In this document: in pieces, positions 1-64,000 of the stretch
How the letters are laid out: each line of letters opens with the position of its first letter
Position numbering within the stretch: the stretch's first letter is position 1
Source of the DNA: Rhodopirellula sp.
GTDB taxonomy: Bacteria > Planctomycetota > Planctomycetia > Pirellulales > Pirellulaceae
DNA length: 64,000 nt
Reading direction: 5' to 3'
Assembly: GCA_002701385.1 (NCBI GenBank)
Contig: NZVD01000057.1
Span: 177,089-241,088, forward strand
The notes under the pieces: model-generated
Seen by the model: only the letters and a program-made list of their open reading frames with translations
What the model was told of the DNA's origin: nothing
Database searches by the model: none
Position numbers and translations under genes: made by a program

Positions 1-1
1 T

Positions 2-1273
2 CAGCATCTCGAGACTCCTCACTTAGCAGCCATAAACCTAATGGCCTATGTGCTATGGGTGCTTCCCTCCATCTTTGCCGCCATTGGCGTGGGTGCCACC
101 GCTTTGGTGTCTCGGTTCTTCGGAGCAGGTGAATATAACAAAGCAAAGTATGTGACTAATCAGGCAATTACTCTCGCGTTAATACTGCTCACAGTCATTA
201 CCACCGTAGCCTGGATGTACCCGCGTGAACTGATCGATATTATGCAGCTTCCACCGGCGGCTACCGACGCGGGGGCTCAGTATTTCAAGATCATCATTCC
301 TGTATTCCCATTTGCCATCATGCACATGATTGGAAATGCCTGTTTACGGGGAGCCGGAGATATCATGAGCGGCTTTGTCACCATGCTGATCGTGAACATA
401 ATCAATGTGCTTTGCAGCCTTTGTCTCGTCACGGGCTGGGGACCATTCCCTGAATTAGGTTGGGAAGGCATTGCGATTGGAACAGCGATTGGATACGCCG
501 TAGGTGGTTCCATTATTATCGCCTATTTGATTCGCGGACGTTTTCATTTGAAGCTCCACTTATCAAAGATGAAGCCTGACTTCAAAATGATTTCCCGCAT
601 TCTGAAGATTGGAATACCAGGCGGGATCGACATGCTAACCGTGGTCTCATTTCAAATGTGGTTTTTGGCAATTGTCAATTCGATGGGAGATGTCGCTGCC
701 GCGGCTCATGGCACTGCCATACGTATCGAAGCGTTAGCCTACTTACCTGGTCATGCATTCTCTGTGGCTGCCACGACCATGGTCGGTCAATTTTTAGGAG
801 CCGGGATGCCCGGTCGCGCCAGTCGCTCTACATGGCTCGCCTGCCTTTGGGGAGGGAGTGTCATGTCATTGGCAGGCTTGATTTTCTTCTTTTCCGCCGA
901 CGCTATTACAGGCATATTTGCAGGAGAAAAAACTGCCGAAGCCGTCGGTATGGCCGCTCCATTGATACGTATTGTCTCAATCAGCATGCCTTCTCTGGCC
1001 ATCGTCATTGTCATGACTGGTGCTTTACGCGGAGCGGGGGATACCATCTTCCCGTTGCTGTTTTCCTTTGTCGGATTACTGTTTGTTAGAATTCCACTCG
1101 CCTATTACTTGTGCTGGGATCAAATATCTTTACCCTTCTCCGACATCGTTATAGAAGGCTATGGCATGGGAGTCCAAGGCGCTTGGTATGCAATGGTAGC
1201 GGATATTGTCTTAAGAAGCCTAATGGTACTGGGCCGGTTTCAACAGGGTGGCTGGAAGCACATTAAGGTATAG
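2..1273 (+). CDS. MATE family efflux transporter, 5'-truncated
   Basis: This is an inner-membrane multidrug/toxin extrusion (MATE) transporter that would export organic substrates against a Na+ or H+ gradient. The reading frame is open to the left window edge with no stop before the first ATG at 41. About 424 codons are visible against the usual 450-480, so only the N-terminal helix region is missing. About ten hydrophobic segments are visible, arranged as two similar halves. Each half carries a short GA-rich loop (FFGAGEYNKA near the start, FLGAGMPGRA in the second half) and a repeated CLRGAGD / ALRGAGD motif, as in MatE repeats. The substrate cannot be told. It converges on the kinase gene that ends 10 bp away. 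Confidence 0.9.
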   Translation, partial: QHLETPHLAAINLMAYVLWVLPSIFAAIGVGATALVSRFFGAGEYNKAKYVTNQAITLALILLTVITTVAWMYPRELIDIMQLPPAATDAGAQYFKIIIPVFPFAIMHMIGNACLRGAGDIMSGFVTMLIVNIINVLCSLCLVTGWGPFPELGWEGIAIGTAIGYAVGGSIIIAYLIRGRFHLKLHLSKMKPDFKMISRILKIGIPGGIDMLTVVSFQMWFLAIVNSMGDVAAAAHGTAIRIEALAYLPGHAFSVAATTMVGQFLGAGMPGRASRSTWLACLWGGSVMSLAGLIFFFSADAITGIFAGEKTAEAVGMAAPLIRIVSISMPSLAIVIVMTGALRGAGDTIFPLLFSFVGLLFVRIPLAYYLCWDQISLPFSDIVIEGYGMGVQGAWYAMVADIVLRSLMVLGRFQQGGWKHIKV

Positions 1274-1282
1274 CAACGAAAT

Positions 1283-2794
1283 CTATTCAGCCTCTTCCAA
1301 AGCTTCTTTACGGCTAATTAGCTTGACTAAGGCTGCGCGCAGCTGTCTAACTTTAATCGGCATTTGAAGCAGTCCCTGTAAATTACCGAGTTTCGCTCGA
1401 CTCGCGAATGTCGACTGGTTCTTTTCGACAATAATCACGGCTGGTACTGATTCGGTGCGATAGTCCTCACGCATTTGGTTAAAAGCCGATAGAGCATTCT
1501 CCTCCAGCGCACCTGTACAAAAGATCGCACAATCAAACTGTCCCGGACTATCTTGTAGTCGTTGCAATCCACGCTCGGCATTCGACACAAGCAGGACTCG
1601 ATAGCCTCGTTTCCCTAGCTGAGCTCGTAGCAATTCCTGCATTTTCTGACGTGAATCAACTAACAGTACGGTCTTTCCTTCACCTTCCTGTTGAATCTCT
1701 CCTCGTTTGGCAGGGGTTGCCTGTTCTTCCTCTCCGTCCTTGTTAGTTAGCACTTCATTACGTTTAAGCAAGACACCTTCAGCCGCTTCGACTTTATCAA
1801 GGTCGGATTTTAAGAGTTCATAATTGGGATAGCGTTTGTCGGGATCAAATGCGATCGCTTTATTCACAATATTAATGACCGTGTGAGGCAGGCCAGTAAC
1901 ATATTTTCCGATCGGTGGAATGTCACGATAACGACCAATATTGAGCCTTTGGATTCGGTCTCTGGTTTCGACCAATGGAGGCTTACCAGCTAACAAATGA
2001 TAAAACATACATCCGACAAAGAAGATATCGCTCCGGATGTCGTTACGAGGAACCTGCGTTGCCCGTTCTAACCCTGCGTAGTCAATGGACCGCGGGTTAG
2101 ACCCTTCTTCTTTCTTCTTTTTTTCATCCGTGGATACAATCGTAGCCAACCCGAAGTCAGCCAGTTTGGCCTGTCCTTTACTCGTCACCAATACATTCGA
2201 AAGCTTTAAGTCACGGTGAGTAATACCTTCGTTGTAGGCATATTGCAGGCCATTACAGATTCCACGAATCAACTTCATGGCCTCTCCAAGTTCCATATGC
2301 TTTCGTAGCTTCACAAAGTCACGCAGATTTTGGCCTTCAATAAAGTCCATTACCATGTAGTAACGCCCTTTATAGGAGTCTACATCATGAACCGGAATAA
2401 TATTCGGGTGCCTTAAAGGCATGACCATCCTGGCTTCACGCATGAACTGCTCGGTCGCTTCCATATCGTCGCTATAGCGATTTCGAAGTACCTTGACTGC
2501 TCGGACTCGACCGGATTCAGTGTCGACACAGCGATAAACACGAGCAAATGTACCAGCCCCGACTAAGTACAGGACTTTATACTTTCCATAAAAGTACCCG
2601 TCGCGATGGCCTTTGGTAAGTCGGTCCAATTGCCAATTCGTGATCAGCTCTTGACGCGTTAATACGCTAACAAATGCGTCCATCGAGGCATCAAGCCCTC
2701 CGGCTGCAGTTAACGCATTTTCAGATTCCTGCGTAGAGAGCACGCCGGTCTCAATACAAAATCGTGAGAGTTTTTCAGAGGTGATTTCAGACAT
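1283..2794 (-). CDS. Hanks-type Ser/Thr protein kinase with C-terminal degenerate receiver domain
   Basis: A cytoplasmic 503-residue eukaryotic-type protein kinase. After a ~70-residue N-terminal helical region, the kinase domain spans about residues 71-335: glycine loop VGAGTFARVY at 78-87, catalytic Lys101, HRDLKLSN at 193-200 and DFG at 213-215. DYAGLER replaces the usual APE motif (238-244), and Asp256 lies in SDIFF. A Lys/Glu-rich linker leads to a receiver-like domain (about 374-493) that opens VLLVD. This domain has Cys426 where the phospho-accepting Asp is expected and Met478 where the conserved Lys is expected, so it probably cannot be phosphorylated in the standard way. The module looks like a kinase with a built-in protein-interaction or regulatory domain. 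The substrate is unknown. Confidence 0.9.
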   Translation of the reverse strand: MSEITSEKLSRFCIETGVLSTQESENALTAAGGLDASMDAFVSVLTRQELITNWQLDRLTKGHRDGYFYGKYKVLYLVGAGTFARVYRCVDTESGRVRAVKVLRNRYSDDMEATEQFMREARMVMPLRHPNIIPVHDVDSYKGRYYMVMDFIEGQNLRDFVKLRKHMELGEAMKLIRGICNGLQYAYNEGITHRDLKLSNVLVTSKGQAKLADFGLATIVSTDEKKKKEEGSNPRSIDYAGLERATQVPRNDIRSDIFFVGCMFYHLLAGKPPLVETRDRIQRLNIGRYRDIPPIGKYVTGLPHTVINIVNKAIAFDPDKRYPNYELLKSDLDKVEAAEGVLLKRNEVLTNKDGEEEQATPAKRGEIQQEGEGKTVLLVDSRQKMQELLRAQLGKRGYRVLLVSNAERGLQRLQDSPGQFDCAIFCTGALEENALSAFNQMREDYRTESVPAVIIVEKNQSTFASRAKLGNLQGLLQMPIKVRQLRAALVKLISRKEALEEAE

Positions 2795-2855
2795 ACAGAT
2801 CTTTGCTCTAGATACTAGTCCTACGAATATGGCATAGAACCATGGCGACTCTGTA

Positions 2856-2884
2856 ATTATCCGCTAATTTGAAGAATTGGTCAG
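2856..2884 (-). promoter_or_regulatory. Candidate sigma-70 promoter of the kinase gene
   Basis: On the minus strand a CTGACC box (4 of 6 to the -35 consensus) is followed after 17 bp by GATAAT (5 of 6 to the -10 consensus). This would start transcription roughly 50-60 bp before the kinase start codon at 2794. It lies in the 130-bp gap between the kinase gene and the coiled-coil gene transcribed in the same direction. Assigned by eye only. Confidence 0.35.
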
Positions 2885-2925
2885 CAGATTATTCGCTCAA
2901 ATCAATCAGTTTTTATATTTAGGCT

Positions 2926-3264
2926 CTACTGCTTGGCCAACTCATCGCGTTCACGGCGAGTTGCTTCCAAATCCAAGAGCACATACTGTAGGTCCATTCG
3001 AAGCTGGTCCAGTGTCTCCCGAAGTTCATTAATAATCCACCGACGGCCTTCTGCCTGGATTTTCAATGCGATCACAATGGAAGAGAGCTTATCCCCGTTA
3101 TCACCAGGTACCTCTTCGGCCAGCTCTTCAAGTCGCTCAAGCAGCGCATTGGGAGATTCGATCTTCAACAAAGCATCAAAATCAGGGATGTCTTTCATTA
3201 CCAACTTACTTGCTACGTTTTCAACTTCTCCAGCAACCACATGAAACTCTTTGAAAAGAGCCAT
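2926..3264 (-). CDS. Hypothetical small coiled-coil protein
   Basis: I do not recognise this 112-residue cytosolic protein. It is acidic and almost entirely helical. The last ~40 residues (ELRETLDQL to ERDELAKQ) have heptad-like spacing of hydrophobic residues and many charged ones, consistent with a coiled coil. There is no signal peptide, membrane segment or cysteine. The ATG at 3264 is preferred because GGGTGG lies at normal ribosome-binding distance. A GTG three codons upstream (3273) is also possible. It sits head to head with the secreted-protein gene starting at 3416 and upstream of the kinase gene, so it may help in signalling, but nothing in the sequence shows that. Confidence 0.6.
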   Translation of the reverse strand: MALFKEFHVVAGEVENVASKLVMKDIPDFDALLKIESPNALLERLEELAEEVPGDNGDKLSSIVIALKIQAEGRRWIINELRETLDQLRMDLQYVLLDLEATRRERDELAKQ

Positions 3265-3415
3265 TTGAACCACCCGTAAAGGGCATGATTGATCTGGATG
3301 AATATTCCAATCAGTTCTAAAATCCGTGTTAAATAAATCGCGTGGAATTGGCCTAAACTATTGCCAAAATGGAATAGTTTTGGAGAATCTGGCAATTAAC
3401 TCAGAAAGACGTGGA

Positions 3416-6196
3416 ATGGATCCCGGGAGAGCAGTTCGTAGGAGTGCAGAACGCCCGATAGGGGGTGCTTGGTGGCTCTGTGTTGCTATTCTCTTTTTTA
3501 CCTTTTCACTCAGTCTTTTCGCCCAGGTAACCGATTCGTTCGAATCTAACCAGACGCAATGGAAACGAGTCACGACAGATGGTCAGGTTGTCACCGTTAC
3601 ACACCATCTGGATCAACAGCATGCTCATCACGGACGAAAGAGTGAATATCTGGAGTTAATCGCTGGGCAAAGCACACATATTCACTATGGATACCGAACT
3701 CCCAGCGTCCGTCTCATTGATGAGCTAAATCCATCTGTGTGGATTCAGGCGAATCGTAATCACATTCAACTGATTGCAACCGTCGTCCTCCCTCGTACCA
3801 AAGATGCCCATACGGGGCAGGCATTAAAAGTACATGTATACGGAGATGCCTATAACAACGCAGGTTCGTGGCAACGACTTAGCGTCCGCAACATTCACTC
3901 CCAGTTACAACGCAAAATTCCAAGCCTGCGAAGCCAATACGGACCTGAGGTCGACGCCGGCCAAGCTTATATCTCTCAACTCCTGCTCAACGTCTATAGT
4001 TCCCCTGGCAGGTTGAAGCTCTGGATTGATCAATTCGAAATGCAGACCCCTAGAGTTTCCACCCCTGCGGTCGAACAGGCCAGCTATCAGCGTGACGGTG
4101 AGTTACAATCTCGCCAGTTTGATGAAAACCAAAGTCAGATCAAAATTCAGGAGTCTGTCTTAATGGTAAATGGTTATCCATTTATGCCAAAGATCATCGA
4201 GCATAACGGTGAATCGCTCGAGTTCCTCCATTCGCTTGGTTTCAATACTGTCGCTCTAAAGCAGTTTCCCACCGGACGGCAACTAGAGATCGCTCAACGT
4301 CTGGGACTCAAACTCATAGCTCCTCCAAACTTAACATCGGATTTATCCGCCTCGGCAAACCTAAGTCCGATCCTCTGTTGGGGTCTCGGTGGCTCTCTAA
4401 CCAGTAATCAATTGCCGCAACTTAAAGAACAAGTAAGTCAACTACACCAGCTAAATTCATCAAAGCAACGTCCGTTAGTCGGAACCATTGAAAGTGGTTT
4501 TGATGACGTAAGTCGTTATACCGACATTTGCCAGCTCTACTGGCAGCCACTTTTTAAAAGCCTAAGTCTGCAACATTCCACCCAACAGTTGGTTCAGGCA
4601 ATCGGTGAAGTTCGGCGAGGAAGGAATATCTGGGTTACCGTTGCCAGCCAAATCCCACCCAACGTATTGCACCAGCAGCATGCCCTGATAAATTCGCAGC
4701 CACAACAACTCTCCAATAAACGGCTCTCCACCATCGTTGGATATGATCAGTTGTCACTGAGCATTCATAGTGCTTTGGCAACGGGAGCACGAGGGATTCA
4801 AATTCAATCGTTATCACGGTTAGATCAGACCGACGCTGATACACTTCAGCGAGTGCGAATACTGCAACGAATCAATAATGAACTTACCACAATTTCTCCG
4901 TGGGTCTCCGGAGGTGTTAGTGAAGGTGAAGTGCAAGTCAGTCGGGATGACATCACGGTCTATATGACTAAAACGGATCGAGCTCGATTACTATGGGTAT
5001 TCAAAAACGAACCCGATCAACAAATCGTAAGCAAACCAACCAACCAACAGATTGTTGAATTCACCATCTCTGGAATCCCAGTCACGTACCGACCATATCA
5101 TGTGAATTACAGCGGAATTGAACGACTACGTGGGTCTCGCGAATCCTCCAATACTATCACTTTGAAACGTGATGCAAGCGTTTCTCGGATTGTGCTAACG
5201 GCAGACCCACTTGTAAGAGATTACATTCAAAGGAAAATCTACACCCATCGCGAGAGCACACTGAAATTAACCTACGATCTGTTGCAGCATGAACTCATCC
5301 GTCTCCAGCCACTCATGAAAATTACGCCTCCACAAGCTGCCACGCTTGAAGGACTTCGTATTGCTTATGGGCAGGCAGAGACTTCCTTACTCAAAGCGAG
5401 GAAGTCTCTATCAACCAATGAGTGGGATGTTGCCTATCAACTTCTCACTCAATCGGAAGACCGTCTTCGACAGTTAAAGCAAACCGCCTGGAATTTCACC
5501 CAGGGGGCTCGTGCAACCGATACAGGAAATGCACTCACTCTGGGAATCACCAGCCTTCCTGAGTTCTTTGTCGTTGAAAAGCAACTCCAAGCTTCAAAGT
5601 GGTCAGCCAATTTGCTACCGGCGGGAAATATGGAGACACTGCAACAAATTCAGGCAGCCGGCTGGCAGCACCATCGACACAGTCAGCACGTTGTTCAGTC
5701 ACTCGTGGAATTGACTCCCCATTTCCCGCGGGAAGGTTCCAGTAGTCTCCGTTTACAAGCCTGGACTAGCGGCACCGATGAAACTAGCGGTATCTCGTCA
5801 AATCCTACAATACCTTCGTTCCTAGAGGCTCCCGTATGGATCACCTCTCCCTCGGTACCCGTACTACGGGGTGACGTATTACATATAAGAGGTTGGGTAA
5901 ACATCTCAGAACCCCTACAACATCACGGCGACGGCCTTGTTATATACGACTCCATTGGTGGTATCACCATGGCTGATCGTTTTCATCATACGGCGGGATG
6001 GAAGCCTTTCTCTTTAGTCAGGGTTGCGCCTGAAGATGGTACCGTCCAATTGACCTTTGCATTAATGGGGCTCGGGGAAGTCTCGCTGGACAATGTCAGT
6101 ATCCAGAAACAAATTCCGCATTTGTCCTCCCAGACGCCGATACAATTGAATTCATCGGACAGCATGTTCCCTACTTTAGCCCCCACAACTAGGTAG
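3416..6196 (+). CDS. Large secreted protein with glycosidase-like central region (unknown function)
   Basis: A predicted exported protein of about 926 residues. The ATG at 3416 is chosen over one at 3326 because it places a basic N-terminus directly before a hydrophobic stretch (about 19-35) ending LFAQ, a normal signal peptide. The region after the signal looks like a beta-rich domain (SVRLIDELNPSVWIQ, KLWIDQFEM). The central part resembles TIM-barrel glycosidase folds only in general pattern (motifs such as GFNTVALKQF, ILCWGLGG). A helical linker follows, then a C-terminal jelly-roll-like region (VRGDVLHIRGWVNIS to LMGLGEVSLDNVSI) of the kind used for carbohydrate binding. I see no catalytic acid pair I can defend. 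It is probably followed by the small anchored protein at 6263 in one transcript. Confidence 0.6.
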   Translation: MDPGRAVRRSAERPIGGAWWLCVAILFFTFSLSLFAQVTDSFESNQTQWKRVTTDGQVVTVTHHLDQQHAHHGRKSEYLELIAGQSTHIHYGYRTPSVRLIDELNPSVWIQANRNHIQLIATVVLPRTKDAHTGQALKVHVYGDAYNNAGSWQRLSVRNIHSQLQRKIPSLRSQYGPEVDAGQAYISQLLLNVYSSPGRLKLWIDQFEMQTPRVSTPAVEQASYQRDGELQSRQFDENQSQIKIQESVLMVNGYPFMPKIIEHNGESLEFLHSLGFNTVALKQFPTGRQLEIAQRLGLKLIAPPNLTSDLSASANLSPILCWGLGGSLTSNQLPQLKEQVSQLHQLNSSKQRPLVGTIESGFDDVSRYTDICQLYWQPLFKSLSLQHSTQQLVQAIGEVRRGRNIWVTVASQIPPNVLHQQHALINSQPQQLSNKRLSTIVGYDQLSLSIHSALATGARGIQIQSLSRLDQTDADTLQRVRILQRINNELTTISPWVSGGVSEGEVQVSRDDITVYMTKTDRARLLWVFKNEPDQQIVSKPTNQQIVEFTISGIPVTYRPYHVNYSGIERLRGSRESSNTITLKRDASVSRIVLTADPLVRDYIQRKIYTHRESTLKLTYDLLQHELIRLQPLMKITPPQAATLEGLRIAYGQAETSLLKARKSLSTNEWDVAYQLLTQSEDRLRQLKQTAWNFTQGARATDTGNALTLGITSLPEFFVVEKQLQASKWSANLLPAGNMETLQQIQAAGWQHHRHSQHVVQSLVELTPHFPREGSSSLRLQAWTSGTDETSGISSNPTIPSFLEAPVWITSPSVPVLRGDVLHIRGWVNISEPLQHHGDGLVIYDSIGGITMADRFHHTAGWKPFSLVRVAPEDGTVQLTFALMGLGEVSLDNVSIQKQIPHLSSQTPIQLNSSDSMFPTLAPTTR

Positions 6197-6262
6197 GTTT
6201 ACAGTCGTTCTATTCCGAATCGTTACCTACGTGGTTTAAGAAGACGAGAAGGAGATACCAAC

Positions 6263-6838
6263 TTGCAATGGCTATCTGAATTTGGAATCTGGATTGGTGG
6301 CGGAACTCTTCTATTTTGTGTCGTCATAGCTTTCTACTACCTTAGGAAAAACCGTAAAGCCCCATCGACGGATGATCGCGTCAATCTCACCATTGCGATT
6401 GGACAGCTGCCGCAAAAACCCGTGGTCACCGAACCGTTTCGATTGGAAATCTACGGCAGTCCTGTAAGGATTAGGGCATTGGTTCTGGCGCCGATTGGAC
6501 GAGGGCAGATGCTGCCGGATAAAGAACACTTTGGAAACATCCTTAATCACTTCGTCCCGAATTTCACAGATATATTAGAAGCCCATCAACCGATTTTCCG
6601 ACAATGGCCGGAACAACTGAGTTCAAGTGGGTTCATTCAGTCTTTCTTCAACAACCTGGCAATCCCCAATAAAGGGCAGGGTACAATTTGGTGTAGCATC
6701 GCCGGTAAGATCGAAGTCATCGGGGCAAGTTATCTGATCGGGATGGTATGTAGCACGGATATCCCAAATAGTCTCAGCCAAATTACGGTCCAGCACCCTG
6801 GACAATGGCTGGACATTTTAAGAGTTCATCAGTCATAG
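6263..6838 (+). CDS. Hypothetical protein with N-terminal membrane anchor
   Basis: A 191-residue protein of unknown function. A single N-terminal hydrophobic helix (about residues 9-27) followed by LRKNRK suggests a signal anchor. The remaining ~160 residues form a mixed soluble domain. The start is TTG at 6263. It is well supported because AAGGAGATA (from 6249) is a near-perfect ribosome-binding site at the right distance, whereas the nearby ATG at 6268 is out of frame and stops after three codons. It follows the large secreted protein by 66 bp and ends 14 bp before the preferred glycerate kinase start, so the three probably form an operon. Confidence 0.65.
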   Translation: MQWLSEFGIWIGGGTLLFCVVIAFYYLRKNRKAPSTDDRVNLTIAIGQLPQKPVVTEPFRLEIYGSPVRIRALVLAPIGRGQMLPDKEHFGNILNHFVPNFTDILEAHQPIFRQWPEQLSSSGFIQSFFNNLAIPNKGQGTIWCSIAGKIEVIGASYLIGMVCSTDIPNSLSQITVQHPGQWLDILRVHQS

Positions 6839-6852
6839 GATACTCGATCAAA

Positions 6853-8205
6853 ATGACTCAACTTGCTGAACACGCCAGAGCAATCTGGCAAGCCGGAGTT
6901 GATGCGGTTGATAGTGAAAAACTGGTATCGTCTGTAATCCATGCAACACCCCAGTCCATACAGATTGGCTCGCAGGTTTACGAATTAACTGAAGCCAGTC
7001 GAATCCTGGTAGTCGGAGCAGGCAAAGCCGGCAGTGGCATGGCCAGTGGTGTGGTTCAAGCATTACAAGATTGCAATAAGCCAATTTCAGGCTGGGTGAA
7101 TGTCCCGGAGGACTGTGTCCGCTCTGTACCTTCTATCACACTGCACGGTGCTCGCCCGGCCGGTATTAATGAACCTACTAGGGCCGGTGTTACAGGTACC
7201 AACGAGATCATCCGAATCCTGCAGTCAGCACAACCGGACGATCTATGCATTTGCTTAATATCCGGAGGTGGATCTGCATTACTCCCTTCGCCAATTGAAG
7301 GAATTTCATTACAAGACAAACAGACAATTACCAGGCAACTAAGTGCAGCTGGTGCCAACATTGCCGAATTAAATGCTGTACGGAAGAAATTGAGCCGAGT
7401 GAAGGGGGGTGGGTTAGCACAATTCTGCACACAATCCCGTCTTTCCACTCTTATCATTTCTGATGTACTGGGAGACCCCTTGGACATCATTGCATCGGGA
7501 CCCACAGTGTCAGACCCGAGAGGGGTTGAAGATGCCATCAACACCATCGAGAGTCTACTTGATCTTAACGATCCTGTCGTCACGACGTGTCTAGAAGCTC
7601 TGCGACAGTTTACTCCCGCAACTCAGACATTCGAGCATTGTCATACCCAAATCATTGGCAATCTGGAAACGGCCGTATACGCTGCATCTGACAAAGCACA
7701 ACAATTAGGTTATCTAGTCGAAAGTATCGCTCATCAGGAACTTGAAGGACTTGCCGAGGAAGTCGGGCAATCTCATGCAAGCAAGTTCCGCGAGATGACT
7801 CAACGCAATGGCAAGCACGTGTATATATCCGGTGGTGAACCAGTGGTTCAACTGGCTGCAACAAATGTACGAGGGCGCGGCGGACGTAATCAACAGTTAG
7901 TGCTCGCAGCCCTAATCGACCAAATCACGCATCACTCAGATCTATCCCGCTGTATGGAGGCAGGGGCGATTCTCTCAGGGGGCACAGATGGAGAAGACGG
8001 ACCAACAGATGCTGCGGGAGCACTGATTGATCAACAACTGATCGAGCAGCTACTCTTACAGAAACTAGACACTGTTGATTTTCTTCGCAGAAACGATGCT
8101 TACTCGTTCTTTAAACCACTAGGCGGATTGCTTTGTACGGGGCCCACTCATACCAACGTCTGTGATCTACGGGTGGTCTTAGTCGATACGGCTGTTAGAC
8201 AATAA
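6853..8205 (+). CDS. Glycerate 2-kinase (GckA/TtuD type, MOFRL family)
   Basis: This enzyme phosphorylates D-glycerate with ATP to 2-phosphoglycerate, feeding glycolate or tartronate breakdown products into glycolysis. At about 450 residues it has the family's usual length. Visible family motifs are VVGAGKAGSGMA in the N-terminal domain, LISGGGSALL, the VRKKLSRVKGGGLA signature, then GGEPVV, GRGGRNQQLVLAAL, SGGTDGEDGPTDAAGA and PTHTNVCDL in the C-terminal MOFRL domain. The ATG at 6853 is preferred; an in-frame ATG at 6805 lies inside the preceding gene and would add residues unlike the family. It is co-directional with the two genes upstream and ends at a hairpin serving the opposite strand. 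Confidence 0.92.
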   Translation: MTQLAEHARAIWQAGVDAVDSEKLVSSVIHATPQSIQIGSQVYELTEASRILVVGAGKAGSGMASGVVQALQDCNKPISGWVNVPEDCVRSVPSITLHGARPAGINEPTRAGVTGTNEIIRILQSAQPDDLCICLISGGGSALLPSPIEGISLQDKQTITRQLSAAGANIAELNAVRKKLSRVKGGGLAQFCTQSRLSTLIISDVLGDPLDIIASGPTVSDPRGVEDAINTIESLLDLNDPVVTTCLEALRQFTPATQTFEHCHTQIIGNLETAVYAASDKAQQLGYLVESIAHQELEGLAEEVGQSHASKFREMTQRNGKHVYISGGEPVVQLAATNVRGRGGRNQQLVLAALIDQITHHSDLSRCMEAGAILSGGTDGEDGPTDAAGALIDQQLIEQLLLQKLDTVDFLRRNDAYSFFKPLGGLLCTGPTHTNVCDLRVVLVDTAVRQ

Positions 8206-8236
8206 AAAAGGCGAGTCAGATTTCTCTGAACTCGCC
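8204..8236 (-). terminator. Rho-independent terminator of the DUF1598-like gene
   Basis: On the minus strand GGCGAG plus TCAGA pairs with TCTGA plus CTCGCC (one bulged base, four-base loop), followed directly by TTTTTT. It lies about 60 bp beyond the stop codon at 8296. On the plus strand the hairpin has no following T run, so it mainly ends the minus-strand transcript. Confidence 0.8.
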
Positions 8237-8295
8237 TAATGTACGATGTACCCGATTGACTAGATACGTCAATTCAATGGGTCGCAGTGCAACAG

Positions 8296-9756
8296 TTAGT
8301 CCCACCACCACTGATTGGCTTGAAGCCCTGTGACCGAAGTCCGCTCGTGAATCTTACGAACAACGTTGTCTTCGTCCTTTAGTAGGTTCTGTGAAGACAG
8401 AGCGGTTAAAGGCTGAATTTCAACTCCGCCACCAATCGGTGTCATTAAGGAATTACCTTTCCATACTGCATTGACTGCGGTATCAACTGTCTTTGGTTCC
8501 GGGTAAACCTCAACTGAAAGAATCTTTTCGTTGCCTAGCAACCCAAGATCCCAACTTGCTTGTGTATAGTAATCTTTGTCCTGGATATAAGCAGCCACAA
8601 TTAGCATATCGATTAAGTTCCGCATTTGAGCATACACGGGAACTTGACTGGCAAGCTGAGGATATTTTGCGGTAAAGGACTGCTGGAACGTTTTACTAGC
8701 TCGGTCCACAACGCCGTTTCCGACACGTGTACCATCTGCCTGAACCAATTCGTCGGCACCAACCAGCTTGACCCCATCTCCTACTAACTGCATCGCTAAA
8801 TTATCTTCGCTAACACGAACACATTCATAATTAGGTGTGAAATACCAACGCGCCATTGCATTTCGATTCACCGACGATGGTACAGCCGCACCGATGTAGG
8901 TTCGAATATCAACCGGTGGTTTTTCCAATCCGATTCCGATCAATTTCATACGATAATCAGCTTCCACTAATACCTGAGCAAAGTGCGTTTTAGGTGAAAT
9001 GCCTGAGACAGACACAACTTGCTTACCTAGGCTTTGTTGCAATCCTGCTACAAACTGCTTGGTGTTTCTAGGATTTAACGCAGGAGCCGCCTTGATCATG
9101 TACTGTTGCATACGCTGCAAACCTTCCTGTGTCGGGTCGATTGAGACTCCCACAGTATTTGCCTTTTTTCCGGCAGGGCCAAAACTACGTAAGGCCACGA
9201 TTAGATCCTGAAGTTCTAGCACTGCGCGTCCGGAGGTAACTCCTACAGGTCGCCCAGACGGATCCACAGCATATCCTTCTGCAGGACCAGCAACGACAAT
9301 ATCGCCAGACTCAGGATAGAAGAACACATAATCGATACTGGTTAAGCCTGCGAGGTATCGCATATCATCACTCACCCCTTCGCCTGCTTCCAATCGCTTA
9401 GCAATTTCAGCTTCTAGGCGTGTCAACGAAACTTTTCTTAATTCGCTTTGTCGCGCTACGTTAGGATCAAGAACCTGACGGGCTTCCTGAATTCGCTTTT
9501 GAGTGAGTCGAATATCGAAGTGCTGTACCTTTAGAACGCCCTGGGGGTTAATAACCACACCAGCACCACCACCCTGGCCGCCGCCCTGGCCGCCACCGCC
9601 GAATCCGCCGCCGCCCTGGCCGCCACCGCCGAATCCGCCGCCACCGCCGCCAAAACCGCCACCGCCAAATTGGGCATGGGCTGATGGTGACATAGCTAGT
9701 AATCCTGCTACGACAATCAACGATAATAACTTATGAATGCGTTTCGACGTTGACAT
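8296..9756 (-). CDS. Secreted glycine-rich protein, DUF1598-like (planctomycete family)
   Basis: A 486-residue exported protein. A signal peptide (KRIHKLLSLIVVAGLLAM, cut after SAHA) is followed by a low-complexity Gly/Gln tract of about 40 residues, then a ~420-residue conserved domain. This domain has stretches such as LTSIDYVFFYPESGDIVVAGPAEG and ARWYFTPNYE. I recall this pattern from a planctomycete family of unknown function (DUF1598); the family name is from memory. The short W-rich C-terminus is QWWWD. No catalytic motif is apparent. It is probably transcribed alone: a 363-bp gap lies upstream and a strong terminator downstream. Confidence 0.75.
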   Translation of the reverse strand: MSTSKRIHKLLSLIVVAGLLAMSPSAHAQFGGGGFGGGGGGFGGGGQGGGGFGGGGQGGGQGGGAGVVINPQGVLKVQHFDIRLTQKRIQEARQVLDPNVARQSELRKVSLTRLEAEIAKRLEAGEGVSDDMRYLAGLTSIDYVFFYPESGDIVVAGPAEGYAVDPSGRPVGVTSGRAVLELQDLIVALRSFGPAGKKANTVGVSIDPTQEGLQRMQQYMIKAAPALNPRNTKQFVAGLQQSLGKQVVSVSGISPKTHFAQVLVEADYRMKLIGIGLEKPPVDIRTYIGAAVPSSVNRNAMARWYFTPNYECVRVSEDNLAMQLVGDGVKLVGADELVQADGTRVGNGVVDRASKTFQQSFTAKYPQLASQVPVYAQMRNLIDMLIVAAYIQDKDYYTQASWDLGLLGNEKILSVEVYPEPKTVDTAVNAVWKGNSLMTPIGGGVEIQPLTALSSQNLLKDEDNVVRKIHERTSVTGLQANQWWWD

Positions 9757-10119
9757 GATCAGATTCCTCGTCTCAGTACCTCTCTGGGGTACTACATAAT
9801 TGATGTTTCTCTTGTTCCGTAATCCAAAAGCGGCTTACTTTAAATGCCGCACTTTTGAATTGACCATAGTTTGATACTCTGGACAATTTGTGCGCACAAA
9901 CCGTCTTTTATCTCATCGAAACGAGGCCTATTCCGATATTAGTTCGGTAATCTAGAGAAGGCAAGAAAACGAGGATATTTGCCTGAGAAGAGTGCTCTAA
10001 TTGTCTTAACACGTAATCTTGACGGATTAACCGTTATAATCGTTACCCTTTGACAAAGGAAAATGTCTTAGCCGCTGAAAAGTAACACCGTCCTTTGTAA
10101 GGTCCCTGAAGAATCCTGG
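9757..10119. other. Intergenic region between two minus-strand genes
   Basis: No gene is seen in these 363 bp. They hold the 5' leader and presumed promoter of the DUF1598-like gene. A 6-bp inverted repeat (AGTACC / GGTACT, 9775-9793) lies 20 bp before its start codon, a GCGGC / GCCGC pair lies at 9830-9850, and a perfect 14-bp palindrome at 9887-9900. Near 10047-10104 CCTTTG/CAAAGG and ACAAAGGA/TCCTTTGT repeats overlap. They may form alternative hairpins downstream of the oxidoreductase gene, but no T run follows. Confidence 0.5.
9887..9900. promoter_or_regulatory. Perfect 14-bp palindrome, candidate operator
   Basis: TTTGTGCGCACAAA is fully self-complementary and resembles the symmetric sites bound by dimeric helix-turn-helix regulators of the LacI kind. 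It lies 131 bp upstream of the DUF1598-like start codon. No regulator gene is adjacent, so the assignment rests on symmetry alone. Confidence 0.3.
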
Positions 10120-11223
10120 TTATTTAGTAAGAAGAGTCAGGGGGTTTTTACGTTGCTTTAACGGAATGGTAACCGGGACACTCTGGCGATGAGATTCAAA
10201 AACACCTGCGATCATTTCGACAGTTGTTCGAGCTTCAAACATATTACACTCTGGTAACCTGTCTTCCTGAATAGCTGCCAGAAGATCTACGCAAGCCGCA
10301 ACATTTCCAGCATGCAGCGATGTATCCTTTACCGGTTCGGGCTTACCTAATCCAGCCGAGGTAACTCGTTGCCAAGCAGCACCTGAACGACCAGGGCACC
10401 AATTTGGATCCTCCAGCAGGTAAGCTAGAGGACGGTATCCCGTCTTAATATCGATCACGCCTTTACTACCATAGATTTGTAAGGCAAACCGAGCACCTTG
10501 ACCTGCATCCTTTGTCGATGCGAAGTACCCAGTGATTCCATCCTGCATCCCGTAGGTCGCGTGAAGCGAATTGGCTGCCAATGGACCAATCCCCTCATTC
10601 CCTTCATAAACATCTCCCTTTCCAATTGGACTTCCATCCTGAAAAGCCTGAGCAAAACACCATTCAGGCTCACCACCAAAGAACTGCATCATATTGAAGA
10701 CATGGCTCCCCAGTACCCAAAGGTCCTCACCGCCACCTCGACGATCTTCTTTCCCGCGTCCCCGTAGTTCAAGTACCTGACCGATTTTTCCATTCTCGAT
10801 AAGTTCTTTAATGACTCGCAGGGTCGGGCTATACCTGGTCTGGTGAGCGATCGCTAACTTGATCAGATTCTGCTTGCAGGCAGCAACCATCGCATCTGCT
10901 TCAGCCAAAGTTCGACAAAACGGCTTTTCCATATAAATGTGCAAGCCACCTTCTGCAGCTTCGAGAACCATATCATGATGTTGATCCAGCCATCTCGGGC
11001 AAATCGCTACGATATCTAATTGCTCGTCGGCCAACATTTTGCGGTAGTCGCTATAAGCCTGATTCGCTTCCAGGCGCTTTTGCGCAGCAGCTCTTCCGGC
11101 TTCGTTCGGATCACTGACTGCCACGACTTCACAATTGGGTACATGGGCCCAAACGGTATCGATACCATGCCCATAATTTCCACGACCTGTATGTCCAATA
11201 ACACCAATTCGATAATTTGCCAT
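10120..11223 (-). CDS. Gfo/Idh/MocA family NAD(P)-dependent oxidoreductase
   Basis: A 367-residue cytosolic dehydrogenase of the glucose-fructose oxidoreductase / inositol dehydrogenase family, acting on an unidentified sugar or polyol. The N-terminal Rossmann domain starts IGVIGHTGRGNYGHG; the glycine pattern is slightly changed from GxGxxG. The MEKPFCRT motif holds the conserved EKP with its Lys. The C-terminal alpha/beta domain has RGRGKEDRRGGGEDLWVLGSHVFNMM, where the His is the likely catalytic or substrate-binding residue. There is no Tat signal, unlike many planctomycete relatives. It is divergent from the protoporphyrinogen oxidase gene, with about 100 bp between the start codons. Confidence 0.88.
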   Translation of the reverse strand: MANYRIGVIGHTGRGNYGHGIDTVWAHVPNCEVVAVSDPNEAGRAAAQKRLEANQAYSDYRKMLADEQLDIVAICPRWLDQHHDMVLEAAEGGLHIYMEKPFCRTLAEADAMVAACKQNLIKLAIAHQTRYSPTLRVIKELIENGKIGQVLELRGRGKEDRRGGGEDLWVLGSHVFNMMQFFGGEPEWCFAQAFQDGSPIGKGDVYEGNEGIGPLAANSLHATYGMQDGITGYFASTKDAGQGARFALQIYGSKGVIDIKTGYRPLAYLLEDPNWCPGRSGAAWQRVTSAGLGKPEPVKDTSLHAGNVAACVDLLAAIQEDRLPECNMFEARTTVEMIAGVFESHRQSVPVTIPLKQRKNPLTLLTK

Positions 11224-11330
11224 AACGCTTTACTCAGTATCCAATTCGAAAAGAAACTCCATCTAGGAGTGTGTGTCCTATAGGTTATGATACTAATAAT
11301 CACCAACCCACTGGGATTTTTTCCTTCGCC

Positions 11331-12794
11331 ATGACCGAGCTTGCTCCGCCAAATTCCGATGCTTCTCAAGAAATTGCTCATCAGAGTCGTGTAGCCATTG
11401 TTGGCGCGGGAATCTCAGGACTCTCCACGGCGTACTACATTCAGAAACAACGGCCCGACTTACAATTAGCAGTATTGGAAGCCTCCACTCAACCTGGCGG
11501 AATCCTGCAGACCGTGCATCGCAATGGATTCCTCATTGAACGTGGCCCGGACATGTTCATTACTCGTGACCCCGAAGCGATGGCACTCTGTAAAGAAATC
11601 GCATTCGACGATCAGCTGATTTCTACCAATACCGCATTCCGAGGAGCTTATTTAGTGCATCGCGGCAAGCTCCAAAAGATGCCCCACGGTTGGACGATGA
11701 TGACGCCCACTAGTTTATGGTCTATCGCAAAGACACCTTTACTGAGTCTACGAGGGAAGCTGCGGGTGCTCGGTGAGCTATTCGCTCCCAAACGTAAAGG
11801 TGATGAAGATGAAAGTCTGGCTTCCTTTACCAAACGCCGCTTGGGACAGGAAGCCTTTGACAACATCATTCAACCATTGATTGGCGGAATATACACCGCG
11901 GATCCTGACAAGCTGAGTATGAATGCCACTCTAAAGCCCTTCGTCGACATGGAACGACAGGGCGACGGATTAATCCGAGGTGGCTTGAAGCAACTTCGGC
12001 AAAAGAAGGGCGACACCACCAGTAGTGGAGCTCGGTATGGCATGTTCGTCACGCCCAAAGACGGAATGCAGTCTATGGCCGAAGCCATAGTCAAACAGTT
12101 ACCTATACGAAGTTTGGAGTACAACGTATCAGTAACTGCTGTTACGCCACATGAAAATGGGATCTCAGTAACCGTCGACGGAGAGTCCACTCCGCGTCAT
12201 TACGACAAAGTCGTCCTCGCCACCTCCAGTCAAATTACTTCTAGGATATTAAAGGACGGATACCCTGAATTGAGTGAATCGCTGAAGCAGATTCCTCTGG
12301 CAGGTGCCAGCATTCTTTCAATGGGGTACCCACGTTCAGCCATTCGGAATCCATTAGACGCATTTGGCGTGATCGTTCCTATTAAAGAAAACCGGCCATT
12401 AATCGCAATTAGTTTTTCCAGCCAGAAATTTCCAGGACGCGCTCCGGACGGTCATGTCTTATTCCGAGTATTCATTGGTGGAGCCCTACAACCTGAGTTG
12501 ATGGATTGGACTGACGAACAATTGATTGAGTCCACTCAGCAACAATTAGAAGAATTGCTTGGAGTGTCTGGCGAACCCCTCTTCACTGAAATCACTCGCT
12601 GGAATAATACGATGCCACAATATCATGTTGGACATGTCGAGCTAGTAGATTCCATTGAACAACAGATTGCGGCGTTACCTAATCTGGAGGTAGCCGGGAA
12701 CGCTTATCGAGGAGTTGGGATTCCACTCTGTGTTCGCAGTGGAATTCAGGCGGCCCGAAACGTTATTCACTCCAGGCCAGCTGATCAATTTTAG
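11331..12794 (+). CDS. hemY: Protoporphyrinogen/coproporphyrinogen oxidase, HemY type
   Basis: A flavoprotein that performs the six-electron oxidation of protoporphyrinogen IX (or coproporphyrinogen III) in haem synthesis, using oxygen. The FAD-binding Rossmann motif AIVGAGISGLSTAYYI is near the N-terminus, followed by LEASTQPGGILQT and GFLIERGPDMFI, all typical of the family. PLIGGIYTADPDKLS is a conserved central motif. The C-terminus (VEVAGNAYRGVGIPLCVRSG-like) closes the FAD site. The ATG at 11331 gives 487 residues; a GTG at 11271 would add 20 residues without homology. Databases label this type hemG or hemY. The 3' end overlaps the opposite-strand phhB gene by 32 bp. Confidence 0.9.
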   Translation: MTELAPPNSDASQEIAHQSRVAIVGAGISGLSTAYYIQKQRPDLQLAVLEASTQPGGILQTVHRNGFLIERGPDMFITRDPEAMALCKEIAFDDQLISTNTAFRGAYLVHRGKLQKMPHGWTMMTPTSLWSIAKTPLLSLRGKLRVLGELFAPKRKGDEDESLASFTKRRLGQEAFDNIIQPLIGGIYTADPDKLSMNATLKPFVDMERQGDGLIRGGLKQLRQKKGDTTSSGARYGMFVTPKDGMQSMAEAIVKQLPIRSLEYNVSVTAVTPHENGISVTVDGESTPRHYDKVVLATSSQITSRILKDGYPELSESLKQIPLAGASILSMGYPRSAIRNPLDAFGVIVPIKENRPLIAISFSSQKFPGRAPDGHVLFRVFIGGALQPELMDWTDEQLIESTQQQLEELLGVSGEPLFTEITRWNNTMPQYHVGHVELVDSIEQQIAALPNLEVAGNAYRGVGIPLCVRSGIQAARNVIHSRPADQF

Positions 12795-13125
12795 CAGCCA
12801 GAATAAAATCGTTTTCGCTTAATCCACCGATCGCATGAGTCCAGATTTCTATCGCAACATGGCGATAGCCTTCCAGATGCAAATCCGGATGATGGTTTTC
12901 AGCTTCAGCTAATTCGGCAACACGGTTAAAGAAATCGATCGCGGCCATGAAATGAGGCGATGTCCATTCCCGGCTAATGCGACAGCCATCATGTGAAATC
13001 TGCCACTCGGGATGATTTGCAATTTGCTGTTGAGCTTCTTCCAATGAATATTTGGGAATCCCACCTTCACATGGGACACACCGTTTTTTCAGTAATTCAC
13101 AGGACTCCTGAATCTCAATATTCAT
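12763..13125 (-). CDS. phhB: 4a-hydroxytetrahydrobiopterin dehydratase (pterin-4a-carbinolamine dehydratase)
   Basis: A small cytosolic enzyme that dehydrates 4a-hydroxytetrahydrobiopterin, regenerating pterin cofactor for aromatic amino acid hydroxylases; some homologues act in molybdopterin or folate metabolism instead. The family signature ENHHPDLHLEGY (active-site HHP) is followed by IEIWTHAIGGLSENDFILA. The 120-residue length is normal. The N-terminus has an extra Cys pair (RCVPCEGG), seen in many bacterial members. No phenylalanine hydroxylase lies in the window. It follows the TPR protein gene by 4 bp, so the two are probably cotranscribed, and its 3' end runs into hemY on the other strand. 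Confidence 0.92.
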   Translation of the reverse strand: MNIEIQESCELLKKRCVPCEGGIPKYSLEEAQQQIANHPEWQISHDGCRISREWTSPHFMAAIDFFNRVAELAEAENHHPDLHLEGYRHVAIEIWTHAIGGLSENDFILAAKIDQLAWSE

Positions 13126-13129
13126 TTTC

Positions 13130-14749
13130 TTAAATCGTCTTCAGCTTGGAACGATCGACTTTTGGCTGACCCTCACGTTCCTTCGCTTTATTCTCGCGCC
13201 AGGGCATCTTGTTCTTATAAGACTGCAACTCTTTTTCCAAGTGTTCTTGAATATCTTCCCGACCAATTTCCACGGCCTTCTTGGCCCACCTCTTGGCATT
13301 CTCGAAATCGCCAGATTCGGCATAAGCTGCTGCTAACGTACTGAGAATGTGGGGCTTCTTATACTCAGAAACTTCGCACGCCTTTAATGCTAATTCAACG
13401 GCCTTATCGCCATCACGCACTTCGTCCTGATCTGACGTCGCAAGCGTCCATGCCCAGTTATTTAGTAGATTGTCATGAGTTTGATTATGTTTGAAGGCTG
13501 ATTCATAATCAGAAACTGCTTTCGCATGCTCTCCCATACTCAGATAAATATCCGCTCGAGAATAGAAACCCTCCCAGCCTTCCTTGTCACGTTCCACGAC
13601 GATATTGGCATGTTTAAGTGCACTTTCAAATTCCTCGGCCATGGAATAGTCCAAAGCAGTGCGTAGACGAATTTCATTATCCGCTGGTAAGAACTGCAAG
13701 ATCGCTTCCAATAGTTTGGCAGCTCGGTAATAGTCCTGCTGCTGTTCCAAAACTCCGGCTCGTAACAAATAGAGTTGTGGAGAACCTGGATTAATCTGTT
13801 GGATTGCATCCAGATCTTTATTTGCATCCTCAAGACGGTCTTCCGCTAAGGCGACGTTCGCTCGAAGCATTAAGGCTCCTACACTTTTGGGATTTAGTTT
13901 GATCGCCTCGTCCAAATCCTGCTTCCCAGCATCAATATCGTTCTGCATCAGATGAATCCGTGCACGTAATTCGTATCCGGCAGAAGATTTGGGCTGTTTT
14001 CCAATCGCTTGATTTGCAATTTCAATTGCTTTATCAAATTCATTCTGACGCGCCAAAGCTTCGGCCAAAGCTGACATCGCCAGCACATCATCCCCATCGA
14101 TTTCTAGCAGACGCTGTAAATCCTCCGTCGCCTTTTCGAATTTATTATCTTGCGTATAGATTGTCGCTCTGGCGGTAAGTGCATCGGAATTGTTCTCATC
14201 AAGTTTAATAGCTTCGGATAAATCGGAAATCTGTTGGGCTTTATCAGAACGCAGAGCGGCCCGAGCGATCAACGCGTTAGCTTTTTGCTCGGCATCTTCA
14301 TACTGTTGAAATGCCTTGGTTGCCGACTCAATGCCACTCTTCCGAGTCCCACCTGGGAGAACCTGCAATTTAGCGATGAGCAAATGAGCATCCGCAAATT
14401 CATCATTTAGCTTTGTAAGTCGAGCCAAATCACTTAATGCCAACCGACGCATCTCCGCCCATTGTTGTGGTGGACGTCCGGATAACAAAGGATTCGAAAT
14501 CTGTTCAGCTCGTTGATACAGTGTCGCTGTAATCAACTGCATCGCAAATTCCTTGCCATCCTCATCAAGCCCCTCTTCGATAGCCTTTTCGGCCAGATTC
14601 ACAACATCTTCCAGTTGCTGGAAATTCCGGGCGTTCAACTTGGCTTCTGTCGCCTGATCGAGATACTTTTGCCCTTCCTCATCGGCGACCAGCCAACTGG
14701 TTGTTGCCAATATAAGAACTACAGTGATAAGTGTTTGAGCAGATTTCAT
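13130..14749 (-). CDS. Secreted tetratricopeptide-repeat protein
   Basis: An exported protein of about 539 residues built almost wholly of TPR units. The ATG at 14749 is preferred over an upstream in-frame start at 14923, because it gives a clear signal peptide (KSAQTLITVVLILATTSWLVA then DEEG). From about residue 130 onwards roughly ten 34-residue TPR-like units can be traced by their LxxAIKLDENNSDALxxRA pattern, with alanine and aromatic residues in register. The tail is basic (REGQPKVDRSKLKTI). Its role is probably scaffolding in the periplasm or at the outer membrane; the partners are unknown. It sits between the aldehyde dehydrogenase and phhB on one strand. Confidence 0.85.
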   Translation of the reverse strand: MKSAQTLITVVLILATTSWLVADEEGQKYLDQATEAKLNARNFQQLEDVVNLAEKAIEEGLDEDGKEFAMQLITATLYQRAEQISNPLLSGRPPQQWAEMRRLALSDLARLTKLNDEFADAHLLIAKLQVLPGGTRKSGIESATKAFQQYEDAEQKANALIARAALRSDKAQQISDLSEAIKLDENNSDALTARATIYTQDNKFEKATEDLQRLLEIDGDDVLAMSALAEALARQNEFDKAIEIANQAIGKQPKSSAGYELRARIHLMQNDIDAGKQDLDEAIKLNPKSVGALMLRANVALAEDRLEDANKDLDAIQQINPGSPQLYLLRAGVLEQQQDYYRAAKLLEAILQFLPADNEIRLRTALDYSMAEEFESALKHANIVVERDKEGWEGFYSRADIYLSMGEHAKAVSDYESAFKHNQTHDNLLNNWAWTLATSDQDEVRDGDKAVELALKACEVSEYKKPHILSTLAAAYAESGDFENAKRWAKKAVEIGREDIQEHLEKELQSYKNKMPWRENKAKEREGQPKVDRSKLKTI

Positions 14750-14798
14750 AGTCTGAGCCTTAAATCGATTCGACTGCCTGAAAGGTATTAGGTTCAAC

Positions 14799-16370
14799 TT
14801 AAATATTGGCCTGTGTCCAGGAACCGTCCACGCTACGCCAGACAGTACCATTCGGACTCGCGTCCTGAAGGATTTCAGGCAAACGATGTGCACGTATATT
14901 ATCGTAACATTGAAGCATGCCAAACCTCAAAAGAGATCCTGGAATTCCCACTGCCGTGAAAGCCGGATGCCCCGTCGCAGGGAAAGGGCCTCCATGATTC
15001 ATGGCAGCCGAAACGGCAACTCCGGTTGGCATTTTATCATTAAGTAATCGGCCAACCTTGACTCGCATTTCACTGGCAATACGATCATAAGCTGCATCGT
15101 CAGAGCCTGTGGTGTCCGAATAAATACAGCCCGTTAGATTTCCTTCTAGTGAAGCAACCGTCTGAACAAGCTCGTCCACGGAGTCAGCTACCAACAATAA
15201 GGAGCTATTTCCGAAGGCTTCAGTTTGCATGATTTCCGGATCTGCTAAGAACTGAGTCGCGGTCACTTTCAAGAGAGTGTTGGCATAACAAAATCGTCCA
15301 TCATCAACAGCCGAATTTCCAACCAACAGTTCCGCTCCGGCATCAACCAAGACTTGTAAGTTGGTTGCCAGACTCTTTTCCACTCCTGCGGAAAGAAGAG
15401 TTCCCACAGGTGCCTCGGCAAACTTGGCAGTAATATCCGAAATAAACTGATCTGTGGCTTCGCCTGCGAGTAATAGGACGAGCCCCGGATTTGTACAGAA
15501 TTGCCCGGTACCCATTAAGCAACTGCCGGTGAACTCATCTGCAATTTCCGAACCTCGTTCGGATAGTGCTCCCGGTAGAACGGCTACAGGATTTACACTG
15601 GATAATTCCAGATAGATTGGCTTCCCGGCCAAATCGGCAGCTTGTTTGAGCTTCAATCCGGCATGACGACTGCCAGTATATCCCGTGGCGCCAACACGCT
15701 GATCCGAAACCAAACGTTCGCCATCTTCGTGGCTGGTTCGATAGATCAATTGAACCATTCCCGCCGGCATGCCTGTCGCTTCGGCAGCTCGCTGAGCACA
15801 CTCTGCAAACAATCTGGTTGTACCCGGGTGAGAAGAATTGGCTTTGGCAATCACAGGATTTCCAGCAGCAATCGCAGCGGCAAAGTCACCGCCCGAGGCA
15901 CTTCCAAATGCCAGTGGAAAGTTATTGGGACCGAATACACAGACAGGCCCAATAGCACCATAGACACTTCGTATTCCAGTCGAGGTATCGATCGTGGGTA
16001 AGGCCCAGCTTCCGTCCCGAGCTGCAGCCGCAGCTTGACGTAGCTGATTCGTCGTCCGAGGCATCTCTCCGCCAGCTAACCGAGTTTCTTTAGGATAGGC
16101 TGTCTCGGCGTGGGCCAGATCTACAATCGCTTCTGCGTTGGCTTCGATATCATTGGCATACGCTTCCAGGAAATCGGCAATTCGTGCTCCGGATATTCCT
16201 CGCAAAGCTACCGCAGCGGCTGCGGCTGAATCTAAAGCCTCGTTACAATCTTCCCAGTTACTGACAGGATATTCTGCCGGAAGCAACTCACGAGTACCTG
16301 GATTGGATGCCTGAAACGATGAAGAGGCATTGGCGTCACGCCACTGGCCTGCAATTAAAACTTTTTCCAT
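14799..16370 (-). CDS. Aldehyde dehydrogenase, 2-oxoglutarate semialdehyde (2,5-dioxovalerate) dehydrogenase type
   Basis: A 523-residue NAD(P)+-dependent dehydrogenase that most likely oxidises 2,5-dioxopentanoate to 2-oxoglutarate, the last step of non-phosphorylative pentose or hydroxyproline breakdown. It has the features of the KGSDH group: FGPNNFPLAFG for cofactor and substrate, YTGSRHAG at the nucleotide fold, catalytic Glu in LELSSVNP and catalytic Cys in GTGQFCTNPG. The C-terminus (GPFPATGHPAFTAVG) is typical of this subgroup rather than of generic aldehyde dehydrogenases. It lies 63 bp downstream of an FAH-fold enzyme that could make its substrate. That pairing supports the assignment. 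Confidence 0.88.
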   Translation of the reverse strand: MEKVLIAGQWRDANASSSFQASNPGTRELLPAEYPVSNWEDCNEALDSAAAAAVALRGISGARIADFLEAYANDIEANAEAIVDLAHAETAYPKETRLAGGEMPRTTNQLRQAAAAARDGSWALPTIDTSTGIRSVYGAIGPVCVFGPNNFPLAFGSASGGDFAAAIAAGNPVIAKANSSHPGTTRLFAECAQRAAEATGMPAGMVQLIYRTSHEDGERLVSDQRVGATGYTGSRHAGLKLKQAADLAGKPIYLELSSVNPVAVLPGALSERGSEIADEFTGSCLMGTGQFCTNPGLVLLLAGEATDQFISDITAKFAEAPVGTLLSAGVEKSLATNLQVLVDAGAELLVGNSAVDDGRFCYANTLLKVTATQFLADPEIMQTEAFGNSSLLLVADSVDELVQTVASLEGNLTGCIYSDTTGSDDAAYDRIASEMRVKVGRLLNDKMPTGVAVSAAMNHGGPFPATGHPAFTAVGIPGSLLRFGMLQCYDNIRAHRLPEILQDASPNGTVWRSVDGSWTQANI

Positions 16371-16433
16371 TATTGGCTTTCTCTATTTGTTGTTGTGTGA
16401 GCAATTCTATGCAGCAGGGTTCAAAAAAATGCT

Positions 16434-17291
16434 CTAGGCATCCTGCACGACAGGGTTGGTTAATGTACCAATTCCACAAATGGTGATATGAACAACGTCT
16501 CCGGCATTAAGTGTAAAGTCACTATCCGGAACAATACCCGTTCCGGTCATCAGAAAGACTCCATTCGGAAATTCCTGTTCGCGACATAAGTAGCCGATCA
16601 AATCCTCAAACGTGCGATGCATTTCACTCACACCGGAATTACCTTCAAAGACGACTTCCCCATTTCGTTCAATTTGCAATTTGATGCCGGTGTCTTCACG
16701 AGCGGGCATACTTTCCACCAAGGTTATACAGGGACCCAGACCTGCACATTGACGATAGACTTTGGCTTGTGGAAGGTAGAGTGGATTTTCACCTTCGATA
16801 TCACGACTACTCATGTCGTTTCCGATCGTGAACCCAACTAATTTATTTTTGCTGGACACGACACAGGTGATTTCCGGTTCCGGAACATTCCAGGTCGCGT
16901 CATAACGAATGCGAACTGGCTGTCCTGGTCCCGATACTCGGTGGGGGGTAGCCTTGAGGAACAATTCCGGGCGATCCGCATCATAAACAAGGTCATAACA
17001 GGAAGCACTTGTTTCAGACTCTTCCATGCGAGCTGTTTGGCTTCGCTTGTAAGTTACTCCTGCCGCCCAGACTTCCTGCTGATCGATCGGGGCTAATAAA
17101 GTCACATCCGCCAACGCTAATTGTTCGTCGGATACCAATGCAGCGGCGGCTACCGCGGGTTCGTCAGCTTCGATGATATCTGCGAGTGAACTGAATGCCG
17201 AACCAGCCAAATTCAAGGGGCGGACGACGTCTCCGTCTAACTGCACCACTAATTCATCCCCAGCAGCTGTTCTACATTTAGCGAGTTTCAT
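16434..17291 (-). CDS. Fumarylacetoacetate hydrolase (FAH) family enzyme, possible 2-keto-3-deoxy-sugar-acid dehydratase
   Basis: A 285-residue FAH-fold enzyme with a divalent metal site; the acidic motif PEPEITCVV and the downstream GFTIGNDMSSRDIEGEN segment carry likely metal ligands and the family signature. Generic FAH members hydrolyse acylpyruvates or act as hydratases. An archaeal member (KdaD) dehydrates 2-keto-3-deoxy-D-arabinonate to 2,5-dioxopentanoate, exactly the substrate of the dehydrogenase encoded next. I therefore infer a dehydratase role here, but hydrolase activity cannot be excluded from sequence. It is in a tight minus-strand series with the M19 dipeptidase upstream (41 bp) and the dehydrogenase downstream. 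Confidence 0.8.
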   Translation of the reverse strand: MKLAKCRTAAGDELVVQLDGDVVRPLNLAGSAFSSLADIIEADEPAVAAAALVSDEQLALADVTLLAPIDQQEVWAAGVTYKRSQTARMEESETSASCYDLVYDADRPELFLKATPHRVSGPGQPVRIRYDATWNVPEPEITCVVSSKNKLVGFTIGNDMSSRDIEGENPLYLPQAKVYRQCAGLGPCITLVESMPAREDTGIKLQIERNGEVVFEGNSGVSEMHRTFEDLIGYLCREQEFPNGVFLMTGTGIVPDSDFTLNAGDVVHITICGIGTLTNPVVQDA

Positions 17292-17332
17292 AATTATTTC
17301 TCCGTATATTCTGACCCTGCGTTACTCTCTGG

Positions 17333-18403
17333 TTAGCTCCAGATTTCGTTCAAACGCCGGATCCAATTTCCATGCATAATGGCTTCAATATCTTCCTGAC
17401 TGTACCCTCGATCTGCCAGCAAGGTGGTTAGTTTTTGCAAGTCCGCAATCGATTCCATATCGTAGGGGCACTGTTCGCGGCCATAACCACCGTCCAAGTC
17501 TGATCCAATACCAACGTGACGCGTGTTTCCGGCGAGTTGACAAATGTGATCTATATGCTCGATGATACGCTCAATATTCACTCCTGCCGAGTAGGGCTGA
17601 GTAATGAAACGTTGCCAACCCGGTGCCATCATCCACGCATCAAATGCCATACCTAGGACAGCATCCCGTTCAATGATGGCCTTAATCTGTTCATCACTGA
17701 ATTGACGCTGATGTGGAACCAAGGCACGGCAGTTCTGATGACTGGCCCATACCGGTCCACCATAAATCTCTAACGCTTCCCAAAACCCTTGATCTGTAAG
17801 GTGCGTGACATCCAATACGATGCCAAGATTCTCCATCTCCTGTAGCAGTTCTTTACAAGGTGGCTCCAGGCCTCCTTCCGATCCGGTACCAGGTGCGTAC
17901 CTTCCAGGGCCATAGTGAGCCGGACCGATCGCTCGCAATCCATACTCATAGGCTTTCTCCAGATAACTCAGGTCAATAATGGAATCTGCACCTTCCAGAC
18001 TAAGCACATATCCAATAGGAAGATTCGATTTGTCTTCAGAAGACTCCCACAATTGCACGTGGGCATTGAGTGCTTCTCGATCCCTAATTTGAGTCATCAA
18101 CCCCTTGTCTTCCATGACTCGATACCAAGCCAACTGTGCCTGAGTAATCGACCAGGCGATATCGGGACTATTCCACCCGGGAAGTGGATTATCAGGAGCA
18201 ACATACCTTCCGATTTGTGTGGCAACGCATAAACCAATTTCTCCGCGTCGCATTTCTTCTAATGTGAGTACGCCTTTGCCACGATCGGCGTAATCCATCT
18301 TGCCGGCTTCACGTTCCCGGACATTTTTCAGGCTATCGGTTAGATCGCGGTTCCATTCAACCGCGTTCATGGAAATGTCGAGATGAGCGTCAAATATCAA
18401 CAT
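17333..18403 (-). CDS. Membrane dipeptidase family enzyme (peptidase M19)
   Basis: A 356-residue zinc enzyme of the renal dipeptidase family. Metal-ligand motifs are visible in order: FDAHLDISM at the N-terminus, SLEGADSI with the bridging Glu, VLDVTHLTDQGF and VWASHQNCRAL with the two His ligands, and GIGSDLDGGYG near the C-terminus. There is no signal peptide, so it is predicted to be cytosolic. Family members cleave dipeptides, including D-amino-acid-containing or proline-type ones. It is 6 bp downstream of the symporter gene, so it probably acts on something that symporter brings in, although its link to the carbohydrate-type genes after it is not obvious. Confidence 0.88.
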   Translation of the reverse strand: MLIFDAHLDISMNAVEWNRDLTDSLKNVREREAGKMDYADRGKGVLTLEEMRRGEIGLCVATQIGRYVAPDNPLPGWNSPDIAWSITQAQLAWYRVMEDKGLMTQIRDREALNAHVQLWESSEDKSNLPIGYVLSLEGADSIIDLSYLEKAYEYGLRAIGPAHYGPGRYAPGTGSEGGLEPPCKELLQEMENLGIVLDVTHLTDQGFWEALEIYGGPVWASHQNCRALVPHQRQFSDEQIKAIIERDAVLGMAFDAWMMAPGWQRFITQPYSAGVNIERIIEHIDHICQLAGNTRHVGIGSDLDGGYGREQCPYDMESIADLQKLTTLLADRGYSQEDIEAIMHGNWIRRLNEIWS

Positions 18404-18409
18404 GGAGGA

Positions 18410-20392
18410 TTACCCTTCCACTTTCTTAAAAAAATACTTTTTAACAATGCTATCCGCAGGGGGAGGAAACTTGATGGTCACTATAAATCCGGTGACAAAT
18501 GATGCAACCAAGCCCACAATGATTGGATCTGAACCCAACAATCGATAAGGCGTAAATCCATCTCCATTCAGAAATCCGACACAGTACATGGCCAAATGGG
18601 TTCCAAAGCCTCCTAACATGGCAGCAATACAACCCTGATGATTCGCTCGTGGCCAATACAGCGCGTAAACGACCGGGGCTAAAAAGGCCGCCGCCAGTCC
18701 ACTCCCGGTGTAGACAATAATATCCTGTAAGAATTCAGGGGGATTCATGGCACCTAACAAAGCCCCAAACCCAACAACCAGCGTAAATATGTAACTGAGT
18801 TTTTTGATCTTTGCTTCGGTCGCCTCAGGATTCAAATTTCTTTGATAGATATCACGTACTAAGGCAGAAGAAATCATTAATAAGAAGCTATCTACTGTAC
18901 TCATGACCGCTGCAAATGGAGCGGCGATTAAGAGCCCTGCGAGCCACCCCATACCAATATTCTCTGTAAGCACGACTGCAATTTGCGGCATAATACGATC
19001 CGGTTCAGACTCCATTCCTGGAATCAGAACACGAGCACAGCAAAAGATAATGACTAATGGGAAGTAGATTGCTGAGTAGTAGAGTGCGACTGTAAAAATC
19101 GAACGTCGCAGTGTCACCGTATCCTTGAATGCCATGAGCCGCACCATGTTACTCGGCTGGCCTGAGCCGGAGATGGCCCACATGAAGAAGAAGGATATAG
19201 CCAGACTCAACGGCAGAAAGCCATCTGGGTTTTCCCGATGCGGTCCCGGCGCGGTTACAAATGCTCCTGGCTCATCTGCTCCTGACACATACTTTTTGGT
19301 CTGAGGAGCGGTAACAATCAGTCCGGATAGGCGAGGAGTCGTTTTGTGTTGTATCGACACCAACAAATCCTCTGCCCGCTGTATATCATCCGGCGAAACA
19401 ATTTCCAGTACTTCAGCCTCCGTTACATCACTCGTCCCTTGAGGGATGACATAGCGTTTTCGCGTCTTGAATAATCTCAATTGGTCACCTGCCTCGCCTT
19501 TGGACCAAATCCAGGTCCCTGGTGGAATCGCGAAATCCTCTGTAGCGATCGTGGCCAGTGACAACGTCGCCTCGCCAAAACGCGGCGGCAACATTTCCGC
19601 CATCTCGGCGGTCACCAATGCCATTCCCGTCTTTTGTGAATCCTTTTCGCCAATCACGCTGGTGGCTTGATTGATGGCCAGAGGTAGCATAATGATCACA
19701 CCCACGACCATGACAATTCCCTGCATCACATCTGTCCAGACGACTGCATGAAAACCACCGTAGGTGGTATAGACAATCACAGCGATTCCAAACACGACCA
19801 AACAAAACAGATAATCTGCCGAAACACTCGTGAGACTAGAGAACCATGAAGGCATGGAATCCACCATCGAATTAAATGCATCAATGGGTCCGAGCAAGGT
19901 TCGCAGGATTTCACTTCCTGCCTTGAACTGTGCCACGAGGTTAAACGTCATGAAAAAGATAATCAGAGCAACACTAATTAATCCAAAGGTAACGTTGTTA
20001 AATCGATCCCGAAGTACATCAGGGATCGTGATCGCTCCGGAAGTCCTAGCAACCTGATTGATTCGTTTGCCTAATAAACCCATGACACAGATAGGAACAA
20101 CCATGTACGATCCAATCCACAAAGCTAATACCCAACCATGGCTGTAGATTTTAGAGGGGAACCCCATAAAGCTACCGCCGGAAGAACTGGTGGCTGCCAG
20201 TGTCAAAGCAAAAGCCCAAACGCCAAGTCCACGGCTTCCCAAAAAGTACTCGCTCAGAAAGTTACGATTCTGCAACAGTTTATTGGAAAGTCCGGCAATT
20301 ACGAACACTGCCACAATATAGATCAGGAACGTCACTAGGACGGCGTTGCCCGATTGGCTTTGGCCTAACAAAACAGGAAGAGAATTTAACAT
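18410..20392 (-). CDS. Sodium:solute symporter (SSS family, PanF-like) with large extramembrane insertion
   Basis: An inner-membrane Na+-coupled importer of the SSS family. The core resembles the pantothenate/sugar-acid branch: LGSRGLGVWAFALTLAATSSSGGSFMG, then YTTYGGFHAVVWTDVMQG, and PFAAVMSTVDSFLLMISSALVRDIYQ. At 660 residues it is about 150-180 longer than usual. The excess is a hydrophilic block at about residues 245-392 (roughly 19217-19660) placed between two membrane helices. The start codon overlaps the stop of the DUF997 gene by one base. The adjacent DUF997 gene supports a PanF-like transporter. The substrate is unknown; a sugar acid or small peptide would suit the enzymes downstream. 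Confidence 0.9.
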   Translation of the reverse strand: MLNSLPVLLGQSQSGNAVLVTFLIYIVAVFVIAGLSNKLLQNRNFLSEYFLGSRGLGVWAFALTLAATSSSGGSFMGFPSKIYSHGWVLALWIGSYMVVPICVMGLLGKRINQVARTSGAITIPDVLRDRFNNVTFGLISVALIIFFMTFNLVAQFKAGSEILRTLLGPIDAFNSMVDSMPSWFSSLTSVSADYLFCLVVFGIAVIVYTTYGGFHAVVWTDVMQGIVMVVGVIIMLPLAINQATSVIGEKDSQKTGMALVTAEMAEMLPPRFGEATLSLATIATEDFAIPPGTWIWSKGEAGDQLRLFKTRKRYVIPQGTSDVTEAEVLEIVSPDDIQRAEDLLVSIQHKTTPRLSGLIVTAPQTKKYVSGADEPGAFVTAPGPHRENPDGFLPLSLAISFFFMWAISGSGQPSNMVRLMAFKDTVTLRRSIFTVALYYSAIYFPLVIIFCCARVLIPGMESEPDRIMPQIAVVLTENIGMGWLAGLLIAAPFAAVMSTVDSFLLMISSALVRDIYQRNLNPEATEAKIKKLSYIFTLVVGFGALLGAMNPPEFLQDIIVYTGSGLAAAFLAPVVYALYWPRANHQGCIAAMLGGFGTHLAMYCVGFLNGDGFTPYRLLGSDPIIVGLVASFVTGFIVTIKFPPPADSIVKKYFFKKVEG

Positions 20393-20748
20393 TATTCTTC
20401 ACCTCCCTGATTTTCCTGCAGGTGTTCCTCATCACCGGCAATTCCCAGCTCATCGTCTTTCATGAAACAAAAACAGAACCAGGTGGTAAATAAATCAGCA
20501 GCCAGCCAGGGAGCTCCGATTCCCCAGATAATCCAGGAAGGAATACCAAACGTCGTAGGAATTTCAGCAGGATCGGCGATGTTATAACCATTAAAGTAGC
20601 AGTAAGGAACTGCCCAACACATTGCTACGAACCAACAGAAAAAAATGACTATTGCCTCGCGACGTGAATTCGCAAACGTTGGATCCAGTTCATACTGCAC
20701 TGCTGTTTGTGAGGATTCAGGCACGACCTGCTCACCGTCAGTTCCCAT
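20392..20748 (-). CDS. Small membrane protein, DUF997/YhdT type
   Basis: A 118-residue membrane protein with two hydrophobic segments (about 32-52 and 68-92). It matches the pattern of YhdT/DUF997 proteins, which are regularly encoded just before PanF-type symporters and are thought to be accessory subunits. Here the stop and the symporter start share a base (TAATG), implying translational coupling. The N-terminus is hydrophilic (about 30 residues) and the C-terminus acidic (ENQGGEE). It is the first gene of the minus-strand series running down to phhB, and divergent from folD across a 200-bp gap that should hold both promoters. Confidence 0.75.
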   Translation of the reverse strand: MGTDGEQVVPESSQTAVQYELDPTFANSRREAIVIFFCWFVAMCWAVPYCYFNGYNIADPAEIPTTFGIPSWIIWGIGAPWLAADLFTTWFCFCFMKDDELGIAGDEEHLQENQGGEE

Positions 20749-20948
20749 GGCAATTACCTACCCTCATACGATGGTTTGATCTATTTACGAAACCTTCATT
20801 TTACGGGGGTTAAACAGCGCGATGCAACTGGGCAGGACCCAACTGTCACATCTGTCGGGACTCGCCCGATGACGATATCTAACGTAAAATCATTTACTTA
20901 TCCATCTTTTCAACCTGCTAGGTATAAAAATCTGAAAGAGGTACTGGC

Positions 20949-21827
20949 GTGTCAGCAGTCATCATGGATGGCAAAGCCATTTCAAAAGAGATCCAGGCGG
21001 AAATCGCAGCAGAAGTTGCTACCTTTACAAAGCAATCCGGCATTACGCCGTGCCTTGCCGCCGTACTGGTTGGAGACGATCCAGCCAGTGAAGTTTATGT
21101 GCGTAATAAACACCGCGCATGTGAACGGGTAGGGATTGCAAGTCAAATGCACAAACTCCCCGCCAGTACAACGGAAGAGGAATTGCTTTCACTTATCGAC
21201 TCTCTGAATCAGGCTAGCGACGTTCATGGCATCCTGATCCAACTTCCGTTACCGTCGGGAATAGATACATTACGAGTACTGGACGCTGTCAATCCGCGCA
21301 AGGATGTCGATGCCTTTCATCCGGAAAACGTAGGGTTAATTTCCCAAGGGCGCCCTCGCTTCCTACCGTGTACTCCGCATGGAGTCCAGCAAATACTCGA
21401 CCGTTGTGGGGTTGAATTGAGCGGAAAGCATGCTGTGATTGTCGGACGCAGTGACATTGTCGGCAAACCCATGTCGATGTTACTTACGGCTAAAGACTCG
21501 ACACGTGGACCGCAGGCTGCTAATGCTACCGTGACAATTTGCCATAGCCGAACTCGGAATTTGGCTGAGGTATGTCGTTCCGCCGATGTCATTATTGCGG
21601 CGGTGGGAATCGCCAATTTTGTTACAGTTGAGATGGTCAAGCCTGGAGCGGTCGTCGTCGACGTAGGCATCAACCGAACGGATGAAGGACTGGTTGGCGA
21701 TGTAGACTTTGCCGCTGTTTCCCAGATCGCCAGCCAAATCACTCCTGTTCCCGGTGGAGTCGGTCCCCTGACAGTCACCATGTTAATGTACAACACGTTC
21801 GATGCAGCTAAACTGCTGAGTAGCTAA
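20949..21827 (+). CDS. folD: Bifunctional 5,10-methylenetetrahydrofolate dehydrogenase / cyclohydrolase
   Basis: A cytosolic enzyme interconverting 5,10-methylene-, methenyl- and 10-formyl-tetrahydrofolate, giving one-carbon units for purine and formyl-methionine synthesis. The 292 residues cover both classic signatures: EVYVRNKHRACERVGI with the catalytic Lys, GILIQLPLP, DVDAFHPENVG, then GRSDIVGKPMSMLL for NADP and ITPVPGGVGPLTVTML at the end. The start is GTG at 20949, supported by GAGG seven bases upstream. It is the first of three plus-strand genes. A structured region separates it from the sulfite reductase gene. Confidence 0.96.
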   Translation: MSAVIMDGKAISKEIQAEIAAEVATFTKQSGITPCLAAVLVGDDPASEVYVRNKHRACERVGIASQMHKLPASTTEEELLSLIDSLNQASDVHGILIQLPLPSGIDTLRVLDAVNPRKDVDAFHPENVGLISQGRPRFLPCTPHGVQQILDRCGVELSGKHAVIVGRSDIVGKPMSMLLTAKDSTRGPQAANATVTICHSRTRNLAEVCRSADVIIAAVGIANFVTVEMVKPGAVVVDVGINRTDEGLVGDVDFAAVSQIASQITPVPGGVGPLTVTMLMYNTFDAAKLLSS

Positions 21828-21876
21828 CGTTACATCGACCTTTGCGAGGTTGCTGTCTCGATTATAATAAACGATC

Positions 21877-21952
21877 GGCTTAGCTCAGCTAAGCTGAGCC
21901 TACTTACCAAACACAAATCAACCCTGCAGGGATTAGATCCATTTTCCCTGCA
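21877..21952 (+). promoter_or_regulatory. Inverted-repeat-rich leader upstream of the sulfite reductase gene
   Basis: The folD-cysI gap has two structured parts. At 21877-21900 two overlapping, mutually exclusive stems are possible: GCTTAGCT with AGCTAAGC, and CTCAGC with GCTGAG. At 21922-21952 the self-complementary CCCTGCAGGG overlaps a second choice, TGCAGGG pairing with CCCTGCA across a 14-base loop, ending three bases before the GGAG-like ribosome-binding site. Either a terminator/attenuator or a protein-binding site is possible. I recognise no known riboswitch class. Confidence 0.35.
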
Positions 21953-21968
21953 ATGTGGAGCCTACACC

Positions 21969-23705
21969 ATGTCTGCTCAAGACAAACAACCTCAGCCAAG
22001 TGCCATCGAAGTCTTTAAGAATGACAGCCAATACCTGTCCGGTGACATTGGTACTGAGCTCACGGACGAAAATAATTTCTTTGGTAAAGGTAGTGTCCAG
22101 TTACTCAAACACCACGGAACCTATCAACAGGATGACCGGGATGTCCGTGGCCAAATCCAGGATGACGGGAATAAGAAACGATTCATCTACATGGTTCGGA
22201 CACGTATTCCTGGCGGACGACTCACGACCGACCAATTCTTGGCCCAAATGGATCTCTGCGACGAAGTGGGCAACAGTACGCTACGGATTACCTCTCGCCA
22301 GACGCTACAACTCCACGGAGTCATTAAGTCTGATTTGAAAGCCACCATCAAACGCATTAATGACACGCAGTTAACGACGCTGGCGGCTTGTGGTGATGTC
22401 GCACGAAATACCATGTGTACGCCAGCTCCTTATCAGAATGACATTTACCAAGAATTACGTGACCTTACTGACGAAATCGCTGAACATCTGCGCCCTCGCA
22501 CCAGCACCTATCACGAACTCTGGCTGACGGATACAGATACTGGGGAGAAGTGTCTTGCAGGCGGCGATTCCGAGGCGTCACTTTCCGGCTATGAAGGGGA
22601 TGATACTGAACCCATTTATGGTCGACAATATTTACCGCGGAAATTCAAAATTGGTATCGCGTTGCCGCACGACAACTGCAGTGATGTTTATACGCATGAC
22701 TTAGGATTAATCGGCGTGCTCGAAGATGACAAGCTGATTGGCTACAACGTCTTGGTCGGTGGTGGCCAGGGACGTACTCCCAGTGCCGAAAAAACGTTTC
22801 CTGCGTTAGGTCAAAAACTTTGCTTCGCAACACGGGATGAAGTGGTCAGTATCATCGAAGCCGTAGTCAAAGTGCAAAGAGACCATGGAAACCGTAGCGA
22901 CCGGAAAGTCGCGCGGATGAAATACCTTATTCATGATTGGGGGCTTGGTGCATTTAAGTCCAAAGTGGAAGAGTACTGGGGTGGTTCATTGAAGGAGCCT
23001 CATGCGACCGATGTTTACGAGCACGAAGACCATATGGGGTGGCATGAACAAGGAGATGGAAACTGGTTCTATGGTCTGAATATTGAAAATGGACGGATTA
23101 AAGATACCGAGAAGATGAAGCTTAAGACTGCATTGCGAGAAGTCTGCAATACACTCCGCCCAGGCGTCCACTTAACTGCCCATCAGAGCTTAATCTTCAC
23201 AAACGTTGCGGACGACAAACGTGCGATACTGGAAGAAATATTACTCAAGCATGGTGTTGTTCTCAGTGCTGATATTTCTAATGCCCGACTCTGGTCGATG
23301 GCATGTGTCGCGTGGCCAACTTGTGGATTATCGATTACCGAAAGTGAACGAGCTCTACCAGGGATGATTGATGAGCTGGATGTCGCGTTGGAGTCTATGG
23401 GGCTTGCAGATGAAAAATTCACTCTCCGAATGACCGGTTGCCCGAATGGATGTGCTCGACCTTACAATCCCGATATCGGGCTTGTGGGACGAGCGAAGAA
23501 CAAATACACGATGTTCGTGGGGGGAACTCGGATTGGAAATCGTCTTGGGTTTATTCACAAAGACATGTTACCTGCCGAGGAAGTGGTTCCTTCGATTGTT
23601 AAACTGTTCGAATACTTCAAAATAGATCGACAAGCTGACGAATCCATTGGTGACTTCTGTGCACGTATGGGCAACGATGCCTTACTCGCTTATGCCGATA
23701 GCTAA
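21969..23705 (+). CDS. cysI: Assimilatory sulfite reductase, siroheme/[4Fe-4S] subunit
   Basis: This enzyme reduces sulfite to sulfide with six electrons in cysteine synthesis, using coupled siroheme and a [4Fe-4S] cluster. The four cluster cysteines are visible at 446, 452, 491 and 495 (CVAWPTC and TGCPNGC), the spacing of E. coli CysI (6, 39, 4). ACGDVARNTMC near residue 140 is the siroheme-side motif of sulfite rather than nitrite reductases. The 578-residue length is normal. No flavoprotein CysJ is nearby, so the electron donor may be ferredoxin. Nitrite reduction is a less likely alternative. Expression may depend on the structured leader upstream. Confidence 0.93.
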   Translation: MSAQDKQPQPSAIEVFKNDSQYLSGDIGTELTDENNFFGKGSVQLLKHHGTYQQDDRDVRGQIQDDGNKKRFIYMVRTRIPGGRLTTDQFLAQMDLCDEVGNSTLRITSRQTLQLHGVIKSDLKATIKRINDTQLTTLAACGDVARNTMCTPAPYQNDIYQELRDLTDEIAEHLRPRTSTYHELWLTDTDTGEKCLAGGDSEASLSGYEGDDTEPIYGRQYLPRKFKIGIALPHDNCSDVYTHDLGLIGVLEDDKLIGYNVLVGGGQGRTPSAEKTFPALGQKLCFATRDEVVSIIEAVVKVQRDHGNRSDRKVARMKYLIHDWGLGAFKSKVEEYWGGSLKEPHATDVYEHEDHMGWHEQGDGNWFYGLNIENGRIKDTEKMKLKTALREVCNTLRPGVHLTAHQSLIFTNVADDKRAILEEILLKHGVVLSADISNARLWSMACVAWPTCGLSITESERALPGMIDELDVALESMGLADEKFTLRMTGCPNGCARPYNPDIGLVGRAKNKYTMFVGGTRIGNRLGFIHKDMLPAEEVVPSIVKLFEYFKIDRQADESIGDFCARMGNDALLAYADS

Positions 23706-23755
23706 TGCTTTTAAGTTCGTGTATGTTTTTCGTCGCCTGATGAGCGAGTTCGCTT

Positions 23756-24562
23756 ATGGCTATTGAGATAACTAGCCCCCAAAACCCTCGTATTAAAGAG
23801 GTCATCCGGTTACGTGACCGTCGAGGCCGTAGACGTCAGGAACGATTCATTATCGATGGCATCCGGGAATTGCGGCGAGCAATAGATTCTGAATTCGAAA
23901 TTCTGGAAGTCTTTTACGATGAGGCCATGGTCCAGGATCCCAAGATAAGTCAACTACTCAACACTGCGAAAGATCTAGACGCTGAATTGATCGCAGTTCC
24001 GGAACGGGTGATGGAGAAGTTGTCCTACGGCCAGCGAGTCCTACCATTAATTGCCATAGCCCAGACTCCTGTCCCAATCAGTCTTGAGGATCTATCACCA
24101 TCAAACAACACGCTGATAATCGTCCTTGAAGCACTTGAAAAGCCTGGAAATCTTGGAGCGATCCTGCGAACAGCGGACGCATCCGGAGTTGATGCTGTTA
24201 TCATTTCAGACGGTAATAAAGACCTTTTTAACCCCAATACAATTCGCAGCAGTTGTGGTGCCGTCTTTCACTTACCAGTCATTTCAACCTCCCACAAAGA
24301 GTTAATTACGTGGCTAGACGGTCATGCTTTTCAAAGCTTCGCTACCCGCATCGACGGTGCCGTTGATTACACCCAAGTGGATTACACCGGCAAGACCGCC
24401 CTAGTCATGGGTACTGAAGCGACAGGACTCAGTGAGCGTTGGAATAACGAGAATTCAATTGCCATTAGCATTCCCATGCAAGGCATTGGAGATAGCCTCA
24501 ATGTCTCCACAAGTTGTGCTGTCGTTTGCTATGAAGCCTTGCGGCAACGCCGTAGCACCTAG
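23756..24562 (+). CDS. TrmH/SpoU family RNA 2'-O-methyltransferase
   Basis: A 268-residue SAM-dependent RNA ribose methyltransferase of the knotted SPOUT class. An N-terminal substrate-binding domain (TSPQNPRIKEVIRLRDRRGRRRQERFIIDG, written here in the family's usual order) precedes the knot domain. The three family motifs are motif 1 EKPGNLGAILRTADASG, motif 2 LVMGTEATGLSERW and motif 3 IPMQGIGDSLNVSTSCAVVCYE. The exact target nucleoside (23S rRNA or tRNA) cannot be told. It follows cysI by 50 bp. Its 3' end overlaps that of the convergent RlmI-like methyltransferase gene by 4 bp. Confidence 0.92.
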   Translation: MAIEITSPQNPRIKEVIRLRDRRGRRRQERFIIDGIRELRRAIDSEFEILEVFYDEAMVQDPKISQLLNTAKDLDAELIAVPERVMEKLSYGQRVLPLIAIAQTPVPISLEDLSPSNNTLIIVLEALEKPGNLGAILRTADASGVDAVIISDGNKDLFNPNTIRSSCGAVFHLPVISTSHKELITWLDGHAFQSFATRIDGAVDYTQVDYTGKTALVMGTEATGLSERWNNENSIAISIPMQGIGDSLNVSTSCAVVCYEALRQRRST

Positions 24563-25470
24563 GGAAATCGGACGACACACCCTGCATCGAGTCGTCTCCC
24601 ATTCGCTGAATTCAGGCCCATCCGACTGGCCCGCGCTCCTGCTCCACAGGATCCAAAAATAGCATCAGCAAAAGAGGCTTCTAGGTCTGCTGAACTGAAA
24701 TCCGGTGAATGGTTTGTCAATAAAACAAATCCTCGACTTTGAGTAGTGAGTTCACCGCAAAGTTCGAGTAATGGAAGTAGGTGTTTACCAATCTTCCAAA
24801 CCTGATTCTTGGGACCATGACCGTACGAGGGAGGATCGAGGATAATGCCTTGATATTGATTACCGCGTTTCAATTCGCGTTGGCAAAACAAAAGAGCATC
24901 CTCCTGAATCCAGCGAATCGGAGCCTCCTGCATGCCACTCAAGCCGGCATTTTCCCGAGCTCGATTTACAATGTTCCCAGCACTATCAATATGAGTAACG
25001 TGAGCGCCCGCAGCGGCTGCAGCCAGCGTGCTACCTCCCGTGTATGCAAACAAGTTAAGAACTTTCACCGGGTTTTGCTGGCCACGCTGGATACGCTGAA
25101 TCTGTTGCATAATCCAATGCCAGTTTTCTGCCTGCTCAGCAAACACGCCAAGATGGCCAACCGGGCTTAATTGAAGCTCCAATTGAAAATGATTCTGATA
25201 CCTGATTGCCCAGGGTGGAAATGACTCACCTCCCTTGCCAAATTCAACAGAAGACGCTGACTGAAGAAGCTTCCATGATCCTTGAAGGCCTGCTTTACGT
25301 TCAAAACGTAAATGAGCCGCTTGCCATTTGTCTGGTGAAGACTTTTGTTCATGTTCGGCTGGAGGACTGGGGCGATCGATGACCCATGAGCCAAATCGCT
25401 CGAGTTTGCGGCCGTTACCAAAATCCAATAATTGATATTGGTCGGTATCAAAACCTGCACCAGAATTCAT
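24559..25470 (-). CDS. Class I SAM-dependent methyltransferase, RlmI/RlmK-like
   Basis: A 303-residue Rossmann-fold methyltransferase close to the rRNA cytosine-5 methyltransferase group (RlmI/YccW relatives) but lacking an N-terminal PUA domain. Motif I VLNLFAYTGGSTLAAAAAG binds SAM, the acidic HIDSA follows, and ILDPPSYGHGP is the catalytic DPPS-type motif. A strand-rich N-terminal region (residues 1-110) precedes the fold. RNA is the likely substrate by family. It is followed in the opposite strand sense by a convergent TrmH gene, so two RNA methyltransferase genes face each other. It lies 11 bp downstream of the lipoprotein gene. Confidence 0.85.
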   Translation of the reverse strand: MNSGAGFDTDQYQLLDFGNGRKLERFGSWVIDRPSPPAEHEQKSSPDKWQAAHLRFERKAGLQGSWKLLQSASSVEFGKGGESFPPWAIRYQNHFQLELQLSPVGHLGVFAEQAENWHWIMQQIQRIQRGQQNPVKVLNLFAYTGGSTLAAAAAGAHVTHIDSAGNIVNRARENAGLSGMQEAPIRWIQEDALLFCQRELKRGNQYQGIILDPPSYGHGPKNQVWKIGKHLLPLLELCGELTTQSRGFVLLTNHSPDFSSADLEASFADAIFGSCGAGARASRMGLNSANGRRLDAGCVVRFP

Positions 25471-25481
25471 CCAAGCTTACC

Positions 25482-26357
25482 TTACTTAAGGGGTTGTGCA
25501 CCTGATGGTGGTGACACCACACCAGGAGCGCCCGCAGCGGGCGGGACCGTACCATTGGCTGGCTGTTTAAATTCTGCCGGCAATATTGTGGGCTCTAATG
25601 CCTCATGAAACGAGAACTCACTATGGTACTTAGGCTTATCTTTGGTGGACGCAATATATTGAGGGCGTTCGAACCACTTAGCAATATTGAAGACTTCCAT
25701 ATCGATATGGTGACCGGCAAATTTCGGTTCGTTATAGATAGTTCCCCATTGCAGCGGTCCCGCACCGAAGATCCACATATCGTTTGAAGTGGACCGAGCG
25801 TAATTAACACCGGACTGCCAAATCGGTTGGCGTTCTTCCTTGTCGTAGACAAAGACAGAGATTTTGGCGATTCCTGAATTATCATCTCTTTTTGCAACGG
25901 AGATTTCAGGTAGAACGGGAACGGTCGGCACACTCGGCATTAATGCAGTGAAGGCTCCCAGAGAGTTATTCCCAGGGATTCCGTAAGTGATTGTTTGACT
26001 GTCAGTTCCAAGAGCACCGACTCGAGGTTCAACGACATATTGTGCCTCAGTCACCGCATCAACTAACTGACAGTTATGAGCAAAGAGCTGTTGCCTTAAC
26101 GCACTGATAATGTAGTTCGCGTTGACAAACCCGAACCCTTTAACTGCCGTAACGTACTTCGCATCCAGGAAAACTGTCTCGCCGGCAATATCACTGAAGT
26201 CCAGGTCACCGACCGTAAGATCTACCGCATTCGACATCAATAGTTGGTCAGTACCAGTCTTGGTTTTTGTGGTACCGCAACCACTGAACAGGCTACAACA
26301 GACCAACAACAACGCAAGGCGGAGCAAATACTGTCCGTTATTACGAATTGAACTCAT
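25482..26357 (-). CDS. Lipoprotein of unknown function (planctomycete type)
   Basis: A 291-residue exported lipoprotein. A signal sequence (LLRLALLLVCCSLFSGC) ends in an LFSGC lipobox, with the lipid-bearing Cys at about 27. The mature part begins GTTKTKTGTDQLLMSNAVD, a start I associate with a planctomycete family of unknown function, followed by an alpha/beta domain (VFLDAKYV, NYIISALRQQLFAHNCQL, YVVEPRVGALGTDSQTITYGIP). The C-terminus is Pro/Ala/Gly-rich (about 265-291), resembling a flexible linker. The region before the tail loosely resembles outer-membrane assembly lipoproteins, but I would not assign that. It follows trpC by 105 bp on the same strand. Confidence 0.7.
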   Translation of the reverse strand: MSSIRNNGQYLLRLALLLVCCSLFSGCGTTKTKTGTDQLLMSNAVDLTVGDLDFSDIAGETVFLDAKYVTAVKGFGFVNANYIISALRQQLFAHNCQLVDAVTEAQYVVEPRVGALGTDSQTITYGIPGNNSLGAFTALMPSVPTVPVLPEISVAKRDDNSGIAKISVFVYDKEERQPIWQSGVNYARSTSNDMWIFGAGPLQWGTIYNEPKFAGHHIDMEVFNIAKWFERPQYIASTKDKPKYHSEFSFHEALEPTILPAEFKQPANGTVPPAAGAPGVVSPPSGAQPLK

Positions 26358-26461
26358 TTCTCAAACATTTCACGCAGGCCCCCCTGCATGGAAAAGTCGA
26401 GCAAGTATACGAAATCCGGCGGCAAGCCTCCAGACGGATTTCAATGATCAGCGATCGGATT

Positions 26462-27256
26462 TTAAACGAGCGAGAGCAGGCTACGGACAGCCTGACCAAT
26501 ATCTTTCTGTCGCATCAAGCTTTCTCCCACCAGAATAGCATCAACATCATGTTGAGCCAGCATCAGAACGTCTTCGGGCGTATAAATTCCCGATTCACCC
26601 ACCAACAGGCATTCATCAGGTATCTGTTGCTTCATCGAAACCGTATGATCCAGATTGGTTTCAAAGGTATGTAGATTACGGTTATTCACCCCCACTAAAC
26701 TAGCTCCCGCTTCAAGGACACGAGCACAGTTTTCCGGAAAATAGAACTCAACCAGAGGAGTCATACCTAATTCAATAGCTTCGTTATGCAGTTTTCGCAG
26801 CTGACAGTCATCAAGGCACTCGGCAATGAGTAATACTGCGTCGGCCCCGGCGACTCGGGCTTCAAGCAACTGATAGGTATCAAGAATAAAATCTTTGCGG
26901 AGAATTGGAATGTTAACGTGCTGCCGGATAGCTATCAGAAATTCCAAACTACCTTGAAAGTATTGTTCGTCGGTCAAACAACTAATACAGGTAGCACCAT
27001 GGGCCTCGTAGGCTTGTGCAATCAAGACTGGATCAAAGTCCTCACGAATCAAACCGGCCGACGGACTGGCCTTCTTCACTTCTGCGATCAGTTTGATAGG
27101 ACCATCTACTGCCAGAGCTCCAAAGAAATCTCGCACTGGTGGCGCATGCTCCAACTGAGCAGATAAAGATTCTGCGGATACTCGCTCTTTCGCTTCCGCG
27201 ATTTCTCGGAGCTTGGTTTCAACAATCTTATCCAGCACGCTACCGGACTCTGACAT
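26462..27256 (-). CDS. trpC: Indole-3-glycerol phosphate synthase
   Basis: This enzyme closes the indole ring in tryptophan synthesis, converting CdRP to indole-3-glycerol phosphate with loss of CO2. The 264-residue single (beta/alpha)8 barrel has the family motifs IAEVKKASPSAGLIR (Lys61/62 region), ISCLTDEQYFQGS, ILRKDFILDTYQ with the catalytic Lys, VGVNNRNLHTFE, LVGESGIYTPEDV and ILVGESLMRQKD. No other trp gene is in the window, so the pathway is scattered. The start is 4 bp after the stop of the zinc-ribbon protein gene, implying cotranscription. Confidence 0.95.
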   Translation of the reverse strand: MSESGSVLDKIVETKLREIAEAKERVSAESLSAQLEHAPPVRDFFGALAVDGPIKLIAEVKKASPSAGLIREDFDPVLIAQAYEAHGATCISCLTDEQYFQGSLEFLIAIRQHVNIPILRKDFILDTYQLLEARVAGADAVLLIAECLDDCQLRKLHNEAIELGMTPLVEFYFPENCARVLEAGASLVGVNNRNLHTFETNLDHTVSMKQQIPDECLLVGESGIYTPEDVLMLAQHDVDAILVGESLMRQKDIGQAVRSLLSLV

Positions 27257-27260
27257 AGCC

Positions 27261-28169
27261 TTACCCTTTTTGCTTCAAATACCTTTCTAGGTATTCACTT
27301 GTACCTTCCGCACCTAAGAACCGAGTCATTTTCCAATATGGTCGTTTTCCACGTACAAACCGCCGTTGCGGTTCCCGTGGTCGCCCTTCGTTCTTGCAAA
27401 CCTGACATTGTTGACCAGTATGTGTCAAAGCTGTCGAAATTGCACAGCAGCGACCACAATGCTGATCAACATACCAATACACGCCGTCCGTAACAGCTTC
27501 CGGTACCAACTGGATATGCAACGGTATTTTTCGATCTACACTCAATCGTAACGCTGATTGAAACGCCTCCCAAGGGGGAGTTATCGCACAGGGAACGACT
27601 TTAAGTAATTCATCAACCACTTGAAGTTGAATCTGTCGTTGCTTGATGGAAGGGACTCGTGAAATCCACAGTCCGTACCATTCAGGGGACGTTCTGGGAA
27701 AACAAGTGCGGATACTCTCTTCCAGATGAGGCTGTTGCGTGAGAAGCAGCCCTAGTTGTTCTCTGAGATCCACCGTCCCAACTGGTACTTCATCCACTAA
27801 ATCCGGCAGGACAATATTACTGACAGGCATGAGTCCAAAACAACCCACCCAGGCCTGACTGTCTGATTGACGAACTGCATTTGCCGGACAGGGCTCACAG
27901 ATTGAAGCCACAGAGGAGGGGTCTCCGTAAAACTCGAACACGTCATCAACCCGGAATCCCAGGACTTCGTTCGGAACCACATCGGATGACACAAGCGGTT
28001 CAATCGCAATACCGTCAAGCACGCGAGATTCCTGAACGGCATTTTGGTAAACGCGAATCGCTCTGAGATGGCGTTCAGTTTTGTTAGGATCCTTCCACTT
28101 CGGAAAGTCACGTAACGGACACTCGTGTGCCAACGCCCAACGGATAAACTCAGGAGTCGTACCTTGCAC
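27261..28169 (-). CDS. Hypothetical protein with C-terminal zinc-ribbon-like cysteines
   Basis: I do not recognise this 302-residue cytosolic protein. Two cysteine clusters are clear: CEPC at 91-94, and CGRC plus CQVC at 238-241 and 255-258, a CxxC-x13-CxxC arrangement typical of a zinc ribbon. The basic tail (REPQRRFVRGKRPYWK) could contact RNA. The GTG start at 28169 is firm: AGGAGG lies nine bases upstream. The gene sits between purH (51 bp) and trpC (4 bp), so it is expressed with biosynthetic genes. It might be a regulator or nucleic-acid-binding protein, but no function can be assigned. Confidence 0.7.
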   Translation of the reverse strand: MQGTTPEFIRWALAHECPLRDFPKWKDPNKTERHLRAIRVYQNAVQESRVLDGIAIEPLVSSDVVPNEVLGFRVDDVFEFYGDPSSVASICEPCPANAVRQSDSQAWVGCFGLMPVSNIVLPDLVDEVPVGTVDLREQLGLLLTQQPHLEESIRTCFPRTSPEWYGLWISRVPSIKQRQIQLQVVDELLKVVPCAITPPWEAFQSALRLSVDRKIPLHIQLVPEAVTDGVYWYVDQHCGRCCAISTALTHTGQQCQVCKNEGRPREPQRRFVRGKRPYWKMTRFLGAEGTSEYLERYLKQKG

Positions 28170-28220
28170 CTGGTAATTCCTCCTATCAGAATTTCGCCAA
28201 TCGAAAGTAGAGCGATACTG

Positions 28221-29789
28221 TTAGTGTTTAAAGTGTCGTCGCCCTGTAAAGATCATGGGGATCCCATGTTCATTACATGCTTCAATAACTGACTCGTCTC
28301 CACGCGAGCCCCCCGGCTGAATAATTGCGGCAATACCTGCTTCTGCCGCAGCCTGAATTGAGTCTGGAAATGGGAAGAAAGCATCGGACGACAAAACAGC
28401 TCCCTGAACGCGTTCGCCAGCTTTACGAATTGCTATTTCCACAGAATCCACTCGGCTCATCTGACCCGCACCTGCGCCCACGAGAGACTGATCACGACAA
28501 ACAGCAATGGCATTCGATTTAATGTGCCGCACCATCTGCCAGGCAAATCGCAACTCATCCTGCAAAGACTCATTCGGTTTGGTTTCCGTAACGACTTCCC
28601 AGGAAGGATAATCATCGACCAGGATGTCGGACTCCTGAATCAGCATCCCGCCAGTGATATGCCGATAGGACAATTCGCCCTGCTGTTCTTCCAGATTGCC
28701 CACTTGCATGAGGCGAACATTGTTTCGCCATTTTGGTTTAGTGGTAAGGATACCGATGGCAGACGCCGAAAAGTCCGGAGCCACAATTGCTTCGATAAAC
28801 AGCCCAGGTTCGGAAAGTAGTTCTGCCGTTTCTTCATCCACGACTCGGTTGAATCCAAGAATGCTTCCAAAGGCACTCAGTGGATCGCCAGCCATTCCTT
28901 TGCGAGCCGCTTCCACTAAAGTCTCTCCGACTGCAGCTCCACAGGGGTTATTGTGTTTGATCACACTACAGGCGGGCTGGGTAAACGGTCGGACGATGTG
29001 TAACGCCGCATCCAGGTCCAGTAGGTTGTTGTAGGACAGATCTTTTCCATTGAGCTGCCGAGCATTAACAATGTTGGCTCCTGAACTTCCAACGACCGAG
29101 TAAACACCGGCCTGTTGGTGCGGATTCTCGCCGTATCGAAGTTCATTTTTCAATCGCATCGAGATAGTCTTATTTGTCGTGAAAATACTGTCGGATTCCG
29201 ATTCGGCAAAGTAGCCGGAAATTGCCCGGTCATATTCAGCTGTCATTGCAAAAGCTGCGGCGGATAGTTTATCACGCATTTCCTGTGACGTGCTTCCGCT
29301 GGACGTGATTTCGTCAAGCACCGACGAATATTGCTCGGGGTTGGTTACGATCGATGTGAACTTTGCATTTTTCGCTGCCGCACGGACCAGGCTGGGGCCA
29401 CCAATATCAATCTGCTCAATCGCTTGAGCTTTGGTAACGCCCGGCTTCGCAATGGTTGCCTGAAAAGGATAGAGATTAACGACCACTAATTCAAAGCTGA
29501 GGATATCATGTTCCTCGAGCGATGCCATGTCGTCCTCGCGATCATGACGACAAAGAATTCCTGCAAAAATTCGTGGATGTAACGTTTTCACGCGTCCATC
29601 CATCATCTCTGGAAAGCCCGTATATTCAGCTACATCAAGCACTTCGATACCGCTTTGCTCGAGATGACGACGAGTCCCTCCGGTGCTGTATATTTCAACT
29701 CCGGCTGTTTCTAAACCGCGGGCAAAATCAACCAAACCAAGTTTATCACTTACACTAATCAGCGCGCGTCGAATCGAGGGTGAAGACAT
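28221..29789 (-). CDS. purH: Bifunctional AICAR transformylase / IMP cyclohydrolase
   Basis: This enzyme carries out the last two steps of IMP synthesis: formylation of AICAR with 10-formyl-THF, then ring closure. With the ATG at 29789 the protein has 522 residues, the usual length; an upstream start at 29831 would add 14 unrelated residues. The N-terminal cyclohydrolase domain opens RRALISVSDKLGLVDFA, with STGGTRRHLEQSG and MDGRVKTLHPRIFAGIL. The transformylase domain holds LRYGENPHQQAG, SVIKHNNPCGAA with the catalytic Lys-His, and ends GGSRGDESVIEACNEHG. It is the first gene of a purH, zinc-ribbon, trpC run. Confidence 0.97.
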   Translation of the reverse strand: MSSPSIRRALISVSDKLGLVDFARGLETAGVEIYSTGGTRRHLEQSGIEVLDVAEYTGFPEMMDGRVKTLHPRIFAGILCRHDREDDMASLEEHDILSFELVVVNLYPFQATIAKPGVTKAQAIEQIDIGGPSLVRAAAKNAKFTSIVTNPEQYSSVLDEITSSGSTSQEMRDKLSAAAFAMTAEYDRAISGYFAESESDSIFTTNKTISMRLKNELRYGENPHQQAGVYSVVGSSGANIVNARQLNGKDLSYNNLLDLDAALHIVRPFTQPACSVIKHNNPCGAAVGETLVEAARKGMAGDPLSAFGSILGFNRVVDEETAELLSEPGLFIEAIVAPDFSASAIGILTTKPKWRNNVRLMQVGNLEEQQGELSYRHITGGMLIQESDILVDDYPSWEVVTETKPNESLQDELRFAWQMVRHIKSNAIAVCRDQSLVGAGAGQMSRVDSVEIAIRKAGERVQGAVLSSDAFFPFPDSIQAAAEAGIAAIIQPGGSRGDESVIEACNEHGIPMIFTGRRHFKH

Positions 29790-29961
29790 TAACTGAAACT
29801 TCCATGCATGATGTATGAGACTTCGAAGCAAACATATTTAGCTATTAATCTAATATAGCAACTCAATGCATGAGTGTGGTTTCTCGTAGCTAATCGGTCA
29901 AGTAGTCACGAGGTTGAAGAATCCATTTCGGAAAGAAACTAAACTAAGTAATCGAATTACT

Positions 29962-30004
29962 CGAAGTACTCGAATCCCTTGAGGATACTTCGGAAATACC
30001 GAAG
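29962..30004 (-). other. Overlapping inverted repeats after the PQQ-propeller gene
   Basis: CTTCGG and CCGAAG (29988-30004, 5-base loop) form one hairpin, and CGAAGTA with TACTTCG (29962-29992) a competing one. They lie just beyond the stop codon at 30008 on the minus strand. No T run follows, so the element may help end or stabilise the transcript rather than act as a classical terminator. Confidence 0.35.
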
Positions 30005-30007
30005 CTC

Positions 30008-31633
30008 TTAGTTTTGAAATGGATTCTTAGGAGCAGCTGCACCACCATTATTACCTGGCGCGAAGGGATTGTTCGCCGGCGGATTGTTCCCTCCACCGTT
30101 ATTACCTGGTGCGAAAGGGTTATTAGCTGGTGGATTATTTCCGCCACCATTATTGCCAGGTGCAAACGGGTTGTTAGCCGGAGGTTTATTACCGCCAAAC
30201 GGATTGTTCGCTGGGACGGCCGGAGGATTAGGCATCGGCTGGGCTCCGGGGGCCATCGGTTGATTTGGCATCGGTTGATTGGCATCGTCCATTTCATCTT
30301 CTACTACGGCCAACGCGGTTTCATCGATGTGTAGAAGAGGGTACTTCTGATGAATCTCGTGAACACACTGAATTAGGCCGTTACGAGTACCCATGTATAT
30401 GCGATCCGTAAGTGGGTTACTTACTACAAAGTCAATTTTTCCAGCGCTGACTGTTTTGAATCGACCACCGGTCTCCAGATTCAAGATCATTAGATTTCCG
30501 AGGCGATCAAGTGCATAGAGACGTTTACCGCTAGCGGCGACAATTCGCTGCAGATTAGGTTGGCTCCAAATAATCTTGCCGTTTCGCATATCCAGACAGT
30601 AACAATTCTTATCTCTGGATACGATGTATGCCCGATTCTTTACGAGTACAGGTTCACTTGTGAGTACTTCCCCCAGACTCTGTCGCCAAACCATATCTCC
30701 GGTGGGTTCATCGATACAGTAAACAAAACCATCCCGACAGTTTGCAACATAGCGTCCGGGGGCCTGATAAGCGATTGGGGCAATCACTTTGCCCAAGGTG
30801 TTCACTCGATACCACATAGCTGCTTTGGCTGTTCCGGCTACGTAAACATTTCCTGCATCGGTGGACCAGGCAATACTACGCTGACCTAAAACAGGTTGTG
30901 AGAGAACACGTCCGCTCGAAGGCAATAATTCCGGCTGCCAGTTGAAGCGATCCAGATTATAAACTTCGACTCGGTTTTCAATAGACGGGACGAAAATTCG
31001 TTTACCCAAGGCTATCGGCCCTGCCCCTGGCAATGCCTGTAGCTGACGTGAATCAATAATTGCACCATCTGTATTTCGTAGTACGAATAGAGTAATTCCC
31101 GAAATTACAACGGTGTGTTCATCATTCGTACAGACGCCCGAGGTTGGATATTTGGTGTTTCCAACCAGAACCGTCCAATAGATTTCACCGGTTTCAGCAT
31201 CGAGTAGCTGGACGTCACCACGATCTGAAACAACCGACATATAAACTTTAGGTACAGTATGTTCAATAATCTCGCTCTCGCCACCGCTTTGTCGGATCAG
31301 TGCAGACTGTTCTGTAGCTCGCTTACGTGCCTCATCTCGTCCGAGTGGACGTCCAAAGTTATCTAGATCCTTATCGCGAATAAAATAGGACTTATCACCT
31401 TCGGTAACTTCGAAGCTCCAGTCAGCCTCTGTCGAGCTGACATGGATATAGACATCTGAAATCTCTGTCGCATATGGACTCTTCGCTGCCTGTATATGCC
31501 AGGAGCGTTCCAACCCCAAACTACGAGCCGTATTATTCGTAATTAGTCCGGTCGACGACAATTGCCCAAATACCATGGGGCAAAGAGTAAACAGAACGAA
31601 CAGTGAGTAAGCGTAAATCTTACGCATGGTCAT
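30008..31633 (-). CDS. Secreted PQQ-like beta-propeller protein with Asn/Pro/Gly repeat tail
   Basis: An exported protein of about 541 residues. The ATG at 31633 gives a signal peptide (RKIYAYSLFVLFTLCPMVFG); an upstream in-frame start at 31681 is less likely. The middle (about 120-440) is a beta-propeller of PQQ/WD-like repeats (WTVLVGNTKYPTSG, MVWRQSLGEVL, GKIIWSQPNLQR) as in outer-membrane assembly factor BamB or quinoprotein-type proteins. The C-terminal ~85 residues are low complexity, including three perfect-length 17-residue units rich in NNPFAPGNNGG. The propeller probably mediates protein contacts at the cell envelope. No PQQ ligand set can be claimed. Confidence 0.82.
   Translation of the reverse strand: MTMRKIYAYSLFVLFTLCPMVFGQLSSTGLITNNTARSLGLERSWHIQAAKSPYATEISDVYIHVSSTEADWSFEVTEGDKSYFIRDKDLDNFGRPLGRDEARKRATEQSALIRQSGGESEIIEHTVPKVYMSVVSDRGDVQLLDAETGEIYWTVLVGNTKYPTSGVCTNDEHTVVISGITLFVLRNTDGAIIDSRQLQALPGAGPIALGKRIFVPSIENRVEVYNLDRFNWQPELLPSSGRVLSQPVLGQRSIAWSTDAGNVYVAGTAKAAMWYRVNTLGKVIAPIAYQAPGRYVANCRDGFVYCIDEPTGDMVWRQSLGEVLTSEPVLVKNRAYIVSRDKNCYCLDMRNGKIIWSQPNLQRIVAASGKRLYALDRLGNLMILNLETGGRFKTVSAGKIDFVVSNPLTDRIYMGTRNGLIQCVHEIHQKYPLLHIDETALAVVEDEMDDANQPMPNQPMAPGAQPMPNPPAVPANNPFGGNKPPANNPFAPGNNGGGNNPPANNPFAPGNNGGGNNPPANNPFAPGNNGGAAAPKNPFQN
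30042..30194 (-). repeat. Three tandem 51-bp units inside the propeller gene
   Basis: Units at 30042-30092, 30093-30143 and 30144-30194 have identical length and high similarity. Each encodes 17 residues of the form NNPPANNPFAPGNNGGG. Differences are mostly at third codon positions, showing the units have diverged while keeping the protein sequence. Copy number may vary between strains. Confidence 0.85.
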
Positions 31634-32060
31634 TACACCTAAAAAATCCAAACAAATGACTTGCAGGTAGAAACCTATCAAGAGATGTACTCTGTAATTC
31701 TACAACGCAACCTTGCGAAGCAAAGAGATTTTCCTACTCATCTTTTATCGTCGTACCTACTATCGGGTTCTGTACTCAAAACACAAAATCTGTCTTAGAC
31801 ACTTGTTTTATCACAGCTTGAGCTAAACCAATCACTACATACCAAATCCTGCTTAATCACCGAAAAGGTCTTACAATCAGCGCAATCACACCCCTGAAAG
31901 ATGCGTCGCAGTAGTCATTTTGAGCCGCATCAATCGGGTCCCCCCCATAGACCGCAGGTCCTTAGGTTCCTAAATTGAAAATAGGCTCAAACCTACGAAT
32001 TAGCTCGTTGGTGTCAAGATTAGAGATCCGGAATAACAATCACCCTGGAGGAATTCCCCG
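31634..32060. other. Divergent intergenic region
   Basis: No gene is seen in this roughly 430-bp A/T-rich stretch. It must hold the promoters of the propeller gene (minus) and the 1341-residue protein gene (plus). A weak plus-strand pair, TTGAAA at about 31975 with AATTAG 17 bp later, is the best I can find. A run of seven C at about 31941-31947 and the GGAGG ribosome-binding site at 32047-32051 are the only other clear marks. Confidence 0.4.
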
Positions 32061-35000
32061 GTGTCACTCCTGTCAGATTTGAATTCAGAAGAATTTGATG
32101 CGTTGGAGCAGCTGCTGGGATATCTCAATTTTTCTTCCGGTTCCCCGGATCCTCAATTCCTCAGCAATCTCAATGTGGTCTGGAAGCATCTGGCTGCCAA
32201 GTATCCGGATGACACCTGGACTCACCTCTATGACTTTTTGACCGATGCAATTACTCATTACTCCAATGAGAAAGAAGCCTTTGCTCGTATTGATCAGGCA
32301 CGCATCGTTTTAGAAATCACTTTTGACCAATTGCTGCGTTCTTACTTCCTGTTTCATCAGGACCTGCTATTTCATTCCAGTGAGATCCAGGTCTTCAACG
32401 CGTTTTTCATCGGACGAGCATTTGAAGTCGTTCTAAAAAATGGTCCTGACTTCGAAACTCTGGACACTGAAACACTGATGAATCAATTCAATGACTTCAT
32501 TGGGTTTCGTCCTGTCGCTACGCTGGAAACACAAAAGCATGAACCCTACATCAATGAATGGCTACGACCTGTTCCTTTATATATTCAAGGGGCTGGTGTT
32601 TGCGAAGGGCCGTATAAATCTGTTATCGAACTGACGATTCAGTTATTGAAAGAGACGGACGAGAGCATCTTACAACAAGCAGGGTTTCATCCTGAGAAAC
32701 TTAAAGAACTGGCGATCGACCCAAGGGCCTATGACTTTGACCATCCGGTCAATAAACGACCTAATCATCACTTTGGCATGTGGGATCCACATCACATCGA
32801 CAAAGAAGGTTACTACGATCGCTATATCATTCAAACGGTCACGCTTGATTCCCTTATGACCCGCTTCTCTGATCGAAATGACCTACCGAAAGAAGAACTA
32901 CTCTTTGAAGCTTCAGCGGTGTTAGCCGGAACCATCCTGATGGCATCCGGAATCAGTGGCTGGGGACCTGCCTGTCATGACTCGACTATCAACCTGTCCA
33001 AACTCATGCCTAGAATTGCGGCTTATCGAGACGAATTCTACCGGAAATTGCTTGGAATCATTAACCGTGATCATCGGGATCGTCTGGCAGAAGAAGCGTT
33101 GATTCGGCACCAGCCATTTGGCGCAGCCCGCCAACATCTCAATGCTCAATTGACGGAAACGCGGGCAAGACAACTCGAGCATATTCATCTTGGACAGGTT
33201 TTCGCATTTATGGGGCACCACGATGCTGCCCGGGATAAAGTCAGTAAGGTCCCTGTCCCTTCTGCTCGTTTTCGCTGTCGCATTGCCTGTCAGTTAGACC
33301 AATCTCTGCAGGCACTCGATCTCGATGATTTAGATCAGGCTGTGGATATTGCTTCCTCGATCTTTTATCTGATCCAAAGATCAATTCAGTGCGGCGCCTT
33401 TGTAGACCCTTGGAATATTCTCGGGTTTGATTGCCAATTCAGTCTCTTTCCCGCGATGGAAAACAGCGTCCATGATCATCGCATCGACGAGTTAATTATC
33501 ATCATCGAACAGTTCTTTGCCTTACTTGCTAAGTCCTGGAGCGAAGCCGCTGCCAAAGACAATCAGGAGTTATGTCGCCGAATCGATATTCACTTTTATG
33601 AAGCTGCCGAATGGTGGCATAAATACGCTGCTCATGAGGTGAATAGTGTTCATGCGGCAGATCCCTTCGAGCTCTACCATGCGGCAAAGCGTGTCGCCGA
33701 CGCACTTAACTTGTGGTACAAGGACAACACCAGCGCCGGAAGCATCCGCTTTTGGGCACCCTATGTTGAACTGTTTGATTCTCCCAAAGCCTACTCCCTT
33801 GTGATCCATTCTTTGCTGGAGCAAGGTGATCAAATCGCTTCCCGGGCATTGCTCATTCACTGGCTAAGTCAGGCGGACAATGTCGCACTGGAACAAAACG
33901 ACTCCTCCTATTACATCCTTTCCCGACGTTGGTTACTGGATGTTCTAAGTCGATCCGCGACAGGATTTTTATCCTCACAGGAACAGCACTCCCACGACAC
34001 CCCTCAGGAAACCTGGGAGAAGATTCGAAAGTACTTTGATTACTTAGAAGCTAACTCAGAGGTTTATTGGAACATCCCATCCTTTGAATTAGGCCCCCCG
34101 ACGATTGCCCACTCCGAGGAGGACTTGTCAGACGCAAACAACACGGAAGATGATGAATACGATATCTTCCGTGCTGCCTATGAGGATGTCTCCTACGTGG
34201 ACACAACTGATGATGGTATTGAAGGCAATATCTTTGATACCTCCAACAGCAGTCAGGATGAACTGCTGCTAGCCGGAGAACAAGTGGACGGCCGCCTGGC
34301 ATTTCATGACAGCCTGGCGCAGTTGTGGAAGCTTGCCGGACTGGGACATGCAATTGCAATACGGCAAAGTAAAGAGCCCATCGAGCCGGAGATGCTTCAA
34401 GCCAGCCTGGATACGATTTCCGCATGGGCTCAACGCCTCCGACATAATCGCGATGAATTGGAACAACTGCTGGAGTCGATTGGCAACTACGTTATCGCTA
34501 GTCCGGTTGGTGATTTCGAATCCATGACCGAATATGACCGCCAGCGAGTCACACTCGAATCGTTGATGGAACGAGTTATCTCCACCATCATTGAAGTGAC
34601 TGATACACGTCGCATTCTGGATTCGGTTGTTTTGTTCCTAGAACAGAACTTAAACATATCCAAGACTGATTCCACGATTGTGGAATTTCAGCAACTGACG
34701 ACCACCATCTTTACCGCCTTAATCCAAGGCGATTGTGATACCGTACGCGAGCATTGGCAATCACTCCTCGATGGTTTGGCACAACTTCCCTTGCTCTATA
34801 TCCCCTTGTCGAAAGGAGGAGCTGCCAAAGAAATCGTGATTCGACGAGTGCGACAAAGAACCATTTCTGATTTACTTCTCTGGCTCCCACGTATGGGGCT
34901 GGTGGTGGAAACCTGTCAATTGCTTGAGACGGCCAGGAATATGGAGCGACAACATCCTGCGGGGTTGGGCGCCGTTACAGAATTTGACGAGTTATTCCAT

Positions 35001-36086
35001 ATTGGGTACGAAGCCATTGTTGAGTGCTTAATCAATTCAGCTCCCGATTGGCAAGAAACAAACAAGTCAATGTCTTCTGGGGAAACACAACAGGAGCAAG
35101 TCGACTCACCGGAAGATGAGCAGCTTGTGGAAACGTTGGAACAAGTTACTGAGGCCTTACTCAGTAGCTGGCTAGCACACAGTCAAACTCTGCGACTTTC
35201 AATCCTCGAACGTGTTGCCCACCGAAATACCTGGGACAACGTCGTCCAGTTCATTGAAAAGTACGGGGGAGAAATCTTCACGCAGCAGTTTCTGGCGATC
35301 GGTAATATCCGAGGAATCTTGCTTCAGGGCGTGGATACTTGGCTTCTGGCCATTCGAGAGGAACCTCATCTGGAATTACGTTTACTCGACGCCTTGGAGC
35401 GTGATATTCCTGTCAAAGAAGCCAGCAACATTCTCTCGCTCATTCTTGAGTCCATCGTCGAGAATTATTCCGAATACCGGGACTACAACAGTACCACCAC
35501 CCAGAGTGATCGTGGTGAACTCCTCTACACCTTATTGGACTTTTTGCGATTGCGAGTTCGCTATGATCGTATCTGCTGGAATCTCCGGCCGGTGATCCTT
35601 GCACACAAATTGCTTATTTCACACGAGAATGACTCCGCTGCTCATATCTGGCGGGAAAGCCTCACTGAACGAATTCAGGAAGAAGCCAATATGTTCGTTA
35701 CACGCCTTCAAAAACTCCAGGCACAGTACTCGATTCGAATGAGGACAGTGGCGGACCGGGTACAGGAACGCTTCGTACACCCGATGGAAGTGGACCATCT
35801 GCGTTCTTTGGTCAAACCCAGCCTGGAAGAGAGTAAAGATATCAAATCAGGTCGTCCCAGCTTTGACGAACTACTATTGAAAACCAATGAATTATTAGAG
35901 AATCCTTCCGGAGCCGGCCTGGAAGTACCATCTTGGCTGATCGCACTCGAAGAAGAAATTGAACTACTACGATATCCAGATTACATCAAACACGATGAAA
36001 AGCGTTTGCGAGAAGTGATCCCTCAAATCAAACTATCCTACGACGAACTACAACAACAACTCACATGGTGGCTCGAGCAACAATAG
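32061..36086 (+). CDS. Very large cytosolic protein of unknown function (1341 residues)
   Basis: I do not recognise this protein. It has no signal peptide or membrane helix and is predicted to be almost wholly alpha-helical, with many leucine- and glutamate-rich amphipathic stretches. This suggests a solenoid-like or scaffold structure. A strongly acidic low-complexity linker (about 695-745, EEDLSDANNTEDDEYD and following) divides it into two halves. A small conserved-looking patch, NHHFGMWDPHHIDKEGYYDR near 235, is rich in His and Asp and could bind metal. The GTG start at 32061 is firm thanks to GGAGG nine bases upstream. It stands alone, convergent with hemW. It is probably specific to planctomycetes. 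Confidence 0.7.
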   Translation: MSLLSDLNSEEFDALEQLLGYLNFSSGSPDPQFLSNLNVVWKHLAAKYPDDTWTHLYDFLTDAITHYSNEKEAFARIDQARIVLEITFDQLLRSYFLFHQDLLFHSSEIQVFNAFFIGRAFEVVLKNGPDFETLDTETLMNQFNDFIGFRPVATLETQKHEPYINEWLRPVPLYIQGAGVCEGPYKSVIELTIQLLKETDESILQQAGFHPEKLKELAIDPRAYDFDHPVNKRPNHHFGMWDPHHIDKEGYYDRYIIQTVTLDSLMTRFSDRNDLPKEELLFEASAVLAGTILMASGISGWGPACHDSTINLSKLMPRIAAYRDEFYRKLLGIINRDHRDRLAEEALIRHQPFGAARQHLNAQLTETRARQLEHIHLGQVFAFMGHHDAARDKVSKVPVPSARFRCRIACQLDQSLQALDLDDLDQAVDIASSIFYLIQRSIQCGAFVDPWNILGFDCQFSLFPAMENSVHDHRIDELIIIIEQFFALLAKSWSEAAAKDNQELCRRIDIHFYEAAEWWHKYAAHEVNSVHAADPFELYHAAKRVADALNLWYKDNTSAGSIRFWAPYVELFDSPKAYSLVIHSLLEQGDQIASRALLIHWLSQADNVALEQNDSSYYILSRRWLLDVLSRSATGFLSSQEQHSHDTPQETWEKIRKYFDYLEANSEVYWNIPSFELGPPTIAHSEEDLSDANNTEDDEYDIFRAAYEDVSYVDTTDDGIEGNIFDTSNSSQDELLLAGEQVDGRLAFHDSLAQLWKLAGLGHAIAIRQSKEPIEPEMLQASLDTISAWAQRLRHNRDELEQLLESIGNYVIASPVGDFESMTEYDRQRVTLESLMERVISTIIEVTDTRRILDSVVLFLEQNLNISKTDSTIVEFQQLTTTIFTALIQGDCDTVREHWQSLLDGLAQLPLLYIPLSKGGAAKEIVIRRVRQRTISDLLLWLPRMGLVVETCQLLETARNMERQHPAGLGAVTEFDELFHIGYEAIVECLINSAPDWQETNKSMSSGETQQEQVDSPEDEQLVETLEQVTEALLSSWLAHSQTLRLSILERVAHRNTWDNVVQFIEKYGGEIFTQQFLAIGNIRGILLQGVDTWLLAIREEPHLELRLLDALERDIPVKEASNILSLILESIVENYSEYRDYNSTTTQSDRGELLYTLLDFLRLRVRYDRICWNLRPVILAHKLLISHENDSAAHIWRESLTERIQEEANMFVTRLQKLQAQYSIRMRTVADRVQERFVHPMEVDHLRSLVKPSLEESKDIKSGRPSFDELLLKTNELLENPSGAGLEVPSWLIALEEEIELLRYPDYIKHDEKRLREVIPQIKLSYDELQQQLTWWLEQQ

Positions 36087-36103
36087 TATTGCTCCGTCCA
36101 GCA

Positions 36104-36134
36104 ATCTCCTGTGAACCGAGACACTACAGGAGAT
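36104..36134. terminator. Inverted repeat between convergent genes
   Basis: A 9-bp perfect stem (ATCTCCTGT with ACAGGAGAT, 13-base loop) lies 17 bp after the stop of the 1341-residue gene and overlaps the last codon of hemW. The position suits a shared terminator, but neither side has a T run, so its efficiency is uncertain. Confidence 0.4.
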
Positions 36135-37251
36135 AAGGCCACAAGCTGTCACTTACTAATAACCCCTCTTCGGTCAGGCATAGTCTTCCGTCATGCCATC
36201 GCAATAGGCCCTGATTTACAAACTTAGTGATCTGGTCACCGGCAAGCGACTCAATCGTCACTCCGGTCTTTTGAAAGAACCAATCTGGGTTAATTCCATC
36301 GAGTCGGCGGAGAGCAAATACCAGAACTTCGCGATGTAATTCCTCACCAGAAACCAATTCGGATTCTGCGACAGGCGATTCACCTGCCAGTACTTTGGAA
36401 ATATAGGTGGTGGTACTCCGATGATTGACTTCCCGGTAACCATTTACAAAACTGGCAGCGCCCGGTCCGACGGCGAAGTACGGATCACCGAACCAATATG
36501 CCTGATTATGACGACACTCAAATCCCGGTCTCGCGAAATTGGAAACTTCGTAATGATGATATCCCGCGGCCGATAATCGCTGACGGGCCTCGATGTAGAA
36601 TTGCCGTTGCAATTCCTCATCGACTTCCAACAAGTCCCCTCTTTCAAAACGACTCCAGAATGATGTTCCTTTTTCAATCGTGAGTCCATAGGTGGAGATA
36701 TGGGTGGGACGAAAGATAAGTAATGAATCCAGATCTGCCGACCATTGGGCGAGCGTTTCCCCAGGCACACCAAATATCAGATCCATGGATACGGATGGAA
36801 TTGATTTTAATAGCGTAAAACATTGCTCAAGTTGTGACGGCTGGTGACTCCGTTCCAATAGCGTTAACTTATCCATATCAAACGACTGCCCACCAAGGCT
36901 GACTCGATTGACTCCGTACTCCTGAAAGAGTGCCACGCTTTCTTCGTCAATATCTTCCGGATTGGCCTCGATCGTATATTCGCCTTCGGTGACCATCGGA
37001 AACCAGTACGCAATCAGGTCAAATAACCGACGCAACTCGTCAGGATGGAGCTGGGTAGGTGTTCCGCCACCAAGAAACACTGTCTCCATTTCCTGAGGTG
37101 CTCCCAGCGTTTCCAGCTCCATTTGTAAAGCCTGCAAATAAGAAGCATGTAAATCGTCACGGCCAGCGATGACAGTGAAGTTGCAATAGCCGCAGCGATG
37201 GCGGCAAAAGGGAACATGAATGTATGCGGAACGCGGAACCGGCATGGTCAT
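36124..37251 (-). CDS. hemW: Radical SAM haem chaperone/insertase HemW
   Basis: A 375-residue radical SAM protein of the HemN-like group. Members lacking the HemN-specific N-terminus bind haem and deliver it to respiratory enzymes (HemW). The cluster motif CRHRCGYCNF (CxxxCxxC) is close to the N-terminus, followed by FLGGGTPTQL, ANPEDID, NRVSLGGQSFD, DLIFGVPGET and YEVSNFARPG. HNQAYW is the motif shared with HemW. True oxygen-independent coproporphyrinogen oxidase is less likely given the short N-terminus. The ATG at 37251 is preferred; a GTG at 37278 would overlap the stop of the MBL gene by 10 bp. It may be translationally coupled to that gene. Confidence 0.88.
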   Translation of the reverse strand: MTMPVPRSAYIHVPFCRHRCGYCNFTVIAGRDDLHASYLQALQMELETLGAPQEMETVFLGGGTPTQLHPDELRRLFDLIAYWFPMVTEGEYTIEANPEDIDEESVALFQEYGVNRVSLGGQSFDMDKLTLLERSHQPSQLEQCFTLLKSIPSVSMDLIFGVPGETLAQWSADLDSLLIFRPTHISTYGLTIEKGTSFWSRFERGDLLEVDEELQRQFYIEARQRLSAAGYHHYEVSNFARPGFECRHNQAYWFGDPYFAVGPGAASFVNGYREVNHRSTTTYISKVLAGESPVAESELVSGEELHREVLVFALRRLDGINPDWFFQKTGVTIESLAGDQITKFVNQGLLRWHDGRLCLTEEGLLVSDSLWPYLL

Positions 37252-37268
37252 CGGTGATAACGAACCTT

Positions 37269-38105
37269 CTACAACCACAAATGCAAACGTTCGGCCAGAG
37301 AATCAGGGATCGCCGCATTCACTAGTTTCTTAACCTGATGGTAGTTATAGCGAGTACTAAAGTGGGAAGCGATGATTAATTCATTTTCGAATTTTTCAGC
37401 ACGATCGATAAAGTCGTGCAGATGCATGTGCCCGTTCTTGCGAATTTTATCCTGACTGTGATCGTCCGAAACGAAGGTCATTTCAGTGATCAAGATTTTA
37501 CATTGGTACAACGCTGGAGTGAGATCAAGCCCTTCCACACGTGTATCTCCTGTATAACCCAGCAATGGGATACGGACTTCATGAGATACTTCTGTACCGC
37601 TCTGACGAACATCTCTGATCTGTTCCCCGGTTAACTCTGCAAACTCAGGTTTGAGTTTATTGCGACGCTGCCAAACCAAATAGCTTAGCGAAGGTACGGT
37701 ATGACGAGTTTCGCCAACAGTTACCACCATCTCGCGGTTCAGTTGAATTTCATCTCCGGGTTTTACTCCGATTAAATCACAAGGTAAACGCCCGCGATCC
37801 AACTTCGTAAATGCCTGAAGAATGGAGTGAACTGTTTCCACCGCGTGCGCTGGTAGATAGATTTTAGGGGGATCCATTTTCATCATGCGTCGCCTGGCCA
37901 CATACACGGGCAAGGCAACAATATGATCCATATGGCAATGGGTGACAAACCAGTTAGGGGTACCCATAAAATCCCAGGGGTGAGCTCCCAGATCGAAGCC
38001 CAACTTCAACTCAGGAATCCTCCAGTAACTCTGGACCGCAGCGCGCGAAAATCCTTCGATCGTAAGATCGCCATGCGTTAACGTCTTGACGGGTAGATTT
38101 TTCAC
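37269..38105 (-). CDS. MBL-fold metal-dependent hydrolase, ribonuclease Z-like
   Basis: A 278-residue metallo-beta-lactamase-fold hydrolase. Metal-binding motifs are THCHMDHIVALP (HxHxDH), LGYTGDTR with the bridging Asp, and GHMHLHD / SHFSTRY near the C-terminus. The layout, with an HFSTRY-type last motif, is that of ribonuclease Z / ElaC relatives, which cut tRNA 3' trailers, but an exosite arm is not clear, so the substrate is open. It is cytosolic with no signal peptide. It is encoded immediately before hemW, with start and stop regions touching. Confidence 0.83.
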   Translation of the reverse strand: MKNLPVKTLTHGDLTIEGFSRAAVQSYWRIPELKLGFDLGAHPWDFMGTPNWFVTHCHMDHIVALPVYVARRRMMKMDPPKIYLPAHAVETVHSILQAFTKLDRGRLPCDLIGVKPGDEIQLNREMVVTVGETRHTVPSLSYLVWQRRNKLKPEFAELTGEQIRDVRQSGTEVSHEVRIPLLGYTGDTRVEGLDLTPALYQCKILITEMTFVSDDHSQDKIRKNGHMHLHDFIDRAEKFENELIIASHFSTRYNYHQVKKLVNAAIPDSLAERLHLWL

Positions 38106-38228
38106 CGGCCGGCCTCTGATTCAATCCTGCATTCAAGTACTGAATTATGAATACGAATACCTAATCCTTCCAGCCTAATTCGCTTTTCAATTCCTTCGGA
38201 AGGTCGAAGTCCGGGGAACGTTAAGTCG

Positions 38229-39044
38229 CTACCGCATTTTTGTCGGCATATCGCTCAGCACAGGCTTTTTGTGATCGTATTCCTCAACATTGGAAATATC
38301 AATGTCCGGACGAAAGCGTTGGCCGGCGGTCACCCAGATATCGCCTCCAACATTGTCTTGTACCGCATCCACCCCATGATGCCGAACCAATTCAAGAATC
38401 GATAAAAACATCCCAATGATGGCAGTCTTATGCATACCCATTTGAAAAAATTGCGACAAAGTTACGCGACCTTCTTTCACAATTCGCCGATGGATCTGCC
38501 GCATATACACGTGGATAGGAGTATCGTCAAAAATCACTGTTTCCTCGGGTGCTACCTGAATATCCTTGAGAATTCTCCCCATAGCACTCACCAAATCCCA
38601 CAATTCCACGTCCTGGATTGGCTGTTGTGCCATGTCAATTTTGCGTGGCGGAAGATCGTTGGTTTGTCGTCGATGACGCTGCCCCCAACCTCGAGCACGA
38701 GTTTCCAGCATCATGGCCGCATCGCGATATTGCTTATACTCCAGCAACCTCTTCACCAGTTCATCGCGAGGGTCTTCGACTTCCGGTTCTGGCTCTTCTA
38801 CACGAGGCAGAACCAGACGAGACTTTATCTCGGTCAAAGTACTGGCCAGATCCAGAAAATCACCGACAGCATCAATGCTTAGTTGCTCCATAATATCCAG
38901 AAATTCCAGATACTGATCAAGCACTTCGGCAATGGGGATATCTGCGACCTCTAATTCATGTTTGCGCACCAGATATAGCAGTAAATCCAAGGGTCCTCTG
39001 AATATATTCAGTTCCACTCGGAAATCTTCTTCTACTTGTGACAC
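38229..39044 (-). CDS. scpA: Segregation and condensation protein A (kleisin)
   Basis: The kleisin subunit of the SMC-ScpAB condensin, which organises and segregates the chromosome. The hallmark N-terminal motif VELNIFRGPLDLLLYLVRKHELEVADIPI (spread over residues 9-37) contacts the SMC neck, YLEFLDIMEQLSIDAVGDFLDLAS follows, and the C-terminal winged-helix region (VTLSQFFQMG to FLSILELVRHH) binds the SMC head. A linker with PEPEVEDPRDELVKRLLEYKQY joins them. GTG at 39044 is preferred; a GTG at 39089 is also open. Its partner gene scpB is on the same strand about 5.5 kb away. Confidence 0.92.
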   Translation of the reverse strand: MSQVEEDFRVELNIFRGPLDLLLYLVRKHELEVADIPIAEVLDQYLEFLDIMEQLSIDAVGDFLDLASTLTEIKSRLVLPRVEEPEPEVEDPRDELVKRLLEYKQYRDAAMMLETRARGWGQRHRRQTNDLPPRKIDMAQQPIQDVELWDLVSAMGRILKDIQVAPEETVIFDDTPIHVYMRQIHRRIVKEGRVTLSQFFQMGMHKTAIIGMFLSILELVRHHGVDAVQDNVGGDIWVTAGQRFRPDIDISNVEEYDHKKPVLSDMPTKMR

Positions 39045-39460
39045 TACGCAAAGACTCTTGCAACAATATGGGGTTCCAATCAGATCCACCGATCTGCTTC
39101 AGTTGCCGCCAATCGTACTCATTATCGGAACCTGTTTCCTAGCCCAATTAAGTTTTGAGTACGCCAAAAAAGGATCAATTCGTATTGCTTTGTTGATCCA
39201 CAACGCGTAATGTGGAATCAAGAGCAGGCGATTCATTCTCACCTCGACTTTCCCTCCCCCCATAGTTACTCTGCTCTCCCACCTCCCATGGAAACAATCG
39301 AACTCGCCGTAAGGATGACGTTCGGGATTCCATCACAGGCAATTTAGCCTGAGCTAACTTTAACTATGTAATTCAGAAAACTCGTTACCATTCCGAATGT
39401 ATTCGGTTCCGGGAATGAGTACCGTTACCGTGACTTCCTGCTTTAGGCAAAGGTATATGT
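39045..39460. other. Intergenic region with two consecutive hairpins
   Basis: This stretch has no confident gene. CGTACTCA and TGAGTACG (39114-39121 and 39156-39163) can pair, and GGATCAA with TTGATCC (39172-39178 and 39193-39199) form a second stem. On the minus strand the second stem is directly followed by TTTTTT, the form of an intrinsic terminator. A minus-strand 54-codon frame (39099-39263) crosses both hairpins and has GAGG before an internal ATG, but I would not call it a gene. The plus-strand AAAGG at 39450 serves the pentapeptide gene. Confidence 0.4.
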
Positions 39461-40096
39461 GTGATGATTGAAATAAAACACGCTACAACTCATGATGTTT
39501 TGTATCGGCTGGATGACGACACTTTACAAGAAGCTCATTTAGATAACGCTAAGATCGCCGGAGCGGATTTAGCTAATCTGGATTTACGAGGCGTCACCTT
39601 TCGTAATGCCGATTTACGGGAAGTGAATTTTTCTGGGGCCAATCTACAGGGGGCAATTCTTAAGAATGCTGACCTCAGTCGGGCTAACTTCGAGAATGCC
39701 AATCTGCAGCAAATAGACCTCACCAATGCCTTTCTGGATGATGCAATCTTCACGGAAGCTGATCTATCTCATGCCATTTTACGTTACAGCAAAATGACCA
39801 ATGCTGACTGTAAAGGGGCTACATTTATTCGAGCAGATATTAGTCTGGCAGATCTGACACGTGTCAATTGTAATGATGCGAACATGGCCCACTGTGATCT
39901 ACGAGGTACAAATCTTGCCGGTGCCAACCTAAATGGTGCAAACTTAACCGGTGCCAATATGCTCGACTCGAAAATGGTCGATGTGAAAATGGCCGGAGTA
40001 CATATGGAAAACGCCATCGGGCCACATGGACAGTTAGTGCCAACACATCGGGAAGTTATCAGGTCGTCTCGCTGGTGGGAGTTTTGGAAACGCTAA
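39461..40096 (+). CDS. Pentapeptide-repeat protein
   Basis: A 211-residue protein, most of which (about 25-190) is made of A(D/N)LXX-type pentapeptide repeats, e.g. ADLANLDLRGVTFRNADLRE and further units up to LAGANLNGANLTGAN. These fold into a right-handed four-sided beta helix mimicking the shape of DNA in some members (Qnr, MfpA), though most have unknown roles. There is no signal peptide. The C-terminus (RSSRWWEFWKR) is aromatic and basic and could touch the membrane. The start is GTG 39461 or the ATG right after it; AAAGG upstream fits either. The 3' end overlaps the larA-like gene by 4 bp. Confidence 0.88.
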   Translation: MMIEIKHATTHDVLYRLDDDTLQEAHLDNAKIAGADLANLDLRGVTFRNADLREVNFSGANLQGAILKNADLSRANFENANLQQIDLTNAFLDDAIFTEADLSHAILRYSKMTNADCKGATFIRADISLADLTRVNCNDANMAHCDLRGTNLAGANLNGANLTGANMLDSKMVDVKMAGVHMENAIGPHGQLVPTHREVIRSSRWWEFWKR

Positions 40097-41382
40097 GAAG
40101 CTAATTCCGGCATCACATACGGGCCTCTGGGAATCACTGCTACCGTCGCTTGGGGCCCATGTTTTTCCAACGCCTGAGCGACAGCAATCTCCACGCTCTC
40201 TGCACTCTCTACAAACAGTCGATTGATTGTCTCGGCGGGAAGCCCATCGGTGACCACCTTGACTTCAGCCTTTTTCAAAACCTTGGCTAACATCTCTAGT
40301 TGCCACTGATCCATAACAAAGTAGTCCGGTGACATGATCGCCTGCATGAAATCGTCGATGTCGCTGTGTCGCTCAAACAAACTGGCAAATTCTTTGCTGC
40401 CAATCCCTTCACTCATACTAGCAGCCACAATAATCGTACCGCCTGGCTTCACGATAGGCACGGCAGCCATCATGCCCTTTACACTTTGGTAAAACGTCGT
40501 ATCCAGTGGATAGCCTGCCGATGAAGTGATGACGATGTCATAAGGATGCTTAACCCGGTCAATCACAATGTCCCGACAAAACGCTGCTCCTTCTTCAAAG
40601 GCGTAGATCTGATCACCGGCGACAAATTTTAATGGACGCCGATAAGCATCGATGACCACGTTGACAATAAAGTTGCATCCAGCCCGGTTGGCAATCCAGG
40701 TGTTTTCACTGTGGACTGGATTTCCTGACAATTGCCCGGTCGCAGCATTGGGGTGCTCCAGAAATCGAGGACTATGCCACTCCCGAATCGTTTCAAGGCC
40801 AGCAATTCCAGGGCAAATCAATTTACGGCCGCCTGAAAACCCTGCCATGAAGTGAGGCTCAATCAACCCCACTGTGATCTTCATTTCCGCTTCCATATAG
40901 TGAGTATTAATCCACATCGGGACACCACGCGGCGACTTACCGAGATAGACTAGCTGCTTTCGGTCCTGAGCATCGTGATTGAGAATCGTATATTTCGCCG
41001 CGATATCTTCACCCACCATTTCCACGATTTCTTCCGGCCGACTGGCACGATGTAATCCTGTGGCAATCAAGATCTTGATACTGGATGGGTCCATGCCACC
41101 AGCCAATAGAGTCTCTAATATCGGCTCAAGAATTTGCTGATTGGGAACCGGGCGGGTGATATCACAGATCACGATACAAGCAGAAGACCGCCCCTGAATG
41201 ATTTCACTCAGAGGCGGTGCATGATTTGGGTGCTTTAAAACTTCCTGTAACGCTTGACGATCTGTCAGGTCAGGTTGTTGAGCAATAGGAGTGGCTGATT
41301 GATAAGCTAAGGTTTTGACATCCAGATGGTCCGGCAGGGAAATCTCCAATCCCTCCTTCCCATAATCGAGACGGACGTCCAT
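40093..41382 (-). CDS. LarA/DUF2088 family protein (nickel-dependent lactate racemase-like)
   Basis: A 429-residue cytosolic protein of the LarA family, whose founding member racemises lactate using a nickel-pincer nucleotide bound to a lysine. Visible motifs are VICDITRPVPNQ near residue 72, LIATGLHRASRPEE, and GFSGGRKLICPGIAG, whose Lys matches the cofactor-attaching lysine of LarA. NTHYMEAEMKI precedes it. Related proteins act on other 2-hydroxy acids, so lactate is not certain; in fact genes for the pincer cofactor (larB/C/E) are not in the window. It follows the small basic protein gene by 8 bp. Confidence 0.85.
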   Translation of the reverse strand: MDVRLDYGKEGLEISLPDHLDVKTLAYQSATPIAQQPDLTDRQALQEVLKHPNHAPPLSEIIQGRSSACIVICDITRPVPNQQILEPILETLLAGGMDPSSIKILIATGLHRASRPEEIVEMVGEDIAAKYTILNHDAQDRKQLVYLGKSPRGVPMWINTHYMEAEMKITVGLIEPHFMAGFSGGRKLICPGIAGLETIREWHSPRFLEHPNAATGQLSGNPVHSENTWIANRAGCNFIVNVVIDAYRRPLKFVAGDQIYAFEEGAAFCRDIVIDRVKHPYDIVITSSAGYPLDTTFYQSVKGMMAAVPIVKPGGTIIVAASMSEGIGSKEFASLFERHSDIDDFMQAIMSPDYFVMDQWQLEMLAKVLKKAEVKVVTDGLPAETINRLFVESAESVEIAVAQALEKHGPQATVAVIPRGPYVMPELAS

Positions 41383-41390
41383 TGCCCCAC

Positions 41391-41621
41391 TTATTCTTCA
41401 GCTGAACCGGCTTCGACAGCAGTGTCTTCTTCGACCTGTTTCACCTTCTTCTTACGCTTCAGGGAAACTTTTTGAACACGTACTTTAGGAAGACCAAAAG
41501 GAGAGTCGCCTGTATTCCAGCGTTCTTCTTCGGCCAGTTGCTTCAGGCGTTCAACACGTGTTAGTACATTTCGACTTTGAATCGCACCACGTGAAATCTT
41601 CAAACTTTTATCAATCGTCAT
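41391..41621 (-). CDS. PVC-superphylum small basic protein
   Basis: A 76-residue protein with a highly basic middle (RVQKVSLKRKKKVK) and an acidic tail (EEDTAVEAGSAEE). The N-terminal half (MTIDKSLKISRG, SRNVLTRVERLKQLAEEERW, FGLPKVRV) matches the small basic protein family described as a signature of Planctomycetes, Verrucomicrobia and Chlamydiae. It is thought to be a housekeeping nucleic-acid- or ribosome-associated protein, but its exact role is unknown. It is the best taxonomic marker in the window. The ATG at 41621 is the only sensible start. Its downstream neighbour is the larA-like gene. Confidence 0.88.
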   Translation of the reverse strand: MTIDKSLKISRGAIQSRNVLTRVERLKQLAEEERWNTGDSPFGLPKVRVQKVSLKRKKKVKQVEEDTAVEAGSAEE

Positions 41622-41780
41622 TATTTAAACTCCAAGTTCCTACTGGAGAGCACAATATCGTTGTTGGAATTCCTCAGTATAGAACCCGTTCTGTGGTTCA
41701 TCAACCGCTAAAAGAGAGGTCGCAAGACGATTCTCGGCAGTTTTATCAACGCAAAACGACTGTTTTTATAGTTTTTTCTC

Positions 41781-42692
41781 TCAAACCGTCACAGATTCGA
41801 CACCGCTGATCATCTGCAAGAACTTGCCCATGGAATTCGGACGATCGTTGGGATTGACGGACATACAAACCATAATGGCCTCGGCTAGTTTAGGATGCAA
41901 TTTCGGCTTGTATTCAAGAATCGGAGTCGGTTCCAGAGTGTCATGGCTTAAAGCGGCTAGTCCCGATGCATCGGTGGATGGCCAGGGAAGCTCAAATGTC
42001 AGTAGTTGGTAAAAGGATACTCCCATCGCAAAAATATCCACGCGTTTGTCTGTCTTACGACGTCGCACAATTTCGGGAGCCATATAAAACGGAGTCCCAG
42101 TGCGATTGCCCGGCTGATGGAATGGTGGTTCATCCGGTAACGTCAAACCAAAATCAATTAGCTTCAACGAAGAGCAGTCCGGCGCTGCAATAAAATTCCT
42201 AGGACAAACATCGCGATGAATGAAGCCGGCATCATGGACAGCACCTAAAGCCTGGGCAAACTGACGAATGAGTTCCAGCCGTTTGCCTTCTAACATGGAA
42301 TCCCGGTCGTAGATCATGGCATGCAGGCCACTCCCTTTGAGATACTCCATGACCAGATAATTACGCTTGTCTGTCCCAATGCCGTATTCATACGTCTTGA
42401 CGACATTAGGGTGCTCAATCTGAGTGGCGATCTTACCTTCGGATGGTTTTTTGAGAGTCTTAAACCGCTGTTCGAAGAGAGCGGTCTTCTGAGAGTCAGC
42501 GATCTTTAGACCGACGATACGATCCGTGTCTCGGTCCCGAGCCATAAAAAACTGGGACATGGTACCGGAAACTGCTGCGCGAACAAATTCAAATCGCTTT
42601 TCGATATTGACGTTTTTGCGAAAAACGATCTGGCGGCTGTCCCCTGTTCGTTTGCCACCAACGAGTGCTTTGACGTTGTCAAATAAACCCAT
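41781..42692 (-). CDS. Hanks-type Ser/Thr protein kinase
   Basis: A compact 303-residue kinase with no extra domain. Counted from the longer frame starting at 42710, it shows catalytic Lys69 in VGLKI, HRDVCPRN at 165-172 (Asp167 and Asn172 intact, Cys where many Ser/Thr kinases have Lys), DFG at 186-188 and YMAPE at 209-213. The ATG at 42692 is chosen over a TTG at 42710 because AGGG is well placed. It is without a membrane helix, so it probably acts in the cytosol. The gene is between accD and the small basic protein gene on one strand. No partner phosphatase is nearby. Confidence 0.9.
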   Translation of the reverse strand: MGLFDNVKALVGGKRTGDSRQIVFRKNVNIEKRFEFVRAAVSGTMSQFFMARDRDTDRIVGLKIADSQKTALFEQRFKTLKKPSEGKIATQIEHPNVVKTYEYGIGTDKRNYLVMEYLKGSGLHAMIYDRDSMLEGKRLELIRQFAQALGAVHDAGFIHRDVCPRNFIAAPDCSSLKLIDFGLTLPDEPPFHQPGNRTGTPFYMAPEIVRRRKTDKRVDIFAMGVSFYQLLTFELPWPSTDASGLAALSHDTLEPTPILEYKPKLHPKLAEAIMVCMSVNPNDRPNSMGKFLQMISGVESVTV

Positions 42693-42780
42693 GAGGCTAT
42701 CCCTGTTCAATCAGCCTGAAAATAATCTTCCGTTGCGTTTCCCTGACTTCCATTCCCCAATCGCCAATCAGGTTCCCGAC

Positions 42781-43611
42781 TTATTTACCACAGTAGTCAA
42801 TAGTGCGAGCGATTTCGCTCTTTAATTTTCCACGTGCGACAATTCGGTCCACATAACCGTGCTCAAGCAAAAACTCGCTGGTTTGAAAACCTTCGGGTAG
42901 CTCGATTCGAATGGTCGCCTTGATAGTTCGCGGTCCTGCAAAACCAATCAGTGCTTTAGGCTCAGCGAAACAAACATCGCCTAATGCTGCAAAGCTGGCT
43001 GCTACACCGCCCATGGTTGGATTGGTGAGCACGGAGATAAAGAATCCACCCTGCTGGTCATATCTGGCCAATGCGGCAGAAACTTTCGCCATCTGCATTA
43101 AAGAGAGAATCCCTTCGTGCATTCGAGCTCCACCACCGGAACCGCTGATAATAATCAACGGCAAATCCTGTTCTGTGGCCCGTTCGATCAGCCGTGTCAG
43201 GCGTTCGCCGACAACCGACCCCATACTTCCCATTATGAAAGCTGAATCTGTGACGCCAATTGCCACACGTCGAGCGCGAATCATACCGCATCCGGTAAGG
43301 GCAGCATCCCGCAGCCCAGTCCGTTTTTGTTCCGCGACAATCCGATCTGCATACGACTTACGATCCTTGAATTCAAGCGGATCGGTCGGCATTAATTCTG
43401 CATCCCATTCCTCAAACGTCCCCTCGTCTAATACCTGACGAATACGTTCCTGACCGGATACATAGAAGTGATAACCGCATTCGGGGCAGGTGCCGAGGAG
43501 TTCATCCGCAGTTTTCTTATAAATTGTCTGCTGACAACCGGGGCACTTTACCCAAAGTCCTTCGGGTACGCCACGTTTCGTTCGTTTTTCAGTTTCCGTT
43601 GAGCTAGCCAT
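42781..43611 (-). CDS. accD: Acetyl-CoA carboxylase carboxyltransferase, beta subunit
   Basis: The beta half of the carboxyltransferase that makes malonyl-CoA, the first committed step of fatty-acid synthesis. The N-terminal zinc ribbon cysteines are at 23, 26, 42 and 45 (VKCPGC and GTCPECG). The crotonase-fold domain shows [38 protein letters not shown] and IGFAGPRTI, the standard acyl-CoA-binding motifs. At 276 residues it is complete. The partner accA is not in the window. The upstream 196-bp gap holds a 14-bp palindrome. Confidence 0.96.
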
Positions 43612-43703
43612 TTAATATACAGTGTGCGGACAACTTATCTTTTTAAGTAGTAATAAGGTGCCTGTTATTATGGTCTAAATATATAATTCTTCGACCTCAA
43701 AAA

Positions 43704-43717
43704 GGTAATGAATTACC
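43704..43717. promoter_or_regulatory. Palindrome upstream of accD, candidate operator
   Basis: GGTAATGAATTACC is symmetric (6-bp arms, 2-bp centre) and lies about 93 bp upstream of the accD start codon, near where its promoter should be. Binding of a lipid-synthesis regulator would be plausible but no regulator is known from the sequence. Confidence 0.25.
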
Positions 43718-43807
43718 CTATCCTGACACAAGATTAATGCCTTACTCCTTCCCGTTTTAAGCTGGATTTACCTTCTCGGCAACCCAAAACCACCGTTGTC
43801 AGGGAGA

Positions 43808-44503
43808 TTACTGCTCGGCAGCGGCCACTAGATCTGCTACGGCCTGCGTATAACATTCCTGCTTAAATATCGCCGAACCAGCCACAAACCAGGTCGCTCC
43901 GGCTGCAAAACAATCTGAAATCGTTTCCACATTGATGCCACCGTCCACTTCCAGAATGAAATCAAGCTCCTGATTTCGACGAATTTCAACCAATTGCTGA
44001 AATTTCTCCAGGGCAATGGAATTAAACTTTTGTCCACCAAAGCCGGCATTGACGCTCATACAAAGCACCAGGTCGCAAAGATCCAAATCGGGCAGAATGG
44101 ACTCCAGAGGCGTATCCGGGTTGAGGGCCACTCCCGTGGCAACACCTAAATCTCGAATCTGTCGCAAAGTTCCTCTTAAATCGGAGCAGGCTTCTATATG
44201 GACCGTGATGAGATCGGAGCCTGCTGCGGCAAACTGTTCAACGTATCGTGCAGGCTCTTGGATCATCAGATGGACATCCAAAGGCAAATCTGTGTGACGT
44301 GCCAGACCTTCCACAATCGGCATTCCATAGGTCATATTGGGAACAAATGCACCATCCATGACATCTAAATGCAAGGCCTGTACTCCCGCTTTCTCCAGCA
44401 AGTCTAATTCACCACGTAAGTCACCAAAATCACAAAGTAACAATGAAGGTAAGATGAGAGGCGAAGCATCTTTGATGGCTAATATCTTTTCACGCGGAGA
44501 CAT
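43808..44503 (-). CDS. rpe: Ribulose-phosphate 3-epimerase
   Basis: This enzyme interconverts ribulose 5-phosphate and xylulose 5-phosphate in the pentose phosphate pathway. The 231-residue TIM barrel carries SLLLCDFGDL, ALHLDVMDGAFVPNMTYG with metal ligands and catalytic Asp, VHLMIQEP, VGVALNPDTPLE, LVLCMSVNAGFGGQKF and VDGGIN. All expected motifs are intact. It starts 25 bp downstream of the scpB stop, so the two genes probably share a transcript. Confidence 0.96.
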   Translation of the reverse strand: MSPREKILAIKDASPLILPSLLLCDFGDLRGELDLLEKAGVQALHLDVMDGAFVPNMTYGMPIVEGLARHTDLPLDVHLMIQEPARYVEQFAAAGSDLITVHIEACSDLRGTLRQIRDLGVATGVALNPDTPLESILPDLDLCDLVLCMSVNAGFGGQKFNSIALEKFQQLVEIRRNQELDFILEVDGGINVETISDCFAAGATWFVAGSAIFKQECYTQAVADLVAAAEQ

Positions 44504-44528
44504 AAAAACCTGATTGCCTTTTCTTTAA

Positions 44529-45329
44529 CTACCACTGATGGTCGAGGATTAGTGCTTGTGGAAGATCTTCAATGTCCTCCAGCCCAAACACCTGCAGAAA
44601 ACGATCCGTTGTAAAGTAAATTGTCTTACGTGGCTTCTCTTCAGTTCGCTCAAGCCTTAACATATGTCGGCGAACAAGCTGAGATAGAACCGAACCACTG
44701 GACTGATCTCGCATGGCATCAATTTCCTGTCGGCTGATTCCCTGATTGTAAGCCACAACTGCCAATACATCGATTGCCACTTGAGACAATTTCGTCTCAC
44801 GAACTGTTCCATAGAAACGCTCGCGAAGTCCATCGTACTGGTCGCGCAGAGCCATCACATAGCCAGCATCCTGACGTCGAATTTCGTAAACGGATCCTGC
44901 ATCTTGATAAGCACAATTGAGATCAGATATCAGGTCATCGATTTCCTGGACCGACACACCACGCATCATTTTGGCAACCTGCGCGGCAATTAAAGGCCGC
45001 CCATTAGGGTCTCCGACAAACAGCATCGCTTCCAAAATTGATTTAGGAGATAACTCAGCCTCTTCCTCTGCACTCACAGCAACTGTAATGGGCTCAGGAA
45101 TCACCGGGGCTTCCTCTGATACAACGGAAGGTTCGGTTTCGGTGGATGCAGAGTAAGGGTCGTCCCCGGCATGTATTAATTCGGCATAAGCCCCACTTAA
45201 TTCATCCAGCGACGTGCCTTCATCACCCTCAGGGCGATAGAATTCACTCAGACCCATCTGCTCCGGATCCACTGGAACGGCTCTTGGAGCCCGAACCGGG
45301 TGATCATTTTGCTTCTGCTCATCTTTCAT
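44529..45329 (-). CDS. scpB: Segregation and condensation protein B
   Basis: The winged-helix partner of ScpA in the SMC condensin. The ATG at 45329 gives about 266 residues; an in-frame upstream start at 45380 is less likely. The first ~85 residues are an acidic, Pro/Glu-rich extension (ELSGAYAELIHAGDD, VSEEAPVIPEP) not present in short homologues. The conserved domain follows: LSPKSILEAMLFVGDPNGRP, QEIDDLISDLN, TKLSQVAIDVLAVVAYNQGISRQEIDAMRD, SSGSVLSQLVRRHMLRL and TTDRFLQVFGLEDIEDLP, each typical of ScpB. It is upstream of rpe. Confidence 0.93.
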   Translation of the reverse strand: MKDEQKQNDHPVRAPRAVPVDPEQMGLSEFYRPEGDEGTSLDELSGAYAELIHAGDDPYSASTETEPSVVSEEAPVIPEPITVAVSAEEEAELSPKSILEAMLFVGDPNGRPLIAAQVAKMMRGVSVQEIDDLISDLNCAYQDAGSVYEIRRQDAGYVMALRDQYDGLRERFYGTVRETKLSQVAIDVLAVVAYNQGISRQEIDAMRDQSSGSVLSQLVRRHMLRLERTEEKPRKTIYFTTDRFLQVFGLEDIEDLPQALILDHQW

Positions 45330-45414
45330 GAGCGTAACTATACGAAGAATTGATGGGGTAAGGGAAGACGGGTAAACCATCTGACAATGATCTATTCAGT
45401 CATATACAAAACAA

Positions 45415-45498
45415 AATGTGACATGTCCCAATGATCTTTTAAATCATTGTTACATGTCACATTAAATTTTTGGCTAAATGGTTGAATGCTTAACCATT
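45415..45498 (-). terminator. Long hairpin and second stem between the pseudopilin gene and scpB
   Basis: A 21-bp stem with two mismatched central pairs (AATGTGACATGT and CAATGAT arms, 7-base loop) spans 45415-45463, followed on the minus strand by TTTTGTTTTGTAT. A second stem, AATGGTT with AACCATT, lies at 45477-45498. They follow the stop of the pseudopilin gene by 60-95 bp and precede scpB. A strong terminator isolating scpB from the metal island is the simplest reading. Confidence 0.6.
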
Positions 45499-45559
45499 CT
45501 TGGTTCAGCCTAACATAATAATGCGATATGGGAATTGAAGGCCCCATTTTCGTTGATTA

Positions 45560-46459
45560 TTAGTGCTCGTGACTGTGACCGCCGCCTTGGAATAATGCAA
45601 ACTCTGCATCCGATTCATCACCATTAGGGCAGACAACGCCAACAAACTTAGCAGGTTCGACTGAAATATCAATCAATACGATATATCGATTATAAGTACC
45701 TCTTCCAGCTGCCCCGTGAAAAGGAGCATCGGTTAGATTGGTAAAAACTCCATCCCCACACAAAGAGCATAAGTCACCAACACCAAAAGCAATTAAAACA
45801 GAAGTAGCTTCTCCTCCAACTGCAATATTATTTTCACCATTCGTTCCTGCTATCCATCGTGCCATTGGTACCGCAGTACCAGCTGCCAGCGATACGTGAA
45901 AACCGCGTCCGTTGTTAGCAGTAGCACCGGCTTCTGGCATTTCAAAAGCATCACCAGGAATCTCAATTTCATCAATGCTTCCTACTTGAGCCTTCGTTGT
46001 TCCATCGGGAGCAAAGATATCCAACGTGTGAGGGCCATCACCTTCCGCATTCCCTTTCGCATCCACATATCGGATCTCGCCGATGCCGGCATCAAGCAAC
46101 GGTTCTGGATCAAGTTCCACGACCTCTAATTTAGCAGCTAAAGAGGCACTAACGATATCCAGCATCTCTGGAGCGGAGACATCTACAGCATGCGTATCAG
46201 GAGCTTCCGCTGTTGGTGTGGTTGGAGTTCCGGCAATCAAAGAATCCAGTTGACCCGGCAATGCACTTTCAGTAGACGCATAAACGTTAACAGCATTCTT
46301 TATAGCTTGCATTGTGTGTACGGAAGTTCCAGTCGCGGCTTTAGTCGAGAGGCCTCCATAGTTGGTAATAATAGCACCACCGACAATTGCCAACATGGCA
46401 ACGACCATCAGTACTTCTAGTAATGTAAAACCTAGTTGTTTACGATTTGTATATTTCAT
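45560..46459 (-). CDS. Type II secretion/pilus pseudopilin-like protein with Cys pair and His-rich tail
   Basis: A 299-residue protein with a type IV prepilin N-terminus: short basic leader, cleavage between Gly10 and Phe11, Glu15 at the conserved fifth position, then a hydrophobic helix (GFTLLEVLMVVAMLAIVGGA). The large C-terminal domain is acidic and carries CSLC at 231-234, another Cys at 277, and a terminal GGGHSHEH that should bind zinc or copper. No pilus assembly genes are nearby. It would be exported through a chromosomal type II/IV system elsewhere. It is next to metal-related genes and shares the HSHEH motif with the lipoprotein at 49891. Confidence 0.78.
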   Translation of the reverse strand: MKYTNRKQLGFTLLEVLMVVAMLAIVGGAIITNYGGLSTKAATGTSVHTMQAIKNAVNVYASTESALPGQLDSLIAGTPTTPTAEAPDTHAVDVSAPEMLDIVSASLAAKLEVVELDPEPLLDAGIGEIRYVDAKGNAEGDGPHTLDIFAPDGTTKAQVGSIDEIEIPGDAFEMPEAGATANNGRGFHVSLAAGTAVPMARWIAGTNGENNIAVGGEATSVLIAFGVGDLCSLCGDGVFTNLTDAPFHGAAGRGTYNRYIVLIDISVEPAKFVGVVCPNGDESDAEFALFQGGGHSHEH

Positions 46460-46576
46460 TTTATTTCTTTTATCTAAAAGAGAAGTTTACTAGTAACTCA
46501 ATTGGCATTCCAAAAGAAATCCATAGAGTCTGCAATTAGCTGGCAGCCTAATGCTCCCAGAGATGTGATTTGATGA

Positions 46577-46591
46577 CGTTTGTCACAAACG
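46577..46591 (-). other. Short perfect inverted repeat after the Cys/His-rich gene
   Basis: CGTTTG and CAAACG (3-base centre) lie six bases beyond the stop codon at 46598 on the minus strand. The loop is very small and no T run follows, so it may be a weak terminator or a binding site in front of the pseudopilin gene. Confidence 0.25.
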
Positions 46592-46597
46592 ATGGGT

Positions 46598-47017
46598 TTA
46601 TGACGACTGCAACAAAACCGATGGCGGGCCACGAGCCAAAAAGAAAGAGGCGTTCCGTTGTTCAGATAAGTCAGATAAAGCAAGCGAGACTAAGCAGGGG
46701 AGTTCGTCACTCAGGCTTAGAGTGAAACTCAAAGCAGGATGACTTGTCTGTCCAAGTGTAAGGCAAGTAGAGCAGTCCGAGGTAATAAGGCCTGCGATAT
46801 CTTCGATATAGAAGACTTTCGATTCGATGTTGGACTCTTCAGCATCATGCTGGCACTGAGCGTGGTCACTATCAGGCGAGGATGCAGTCTGAGGGTGGGC
46901 ACAGTACCTAACATGGGCATGCAAGCAATATCGTCCATGGATAGCACTTCCACAGACGAAGAGCAGGACATAGATCAAGATTAATGAGGCTGGAAGCAGC
47001 TTTGGGAATTTGTTCAT
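46598..47017 (-). CDS. Small secreted Cys/His-rich protein, DUF2946-like
   Basis: A 139-residue predicted exported protein. The ATG at 47017, 10 bases after the MerC stop, is preferred to 47071, as it gives a signal peptide (NKFPKLLPASLILIYVLLFV). The mature part has Cys/His-rich stretches (RYCLHAHVRYCAH, HAQCQHD), a CSTCLTLGQ motif and, near the C-terminus, RGPPSV. The CxxC with a late RAPP-like motif recalls DUF2946 proteins, which are often near copper or zinc genes. It shares CxxCxxLGQ and R(A/G)PPSV with the protein at 55472-55873. It probably binds a metal ion in the periplasm. Confidence 0.65.
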   Translation of the reverse strand: MNKFPKLLPASLILIYVLLFVCGSAIHGRYCLHAHVRYCAHPQTASSPDSDHAQCQHDAEESNIESKVFYIEDIAGLITSDCSTCLTLGQTSHPALSFTLSLSDELPCLVSLALSDLSEQRNASFFLARGPPSVLLQSS

Positions 47018-47027
47018 GAGAGGTCGG

Positions 47028-47582
47028 CTATTCCACCTTCCCCAATGAACAACAGTTACAGTCGTGCCCAAACTTTTTATTCAGAAGATGACCAACAACC
47101 AAAAGCACTCCACCTATCGGTGTTATCCACAATCCGAATTGCGCAAGAAAAGCTTCAATTCCACTCGTTTCATCATCCTCTGAGATAACTACCTGAAATG
47201 CTGTCTCGCTTTCATTTTCACATTCATCGATACAGCAAGCTGGCAAGGTTTCACCCTCTTTTGGAAGCGCACAACAATCATCTTCAACACCGAATGCTGC
47301 AACGCTAATAAACATAAGTCCAAAGACACCGAATAGAACCGGCGTCAATTTTTTATGCTGTTTCAAGCCGGGGATAAACGCATAAAGGGCAATTGTAAAA
47401 CAGACAAAGACCATCACTTTATGGAAGAATTCATCGGCCAGAAAACCCAAACCCAGAGCAGGCAAATAGGACACAATAAACGGCATAATCGCGCAGTGAA
47501 TTGCGCAGGCAACCGAGGCGATAATTCCCAGCCAGTCCCTTCGGGTTGTTAATTTCTTAGATTGAGGGGTCGACGAGACCAA
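47028..47582 (-). CDS. MerC-domain inner-membrane protein
   Basis: A 184-residue membrane protein with about four helices. The MerC signature is clear: VACAIHCAIMPFIVSYLP, with Cys26 and Cys30 in the first helix, and further His/Cys. Two extra Cys pairs sit in the central loop (CC at 103-104 and 116-117, Cys121) and the C-terminus ends HDCNCCSLG, suggesting metal chelation. MerC proteins move mercury in mer operons, but chromosomal versions are often under Zur and thought to serve zinc. The TTG start at 47582 is supported by AAGGA ten bases upstream. It is divergent from the Fur-family gene across a dyad. Confidence 0.83.
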   Translation of the reverse strand: MVSSTPQSKKLTTRRDWLGIIASVACAIHCAIMPFIVSYLPALGLGFLADEFFHKVMVFVCFTIALYAFIPGLKQHKKLTPVLFGVFGLMFISVAAFGVEDDCCALPKEGETLPACCIDECENESETAFQVVISEDDETSGIEAFLAQFGLWITPIGGVLLVVGHLLNKKFGHDCNCCSLGKVE

Positions 47583-47677
47583 TACAATATATCCTTAATG
47601 GAATAAGCAATAAATATTTAGTGGCAATGCCATCACCTTTTTCCGACCCGCCACTCAGTAATTATTTTCTTATTGTA

Positions 47678-47704
47678 TCCAGATGCAATTGAGTTGCATA
47701 TGGA
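47678..47704. promoter_or_regulatory. Dyad in divergent promoter region, probable Fur/Zur operator
   Basis: A 27-bp near-perfect dyad: arms TCCAGATGCAA and TTGCATATGGA around spacer TTGAG, 10 of 11 positions symmetric, core ATGCAA-N5-TTGCAT exact. It overlaps the probable -35 (TTGAGT) of the Fur-family gene, whose -10-like TATTTT is 17 bp on. It also lies just upstream of a TACAAT -10 on the other strand for the MerC gene. Fur-family sites are AT-rich palindromes of this size, so self-regulation and control of merC are likely. Confidence 0.6.
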
Positions 47705-47771
47705 CTATGTGTATTTTAATGGAAGAATCGAGGCTAAAAATATGTGGCTGTCGGTCCAGTCGATGCTACAC

Positions 47772-47786
47772 TGAGGTTTCACCTCA
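47772..47786 (+). promoter_or_regulatory. Second palindrome in the Fur-family leader
   Basis: TGAGGTTTCACCTCA (6-bp arms, 3-base centre) lies 22 bp before the start codon at 47809, downstream of the probable promoter. It could be a second repressor site or an RNA hairpin near the ribosome-binding region. It does not resemble the first dyad. Confidence 0.35.
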
Positions 47787-47808
47787 TCACTGAATACACC
47801 GAAGCTAC

Positions 47809-48231
47809 ATGAACGACTTTAGTCCTGCAGTTATGAAAACCCTGCTAAAACAAGCGGGTCTGCGTGCCACGCCAGCACGTATTGCAACTCTTACTTTGTT
47901 GTCGCAGTCTTCCAAGCCTCTATCACATGCAGAAGTTTCTGCTGAGCTTAAGAATTTAGGAGTCGATAAGACGACGGTCTATCGCAACCTGAACGACTTA
48001 GTCGGTGCAAATTTATTAAGGCGTGCAGAATTGGGGGATCATATCTGGAGATTTGAATTGGCCAATCATCACGATGAAGCCTGTTCACTCCACCCGCACT
48101 TCGTCTGTATTGATTGCGGTGATGTCTTCTGCATCGATGAGAAGTATTTACAGGCGAGGGACTTCCAACTGGAAAACCAAAACGTGACGGTCAAGGAAAT
48201 ATTAGTCCGTGGTCACTGCAATAACTGTTGA
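47809..48231 (+). CDS. Fur-family metalloregulator (Zur/PerR-like)
   Basis: A 140-residue metal-sensing repressor. The winged-helix domain runs through RATPARIATLTLLSQSSKPLSHAEV and VDKTTVYRNLNDLV (the recognition helix). The metal and dimer domain has HIWRFEL, HHDEACSLHPHFVC and two CxxC pairs (Cys100/103 and Cys137/140) forming the structural zinc site. His residues 78, 87, 88, 95 and 97 could make the sensory site. Whether it senses zinc, iron or peroxide cannot be proved from sequence. Zinc is favoured by the MerC and His-rich neighbours. The gene is alone on the plus strand in this island. Confidence 0.88.
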   Translation: MNDFSPAVMKTLLKQAGLRATPARIATLTLLSQSSKPLSHAEVSAELKNLGVDKTTVYRNLNDLVGANLLRRAELGDHIWRFELANHHDEACSLHPHFVCIDCGDVFCIDEKYLQARDFQLENQNVTVKEILVRGHCNNC

Positions 48232-48283
48232 CCCAAACATCCTGTGGTATTTGGCTTCGCTCAAATCGTACATACCTACCGGT

Positions 48284-49894
48284 TCATCGACTTGACCGAA
48301 ATTCTTCGCGGCACTTCCGATGGACTGACTCCACAAAGTTAATCAGCATTTTTGCTTCCTGATGCTTACCTTCCACTAGTGTCCTTTCAATAACTTTCAA
48401 TCCATAAAGTACTTCTTGTACACTTTCTCGTTGCGAGTCGCTTACGTCTCCGCTTCGTATCAGTAAGCTGGTGGGTAGTTTTTCAACTCGTAACTTCCAT
48501 TGAGCAGATCGACGACGGGTTTCCTCGAGATCCGCTTCATTTATAGCTGAATAGAGTTCGACCCGGATTCCGGTTATTTCGTCCAGCACTTCATCCGGTG
48601 TCGGATAAAACATATACAATCCGAGCACCGCAAATACCAAAACACCGAATACTCCTGCGCAAATCAACTGATTTGACGACAAAACAAGATCCCATTTCTT
48701 ATTAGTTCCGTCTAAGGCTTGCTCTGGCTTGTCGACGAGGAATCTCGACATGTCAATTCGCTCACCAAGTAAAGTTAAGGCAGTTCCTGTTAGCATCACA
48801 ATGGCAAGCAGTCCCAATCCATATTTTTCATCGATGCGCATCTCTTTTTCAACGCGATTGGCGACCCAGCTAATATTTGCTTGATTCGGTCCAATTTGAT
48901 GTAAACGAGTGAATGGATCAAAGGCGTGAGTATGATCGGCAACAGTCGCCTGACCATCCGCAATCGTTCTATCTGCAGTAAGTCCGATTACTAATGTCGA
49001 TCCTATTAATAGTGCAACAAATAGGGCTACGGCTCGCCCCCCATAAGCGCGTCGCAACCAGTTTGCAACGCCAACATTTGCACCGGCGCCGAGGATGATC
49101 AGGGCGAAGGCTGCGCCTAAGGAGTAACCATCCTGAACGATATGGCCGAAATGCATCATGACGTCGGTTGGCGTCACATAGCAAGGAATCGCTACCACTC
49201 CCATGACAATTGGTGCGAGAGGATTGTCACGAGTTAATCCGGTTTGCAAAACGCCGTGAGGTAGGAAAGCCCCCAGGAAGCCAACGGCCAGTAGTGCCAA
49301 GCCATAATCAATGAAAGCCGGACCGACAAGACTCCGTGACGCGGCATCACCGGCGATCGCAAGCCGAGCGACGCCATATCGAGGGACCTTTTCTTTCTCT
49401 GTAGATTCAGTATCGTATTTACGGGAAATCAACCGATTCCAGAGCGCGCCAATTCCTATGGAAACAACGAAAGTTCCGATGGCGAAATAACCCAGCGTGC
49501 CAACCGCAATATGGCTTAAGCCATAGATAATTGAAACCGGATTCAACACGGGCGCGACTAAGACGAAACTTAAGATCGTACCACTTGGGACTTTTGCCCG
49601 CTGAAGCTCTCGGGCGACAGGTAGTGCACCAAGAGAACAGATTGGAAGTAAGATCCCCAGTACCCAGGCCCGAAATGGCCCGGACCAATGTCCGACACCT
49701 AGCATTCGCCGTAAACGATCCGGACCGACCATTCCTCGCATTAACCCAGCAACAACCGCACCGGCCACTAAAAAAGGAGCCGCAGCTACTAACGCTTCCG
49801 AAATACGCAGCACGGCGCTCCAAAAAGTCGTATCAAAATCCGAAAATAGCGACGTGTAACCAGGACCATCAGCGAATAGCGTCCAGGTGCTCAT
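48284..49894 (-). CDS. Permease of the ArsP/DUF318 family
   Basis: A 536-residue inner-membrane transporter with ten or so helices in two halves. The core motif LPICSLGALPVARELQRAKVP and SFVLVAPVLNPVSIIYGL place it in the family of PF03773 permeases, which includes arsenic (ArsP) and proposed copper/zinc exporters. A hydrophilic loop with HTHAFDPFTRLHQIG joins the halves, and the C-terminal ~110 residues are soluble and charged, an extension not usual in the family. The substrate is probably a metal ion. The start ATG overlaps the stop of the His-rich lipoprotein by 4 bp, so the two are a unit. Confidence 0.82.
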   Translation of the reverse strand: MSTWTLFADGPGYTSLFSDFDTTFWSAVLRISEALVAAAPFLVAGAVVAGLMRGMVGPDRLRRMLGVGHWSGPFRAWVLGILLPICSLGALPVARELQRAKVPSGTILSFVLVAPVLNPVSIIYGLSHIAVGTLGYFAIGTFVVSIGIGALWNRLISRKYDTESTEKEKVPRYGVARLAIAGDAASRSLVGPAFIDYGLALLAVGFLGAFLPHGVLQTGLTRDNPLAPIVMGVVAIPCYVTPTDVMMHFGHIVQDGYSLGAAFALIILGAGANVGVANWLRRAYGGRAVALFVALLIGSTLVIGLTADRTIADGQATVADHTHAFDPFTRLHQIGPNQANISWVANRVEKEMRIDEKYGLGLLAIVMLTGTALTLLGERIDMSRFLVDKPEQALDGTNKKWDLVLSSNQLICAGVFGVLVFAVLGLYMFYPTPDEVLDEITGIRVELYSAINEADLEETRRRSAQWKLRVEKLPTSLLIRSGDVSDSQRESVQEVLYGLKVIERTLVEGKHQEAKMLINFVESVHRKCREEFRSSR

Positions 49895-50520
49895 TTTGCA
49901 TTCCCATCAGTTAATTTCTCGTCCCCTGATTCCTCCGAGGAGGGAGCTCCAGATTGGCTAGACACTCCGGAATCCGGTGCCGAACTGGATTTAACCTTAA
50001 AAGAAAAACTCATCCGTTCTCCTCCCAGCGTCATTTTAGGTATCACCACGGAGAAGGATCCCCCGACTTCGAATTCCGTTGGCAAGGAAGCCGAAAAAAT
50101 TGGCACCGATATCTCCTCACTCTCTTCCAAATACTTAAAGTACACTTCTCTCGCAGCTCCTCCTAGGTGCTCCTCATCGGTGAAGTACGCCAGAATTTCT
50201 GGTTCTTTTGACACCGCTGGCTTCGAGGTTCCGGCTTCATCTTCAACACTCAGATAAAAACGTATTGAGTCGTCCTGGCCGGGTAATATTTCAGCGAAAT
50301 AAAACAGCAGACCGTTCGGATTGTGTGCATGGCCAACCTCGACCATCTGTCCACCCAAAATAGGTTCACCATGCTGGTGTCCGTGATCATGAGCGTGCTC
50401 ATGAGAGTGAGAGTCATCATGATGAGAATCTGAATCAACAGGCTCACAACCAGTGAACAATACAATTAATACGAGCCACGTGGAAACCGCTTGGAATAAG
50501 CGAGAACAACTCAGATTCAT
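49891..50520 (-). CDS. His-rich lipoprotein, probable metal-binding partner of the permease
   Basis: A 209-residue exported lipoprotein. The start at 50520 gives a signal ending LFTGC (lipid-bearing Cys25). Directly after it is a His-rich stretch, residues 33-50 (HHDD, HSHEHAHDHGHQHG), a typical zinc/copper/nickel chelating tail. The rest is a beta-rich domain (VEVGHAHNPNGLLFYFAEI to GGSFSVVIPKMTLGGERMSFSFKV) and a Ser-rich disordered end. It overlaps the permease gene by 4 bp and begins 10 bp after the MoxR gene, so it seems to be expressed with both. It could deliver or sequester metal at the outer side of the membrane. Confidence 0.78.
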   Translation of the reverse strand: MNLSCSRLFQAVSTWLVLIVLFTGCEPVDSDSHHDDSHSHEHAHDHGHQHGEPILGGQMVEVGHAHNPNGLLFYFAEILPGQDDSIRFYLSVEDEAGTSKPAVSKEPEILAYFTDEEHLGGAAREVYFKYLEESEEISVPIFSASLPTEFEVGGSFSVVIPKMTLGGERMSFSFKVKSSSAPDSGVSSQSGAPSSEESGDEKLTDGNAK

Positions 50521-50530
50521 AGTGAATTCC

Positions 50531-51511
50531 TTATGAAGCATTTGTACTTAGTAGCGGGACAGTAACAGAGTCTACAATTTCAGCAACAATTCTGCGAGTC
50601 GAATCCAAATCGCCGCCCATTCTCACATCCAATACTGGTAACGCGACTTCCTGAACATCATCGGGAGTCACAAAATCCCTACCTTTTAAATGCGCAAACG
50701 CCTGAGCTACCCTTTGCCAGGTAATCAATCCTCGAGGGCTTAATCCAAGCGACATATCCGGATGAGCCCGGGTGGCAGCAGCCAGATCCACTAAGTATTC
50801 ACGAACTGGTTCGGCAACAACAACTTCTGCTACGTGTTGTTGCAACTTGCTCAAACGGGAAGGATCCAGGATCGGCTGATCGTCTTGAGCCGCACTTTCC
50901 TTTGCACCGATATTTGAAGCTAAGATTTCCACCTCGTCATTTCGATTTGGGTAACCGATGCGAAGTTTCATCGCAAAGCGATCCAACTGAGCCTCCGGTA
51001 GCGGATAGGCTCCGTGCATTTCCACCGGGTTCTGAGTCGCGACAACAAAAAATGAATCGGAGAGTTTATGGCGTGTATTATCGATCGTAACCTGGCGTTC
51101 TGCCATTGCTTCGAACAAGGCACTTTGGGTACGAGGAGTCGTTCGATTGATTTCATCTGCTAATAGGACGTCTGAGAATACCGGGCCCTCCATAAACTCA
51201 AAGATCCGATCTCTTTGATTAAACACATTGAAGCCTGTAATGTCACTTGGCAACAGGTCCGGAGTACATTGCACGCGGGCAAACTTTCCCCCAACGGCGA
51301 GGGCTACTGCTTTAGCCAACGTAGTCTTCCCCAAGCCCGGGAGGTCGTCAAAAAGAATATGGCCACGTGCAAGCAAGCAAACCAACACCAATTCAACGAC
51401 ATTTTCTTTCCCTAACAGTGTTGCATTAAGCCTCGAGCGCAAGTGGTCTATTGCCTGTTGATGTTCACAGACCGGATTGATCGCGGGTTCGGTTTCTTCA
51501 TTACTCGTCAT
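50531..51511 (-). CDS. MoxR-family AAA+ ATPase
   Basis: A 326-residue AAA+ ATPase of the MoxR group, thought to act as a chaperone in activating or assembling metal- or cofactor-containing complexes. Walker A is DLPGLGKTTLAKA, Walker B VLLADEINR, sensor 1 VVATQNPVE, then GAYPLPEAQLDRF and the arginine-bearing LGLSPRGL near the end. It lies 20 bp downstream of the transglutaminase-like gene and next to the DUF58 gene, the usual trio. The gene order here (DUF58, transglutaminase, MoxR) is the reverse of the common one. It is followed 10 bp later by the His-rich lipoprotein. Confidence 0.93.
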   Translation of the reverse strand: MTSNEETEPAINPVCEHQQAIDHLRSRLNATLLGKENVVELVLVCLLARGHILFDDLPGLGKTTLAKAVALAVGGKFARVQCTPDLLPSDITGFNVFNQRDRIFEFMEGPVFSDVLLADEINRTTPRTQSALFEAMAERQVTIDNTRHKLSDSFFVVATQNPVEMHGAYPLPEAQLDRFAMKLRIGYPNRNDEVEILASNIGAKESAAQDDQPILDPSRLSKLQQHVAEVVVAEPVREYLVDLAAATRAHPDMSLGLSPRGLITWQRVAQAFAHLKGRDFVTPDDVQEVALPVLDVRMGGDLDSTRRIVAEIVDSVTVPLLSTNAS

Positions 51512-51531
51512 ATATTGCTCAACCTATTTTT

Positions 51532-53910
51532 TTATTTGCCAATATTGGATTTAGGATCTAAGTCGCGTTTAGACCTTTTCATTTTTCGTGATGTCCAGGA
51601 ACTAAGCAGCTTGAAACAAGCCGCATACATGCCCATCTGGGCCGGGACTGTCTGATTACTTACTGTTAACGCTGGTCCATAGAATGCCTGATCTGCCAAT
51701 GCAATCACTTGCTCTAAAGGTCCGCAATTCATATGTAAACTGGGTTCGCCTTCAGCCAGTGCCAAATACCATTTTGATAGAGTCTTCGAGTCTGGTCGTT
51801 GCTGCCCTGCCATTCGAGCTCTAAATTCTAAAATTCTAATCGTCCAGATTATTCGTCTACGACTTGTACCAAACCAACAGATTCTCCATAACGCAAACGA
51901 GCCAATGTCAATTATTCTATGCCTCAATCTATAGAGAAAAGTCAATCCTATCGCCACGCTTAAAAGCACACTCCAGTTCGACTGAACCCAACTCCAAAAA
52001 GACGTCCAGGCCATCGATAAATACTCCTGCCAGGTCAACCAGTTTTTAGGATCTTGATAGTCTGGCGTAGGTTCAATGGGTATCCAGACATTTTGCCCCA
52101 CATGTACTTCCGTCCAGAAATGTAGATTTTCAGAGTTAATAATGGACTGTCTGGATTGCGAATCAAAATCTCGCGAATCTGCATAAAATCCAAGAACAAG
52201 CTGAGCTTCATACCCTAAAGAACGAAGCATCTGGGTAGCGGCCGAGGCAAACATATAGTCGGGCCCACGTTTAATCTTTAAAAAGTGATCCACGACATTC
52301 TGACAATCCTCCGGAGCTGTTTCGAGGCGGTCGTGCTTATACTGACTACGTAGATTCTGAGTGAGGGCCACTACCTGCTCCCACCCAGGGCGACTATTAG
52401 CGGTCCAACGACGGGCAAGGCTCTCTGCCCGCTTCCCTGGTCGAATCGAACTGTTAAGGGACTCTTCTACTCTACGAGAATATACTCCTCGAAAATCACC
52501 CAGTTTGGTCAGTTCACTTATCGAATGCGTCTGAGAAATGAGGTGGATCACTGTCAGTCTTGGAATAAATTCCTGTGCAGCCAGTTCAAGAACACCATCA
52601 CGTCCGGTCGTATAAAAACTGTCACGATCGACATCTGCAATGTGAATCCCAGACACATGCGCTGGACTGGGAATTTGTTTCGACTTTAGATTGATGATTC
52701 GCAGAGTACTTCGCTGTTTACCTCGCAAAACATCCGTTTCATTACGCTGGAACTTCACCCAGGGCTTTCCATTAACAGAGGTAATAGAAGTGCGAAATGG
52801 TATCGAATTGCTGCCACTGTGTGTCCAATCAACACCATCAAACGTATCAAATCTTTGTGTCATCAAATGGAGCGGTGCGTCGCCAGAGACCTGAAACAAT
52901 GCCGTCGATTTACGATCCTCTGGTGTTACCGGACGTTGTTTGTTAAGCCGGCGTAATGTACTGAATTGACGAGTCGCCTGTTCTGAACTGGATTTTTTCT
53001 GATGATTGTGCCGCAAGCGATCTCCTGTTATCGCAATGGACTTATTTAGCTCTTGATTAATCTGCTTTTTGACTCGTGCCTCACCATATTGATCCGAAGC
53101 TACATCGTATAGACTGGGCATTTTCGATTCCAGAAAAATCTCCGAGTCAACCGGACCGAAACTGAAGGCGCTGTCTTCTGCTGCGATCATCATATCCCCT
53201 TCGCCGACACCAGAACGTGCATTGCCGTCCTGATATTTGTCACCTCCTGATGTGGGCATAAACCCAGACAACACCATTGCAGTACGGGGGATTCCAATGA
53301 CTGCAATACTCAGTACGCCAAGTCCCACAAGAAGTGACACCGCGATCAGGACTGGCCGCAACGGAATTTTTCTATCAGAAGACGTGGCAAATTTCGTCTC
53401 TAGGCGTGCCCAATAACTGCACATCAGCCACCATAGGCCAAGCGTGGCAAACAGGGCACTCCCTGCCCAAACCAGATAATGATCGGTCATAGAAGTAACA
53501 AACAGAACGAGAAATCCGCTCAGTAACCCAGTAATCTGAAGTGACTTTTGAGAAGCCGGAGCCGTAGCCAATACCAGAGCGACATTCTGGACAATGATTA
53601 GTAGCACGAGTTCATTCGGATCCCCGATTTCCAAAGAACGGGTGACCACTTGTACTAGCAGTGGGAAAATCACCATCACCAACTGGAGCAACAATAGACG
53701 ACGCGCGGGGGTATTGAACCTCTTTGGCCAGACCTGAAGTAAACGCCGAAGTCCGAAGACAAGCCCGAGCGTAATGATGCTCTCTGCCAGCACCACCCAA
53801 CCACTCCAGTGGTTAGCATAGCGAAAAGTCTGGGTAATCATCATTGCCAATAGAGCAAGGTGGGTTACCGAAGACTGGCCGACAAGATTATGCTGCGGAC
53901 CACGATTCAT
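51532..53910 (-). CDS. TgpA-like membrane protein with probably inactive transglutaminase domain
   Basis: A large inner-membrane protein. The ATG at 53910 (AAAGG eight bases upstream) is preferred to 53967. Several N-terminal helices (to about residue 235) precede a periplasmic transglutaminase-like domain and one C-terminal helix plus a soluble tail. In the 811-residue numbering, the region normally reading RG-x-Cys-EYFASA is RGPDYMFASA with Asp570 in place of the catalytic Cys. The His (NLHFWTEV, His616) is present and the Asp is Glu632 in WIPIEPTPDY. The protein is likely a non-enzymatic scaffold or has altered chemistry. It overlaps DUF58 by 23 bp and is 20 bp from moxR. Confidence 0.82.
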   Translation of the reverse strand: MNRGPQHNLVGQSSVTHLALLAMMITQTFRYANHWSGWVVLAESIITLGLVFGLRRLLQVWPKRFNTPARRLLLLQLVMVIFPLLVQVVTRSLEIGDPNELVLLIIVQNVALVLATAPASQKSLQITGLLSGFLVLFVTSMTDHYLVWAGSALFATLGLWWLMCSYWARLETKFATSSDRKIPLRPVLIAVSLLVGLGVLSIAVIGIPRTAMVLSGFMPTSGGDKYQDGNARSGVGEGDMMIAAEDSAFSFGPVDSEIFLESKMPSLYDVASDQYGEARVKKQINQELNKSIAITGDRLRHNHQKKSSSEQATRQFSTLRRLNKQRPVTPEDRKSTALFQVSGDAPLHLMTQRFDTFDGVDWTHSGSNSIPFRTSITSVNGKPWVKFQRNETDVLRGKQRSTLRIINLKSKQIPSPAHVSGIHIADVDRDSFYTTGRDGVLELAAQEFIPRLTVIHLISQTHSISELTKLGDFRGVYSRRVEESLNSSIRPGKRAESLARRWTANSRPGWEQVVALTQNLRSQYKHDRLETAPEDCQNVVDHFLKIKRGPDYMFASAATQMLRSLGYEAQLVLGFYADSRDFDSQSRQSIINSENLHFWTEVHVGQNVWIPIEPTPDYQDPKNWLTWQEYLSMAWTSFWSWVQSNWSVLLSVAIGLTFLYRLRHRIIDIGSFALWRICWFGTSRRRIIWTIRILEFRARMAGQQRPDSKTLSKWYLALAEGEPSLHMNCGPLEQVIALADQAFYGPALTVSNQTVPAQMGMYAACFKLLSSWTSRKMKRSKRDLDPKSNIGK

Positions 53911-55180
53911 GGCATAACCTTTCCCATTGAGTTTGAAGCTGTGAAGGAACATCGTGAGTGCAGTCAATCGTCAACCAGGAATTCTCTCCCGCGTGATGTT
54001 CCTCTGTCTGCAACACTACAAACCGCAGATTGGATTCAATGCTTTCCAATTGCTTTAATTCATCCATCCTGTCTGAAGTTGTCACTACAATTTTCATTTT
54101 GTTTGGCGTTGAGCCTTCCGAGTATAAGTCTTTGAAGCCCTCGACAGTTCCTGGTTGAAGCATTGCCAAACGATCAAATGCAGACTGAATGCAGAAAGCT
54201 CCCTGACTCGAATCTCCCCCGTTCAGGTCAGTCGAGTGAATTACACTCCAACCGTGCTCATGAAATTCCCGAACCAAACTCGCTCCCACACGAATAGCCC
54301 ATTCAAGACTGCCGTGATCACTGAGCGTCTGATGGACTCGTAGGTCTGTATCAATCACGATTTCAACCTTACGCTGTGCAGCCGTCTGCCGTTCGCAAAC
54401 AATGAGACGACTATGACGAGCCGTTTGGGCCCAATGTACATGCTTCAATGTATCGCCTCGACGATAGGGCCTAACAGCTAGCACATCCCCCTCCATACCA
54501 GCCTGATTCATCAGAATTCCAGTGGCTGTAAAATCAATCCCTTTGACAGGTGGAATTGACTTTAGCTTTACTGTAAGTGGCCAGACAATCAGCTCTGACG
54601 TAATCTGAATTATCTTCCGTGTCTTCCAAATACCAAATGGAAATGCATTGGTAATTTGGCAAACCCCGGATGGGTAAAGTCCTCTGCGATGTGGCTCAAA
54701 CTCCCACTTAAAGTCAGATTTGGTCCACCCGGGAACACGAGCCAAAGCGACGGCTGTCGAGTCGTTTGAGGTAGAAATGTCTTCTAAAAAGAATCCACCT
54801 TCGACAGCTAGGCCCCAAATTGGCCAGGGGAAAGAATTCTTTACGCTTAGAGTGACCTGAACATCATCGCCTTCTGTCGCTCGGCGACGATTGAAACACA
54901 GACTACAGCTCACACCACGAATCGCAATCCATGGCCAGACAACACCTAATAAAATCACAGCTAGCAGTGCAGTAAACATGACCCATCCCTGTGGCGCCAC
55001 AAAGAGACCAATTAATAAAGAAGCGGCCGCGGCTACTAACAACCATCCAACTGGTTGCTTAAGCCAATAGACGTATCGATTAGCCCATGGACAAAAATCT
55101 CGATTAGCGAGATTTGAAATCCACTGCACAGTACGCCGAATGGATGGAGCTGGTCGGTGCTGGTTGTTAGATGAAGACAT
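53888..55180 (-). CDS. DUF58-domain protein
   Basis: A protein of about 430 residues, starting at the ATG at 55180 (a longer frame opens at 55282). Two hydrophobic helices (about 45-90) anchor it, followed by a beta-rich region and the DUF58 domain with the motif RPYRRGDTLKHVHWAQTARHSRLIV, here split into RPYRRGDTLKHVHW and ARHSRLIV. A von Willebrand-like fold follows (KVEIVIDTDLRVHQ, with the MIDAS-like DxD). DUF58 proteins team with MoxR ATPases and transglutaminase-like proteins; function is unsettled. It overlaps the next gene by 23 bp. Confidence 0.82.
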   Translation of the reverse strand: MSSSNNQHRPAPSIRRTVQWISNLANRDFCPWANRYVYWLKQPVGWLLVAAAASLLIGLFVAPQGWVMFTALLAVILLGVVWPWIAIRGVSCSLCFNRRRATEGDDVQVTLSVKNSFPWPIWGLAVEGGFFLEDISTSNDSTAVALARVPGWTKSDFKWEFEPHRRGLYPSGVCQITNAFPFGIWKTRKIIQITSELIVWPLTVKLKSIPPVKGIDFTATGILMNQAGMEGDVLAVRPYRRGDTLKHVHWAQTARHSRLIVCERQTAAQRKVEIVIDTDLRVHQTLSDHGSLEWAIRVGASLVREFHEHGWSVIHSTDLNGGDSSQGAFCIQSAFDRLAMLQPGTVEGFKDLYSEGSTPNKMKIVVTTSDRMDELKQLESIESNLRFVVLQTEEHHAGENSWLTIDCTHDVPSQLQTQWERLCHESWSAA

Positions 55181-55471
55181 ACGTCTCGCATGATAAAGAT
55201 GAGTCGCAACTGGATAACTGGCTCTGTCTGGCAAGCCACCTAAGAATAGAAAAGTAGAGGGACAATTTAATTCCAATCGCACAAATAGAATTGTGCAATC
55301 TTACATTCAGGACAGAATGACGTACGAGTCTTATGATGCTTCATGACAACAGCTTACTTAGACAAACTGTAAGACTTACATCAGACTAAGTATCGCCTAA
55401 CCAAGTCCTGTCTAACGACGGCAAGCACCAAGAAGTCACACTAAAGAAAATCTCTCTCTACTGCAAGGAGC

Positions 55472-55873
55472 TTAAGCTACCGACGGAGGGGCTCGCTCTT
55501 GAACGCCGTCCCGAGTAATAGCAAGATACAGCGCACTAGGAGAATCACTAAAGAGTGGAATCGACTCGCAAGAGGCGGAAATTTCAATTGTAACGGCCTG
55601 ATCCTGAGCCTGCCCCAATTCCTGACAGACATAGCAGTTTGCAGAATCATGTTGGTGGTCTTGGCGACTAGGGTCTGATTCCGTGCTTTGCTCGTTCAGT
55701 AGATTGTCACACGGATGATGGTGAGCCGCAGAGCAACTAGAAACATGCTCGTTTCGAGAACTCTTCGAGTGACCAGAACAACATGCGGCCAAATGCAGCG
55801 CTTCACCGAACAAAACACGCCCAATATAGACGATCAGCAATGTTGTCAGAAAAAGTAGCTGCTTACGTTGCAT
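55472..55873 (-). CDS. Small secreted Cys/His-rich protein, DUF2946-like (paralogue of the 46598 gene)
   Basis: A 133-residue exported protein. A hydrophobic signal (KQLLFLTTLLIVYIGRVLFG) is followed by ALHLAACCSGH, SSCSAAHHHPCD, a QDHQHD stretch and the motif CYVCQELGQ. The end reads RAPPSVA. The CxxCxxLGQ and R(A/G)PPSV motifs are shared with the protein at 46598-47017, and both have the same size and plan, so they are paralogues. Metal binding in the periplasm is likely. Its gene lies 189 bp upstream of the DUF58 trio on the same strand and 184 bp from the sugar cluster. An inverted repeat lies just upstream. Confidence 0.66.
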   Translation of the reverse strand: MQRKQLLFLTTLLIVYIGRVLFGEALHLAACCSGHSKSSRNEHVSSCSAAHHHPCDNLLNEQSTESDPSRQDHQHDSANCYVCQELGQAQDQAVTIEISASCESIPLFSDSPSALYLAITRDGVQERAPPSVA

Positions 55874-55919
55874 CTTAAATGATTAAGTAAAAATCAAAGA
55901 CCTAGTTCAATCTCAGTGA

Positions 55920-55945
55920 TTTGATTCTTATCAGTACGAATCAAA
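55920..55945. promoter_or_regulatory. Inverted repeat upstream of the Cys/His-rich gene
   Basis: TTTGATTC and GAATCAAA (8-bp exact arms, 10-bp spacer) lie 47 bp before the start codon at 55873 on the minus strand. It may be a regulator site. It differs from the ATGCAA-type dyad at 47678. Confidence 0.3.
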
Positions 55946-56057
55946 CGAACAATATGTTCTTAAGCACCTTGAAAAAATGATACACGCTACCCACCTCTGG
56001 AATCGTCCAACTGTGTAATTAGCGAATAGCTTAATAGTTAAATGGAAAGCCATTTTT

Positions 56058-56906
56058 CTACCATCGCTGTGAGACTTGCTCTTGCATGAACTTCAATGCA
56101 TCCCCGGCCAGTTGCTCTTCACTCTCATACATACGCCGCCAAATTTTAGTAGCCGCGACCAATTCAGGTAGTGCCAAACCAAAAGCTTCCACAACCATCC
56201 AGCCGTCATAACCAACTTCTTTAAGTGTATTGAAGTTAGTATCCCAATCCACATTCCCTGTGCCTGGAGTGGAACGGTCGTTTTCAGAAATATGTACTAA
56301 CGCACACACATCGCTACAGTCACGAATGGCCTGAGCAATGTCTTTCTCTTCGATATTGGCATGGAACGTGTCGTACATCATCCGAGCATTTGGATGATCG
56401 ACTTCGCGGACAAAGCGAGCGGAATCTGCGTGGGTATTTAGAAGGTAGGTTTCAAAACGATTGAGAGCTTCCACGCCTAGCGTAATCCCAACGGTTTCAG
56501 CATGCTCAGCTACCTGACGCATACTATCAACGCCCCACTTCCATTCGTCTTCGGTTGGTCCCTGACCCGAGAATACCCCCAAAGCTGAATGATAAGGCCC
56601 TACTAACCGGACGGCACCGGCTGCCGCTGCGTTATCCAAAGCACGTTTATTGTTTTCAACGCCTAAAGCTCGAACCGCGGGGTCTGCACTGATTGGATTA
56701 TCTTCTTCTCCTCGCACAGTCACGGCTGTACATTCCAGCCCCATCTCTTTAAGGCGAGCTCCCCATTGAGTGTAGAGATCGATATTATCTTCGAACACTG
56801 GAATTTCGACGCCGTCATATCCCATTTCTTTGAGTGATGCGACAACAGGAATCATGTCGTCATTCATCGCGCCTGTCCAAAGCAATAAGTTCATTCCAAA
56901 TTTCAT
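56058..56906 (-). CDS. Sugar isomerase/epimerase, D-tagatose/D-psicose 3-epimerase-like
   Basis: A 282-residue TIM-barrel enzyme (xylose isomerase-like/AP endonuclease 2 superfamily). Metal and catalytic motifs follow the tagatose/psicose 3-epimerase pattern: GVEIPVF, GVEALNRFETYLLNTHADSARF with the catalytic Glu, MYDTFHANIEE with metal Asp and His, HISENDRSTPGTGNVDW and a final Glu in VVEAFG. It is predicted to convert keto-sugars at C3 with a divalent ion. It is the last gene of a minus-strand sugar series. Confidence 0.86.
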   Translation of the reverse strand: MKFGMNLLLWTGAMNDDMIPVVASLKEMGYDGVEIPVFEDNIDLYTQWGARLKEMGLECTAVTVRGEEDNPISADPAVRALGVENNKRALDNAAAAGAVRLVGPYHSALGVFSGQGPTEDEWKWGVDSMRQVAEHAETVGITLGVEALNRFETYLLNTHADSARFVREVDHPNARMMYDTFHANIEEKDIAQAIRDCSDVCALVHISENDRSTPGTGNVDWDTNFNTLKEVGYDGWMVVEAFGLALPELVAATKIWRRMYESEEQLAGDALKFMQEQVSQRW

Positions 56907-56958
56907 AGTTTCATTTCCTCTACTTCATCAATAAAGTTTGAATCTGTTACTGAGAGTT

Positions 56959-57606
56959 CTACTCAGCTGTTAGTAGCTCGTCGTGGCAGCGATACACCCT
57001 TTGACGCATCGCCGGAAATAACTCGATTACCGAATCACCAAATTCAGGTAACCCCACTCGCTTCATCACCTGGTTTAAACGATAGGCTAATCGGTCATTA
57101 TCCAGGTAATCAAACAAGAATCGCTCCCGACAAAAAACCTCAAAGAACCGTACAAACTGATCCGTCGAGCGTGCCGACGCCATATTGATCACCGACTGAA
57201 TCTTCACGGGATCTACCTGCCCCAGTACGTCATAGTACTCGTTAAGCAAACCGGGATTACATTCTGCCAACCGAGCATCCAATAGTAACTCGATTAATAT
57301 ATGCCCCAAAAATGCGGGACGAAGCGACGTGTCTTCAGGAACAGCTTCTCGTAATGCCTGAGCAAATTCCAAATTGAGCTGATTGAAGATCGCTGTCGCA
57401 TGAAACCAATGATCATCGTTCAGGTGTTGCAACATTCCTGAGGCTAGTTCAGCAACGTCACCCTGATGGGTTTCGATCAACGGTTTCAAATTTCGCGAGC
57501 GAACTCGCACTTTTCGATCCACCACACTCAACATGTCTGGTACACCTGTACCTGACATGAAAAGAGGGCGATCTAAATAGTCGATTGCATGAGCTAAATA
57601 ATTCAT
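56959..57606 (-). CDS. Hypothetical protein, possibly a remote relative of acyl-carrier-protein phosphodiesterase
   Basis: A 215-residue all-alpha cytosolic protein. The start MNYLAHAIDYL and the D/H pattern QHLNDDHWFHATAIFNQL resemble in a loose way the AcpH/DUF479 family (which starts MNFLAH and has an HxHxxxD motif). The sites are not a clear match, and the DH pair in the later helix is replaced. AcpH removes phosphopantetheine from acyl carrier protein, but that activity is not supported here. It is placed, unexpectedly, between sugar genes: 53 bp before the epimerase and 24 bp after the oxidoreductase. Confidence 0.55.
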   Translation of the reverse strand: MNYLAHAIDYLDRPLFMSGTGVPDMLSVVDRKVRVRSRNLKPLIETHQGDVAELASGMLQHLNDDHWFHATAIFNQLNLEFAQALREAVPEDTSLRPAFLGHILIELLLDARLAECNPGLLNEYYDVLGQVDPVKIQSVINMASARSTDQFVRFFEVFCRERFLFDYLDNDRLAYRLNQVMKRVGLPEFGDSVIELFPAMRQRVYRCHDELLTAE

Positions 57607-57629
57607 GCAGGAGGCATCCTGCGTTTAGC

Positions 57630-58766
57630 TTATACGTTTTGCCATGACCCGTCTTTGGCCGAAGCTAAGACAGCGTCACAGACTTTTTGTGTTTCCAGTG
57701 CATCACGGAAAGTCGGACCGGCTGGCTCGCCGGTTTCCAGACCCTTCAGGAAGTCAGCCACCTGATGCACAAAGGTATGTTCATATCCGATCTGCAATCC
57801 AGGCACCCACCAGTTGCCCATATAAGGGTGTTCGCCATCGGTCACATGGATATTCTTCCAGCCGCGGACTGCACCGGAATCACCATGATCGAAGTACTCT
57901 AAGCGATGCAGATCGTGCAGATCCCATCGCAGTGAGCCTTTCTCCCCATTGATCTCCAGCGTATACAGTGCTTTGTGCCCACGGGCATATCGCGTGGATT
58001 CAAATAACGCGAGTGAGCCATTACTAAAGCGACCCATGAAAGTACAAGCATCGTCGATGGTGACCGGCATCACTTCACCAGTATCCTGATGAACTCGTTC
58101 TTTGATGAACGTCTCTGTCATGGCAGAAACCGAGTCGATTGATCCGTTAAGCCAAAGGGCTGTATCGATACAGTGAGCCAGCAAGTCACCAGTCACACCG
58201 GATCCTGCTACAGAAGCATCTAATCGCCACAGCGCTTCTCCACCCTGAGGCAGATCTGTTGAAATTGTCCAATCCTGCAGGAACTGAGCGCGGTAGTGGA
58301 AAATTCGTCCTAAACGACCTTCGTCGATCAACTGCTTGGCCAATGTCACGGCAGGCACTCGGCGATAGTTGTACCAGACGATATTTGGTACACCCGCAGC
58401 TTCCACTGCCGCACACATTTCTTCGCCTTCCGCAGTATCCATCGAAAGCGGTTTCTCACAAAGAATCATCTTGCCAGCTTCAGCACAAGCGATGGCAATT
58501 TCTTTATGAAGGTTATTCGGAGTACAAATATCGACAGCATCGATATCGTCACGAGCCACTAAAGCTCGCCAATCCGATTCAATCGATTCGTATCCCCAGG
58601 TATCAGCAAAGGCCTGAGCCTTTTCTTGATTTCGTGCACAGGCAGCTTTAAGAACCGGTTGGTATTCGAGATCAAAAAAATTGTTAACTTTACGATAAGC
58701 ATTGGAGTGGGTACGGCCCATAAAGCCGTAGCCGATCATGCCGATATTAAGTGGTTTCTTCGCCAT
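57630..58766 (-). CDS. Gfo/Idh/MocA family oxidoreductase
   Basis: A 378-residue NAD(P)-dependent sugar or polyol dehydrogenase. The Rossmann domain reads [20 protein letters not shown] and the EKPLSM motif carries the conserved Lys. [18 protein letters not shown] holds the probable catalytic Asp/His pair. It has no Tat signal. It is in the middle of a minus-strand sugar series, so a keto-sugar product handled by the neighbouring isomerases is plausible. A similar but distant family member lies at 10120-11223. Confidence 0.9.
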
Positions 58767-58830
58767 AATACTTTCTCTTTATCTCCCACGGGCTCCAAAG
58801 TGTTGCCCGTGCAATAACAGTTATTTGTAA

Positions 58831-59862
58831 TTAGTTCCAACCGTGAGCGGCACGAACATCGACCATTGCCTTGAGAATCACATTCCAAGTATCTGGGTCT
58901 TCTAAAACTTCATTAGAGAACATGCAACCATCCCAACAGATGTGCTGAATACCCCGAGAGGCGGCATCCTGTAACCAGTATCCTGCTGTTCGAGTGATAT
59001 CCAGTTTCCCATTCGGGTCATCCGCGCGACAGTGCTTCCCCGTTTTGTCATGGGAACCCGCTCCATGCACAGTACCGTCGTTCTGAGCAACATGGAAGTC
59101 GATCGTCCAAGGACGTAGTTTCTCGGTCATATTTTCATAAGCCGCGTAAAACTCTTCTTCGGAATAGCCGTCCTGAAGCAATGCGTGCTCGGGAGCGTTA
59201 TATCCCATTAGGTATAGATAGGTGTGAGCCTGATCCGACTGGAAGCCAAAAGACTCAGGCTTGCCGACTCCTTCCAGCACGTCGAGCATATCCTTCCAAC
59301 TGTGCATACCAGCCCAACAAATCTCGCCTTCACATGCGAGGCGTTCTCCATGAGCTTCGGCGATTTCCGCGGCCTTAGTGAAGGTATCTACAATCCTTGC
59401 TGTACCGGCCTGAGGGTCTTCACGCCACTTTTCCACACCAAATTCTGCCGAGTCAATACGAATCACTCCGTATTCACGAATTCCATGTTCATTGAATACG
59501 CCTGCAATTCGACAGGCTTTCTTAATCGCATCCAGGAATTTTTCCTGTTGCTCGTCAGAACCCATGGCTGAGTCACCGACGGTTCCCGGCCACACAGGAG
59601 CAACCACTGAACCTACTTTGAGATTGTGGCTTCCAATTAAATCGGCGATTTCTTTCAGTTCGTCGTCCGAAGCATCTGGATCGGTGTGTGGATGAAATAA
59701 GAAGTAATCCACTCCTTCAAATTTCTGCCCATCCACTTCAGCGGCGGCAGTCAATTCAAGCATTCGTTGGAGACTGATTGGTGGTTCCTGACCTTCTTCG
59801 TCGCCTTTACCCACTAATCCGGGCCACATCGCATTATGTAGTTTTGGGAACAGATTTGTCAT
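58831..59862 (-). CDS. Sugar isomerase/epimerase-like TIM-barrel protein
   Basis: A 343-residue protein of the xylose isomerase-like superfamily, different in sequence from its neighbour at 56058. Likely metal ligands are in [31 protein letters not shown] and [23 protein letters not shown], all near the barrel's C-terminal face. There is no signal peptide. Its substrate is probably a sugar or sugar acid. It starts the genes that follow the DUF4432 gene in this cluster, with 300 bp between them, so it may have its own promoter. Confidence 0.82.
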
Positions 59863-60162
59863 TGTTCATTCACTCCTGTGATTCATTGGATGAACGTCAT
59901 TGTTTGATTAATTACCGGCACTCTGCTGGAATTGCATTCACCGATCTATTGGTCTTCATTAATACCCTTCGATGGTAAGTCGTCCTAAGTAGCAGGGATA
60001 AAAAGTCTGTTTCTCCGCTACCCCTTACTAACTCCGGGTGGGCTACATTCCTGATTCGTTTTGGAAGCAATCTACTCTGCAGTGCAAGTATGATTACCCC
60101 TCGATTCTATAAGAGGATCGAGTCCTCTAAAAGGAGTACGCATCTGCACTCATCGCCGATTC
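59863..60162. other. Intergenic region inside the sugar cluster
   Basis: No gene is visible. A 6-bp stem CTCGAT / ATCGAG (60100-60122, 11-base loop) lies 40 bp after the DUF4432 stop and might be a weak terminator, without a T run. The rest should hold the promoter of the isomerase gene starting at 59862, but I cannot point to convincing boxes. Confidence 0.4.
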
Positions 60163-61332
60163 TTACGGGGCACACCAACCTTTTTGAGGTTTCTTATGAA
60201 TTGTTGGCACTCCATTTTCCTGAAGCGTGGCAATACGCTTTTCTGAGTCAGCCACCTGTCGTTCGTCTGTCAGAAATTGCATTTTCAAGGAAAGATCGGC
60301 TGTCCCGTTAGGATCGAGTTTGATTACTCGTCCCTGTTCACCTTCGTAGGACCGTGGATTCGGATAATTCGTCCCCGGCTCAATTCCCGTTACAAATCCA
60401 TCCTCCAATGCCGTCGTGTTCTTCCAAACACTGAAGCAAGGAATGGAAGATGTGTTATAGGACAAGCTCACTCCTTGTGTGCTGTGGGCATTCTTCAGAA
60501 GCACCTCGGTATCTCCATTTCCATCACCGAGACATGTCAGAAAATAAACCTGTTCCTCAAAACCCGGCTGGGCTGCCTGATAACTATCCCATGCGTCGAT
60601 TCCGATGGCAGCATGATCGTTACGAGGTACAAGTTCATCAATCGGAGCGACCACTTTAGCCCCGGCATCTAACAGCGGATCACCGAAATTGGCGTGATAG
60701 AGCATTTGAGCCTCTGCAGGACTCGCCGAAAGATTCTTTACCGTATCATCAAGTTGAATGGCATTATCACCAAATTTTGTGGAAATCGTGGTTTCCAAGC
60801 ACAACTTGAAGAAGTGGAACCGTGTTTCCACAACCACACCCGATAAAGAAATCGTTCCGGCATCAGGATCAATGGTCAATACTGCTTTCTGAGCAGGTTT
60901 ATTACCAACCCGACCGTGCAGTGGATACTTGAGATTGTTTGTCTCTTCGTCGAATTCAGGTGCACCGTTGCTTTCTAAACCACAACGTACCATCATCTCA
61001 TCAAATCCATCGAGCCAACCCAGTCCACTCGGTTCATTGAGTGGCACGTATTTTGGATGAACGGGGCCTTGGACAGGCGACTTCCAGCCAAACGACTGTT
61101 TGCCAATAACAGCGGTTGATAAACTCATTCCACGGGTCAAGAGAATCCCGAAGGACAGTTTTCCATTGTTAATTTCAACAACTTCTACCCCATCGCTCAA
61201 ACCGCCTCTTAGCGTTCTCTTTGTTACACTCCAGCCTGCAGGAGACCCGGGAACATCATTGGATGTGACATCCAAATGTTCAACAAACGTTCCTTCACTA
61301 ACATCTGTGAGTACCCAGGTTTTAACTGCCAT
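60163..61332 (-). CDS. DUF4432 family protein (aldose 1-epimerase-like fold)
   Basis: A 389-residue protein matching the DUF4432 pattern, related to galactose mutarotase-type beta-sandwich enzymes. Characteristic parts are SFGILLTRGMSLSTAVIGKQSFGWKSP (early region), LGWLDGFDEMMVRCGLESNGAP, YPLHGRVGNKPA with a conserved His, LYHANFGDPLLDAG and VTGIEPGTNYPNPRSYEG. It probably binds or epimerises a sugar in the cytosol. It is the first gene of the sugar series and is preceded by a strong terminator from the opposite direction of the block, so it likely has its own promoter. Confidence 0.82.
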   Translation of the reverse strand: MAVKTWVLTDVSEGTFVEHLDVTSNDVPGSPAGWSVTKRTLRGGLSDGVEVVEINNGKLSFGILLTRGMSLSTAVIGKQSFGWKSPVQGPVHPKYVPLNEPSGLGWLDGFDEMMVRCGLESNGAPEFDEETNNLKYPLHGRVGNKPAQKAVLTIDPDAGTISLSGVVVETRFHFFKLCLETTISTKFGDNAIQLDDTVKNLSASPAEAQMLYHANFGDPLLDAGAKVVAPIDELVPRNDHAAIGIDAWDSYQAAQPGFEEQVYFLTCLGDGNGDTEVLLKNAHSTQGVSLSYNTSSIPCFSVWKNTTALEDGFVTGIEPGTNYPNPRSYEGEQGRVIKLDPNGTADLSLKMQFLTDERQVADSEKRIATLQENGVPTIHKKPQKGWCAP

Positions 61333-61444
61333 TATCGACTCCCGTCATTCTGTGGAATTTCATATCCCGTCGATTATAATCGTGTTTTGACTGGAATTAA
61401 AGAAAGCGAGTCCAGTCTTCAGGAGTAAGTTTGTAACAGCCTCT

Positions 61445-61483
61445 AAACAAAAATACCTCTTTAGCAATCAACTAAAGAGGTAT
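61445..61483 (-). terminator. Strong Rho-independent terminator
   Basis: A perfect 12-bp stem (ATACCTCTTTAG with CTAAAGAGGTAT, 7-base loop, 61453-61483) is followed on the minus strand by TTTTTG. It is 28 bp beyond the stop of the gene at 61512. It ends the transcript of the two FVLV/CCFG proteins and separates it from the sugar cluster. Confidence 0.9.
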
Positions 61484-61511
61484 GAAGACTGAATATGTTT
61501 AATGACTGTGG

Positions 61512-61979
61512 CTATTTTGCACTTCGGCCATCAATATGGTAAATCGCCAGATGATTTCCATCCGGACCTTTGAATTCGCTGACACTAAAGATACCTTCCA
61601 CCGCCATTGGGCGGACTGAAAATGACGCTGAAGCCGATCCCAGCATCTCAATAATGACACAATCATAAATCGCAGCTCCGGGGCCAAAGCAACATTCCAT
61701 ATTATCTCGCACCAGAACGAATTTCTTTATCCCCGACTGTTGGAAACTGGGCAACATATACCCTCGCAGTCGTACCAATTGCCCCTCCAAAGACTCAATC
61801 TTTTTGGGCAGAAGATCTCGCTTAAACGGGGCGCCTTTGGCGATATCGAATTTGATGTCGTCGAAAGAAATATCCTTCAGTCGGGATTTATCCGGCTGCT
61901 GCCCCTGAATCGCTACACCACCTGTAATCAACAGCAGTAGGCAGGCGGTTATGAGTTTGCGAGTCATATTGAAATCCAT
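61512..61979 (-). CDS. Secreted protein, DUF3299-like (FVLV/CCFG signature)
   Basis: An exported protein of about 155 residues. The ATG at 61979 is chosen because GGAG is nine bases upstream. A signal peptide (TRKLITACLLLLITGGVAIQG) is followed by a small beta-rich domain with VRLRGYMLP, KFVLVRDNMECCFGPGAAIYDCVIIEM and RPMAVEGIFSVSEF. The CCFGPG motif and the rest are typical of DUF3299-type proteins, many of which are in planctomycetes. Function unknown; the paired Cys may bind metal or form a disulfide. It shares the FVLV...CCFG signature with its upstream neighbour, so they may share a function. Confidence 0.72.
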   Translation of the reverse strand: MDFNMTRKLITACLLLLITGGVAIQGQQPDKSRLKDISFDDIKFDIAKGAPFKRDLLPKKIESLEGQLVRLRGYMLPSFQQSGIKKFVLVRDNMECCFGPGAAIYDCVIIEMLGSASASFSVRPMAVEGIFSVSEFKGPDGNHLAIYHIDGRSAK

Positions 61980-62008
61980 CGTAAACATCTCCGGAACGAT
62001 TCTGTCGT

Positions 62009-62767
62009 TTATTTCACACCATCTGCTTCTAGGCGGAAATAGCCTCCCTGCAACTGAGCCTCACCGGTTGCTTCTTTGCTGGAACCAACGGCCAGACGTG
62101 GAGTAAGGTCTATACGCATTCTACCCCAAATTCCATGTTTTTTCATGTTATAAGTCACCTGTTGCCCTTCCAATAGATCAACTTCAATCATATCCCAGGG
62201 CTTCGGTTGCCCACCGAAGCAACAGGTCTTTAGATCACCTACCAAGACAAATCTAGTGATATTTCCTAACCCATTTACGCCAGGATGAATATAACCTTTG
62301 ACGAAGACCGGCTCTCCGTCGTATTGTGCTACAGCCGGAGAAATCGGGGATCCAGCTGAGACACCTTCAGCCTCAAGCGTCGAAAAACTAATACGACTAT
62401 AACCTTCCGGTACTTCTGTGAAATATACAATGGTGGCCCAAGTCGTCATGATTAGTAGGAACACGGTATTAATCATCAATCCAATCCGTGTTACTTTCTC
62501 TCCGGTAAACTCGAAGGAATTCCTTCGAATCTTCAGCATGGCAATCAATCCAACGACAATGCCTGCCAGTTGCACTGGTGCGTACAGAAAGATGCCATCA
62601 GGCCCCATCAAAATTAAGAGGGACAAAGCTAACAATGCCAACACTAGTGTGGCGACCGCCCAAGGGCTTAATGACCGATACTGACTGGCATCTATCTCAC
62701 CTCTGGTACTTGAAAACAACTGATCTTCGTCCGAGCTTTCATCACTGAATAAACTATCTTCTGCCAT
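62009..62767 (-). CDS. Membrane protein with C-terminal DUF3299-like domain
   Basis: A 252-residue protein. An acidic N-terminus (to about 30) leads to three hydrophobic helices (about 35-130, including LVLALLALSLLILMG and LMINTVFLLIMTTWATIVY). The DUF4190-like appearance of that part is common in planctomycetes. The outer domain carries VFVKGYIHPG, RFVLVGDLKTCCFGGQPKPWDMIEVDL and a region of beta strands. The FVLV and CCFG motifs match the secreted protein encoded 29 bp downstream. The two may form a membrane-plus-periplasm pair. Confidence 0.72.
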   Translation of the reverse strand: MAEDSLFSDESSDEDQLFSSTRGEIDASQYRSLSPWAVATLVLALLALSLLILMGPDGIFLYAPVQLAGIVVGLIAMLKIRRNSFEFTGEKVTRIGLMINTVFLLIMTTWATIVYFTEVPEGYSRISFSTLEAEGVSAGSPISPAVAQYDGEPVFVKGYIHPGVNGLGNITRFVLVGDLKTCCFGGQPKPWDMIEVDLLEGQQVTYNMKKHGIWGRMRIDLTPRLAVGSSKEATGEAQLQGGYFRLEADGVK

Positions 62768-62968
62768 TAGCTCAATTACCTATCGTGTAAGACACACGTG
62801 ATTTCTGAATTACTGAGTACTATCTAATGCTCCGAAATTGATATCGACCTAGAGATACGATCACGCCTGTAATCGAAACAGATAGATTGGCATTAAGCAT
62901 CAATTATGCTTGCTACTAACCCATTAATCGACAAAATCGAAACATCTCGGACCCGTCAGAGGAGTTGA

Positions 62969-64000
62969 TTAATGGCCGGAACCACTCATCACTCGCCACT
63001 GGATAACCAATAATCCGAGCCCTGCTAGAAATGGTACGCCTAAAGCGTACCAAAGGTTCAGTTCCTTGTCTTCAGGCACGGACTCTTCTTTGATAATTTC
63101 GGTCTGGAAAGCTTTTTCCACTACAGGGGATGAAACGGGTAATGGATTCGAAGGAATCGCTGTATCTTCGACTGTTTCTATCGAACCGGTGGTCGTTGAC
63201 CCAGAAGACTCTTCATTGAAATCTAAAGCTATTTCGGGCACGGGGGCAGACACAAACAAGTCATCTGCCGGGGTGTCCAAAGAGGAACTCTTTGAAGATG
63301 GGGTATCTTCCCTACCTCTATTCGCAGGACCAAATGGGAAGAATGTATTCGCTCGCTTCACTGCAGCAGGGTCGATTTTCTCCAGTGCCTTAATTTGTTC
63401 TTTAGCTTCAGTAAGCGGACATTGTCGCAAGTAGTTGATAACAGGTACTCGAACCCAACTTGTCTCTTCATCCGCATCCTTGAACAGTTTCACCATGCGG
63501 TCAACCTGACTCCAGTCTTCCCAACGCGCCAAGTCAGGAATGACCAAATCTGCTAATTGAGGGCGATCCAACATATATCGCATCGAAACAAGAATTCGCT
63601 TCCGAGGAATAATATCCGACTCCGTCCCATGAAATCGCAAGGCCATTACAGCGGCGTACGTGTCGGCGTATTCAGATCGCTTATTGCGGATGAACAAATC
63701 TTCGATGAGTTTCAGGCCATCGGGACCTTTGAGTGTTAAGTAGCAGCCAATTAATGCGTCCAGTCCGGCTTTCTTCTTTCGATCCGAAGAACTAAGAAGT
63801 TCTTCCAGCATCGGAAGGTCTTTAGCAGAACCACAAACCCCAAGCATCGTCAGATATAGTCGACGACGACTTGCGGGTACTTCGGAATCTTGAATCCACT
63901 TCAACAACTGAGCATGATCCATTTTGGGCTTTAACGCTTTGACGGCATCATAGGGACTGTTGGCAAATTCGTCGTAGGAATCCCGAGCCAGTTCTTCATC
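62969..64000 (-). CDS. Secreted/membrane-anchored helical-repeat protein, 5'-truncated
   Basis: The reading frame is open beyond the ATG at 63922 to the window edge with no stop, adding at least 26 codons (ending in AVKALKPK), so the N-terminus lies outside. The visible ~343 residues have an N-terminal region of helical repeats of the HEAT type (RRRLYLTMLGVCGSAKDLPM, GCYLTLKGPDGLKLIEDLF, VPVINYLRQCPLTEAKEQI), then a Ser/Thr/Pro/Glu-rich disordered linker (about 230-310) and one C-terminal membrane helix (YALGVPFLAGLGLLVIQW). The topology suggests an envelope protein anchored at its C-terminus. Function unknown. Confidence 0.72.
   Translation of the reverse strand, partial: DEELARDSYDEFANSPYDAVKALKPKMDHAQLLKWIQDSEVPASRRRLYLTMLGVCGSAKDLPMLEELLSSSDRKKKAGLDALIGCYLTLKGPDGLKLIEDLFIRNKRSEYADTYAAVMALRFHGTESDIIPRKRILVSMRYMLDRPQLADLVIPDLARWEDWSQVDRMVKLFKDADEETSWVRVPVINYLRQCPLTEAKEQIKALEKIDPAAVKRANTFFPFGPANRGREDTPSSKSSSLDTPADDLFVSAPVPEIALDFNEESSGSTTTGSIETVEDTAIPSNPLPVSSPVVEKAFQTEIIKEESVPEDKELNLWYALGVPFLAGLGLLVIQWRVMSGSGH

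Follow-up and report, generated by a model that had tools for sequence, protein, structure and literature searches.

A histidine-tailed type IV pilin-like protein in a putative zinc-regulated locus of Pirellulaceae

Background

Why should a protein with the export signal of a type IV pilin end in a cluster of histidines and be encoded among metal-handling genes? The question is raised by one gene in the window, i.e. the whole stretch of 64,000 nucleotides of Rhodopirellula sp. DNA analysed here. Pilins have been connected with metals before. PilA (PilA1) of Synechocystis was given a role in iron acquisition (PMC4144903), PilA was tied to manganese acquisition (PMC5634550), and PilA2 of Legionella was reported to act in iron acquisition without the need for PilT or PilD, its gene being not markedly iron-regulated and having no Fur box (PMC13170364); a term search of the accessible part of the latter source returned neither histidine nor zinc. 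In a V. cholerae study, the zur phenotype under investigation did not depend on type IV pilin genes, among them that of the orphan pilin VC0502 (PMC8248653). Further reviews and surveys were also consulted (PMC2770081, PMC6103462 and PMC4471445).

No pilin or pseudopilin with a histidine tail in a Zur locus emerged from word searches of the open-licence PMC literature, as judged by the titles and abstract openings of the papers that they returned. Zinc-starvation loci do hold Zur-regulated, histidine-rich envelope proteins, such as those of the ZrgA and PA4063 type, and we know of no pilin among them.

Results

The tailed pilin gene

The features of the locus are collected in Table 1. The first-pass annotation had described a textbook prepilin signal in the pilin, with G/F cleavage and Glu at +5, and this was borne out by the translation, which has a short basic leader (..QLG/FTLLE..), a G10/F11 cleavage site, Glu at mature position +5 and a hydrophobic helix. 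Matches above cut-off to Pfam N_methyl PF07963 (26.8 bits, cut-off 21.2) and to NCBIfam TIGR02532 (20.5 bits, cut-off 16.3) place the protein among type IV pilin-like or prepilin proteins. On the other hand, its match to the GspG equivalog model TIGR01710 reached 24.6 bits against a cut-off of 88.85 and covered the N-terminal part only, so that it does not qualify as a GspG. The gene is an orphan within a metal locus, as it is not encoded together with PilB, PilC, PilT and a secretin.

Table 1. Coordinates of the features identified in the window
Feature	Position	Strand	Evidence or remark
C-terminal tail GGGHSHEH	45563..45586	-	HxH in 6/6 clade C-termini
His-tailed type IV prepilin / pseudopilin-like protein	45560..46459	-	299 aa, ATG start; PF07963, translation, orthologues
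C277 codon	45629..45631	-	Cys throughout the full-length tailed set (5) and in the L046 fragment; Asp in the untailed (5) and outgroup (2) sequences
H248 codon	45716..45718	-	His throughout the full-length tailed set (5/5); Tyr in the untailed (5) and outgroup (2) sequences
CSLC pair, residues 231-234	45758..45769	-	Not conserved among orthologues
Small His-rich CxxC protein ending RGPPSVLLQSS, DUF2946-like	46598..47017	-	Immediately precedes the pilin gene; start placed at an ATG, longest ORF begins at 47071
MerC-domain membrane protein, first gene of the operon	47028..47582	-	PF03203, 83.3 bits
Candidate Zur box, 17-mer WTGCAA-N5-TTGCAW	47683..47699		Divergent promoter region
Fur-family regulator, read as Zur	47809..48231	+	PF01475, 59.6 bits, cut-off 23.1
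ArsP_1 permease, relative of SaoE / SO_0444 efflux transporters	48284..49894	-	PF03773, 82.2 bits; NCBIfam below cut-off
His-rich lipoprotein-like protein with HSHEH	49891..50541	-	Sequence; weak ZrgA match, E 0.016
MoxR-type AAA ATPase	50531..51511	-	PF07726, 200.6 bits
Transglutaminase-core membrane protein	51532..53967	-	PF01841, 58.9 bits
DUF58-like protein	53888..55282	-	PF01882, 19.7 bits, below cut-off 23.4
Second DUF2946-like His-rich protein	55472..55873	-	Pfam E only 0.43

A sequence search against solved structures matched only the N-terminal part of known pilins, and Foldseek found no PDB structure with E <= 0.001 for the AF2 model of the window pilin. The model is weak (mean pLDDT 63.6, below 50 at residues 233-256 and 289-299), hence the proximity of H248, C277 and the tail to one another cannot be judged from it. 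An attempt to position a metal site in the fold was dropped for these reasons, the scores being low at both H248 and the tail.

Between the pilin and the ScpB gene, at window positions 45414-45470, nested inverted repeats were observed, with outer arms AATGTGACATGT / ACATGTCACATT and inner arms AATGAT..ATCATT. They are followed by a T-rich sequence and could possibly form a two-way terminator.

Conservation of the histidine tail

The C-terminal GGGHSHEH previously read from the window protein is present in the translation, and the HSHEH run ascribed to the neighbouring lipoprotein was found there as well, within DSHSHEHAHDHGHQHGEP (49891-50541). We searched for homologues among 98 relatives, 241 genomes of the family, 396 genomes of the order with an alignment, and GTDB contigs. 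The tailed clade was limited to two genera of one family. It comprises five full-length members (the window protein, L034, L035, L036 and L037) and two fragments: L046, which holds the C-terminus, and L044, an N-terminal piece cut by the contig end so that its tail is unreadable. The named carriers are assemblies derived from metagenomes. More distant homologues were confined, within this search, to the two genera of the family (9/241 genomes) and one genus of another family; homologues in the latter are untailed where readable, and any match at all was obtained in 8/396 genomes of the order.

All six readable C-termini of the tailed clade, i.e. those of 5/5 full-length members and of the C-terminal fragment, terminate in Gly followed by HxH or HxHxH, in the variants GGGHSHEH, GGGGHAH, GGHDHDH, SGHDHDH, AGHEH and GAGHAHEH. 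Loss of the tail from orthologues, named in the first-pass annotation as a refutation of its reading, was thus not observed. The tail is absent from the seven untailed relatives with a readable C-terminus (L038-L042, L047 and L137); an eighth, L139 from genome G272, has ambiguous C-terminal residues and was not counted. HxH is retained in tailed copies down to about 55% identity. The codons of the tail histidines vary (CAC/CAT) and the intervening residues change between copies, which fits selection on the histidines themselves.

To place this against a background, the window and 17 loci were divided into mechanical, non-overlapping ORFs with a minimum length of 120 aa, 226 in all. HxH within the last 8 residues was found in 6 of them; five are tailed pilins and the sixth is a ZigA neighbour in genome G002, leaving a background of 1/221 ORFs outside the tailed pilins. 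PF07963 is matched at 15 places of the genome that contains the window, one of which (L055) runs off its contig with an unreadable C-terminus; only one of the 14 readable proteins has the tail, so the other readable ones lack it.

Clade-specific residues

In a tree built after removing the last 8 residues of the tailed proteins, the tailed group formed a single clade with 100/100 support, and the tail was accordingly gained once on this tree. Ten positions were fixed in the clade, being present in the five full-length tailed proteins and absent from five untailed and two outgroup proteins: N55, S106, E119, G169, D229, H248, C277, G294, H295 and H297. Four of them are Cys or His (H248, C277, H295 and H297) and two more are Glu or Asp (E119 and D229). 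C277 substitutes the Asp of a D-x-R/N-G-D stretch found in the untailed pilins.

The CSLC pair, which the first-pass annotation had set beside the tail as a distinctive feature, did not stand. Its counterpart in the four other full-length tailed orthologues reads STLV, SSLI or SSLV, and L037, without the Cys pair, keeps the adjacent Fur-family gene. CSLC is thus peculiar to the window protein and was rejected as a conserved metal site. What stood of that annotation is a pilin-type protein with a conserved, probably metal-binding tail, encoded in a metal locus; the filament or tip position that it considered is conjectural. The divergent Fur-family regulator, the shared box, the untailed parent pilin at another locus and the clade-specific C277 and H248 were not part of it.

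Neighbouring genes

Read on the minus strand from 47582, the operon consists of the MerC gene, the DUF2946-like gene 10 bases further on (counted to the chosen ATG), and the pilin gene as the last one. It is divergent from the Fur-family gene, beyond which lie the ArsP_1 permease, the His-rich lipoprotein and more genes on the same strand. A DUF2946-like copy precedes the tailed pilin in 5 of the 6 readable loci (the window, L034, L035, L036 and L044); in L037, the Fur-family gene takes that place. In G008, a contig that carries a largely matching gene array also has a ZigA fragment and a flavoprotein gene.

The DUF2946-like proteins share with DUF2946 proteins their small size, richness in His and Cys and an R(G/A)PP ending. 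However, when seven copies were scanned with PF11162, only one (L036:5731-6180) exceeded the cut-off (25.7 vs 23.7 bits), most copies being too divergent for Pfam, and the window copy had no Pfam match; the partner gene here also differs in being a pilin. A DUF2946 gene is contained in the zinc-export operon czrCBA of Caulobacter, according to the part of the source available (PMC4176598).

Two peculiarities of gene content were noted besides. The MoxR, transglutaminase and DUF58-like genes run into the lipoprotein and permease genes on one strand (window 50531-55873), an unusual association of MoxR-type and metal genes, and their order is kept in L044. In G008, which has the fullest zinc array, ZigA (C5:18511-18870, L131) appears as a broken remnant that contains an in-frame TAA.

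The Fur-family regulator and its candidate box

The regulator has a Fur-family domain and reached no NCBIfam equivalog cut-off, its best score being 53.6 against 220 for a Fur model, with 20.0 against 167 for the Zur model. In its intergenic region, the palindrome TGCAA-N5-TTGCA is exact in all three genomes in which the Fur-family gene adjoins the tailed-pilin operon (window 47684, L044 8172 and L037 9116), and in L037 the first gene after the box is the tailed pilin itself. The core box occurs at 12 sites of the own genome and the reversed pattern at 3. Among the 12 are the region of the regulator itself and a site upstream of a COG0523 GTPase, which passes the ZigA model NF038288 (605.8 bits, cut-off 600) and whose orthologue in G002 also has an upstream box. 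No exact box was found at the second ZigA copies of these two genomes (L132 and L133).

A 17-mer scan of 11 genomes returned 42 sites in the forward sense, and 8 when the reversed control pattern was used. Of the 42, only 8 are linked to zinc: the regulator region of G000 (the own genome), G006 and G008, ZigA-type genes in G000, G002, G012 and G272, and the intergene between the flavoprotein and a DUF2946-like gene in G008, this flavoprotein-side site falling within a 91-aa mechanical ORF taken as spurious. Many of the other sites viewed fall inside genes, the context having been viewed for part of the 42 (22 loci, and in addition the 12 sites that the shorter pattern gives in the own genome). 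As the motif was first seen in the three regulator regions, the box probabilities calculated for these are not independent, and the ZigA sites constitute the independent evidence; those in G012 and G272 were found by scanning for the box, thus they are not an unbiased sample.

The core box was also present upstream of 2 of 4 regulator relatives in other genera (L167 and L168). Since the same box occurs at ZigA and at these relatives, the regulator is taken here for Zur, although it reaches the cut-off of no curated Zur model, and it would be expected to bind this operator ahead of zinc-homeostasis genes. ZigA itself is described, in the part of the source available, as a Zur-regulon gene of P. 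aeruginosa expressed in zinc starvation (PMC9431628). No box with up to 2 mismatches was found upstream of the DUF2946-like gene in L035 and L036; in L034 this region lies off the contig.

The regulator was detected in 3 of the 11 genomes of the two genera (G000, G006 and G008), all of which have tailed pilins. At E <= 1e-8, it was found neither in the tailed genomes G004 (69% complete) and G012 (91%) nor in six genomes of the two genera without a tailed copy; G012 has the box at ZigA all the same.

Other genes in the vicinity of ZigA and of the Zur relatives were recorded. A conserved protein with a WCWGxD motif occurs at L136:5544-6281, L135:7757-8386, L168:585-1217 and L170:2422-3102; two copies tested had no Pfam match, and the L135 copy ends in AIGVHNHE. 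At L170:660-1407 (G013), a second Fur-family gene has as neighbours an ArsR-like regulator and a short protein very rich in His. A DUF1826 partner of ZigA was not supported, as neither of the proteins tested had a Pfam match.

The untailed paralogue

The own genome encodes an untailed paralogue, 49% identical to the window pilin, as the first pilin of a locus on contig C8. This locus holds two further prepilin-type proteins, a PilT-family ATPase (TIGR01420, 419 bits, cut-off 319), a secretin (PF00263), and a GspE/PilB ATPase and a GspF/PilC protein, both under their equivalog cut-offs. The untailed paralogue resembles GspG/PulG of type II secretion systems (T2SS) in its prepilin signal and scored 30.8 bits with TIGR01710 over the N-terminal 70 residues; however, it remains below the 88.85 cut-off, is twice as long and does not match GspG in its C-terminal part. 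A canonical T2SS is encoded apart from it, on contig C69 of the same genome, where a true T2SSG, T2SSK and a further secretin were identified.

Over the first 30 mature residues, the tailed pilin is identical to the untailed one at 27 positions, compared to 20 for the second pilin of the C8 locus and 14 for the T2SS GspG, which makes co-assembly plausible. Four of the five genomes with a full-length tailed copy (G000, G006, G008 and G012) also hold the untailed pilin, and it was not seen in the 69% complete G004.

An exact zinc box was found in G000 between the first two pilins of the untailed locus, with a one-mismatch form at the same place in G002; the box was set aside as a control element of this locus, because L038-L040 have none there with up to 2 mismatches. 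A different palindrome, of the CTTATTGAAACTNAGTTTCAATAAG type, was observed ahead of the untailed locus (L041:10585 region; C8:130580-130602 in the own genome); its symmetry is perfect in L041-L043 and nearly so in L038-L040. The own genome has it nowhere else, even when 0-2 mismatches are allowed. It may be an operator of a Fur-type or another regulator. Some of the loci L038-L043 have a second palindrome, TTATTGAGAC..TCTCAATAA, upstream of the first.

Discussion

Taken together, we propose that a duplicated pilin became a zinc-binding envelope protein made under zinc starvation, and we give this reading a probability of about one half. A paralogue of the first pilin of the PilT-containing locus would have been duplicated, moved away and remodelled for zinc binding; its membrane anchor and export route would have been kept, with new metal ligands added. 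When zinc is scarce, Zur would leave the box between zur and merC and the operon of merC, the DUF2946-like gene and the pilin gene would be made. The prepilin would enter the inner membrane through its N-terminal helix, with its domain facing the periplasm, or the outside if it is part of a filament. The HxH(xH) tail, probably with C277 and H248, would then capture Zn(II) and pass it to the neighbouring His-rich and membrane proteins (DUF2946-like protein, MerC, lipoprotein and permease) for uptake. Zinc as the metal, its binding by the tail and its inward transport are all inferred here. The efflux-like permease, the DUF2946 gene of Caulobacter and the lack of the box at L035 and L036 argue against a story of uptake alone.

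Such a protein would share with Synechocystis PilA1 and Legionella PilA2, as far as these are described in the excerpts available, the property of a pilin-type protein that helps the cell to obtain a scarce metal, iron in their case. It would differ from them in that the paralogue is dedicated, has gained a His tail as well as new Cys and His residues, and belongs to a Zur-type operon. Likewise, histidine stretches in envelope proteins are shared with the ZrgA and PA4063 type; the neighbouring lipoprotein has a weak match to ZrgA.

A doubtful extension is that the PilB, PilC, PilT and secretin of the untailed locus build the tailed pilin into an extracellular filament, whose retraction by PilT imports zinc. 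It would draw on the near-identical assembly helix, on the presence in the untailed locus of PilT, the secretin and relatives of PilB/GspE and PilC/GspF, and on the untailed pilin being retained in most genomes with a full-length tailed copy; the aid that Synechocystis PilA gives to iron acquisition (PMC4144903, seen in part) would be a precedent. However, support for a filament comes from the conserved assembly helix only, the untailed locus has its own promoter palindrome and not a conserved zinc box, and the iron effect of Legionella PilA2 was independent of PilT and PilD in the part of the report available (PMC13170364). Placement of the tailed pilin in a retractable filament is possible, and slightly more doubtful still is its full form, a 'zincophore pilus', in which a His-tailed pilin induced by zinc starvation would bind zinc outside the cell and be reeled in.

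We regard it as unlikely that the locus instead guards against metal excess, with the permease exporting zinc and the His-rich proteins, including the pilin, sequestering it. The resemblance of the permease to the SO_0444 and SaoE efflux transporters, the MerC domain in the operon and the place of DUF2946 in the czr export operon of Caulobacter (PMC4176598, in part) would agree with this, but the same box precedes ZigA, a Zur-regulated gene of zinc starvation in P. aeruginosa by the accessible account (PMC9431628).

Less likely again is an alternative structural pilin that takes the place of the normal pilin, or caps it, under zinc stress; its tail and C277/H248 would bind a metal for the stability of the fold only, and no zinc uptake would take place. 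C277 replaces the Asp of the D-x-R/N-G-D stretch, and GspG requires bound Ca2+, with the coordinating aspartates of its site reported as essential in the part of the source available (PMC10574481); by analogy, the replaced Asp may belong to a Ca2+ site. However, a flexible tail with 2-3 His at the very end is hardly a fold-stabilising site, and the locus is full of other metal-handling genes. That the tail is a neutral extension without function seems barely credible, for although only six C-termini are known and they go back to a single gain, HxH persists to about 55% identity while the other tail residues change, against a background of 1/221 ORFs.

Conclusions

The links of pilins to iron and manganese acquisition rest on mutant phenotypes, and no dedicated metal-binding pilin was encountered in the literature examined. 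The sequence analysed here offers a candidate, in which potential ligands were gained on one branch and placed in a Zur-type operon, and for which the unmodified parent pilin of the same genome is a natural control. A candidate zinc-regulator box is proposed for Pirellulaceae as well. If the proposed reading is true, it would allow the carriage of metals by pilins to be tested directly, and the functions of type IV pilins would extend to zinc trafficking. Our analysis suggests that, in some Pirellulaceae, part of the pilus family may have been remodelled to catch zinc when it is scarce.
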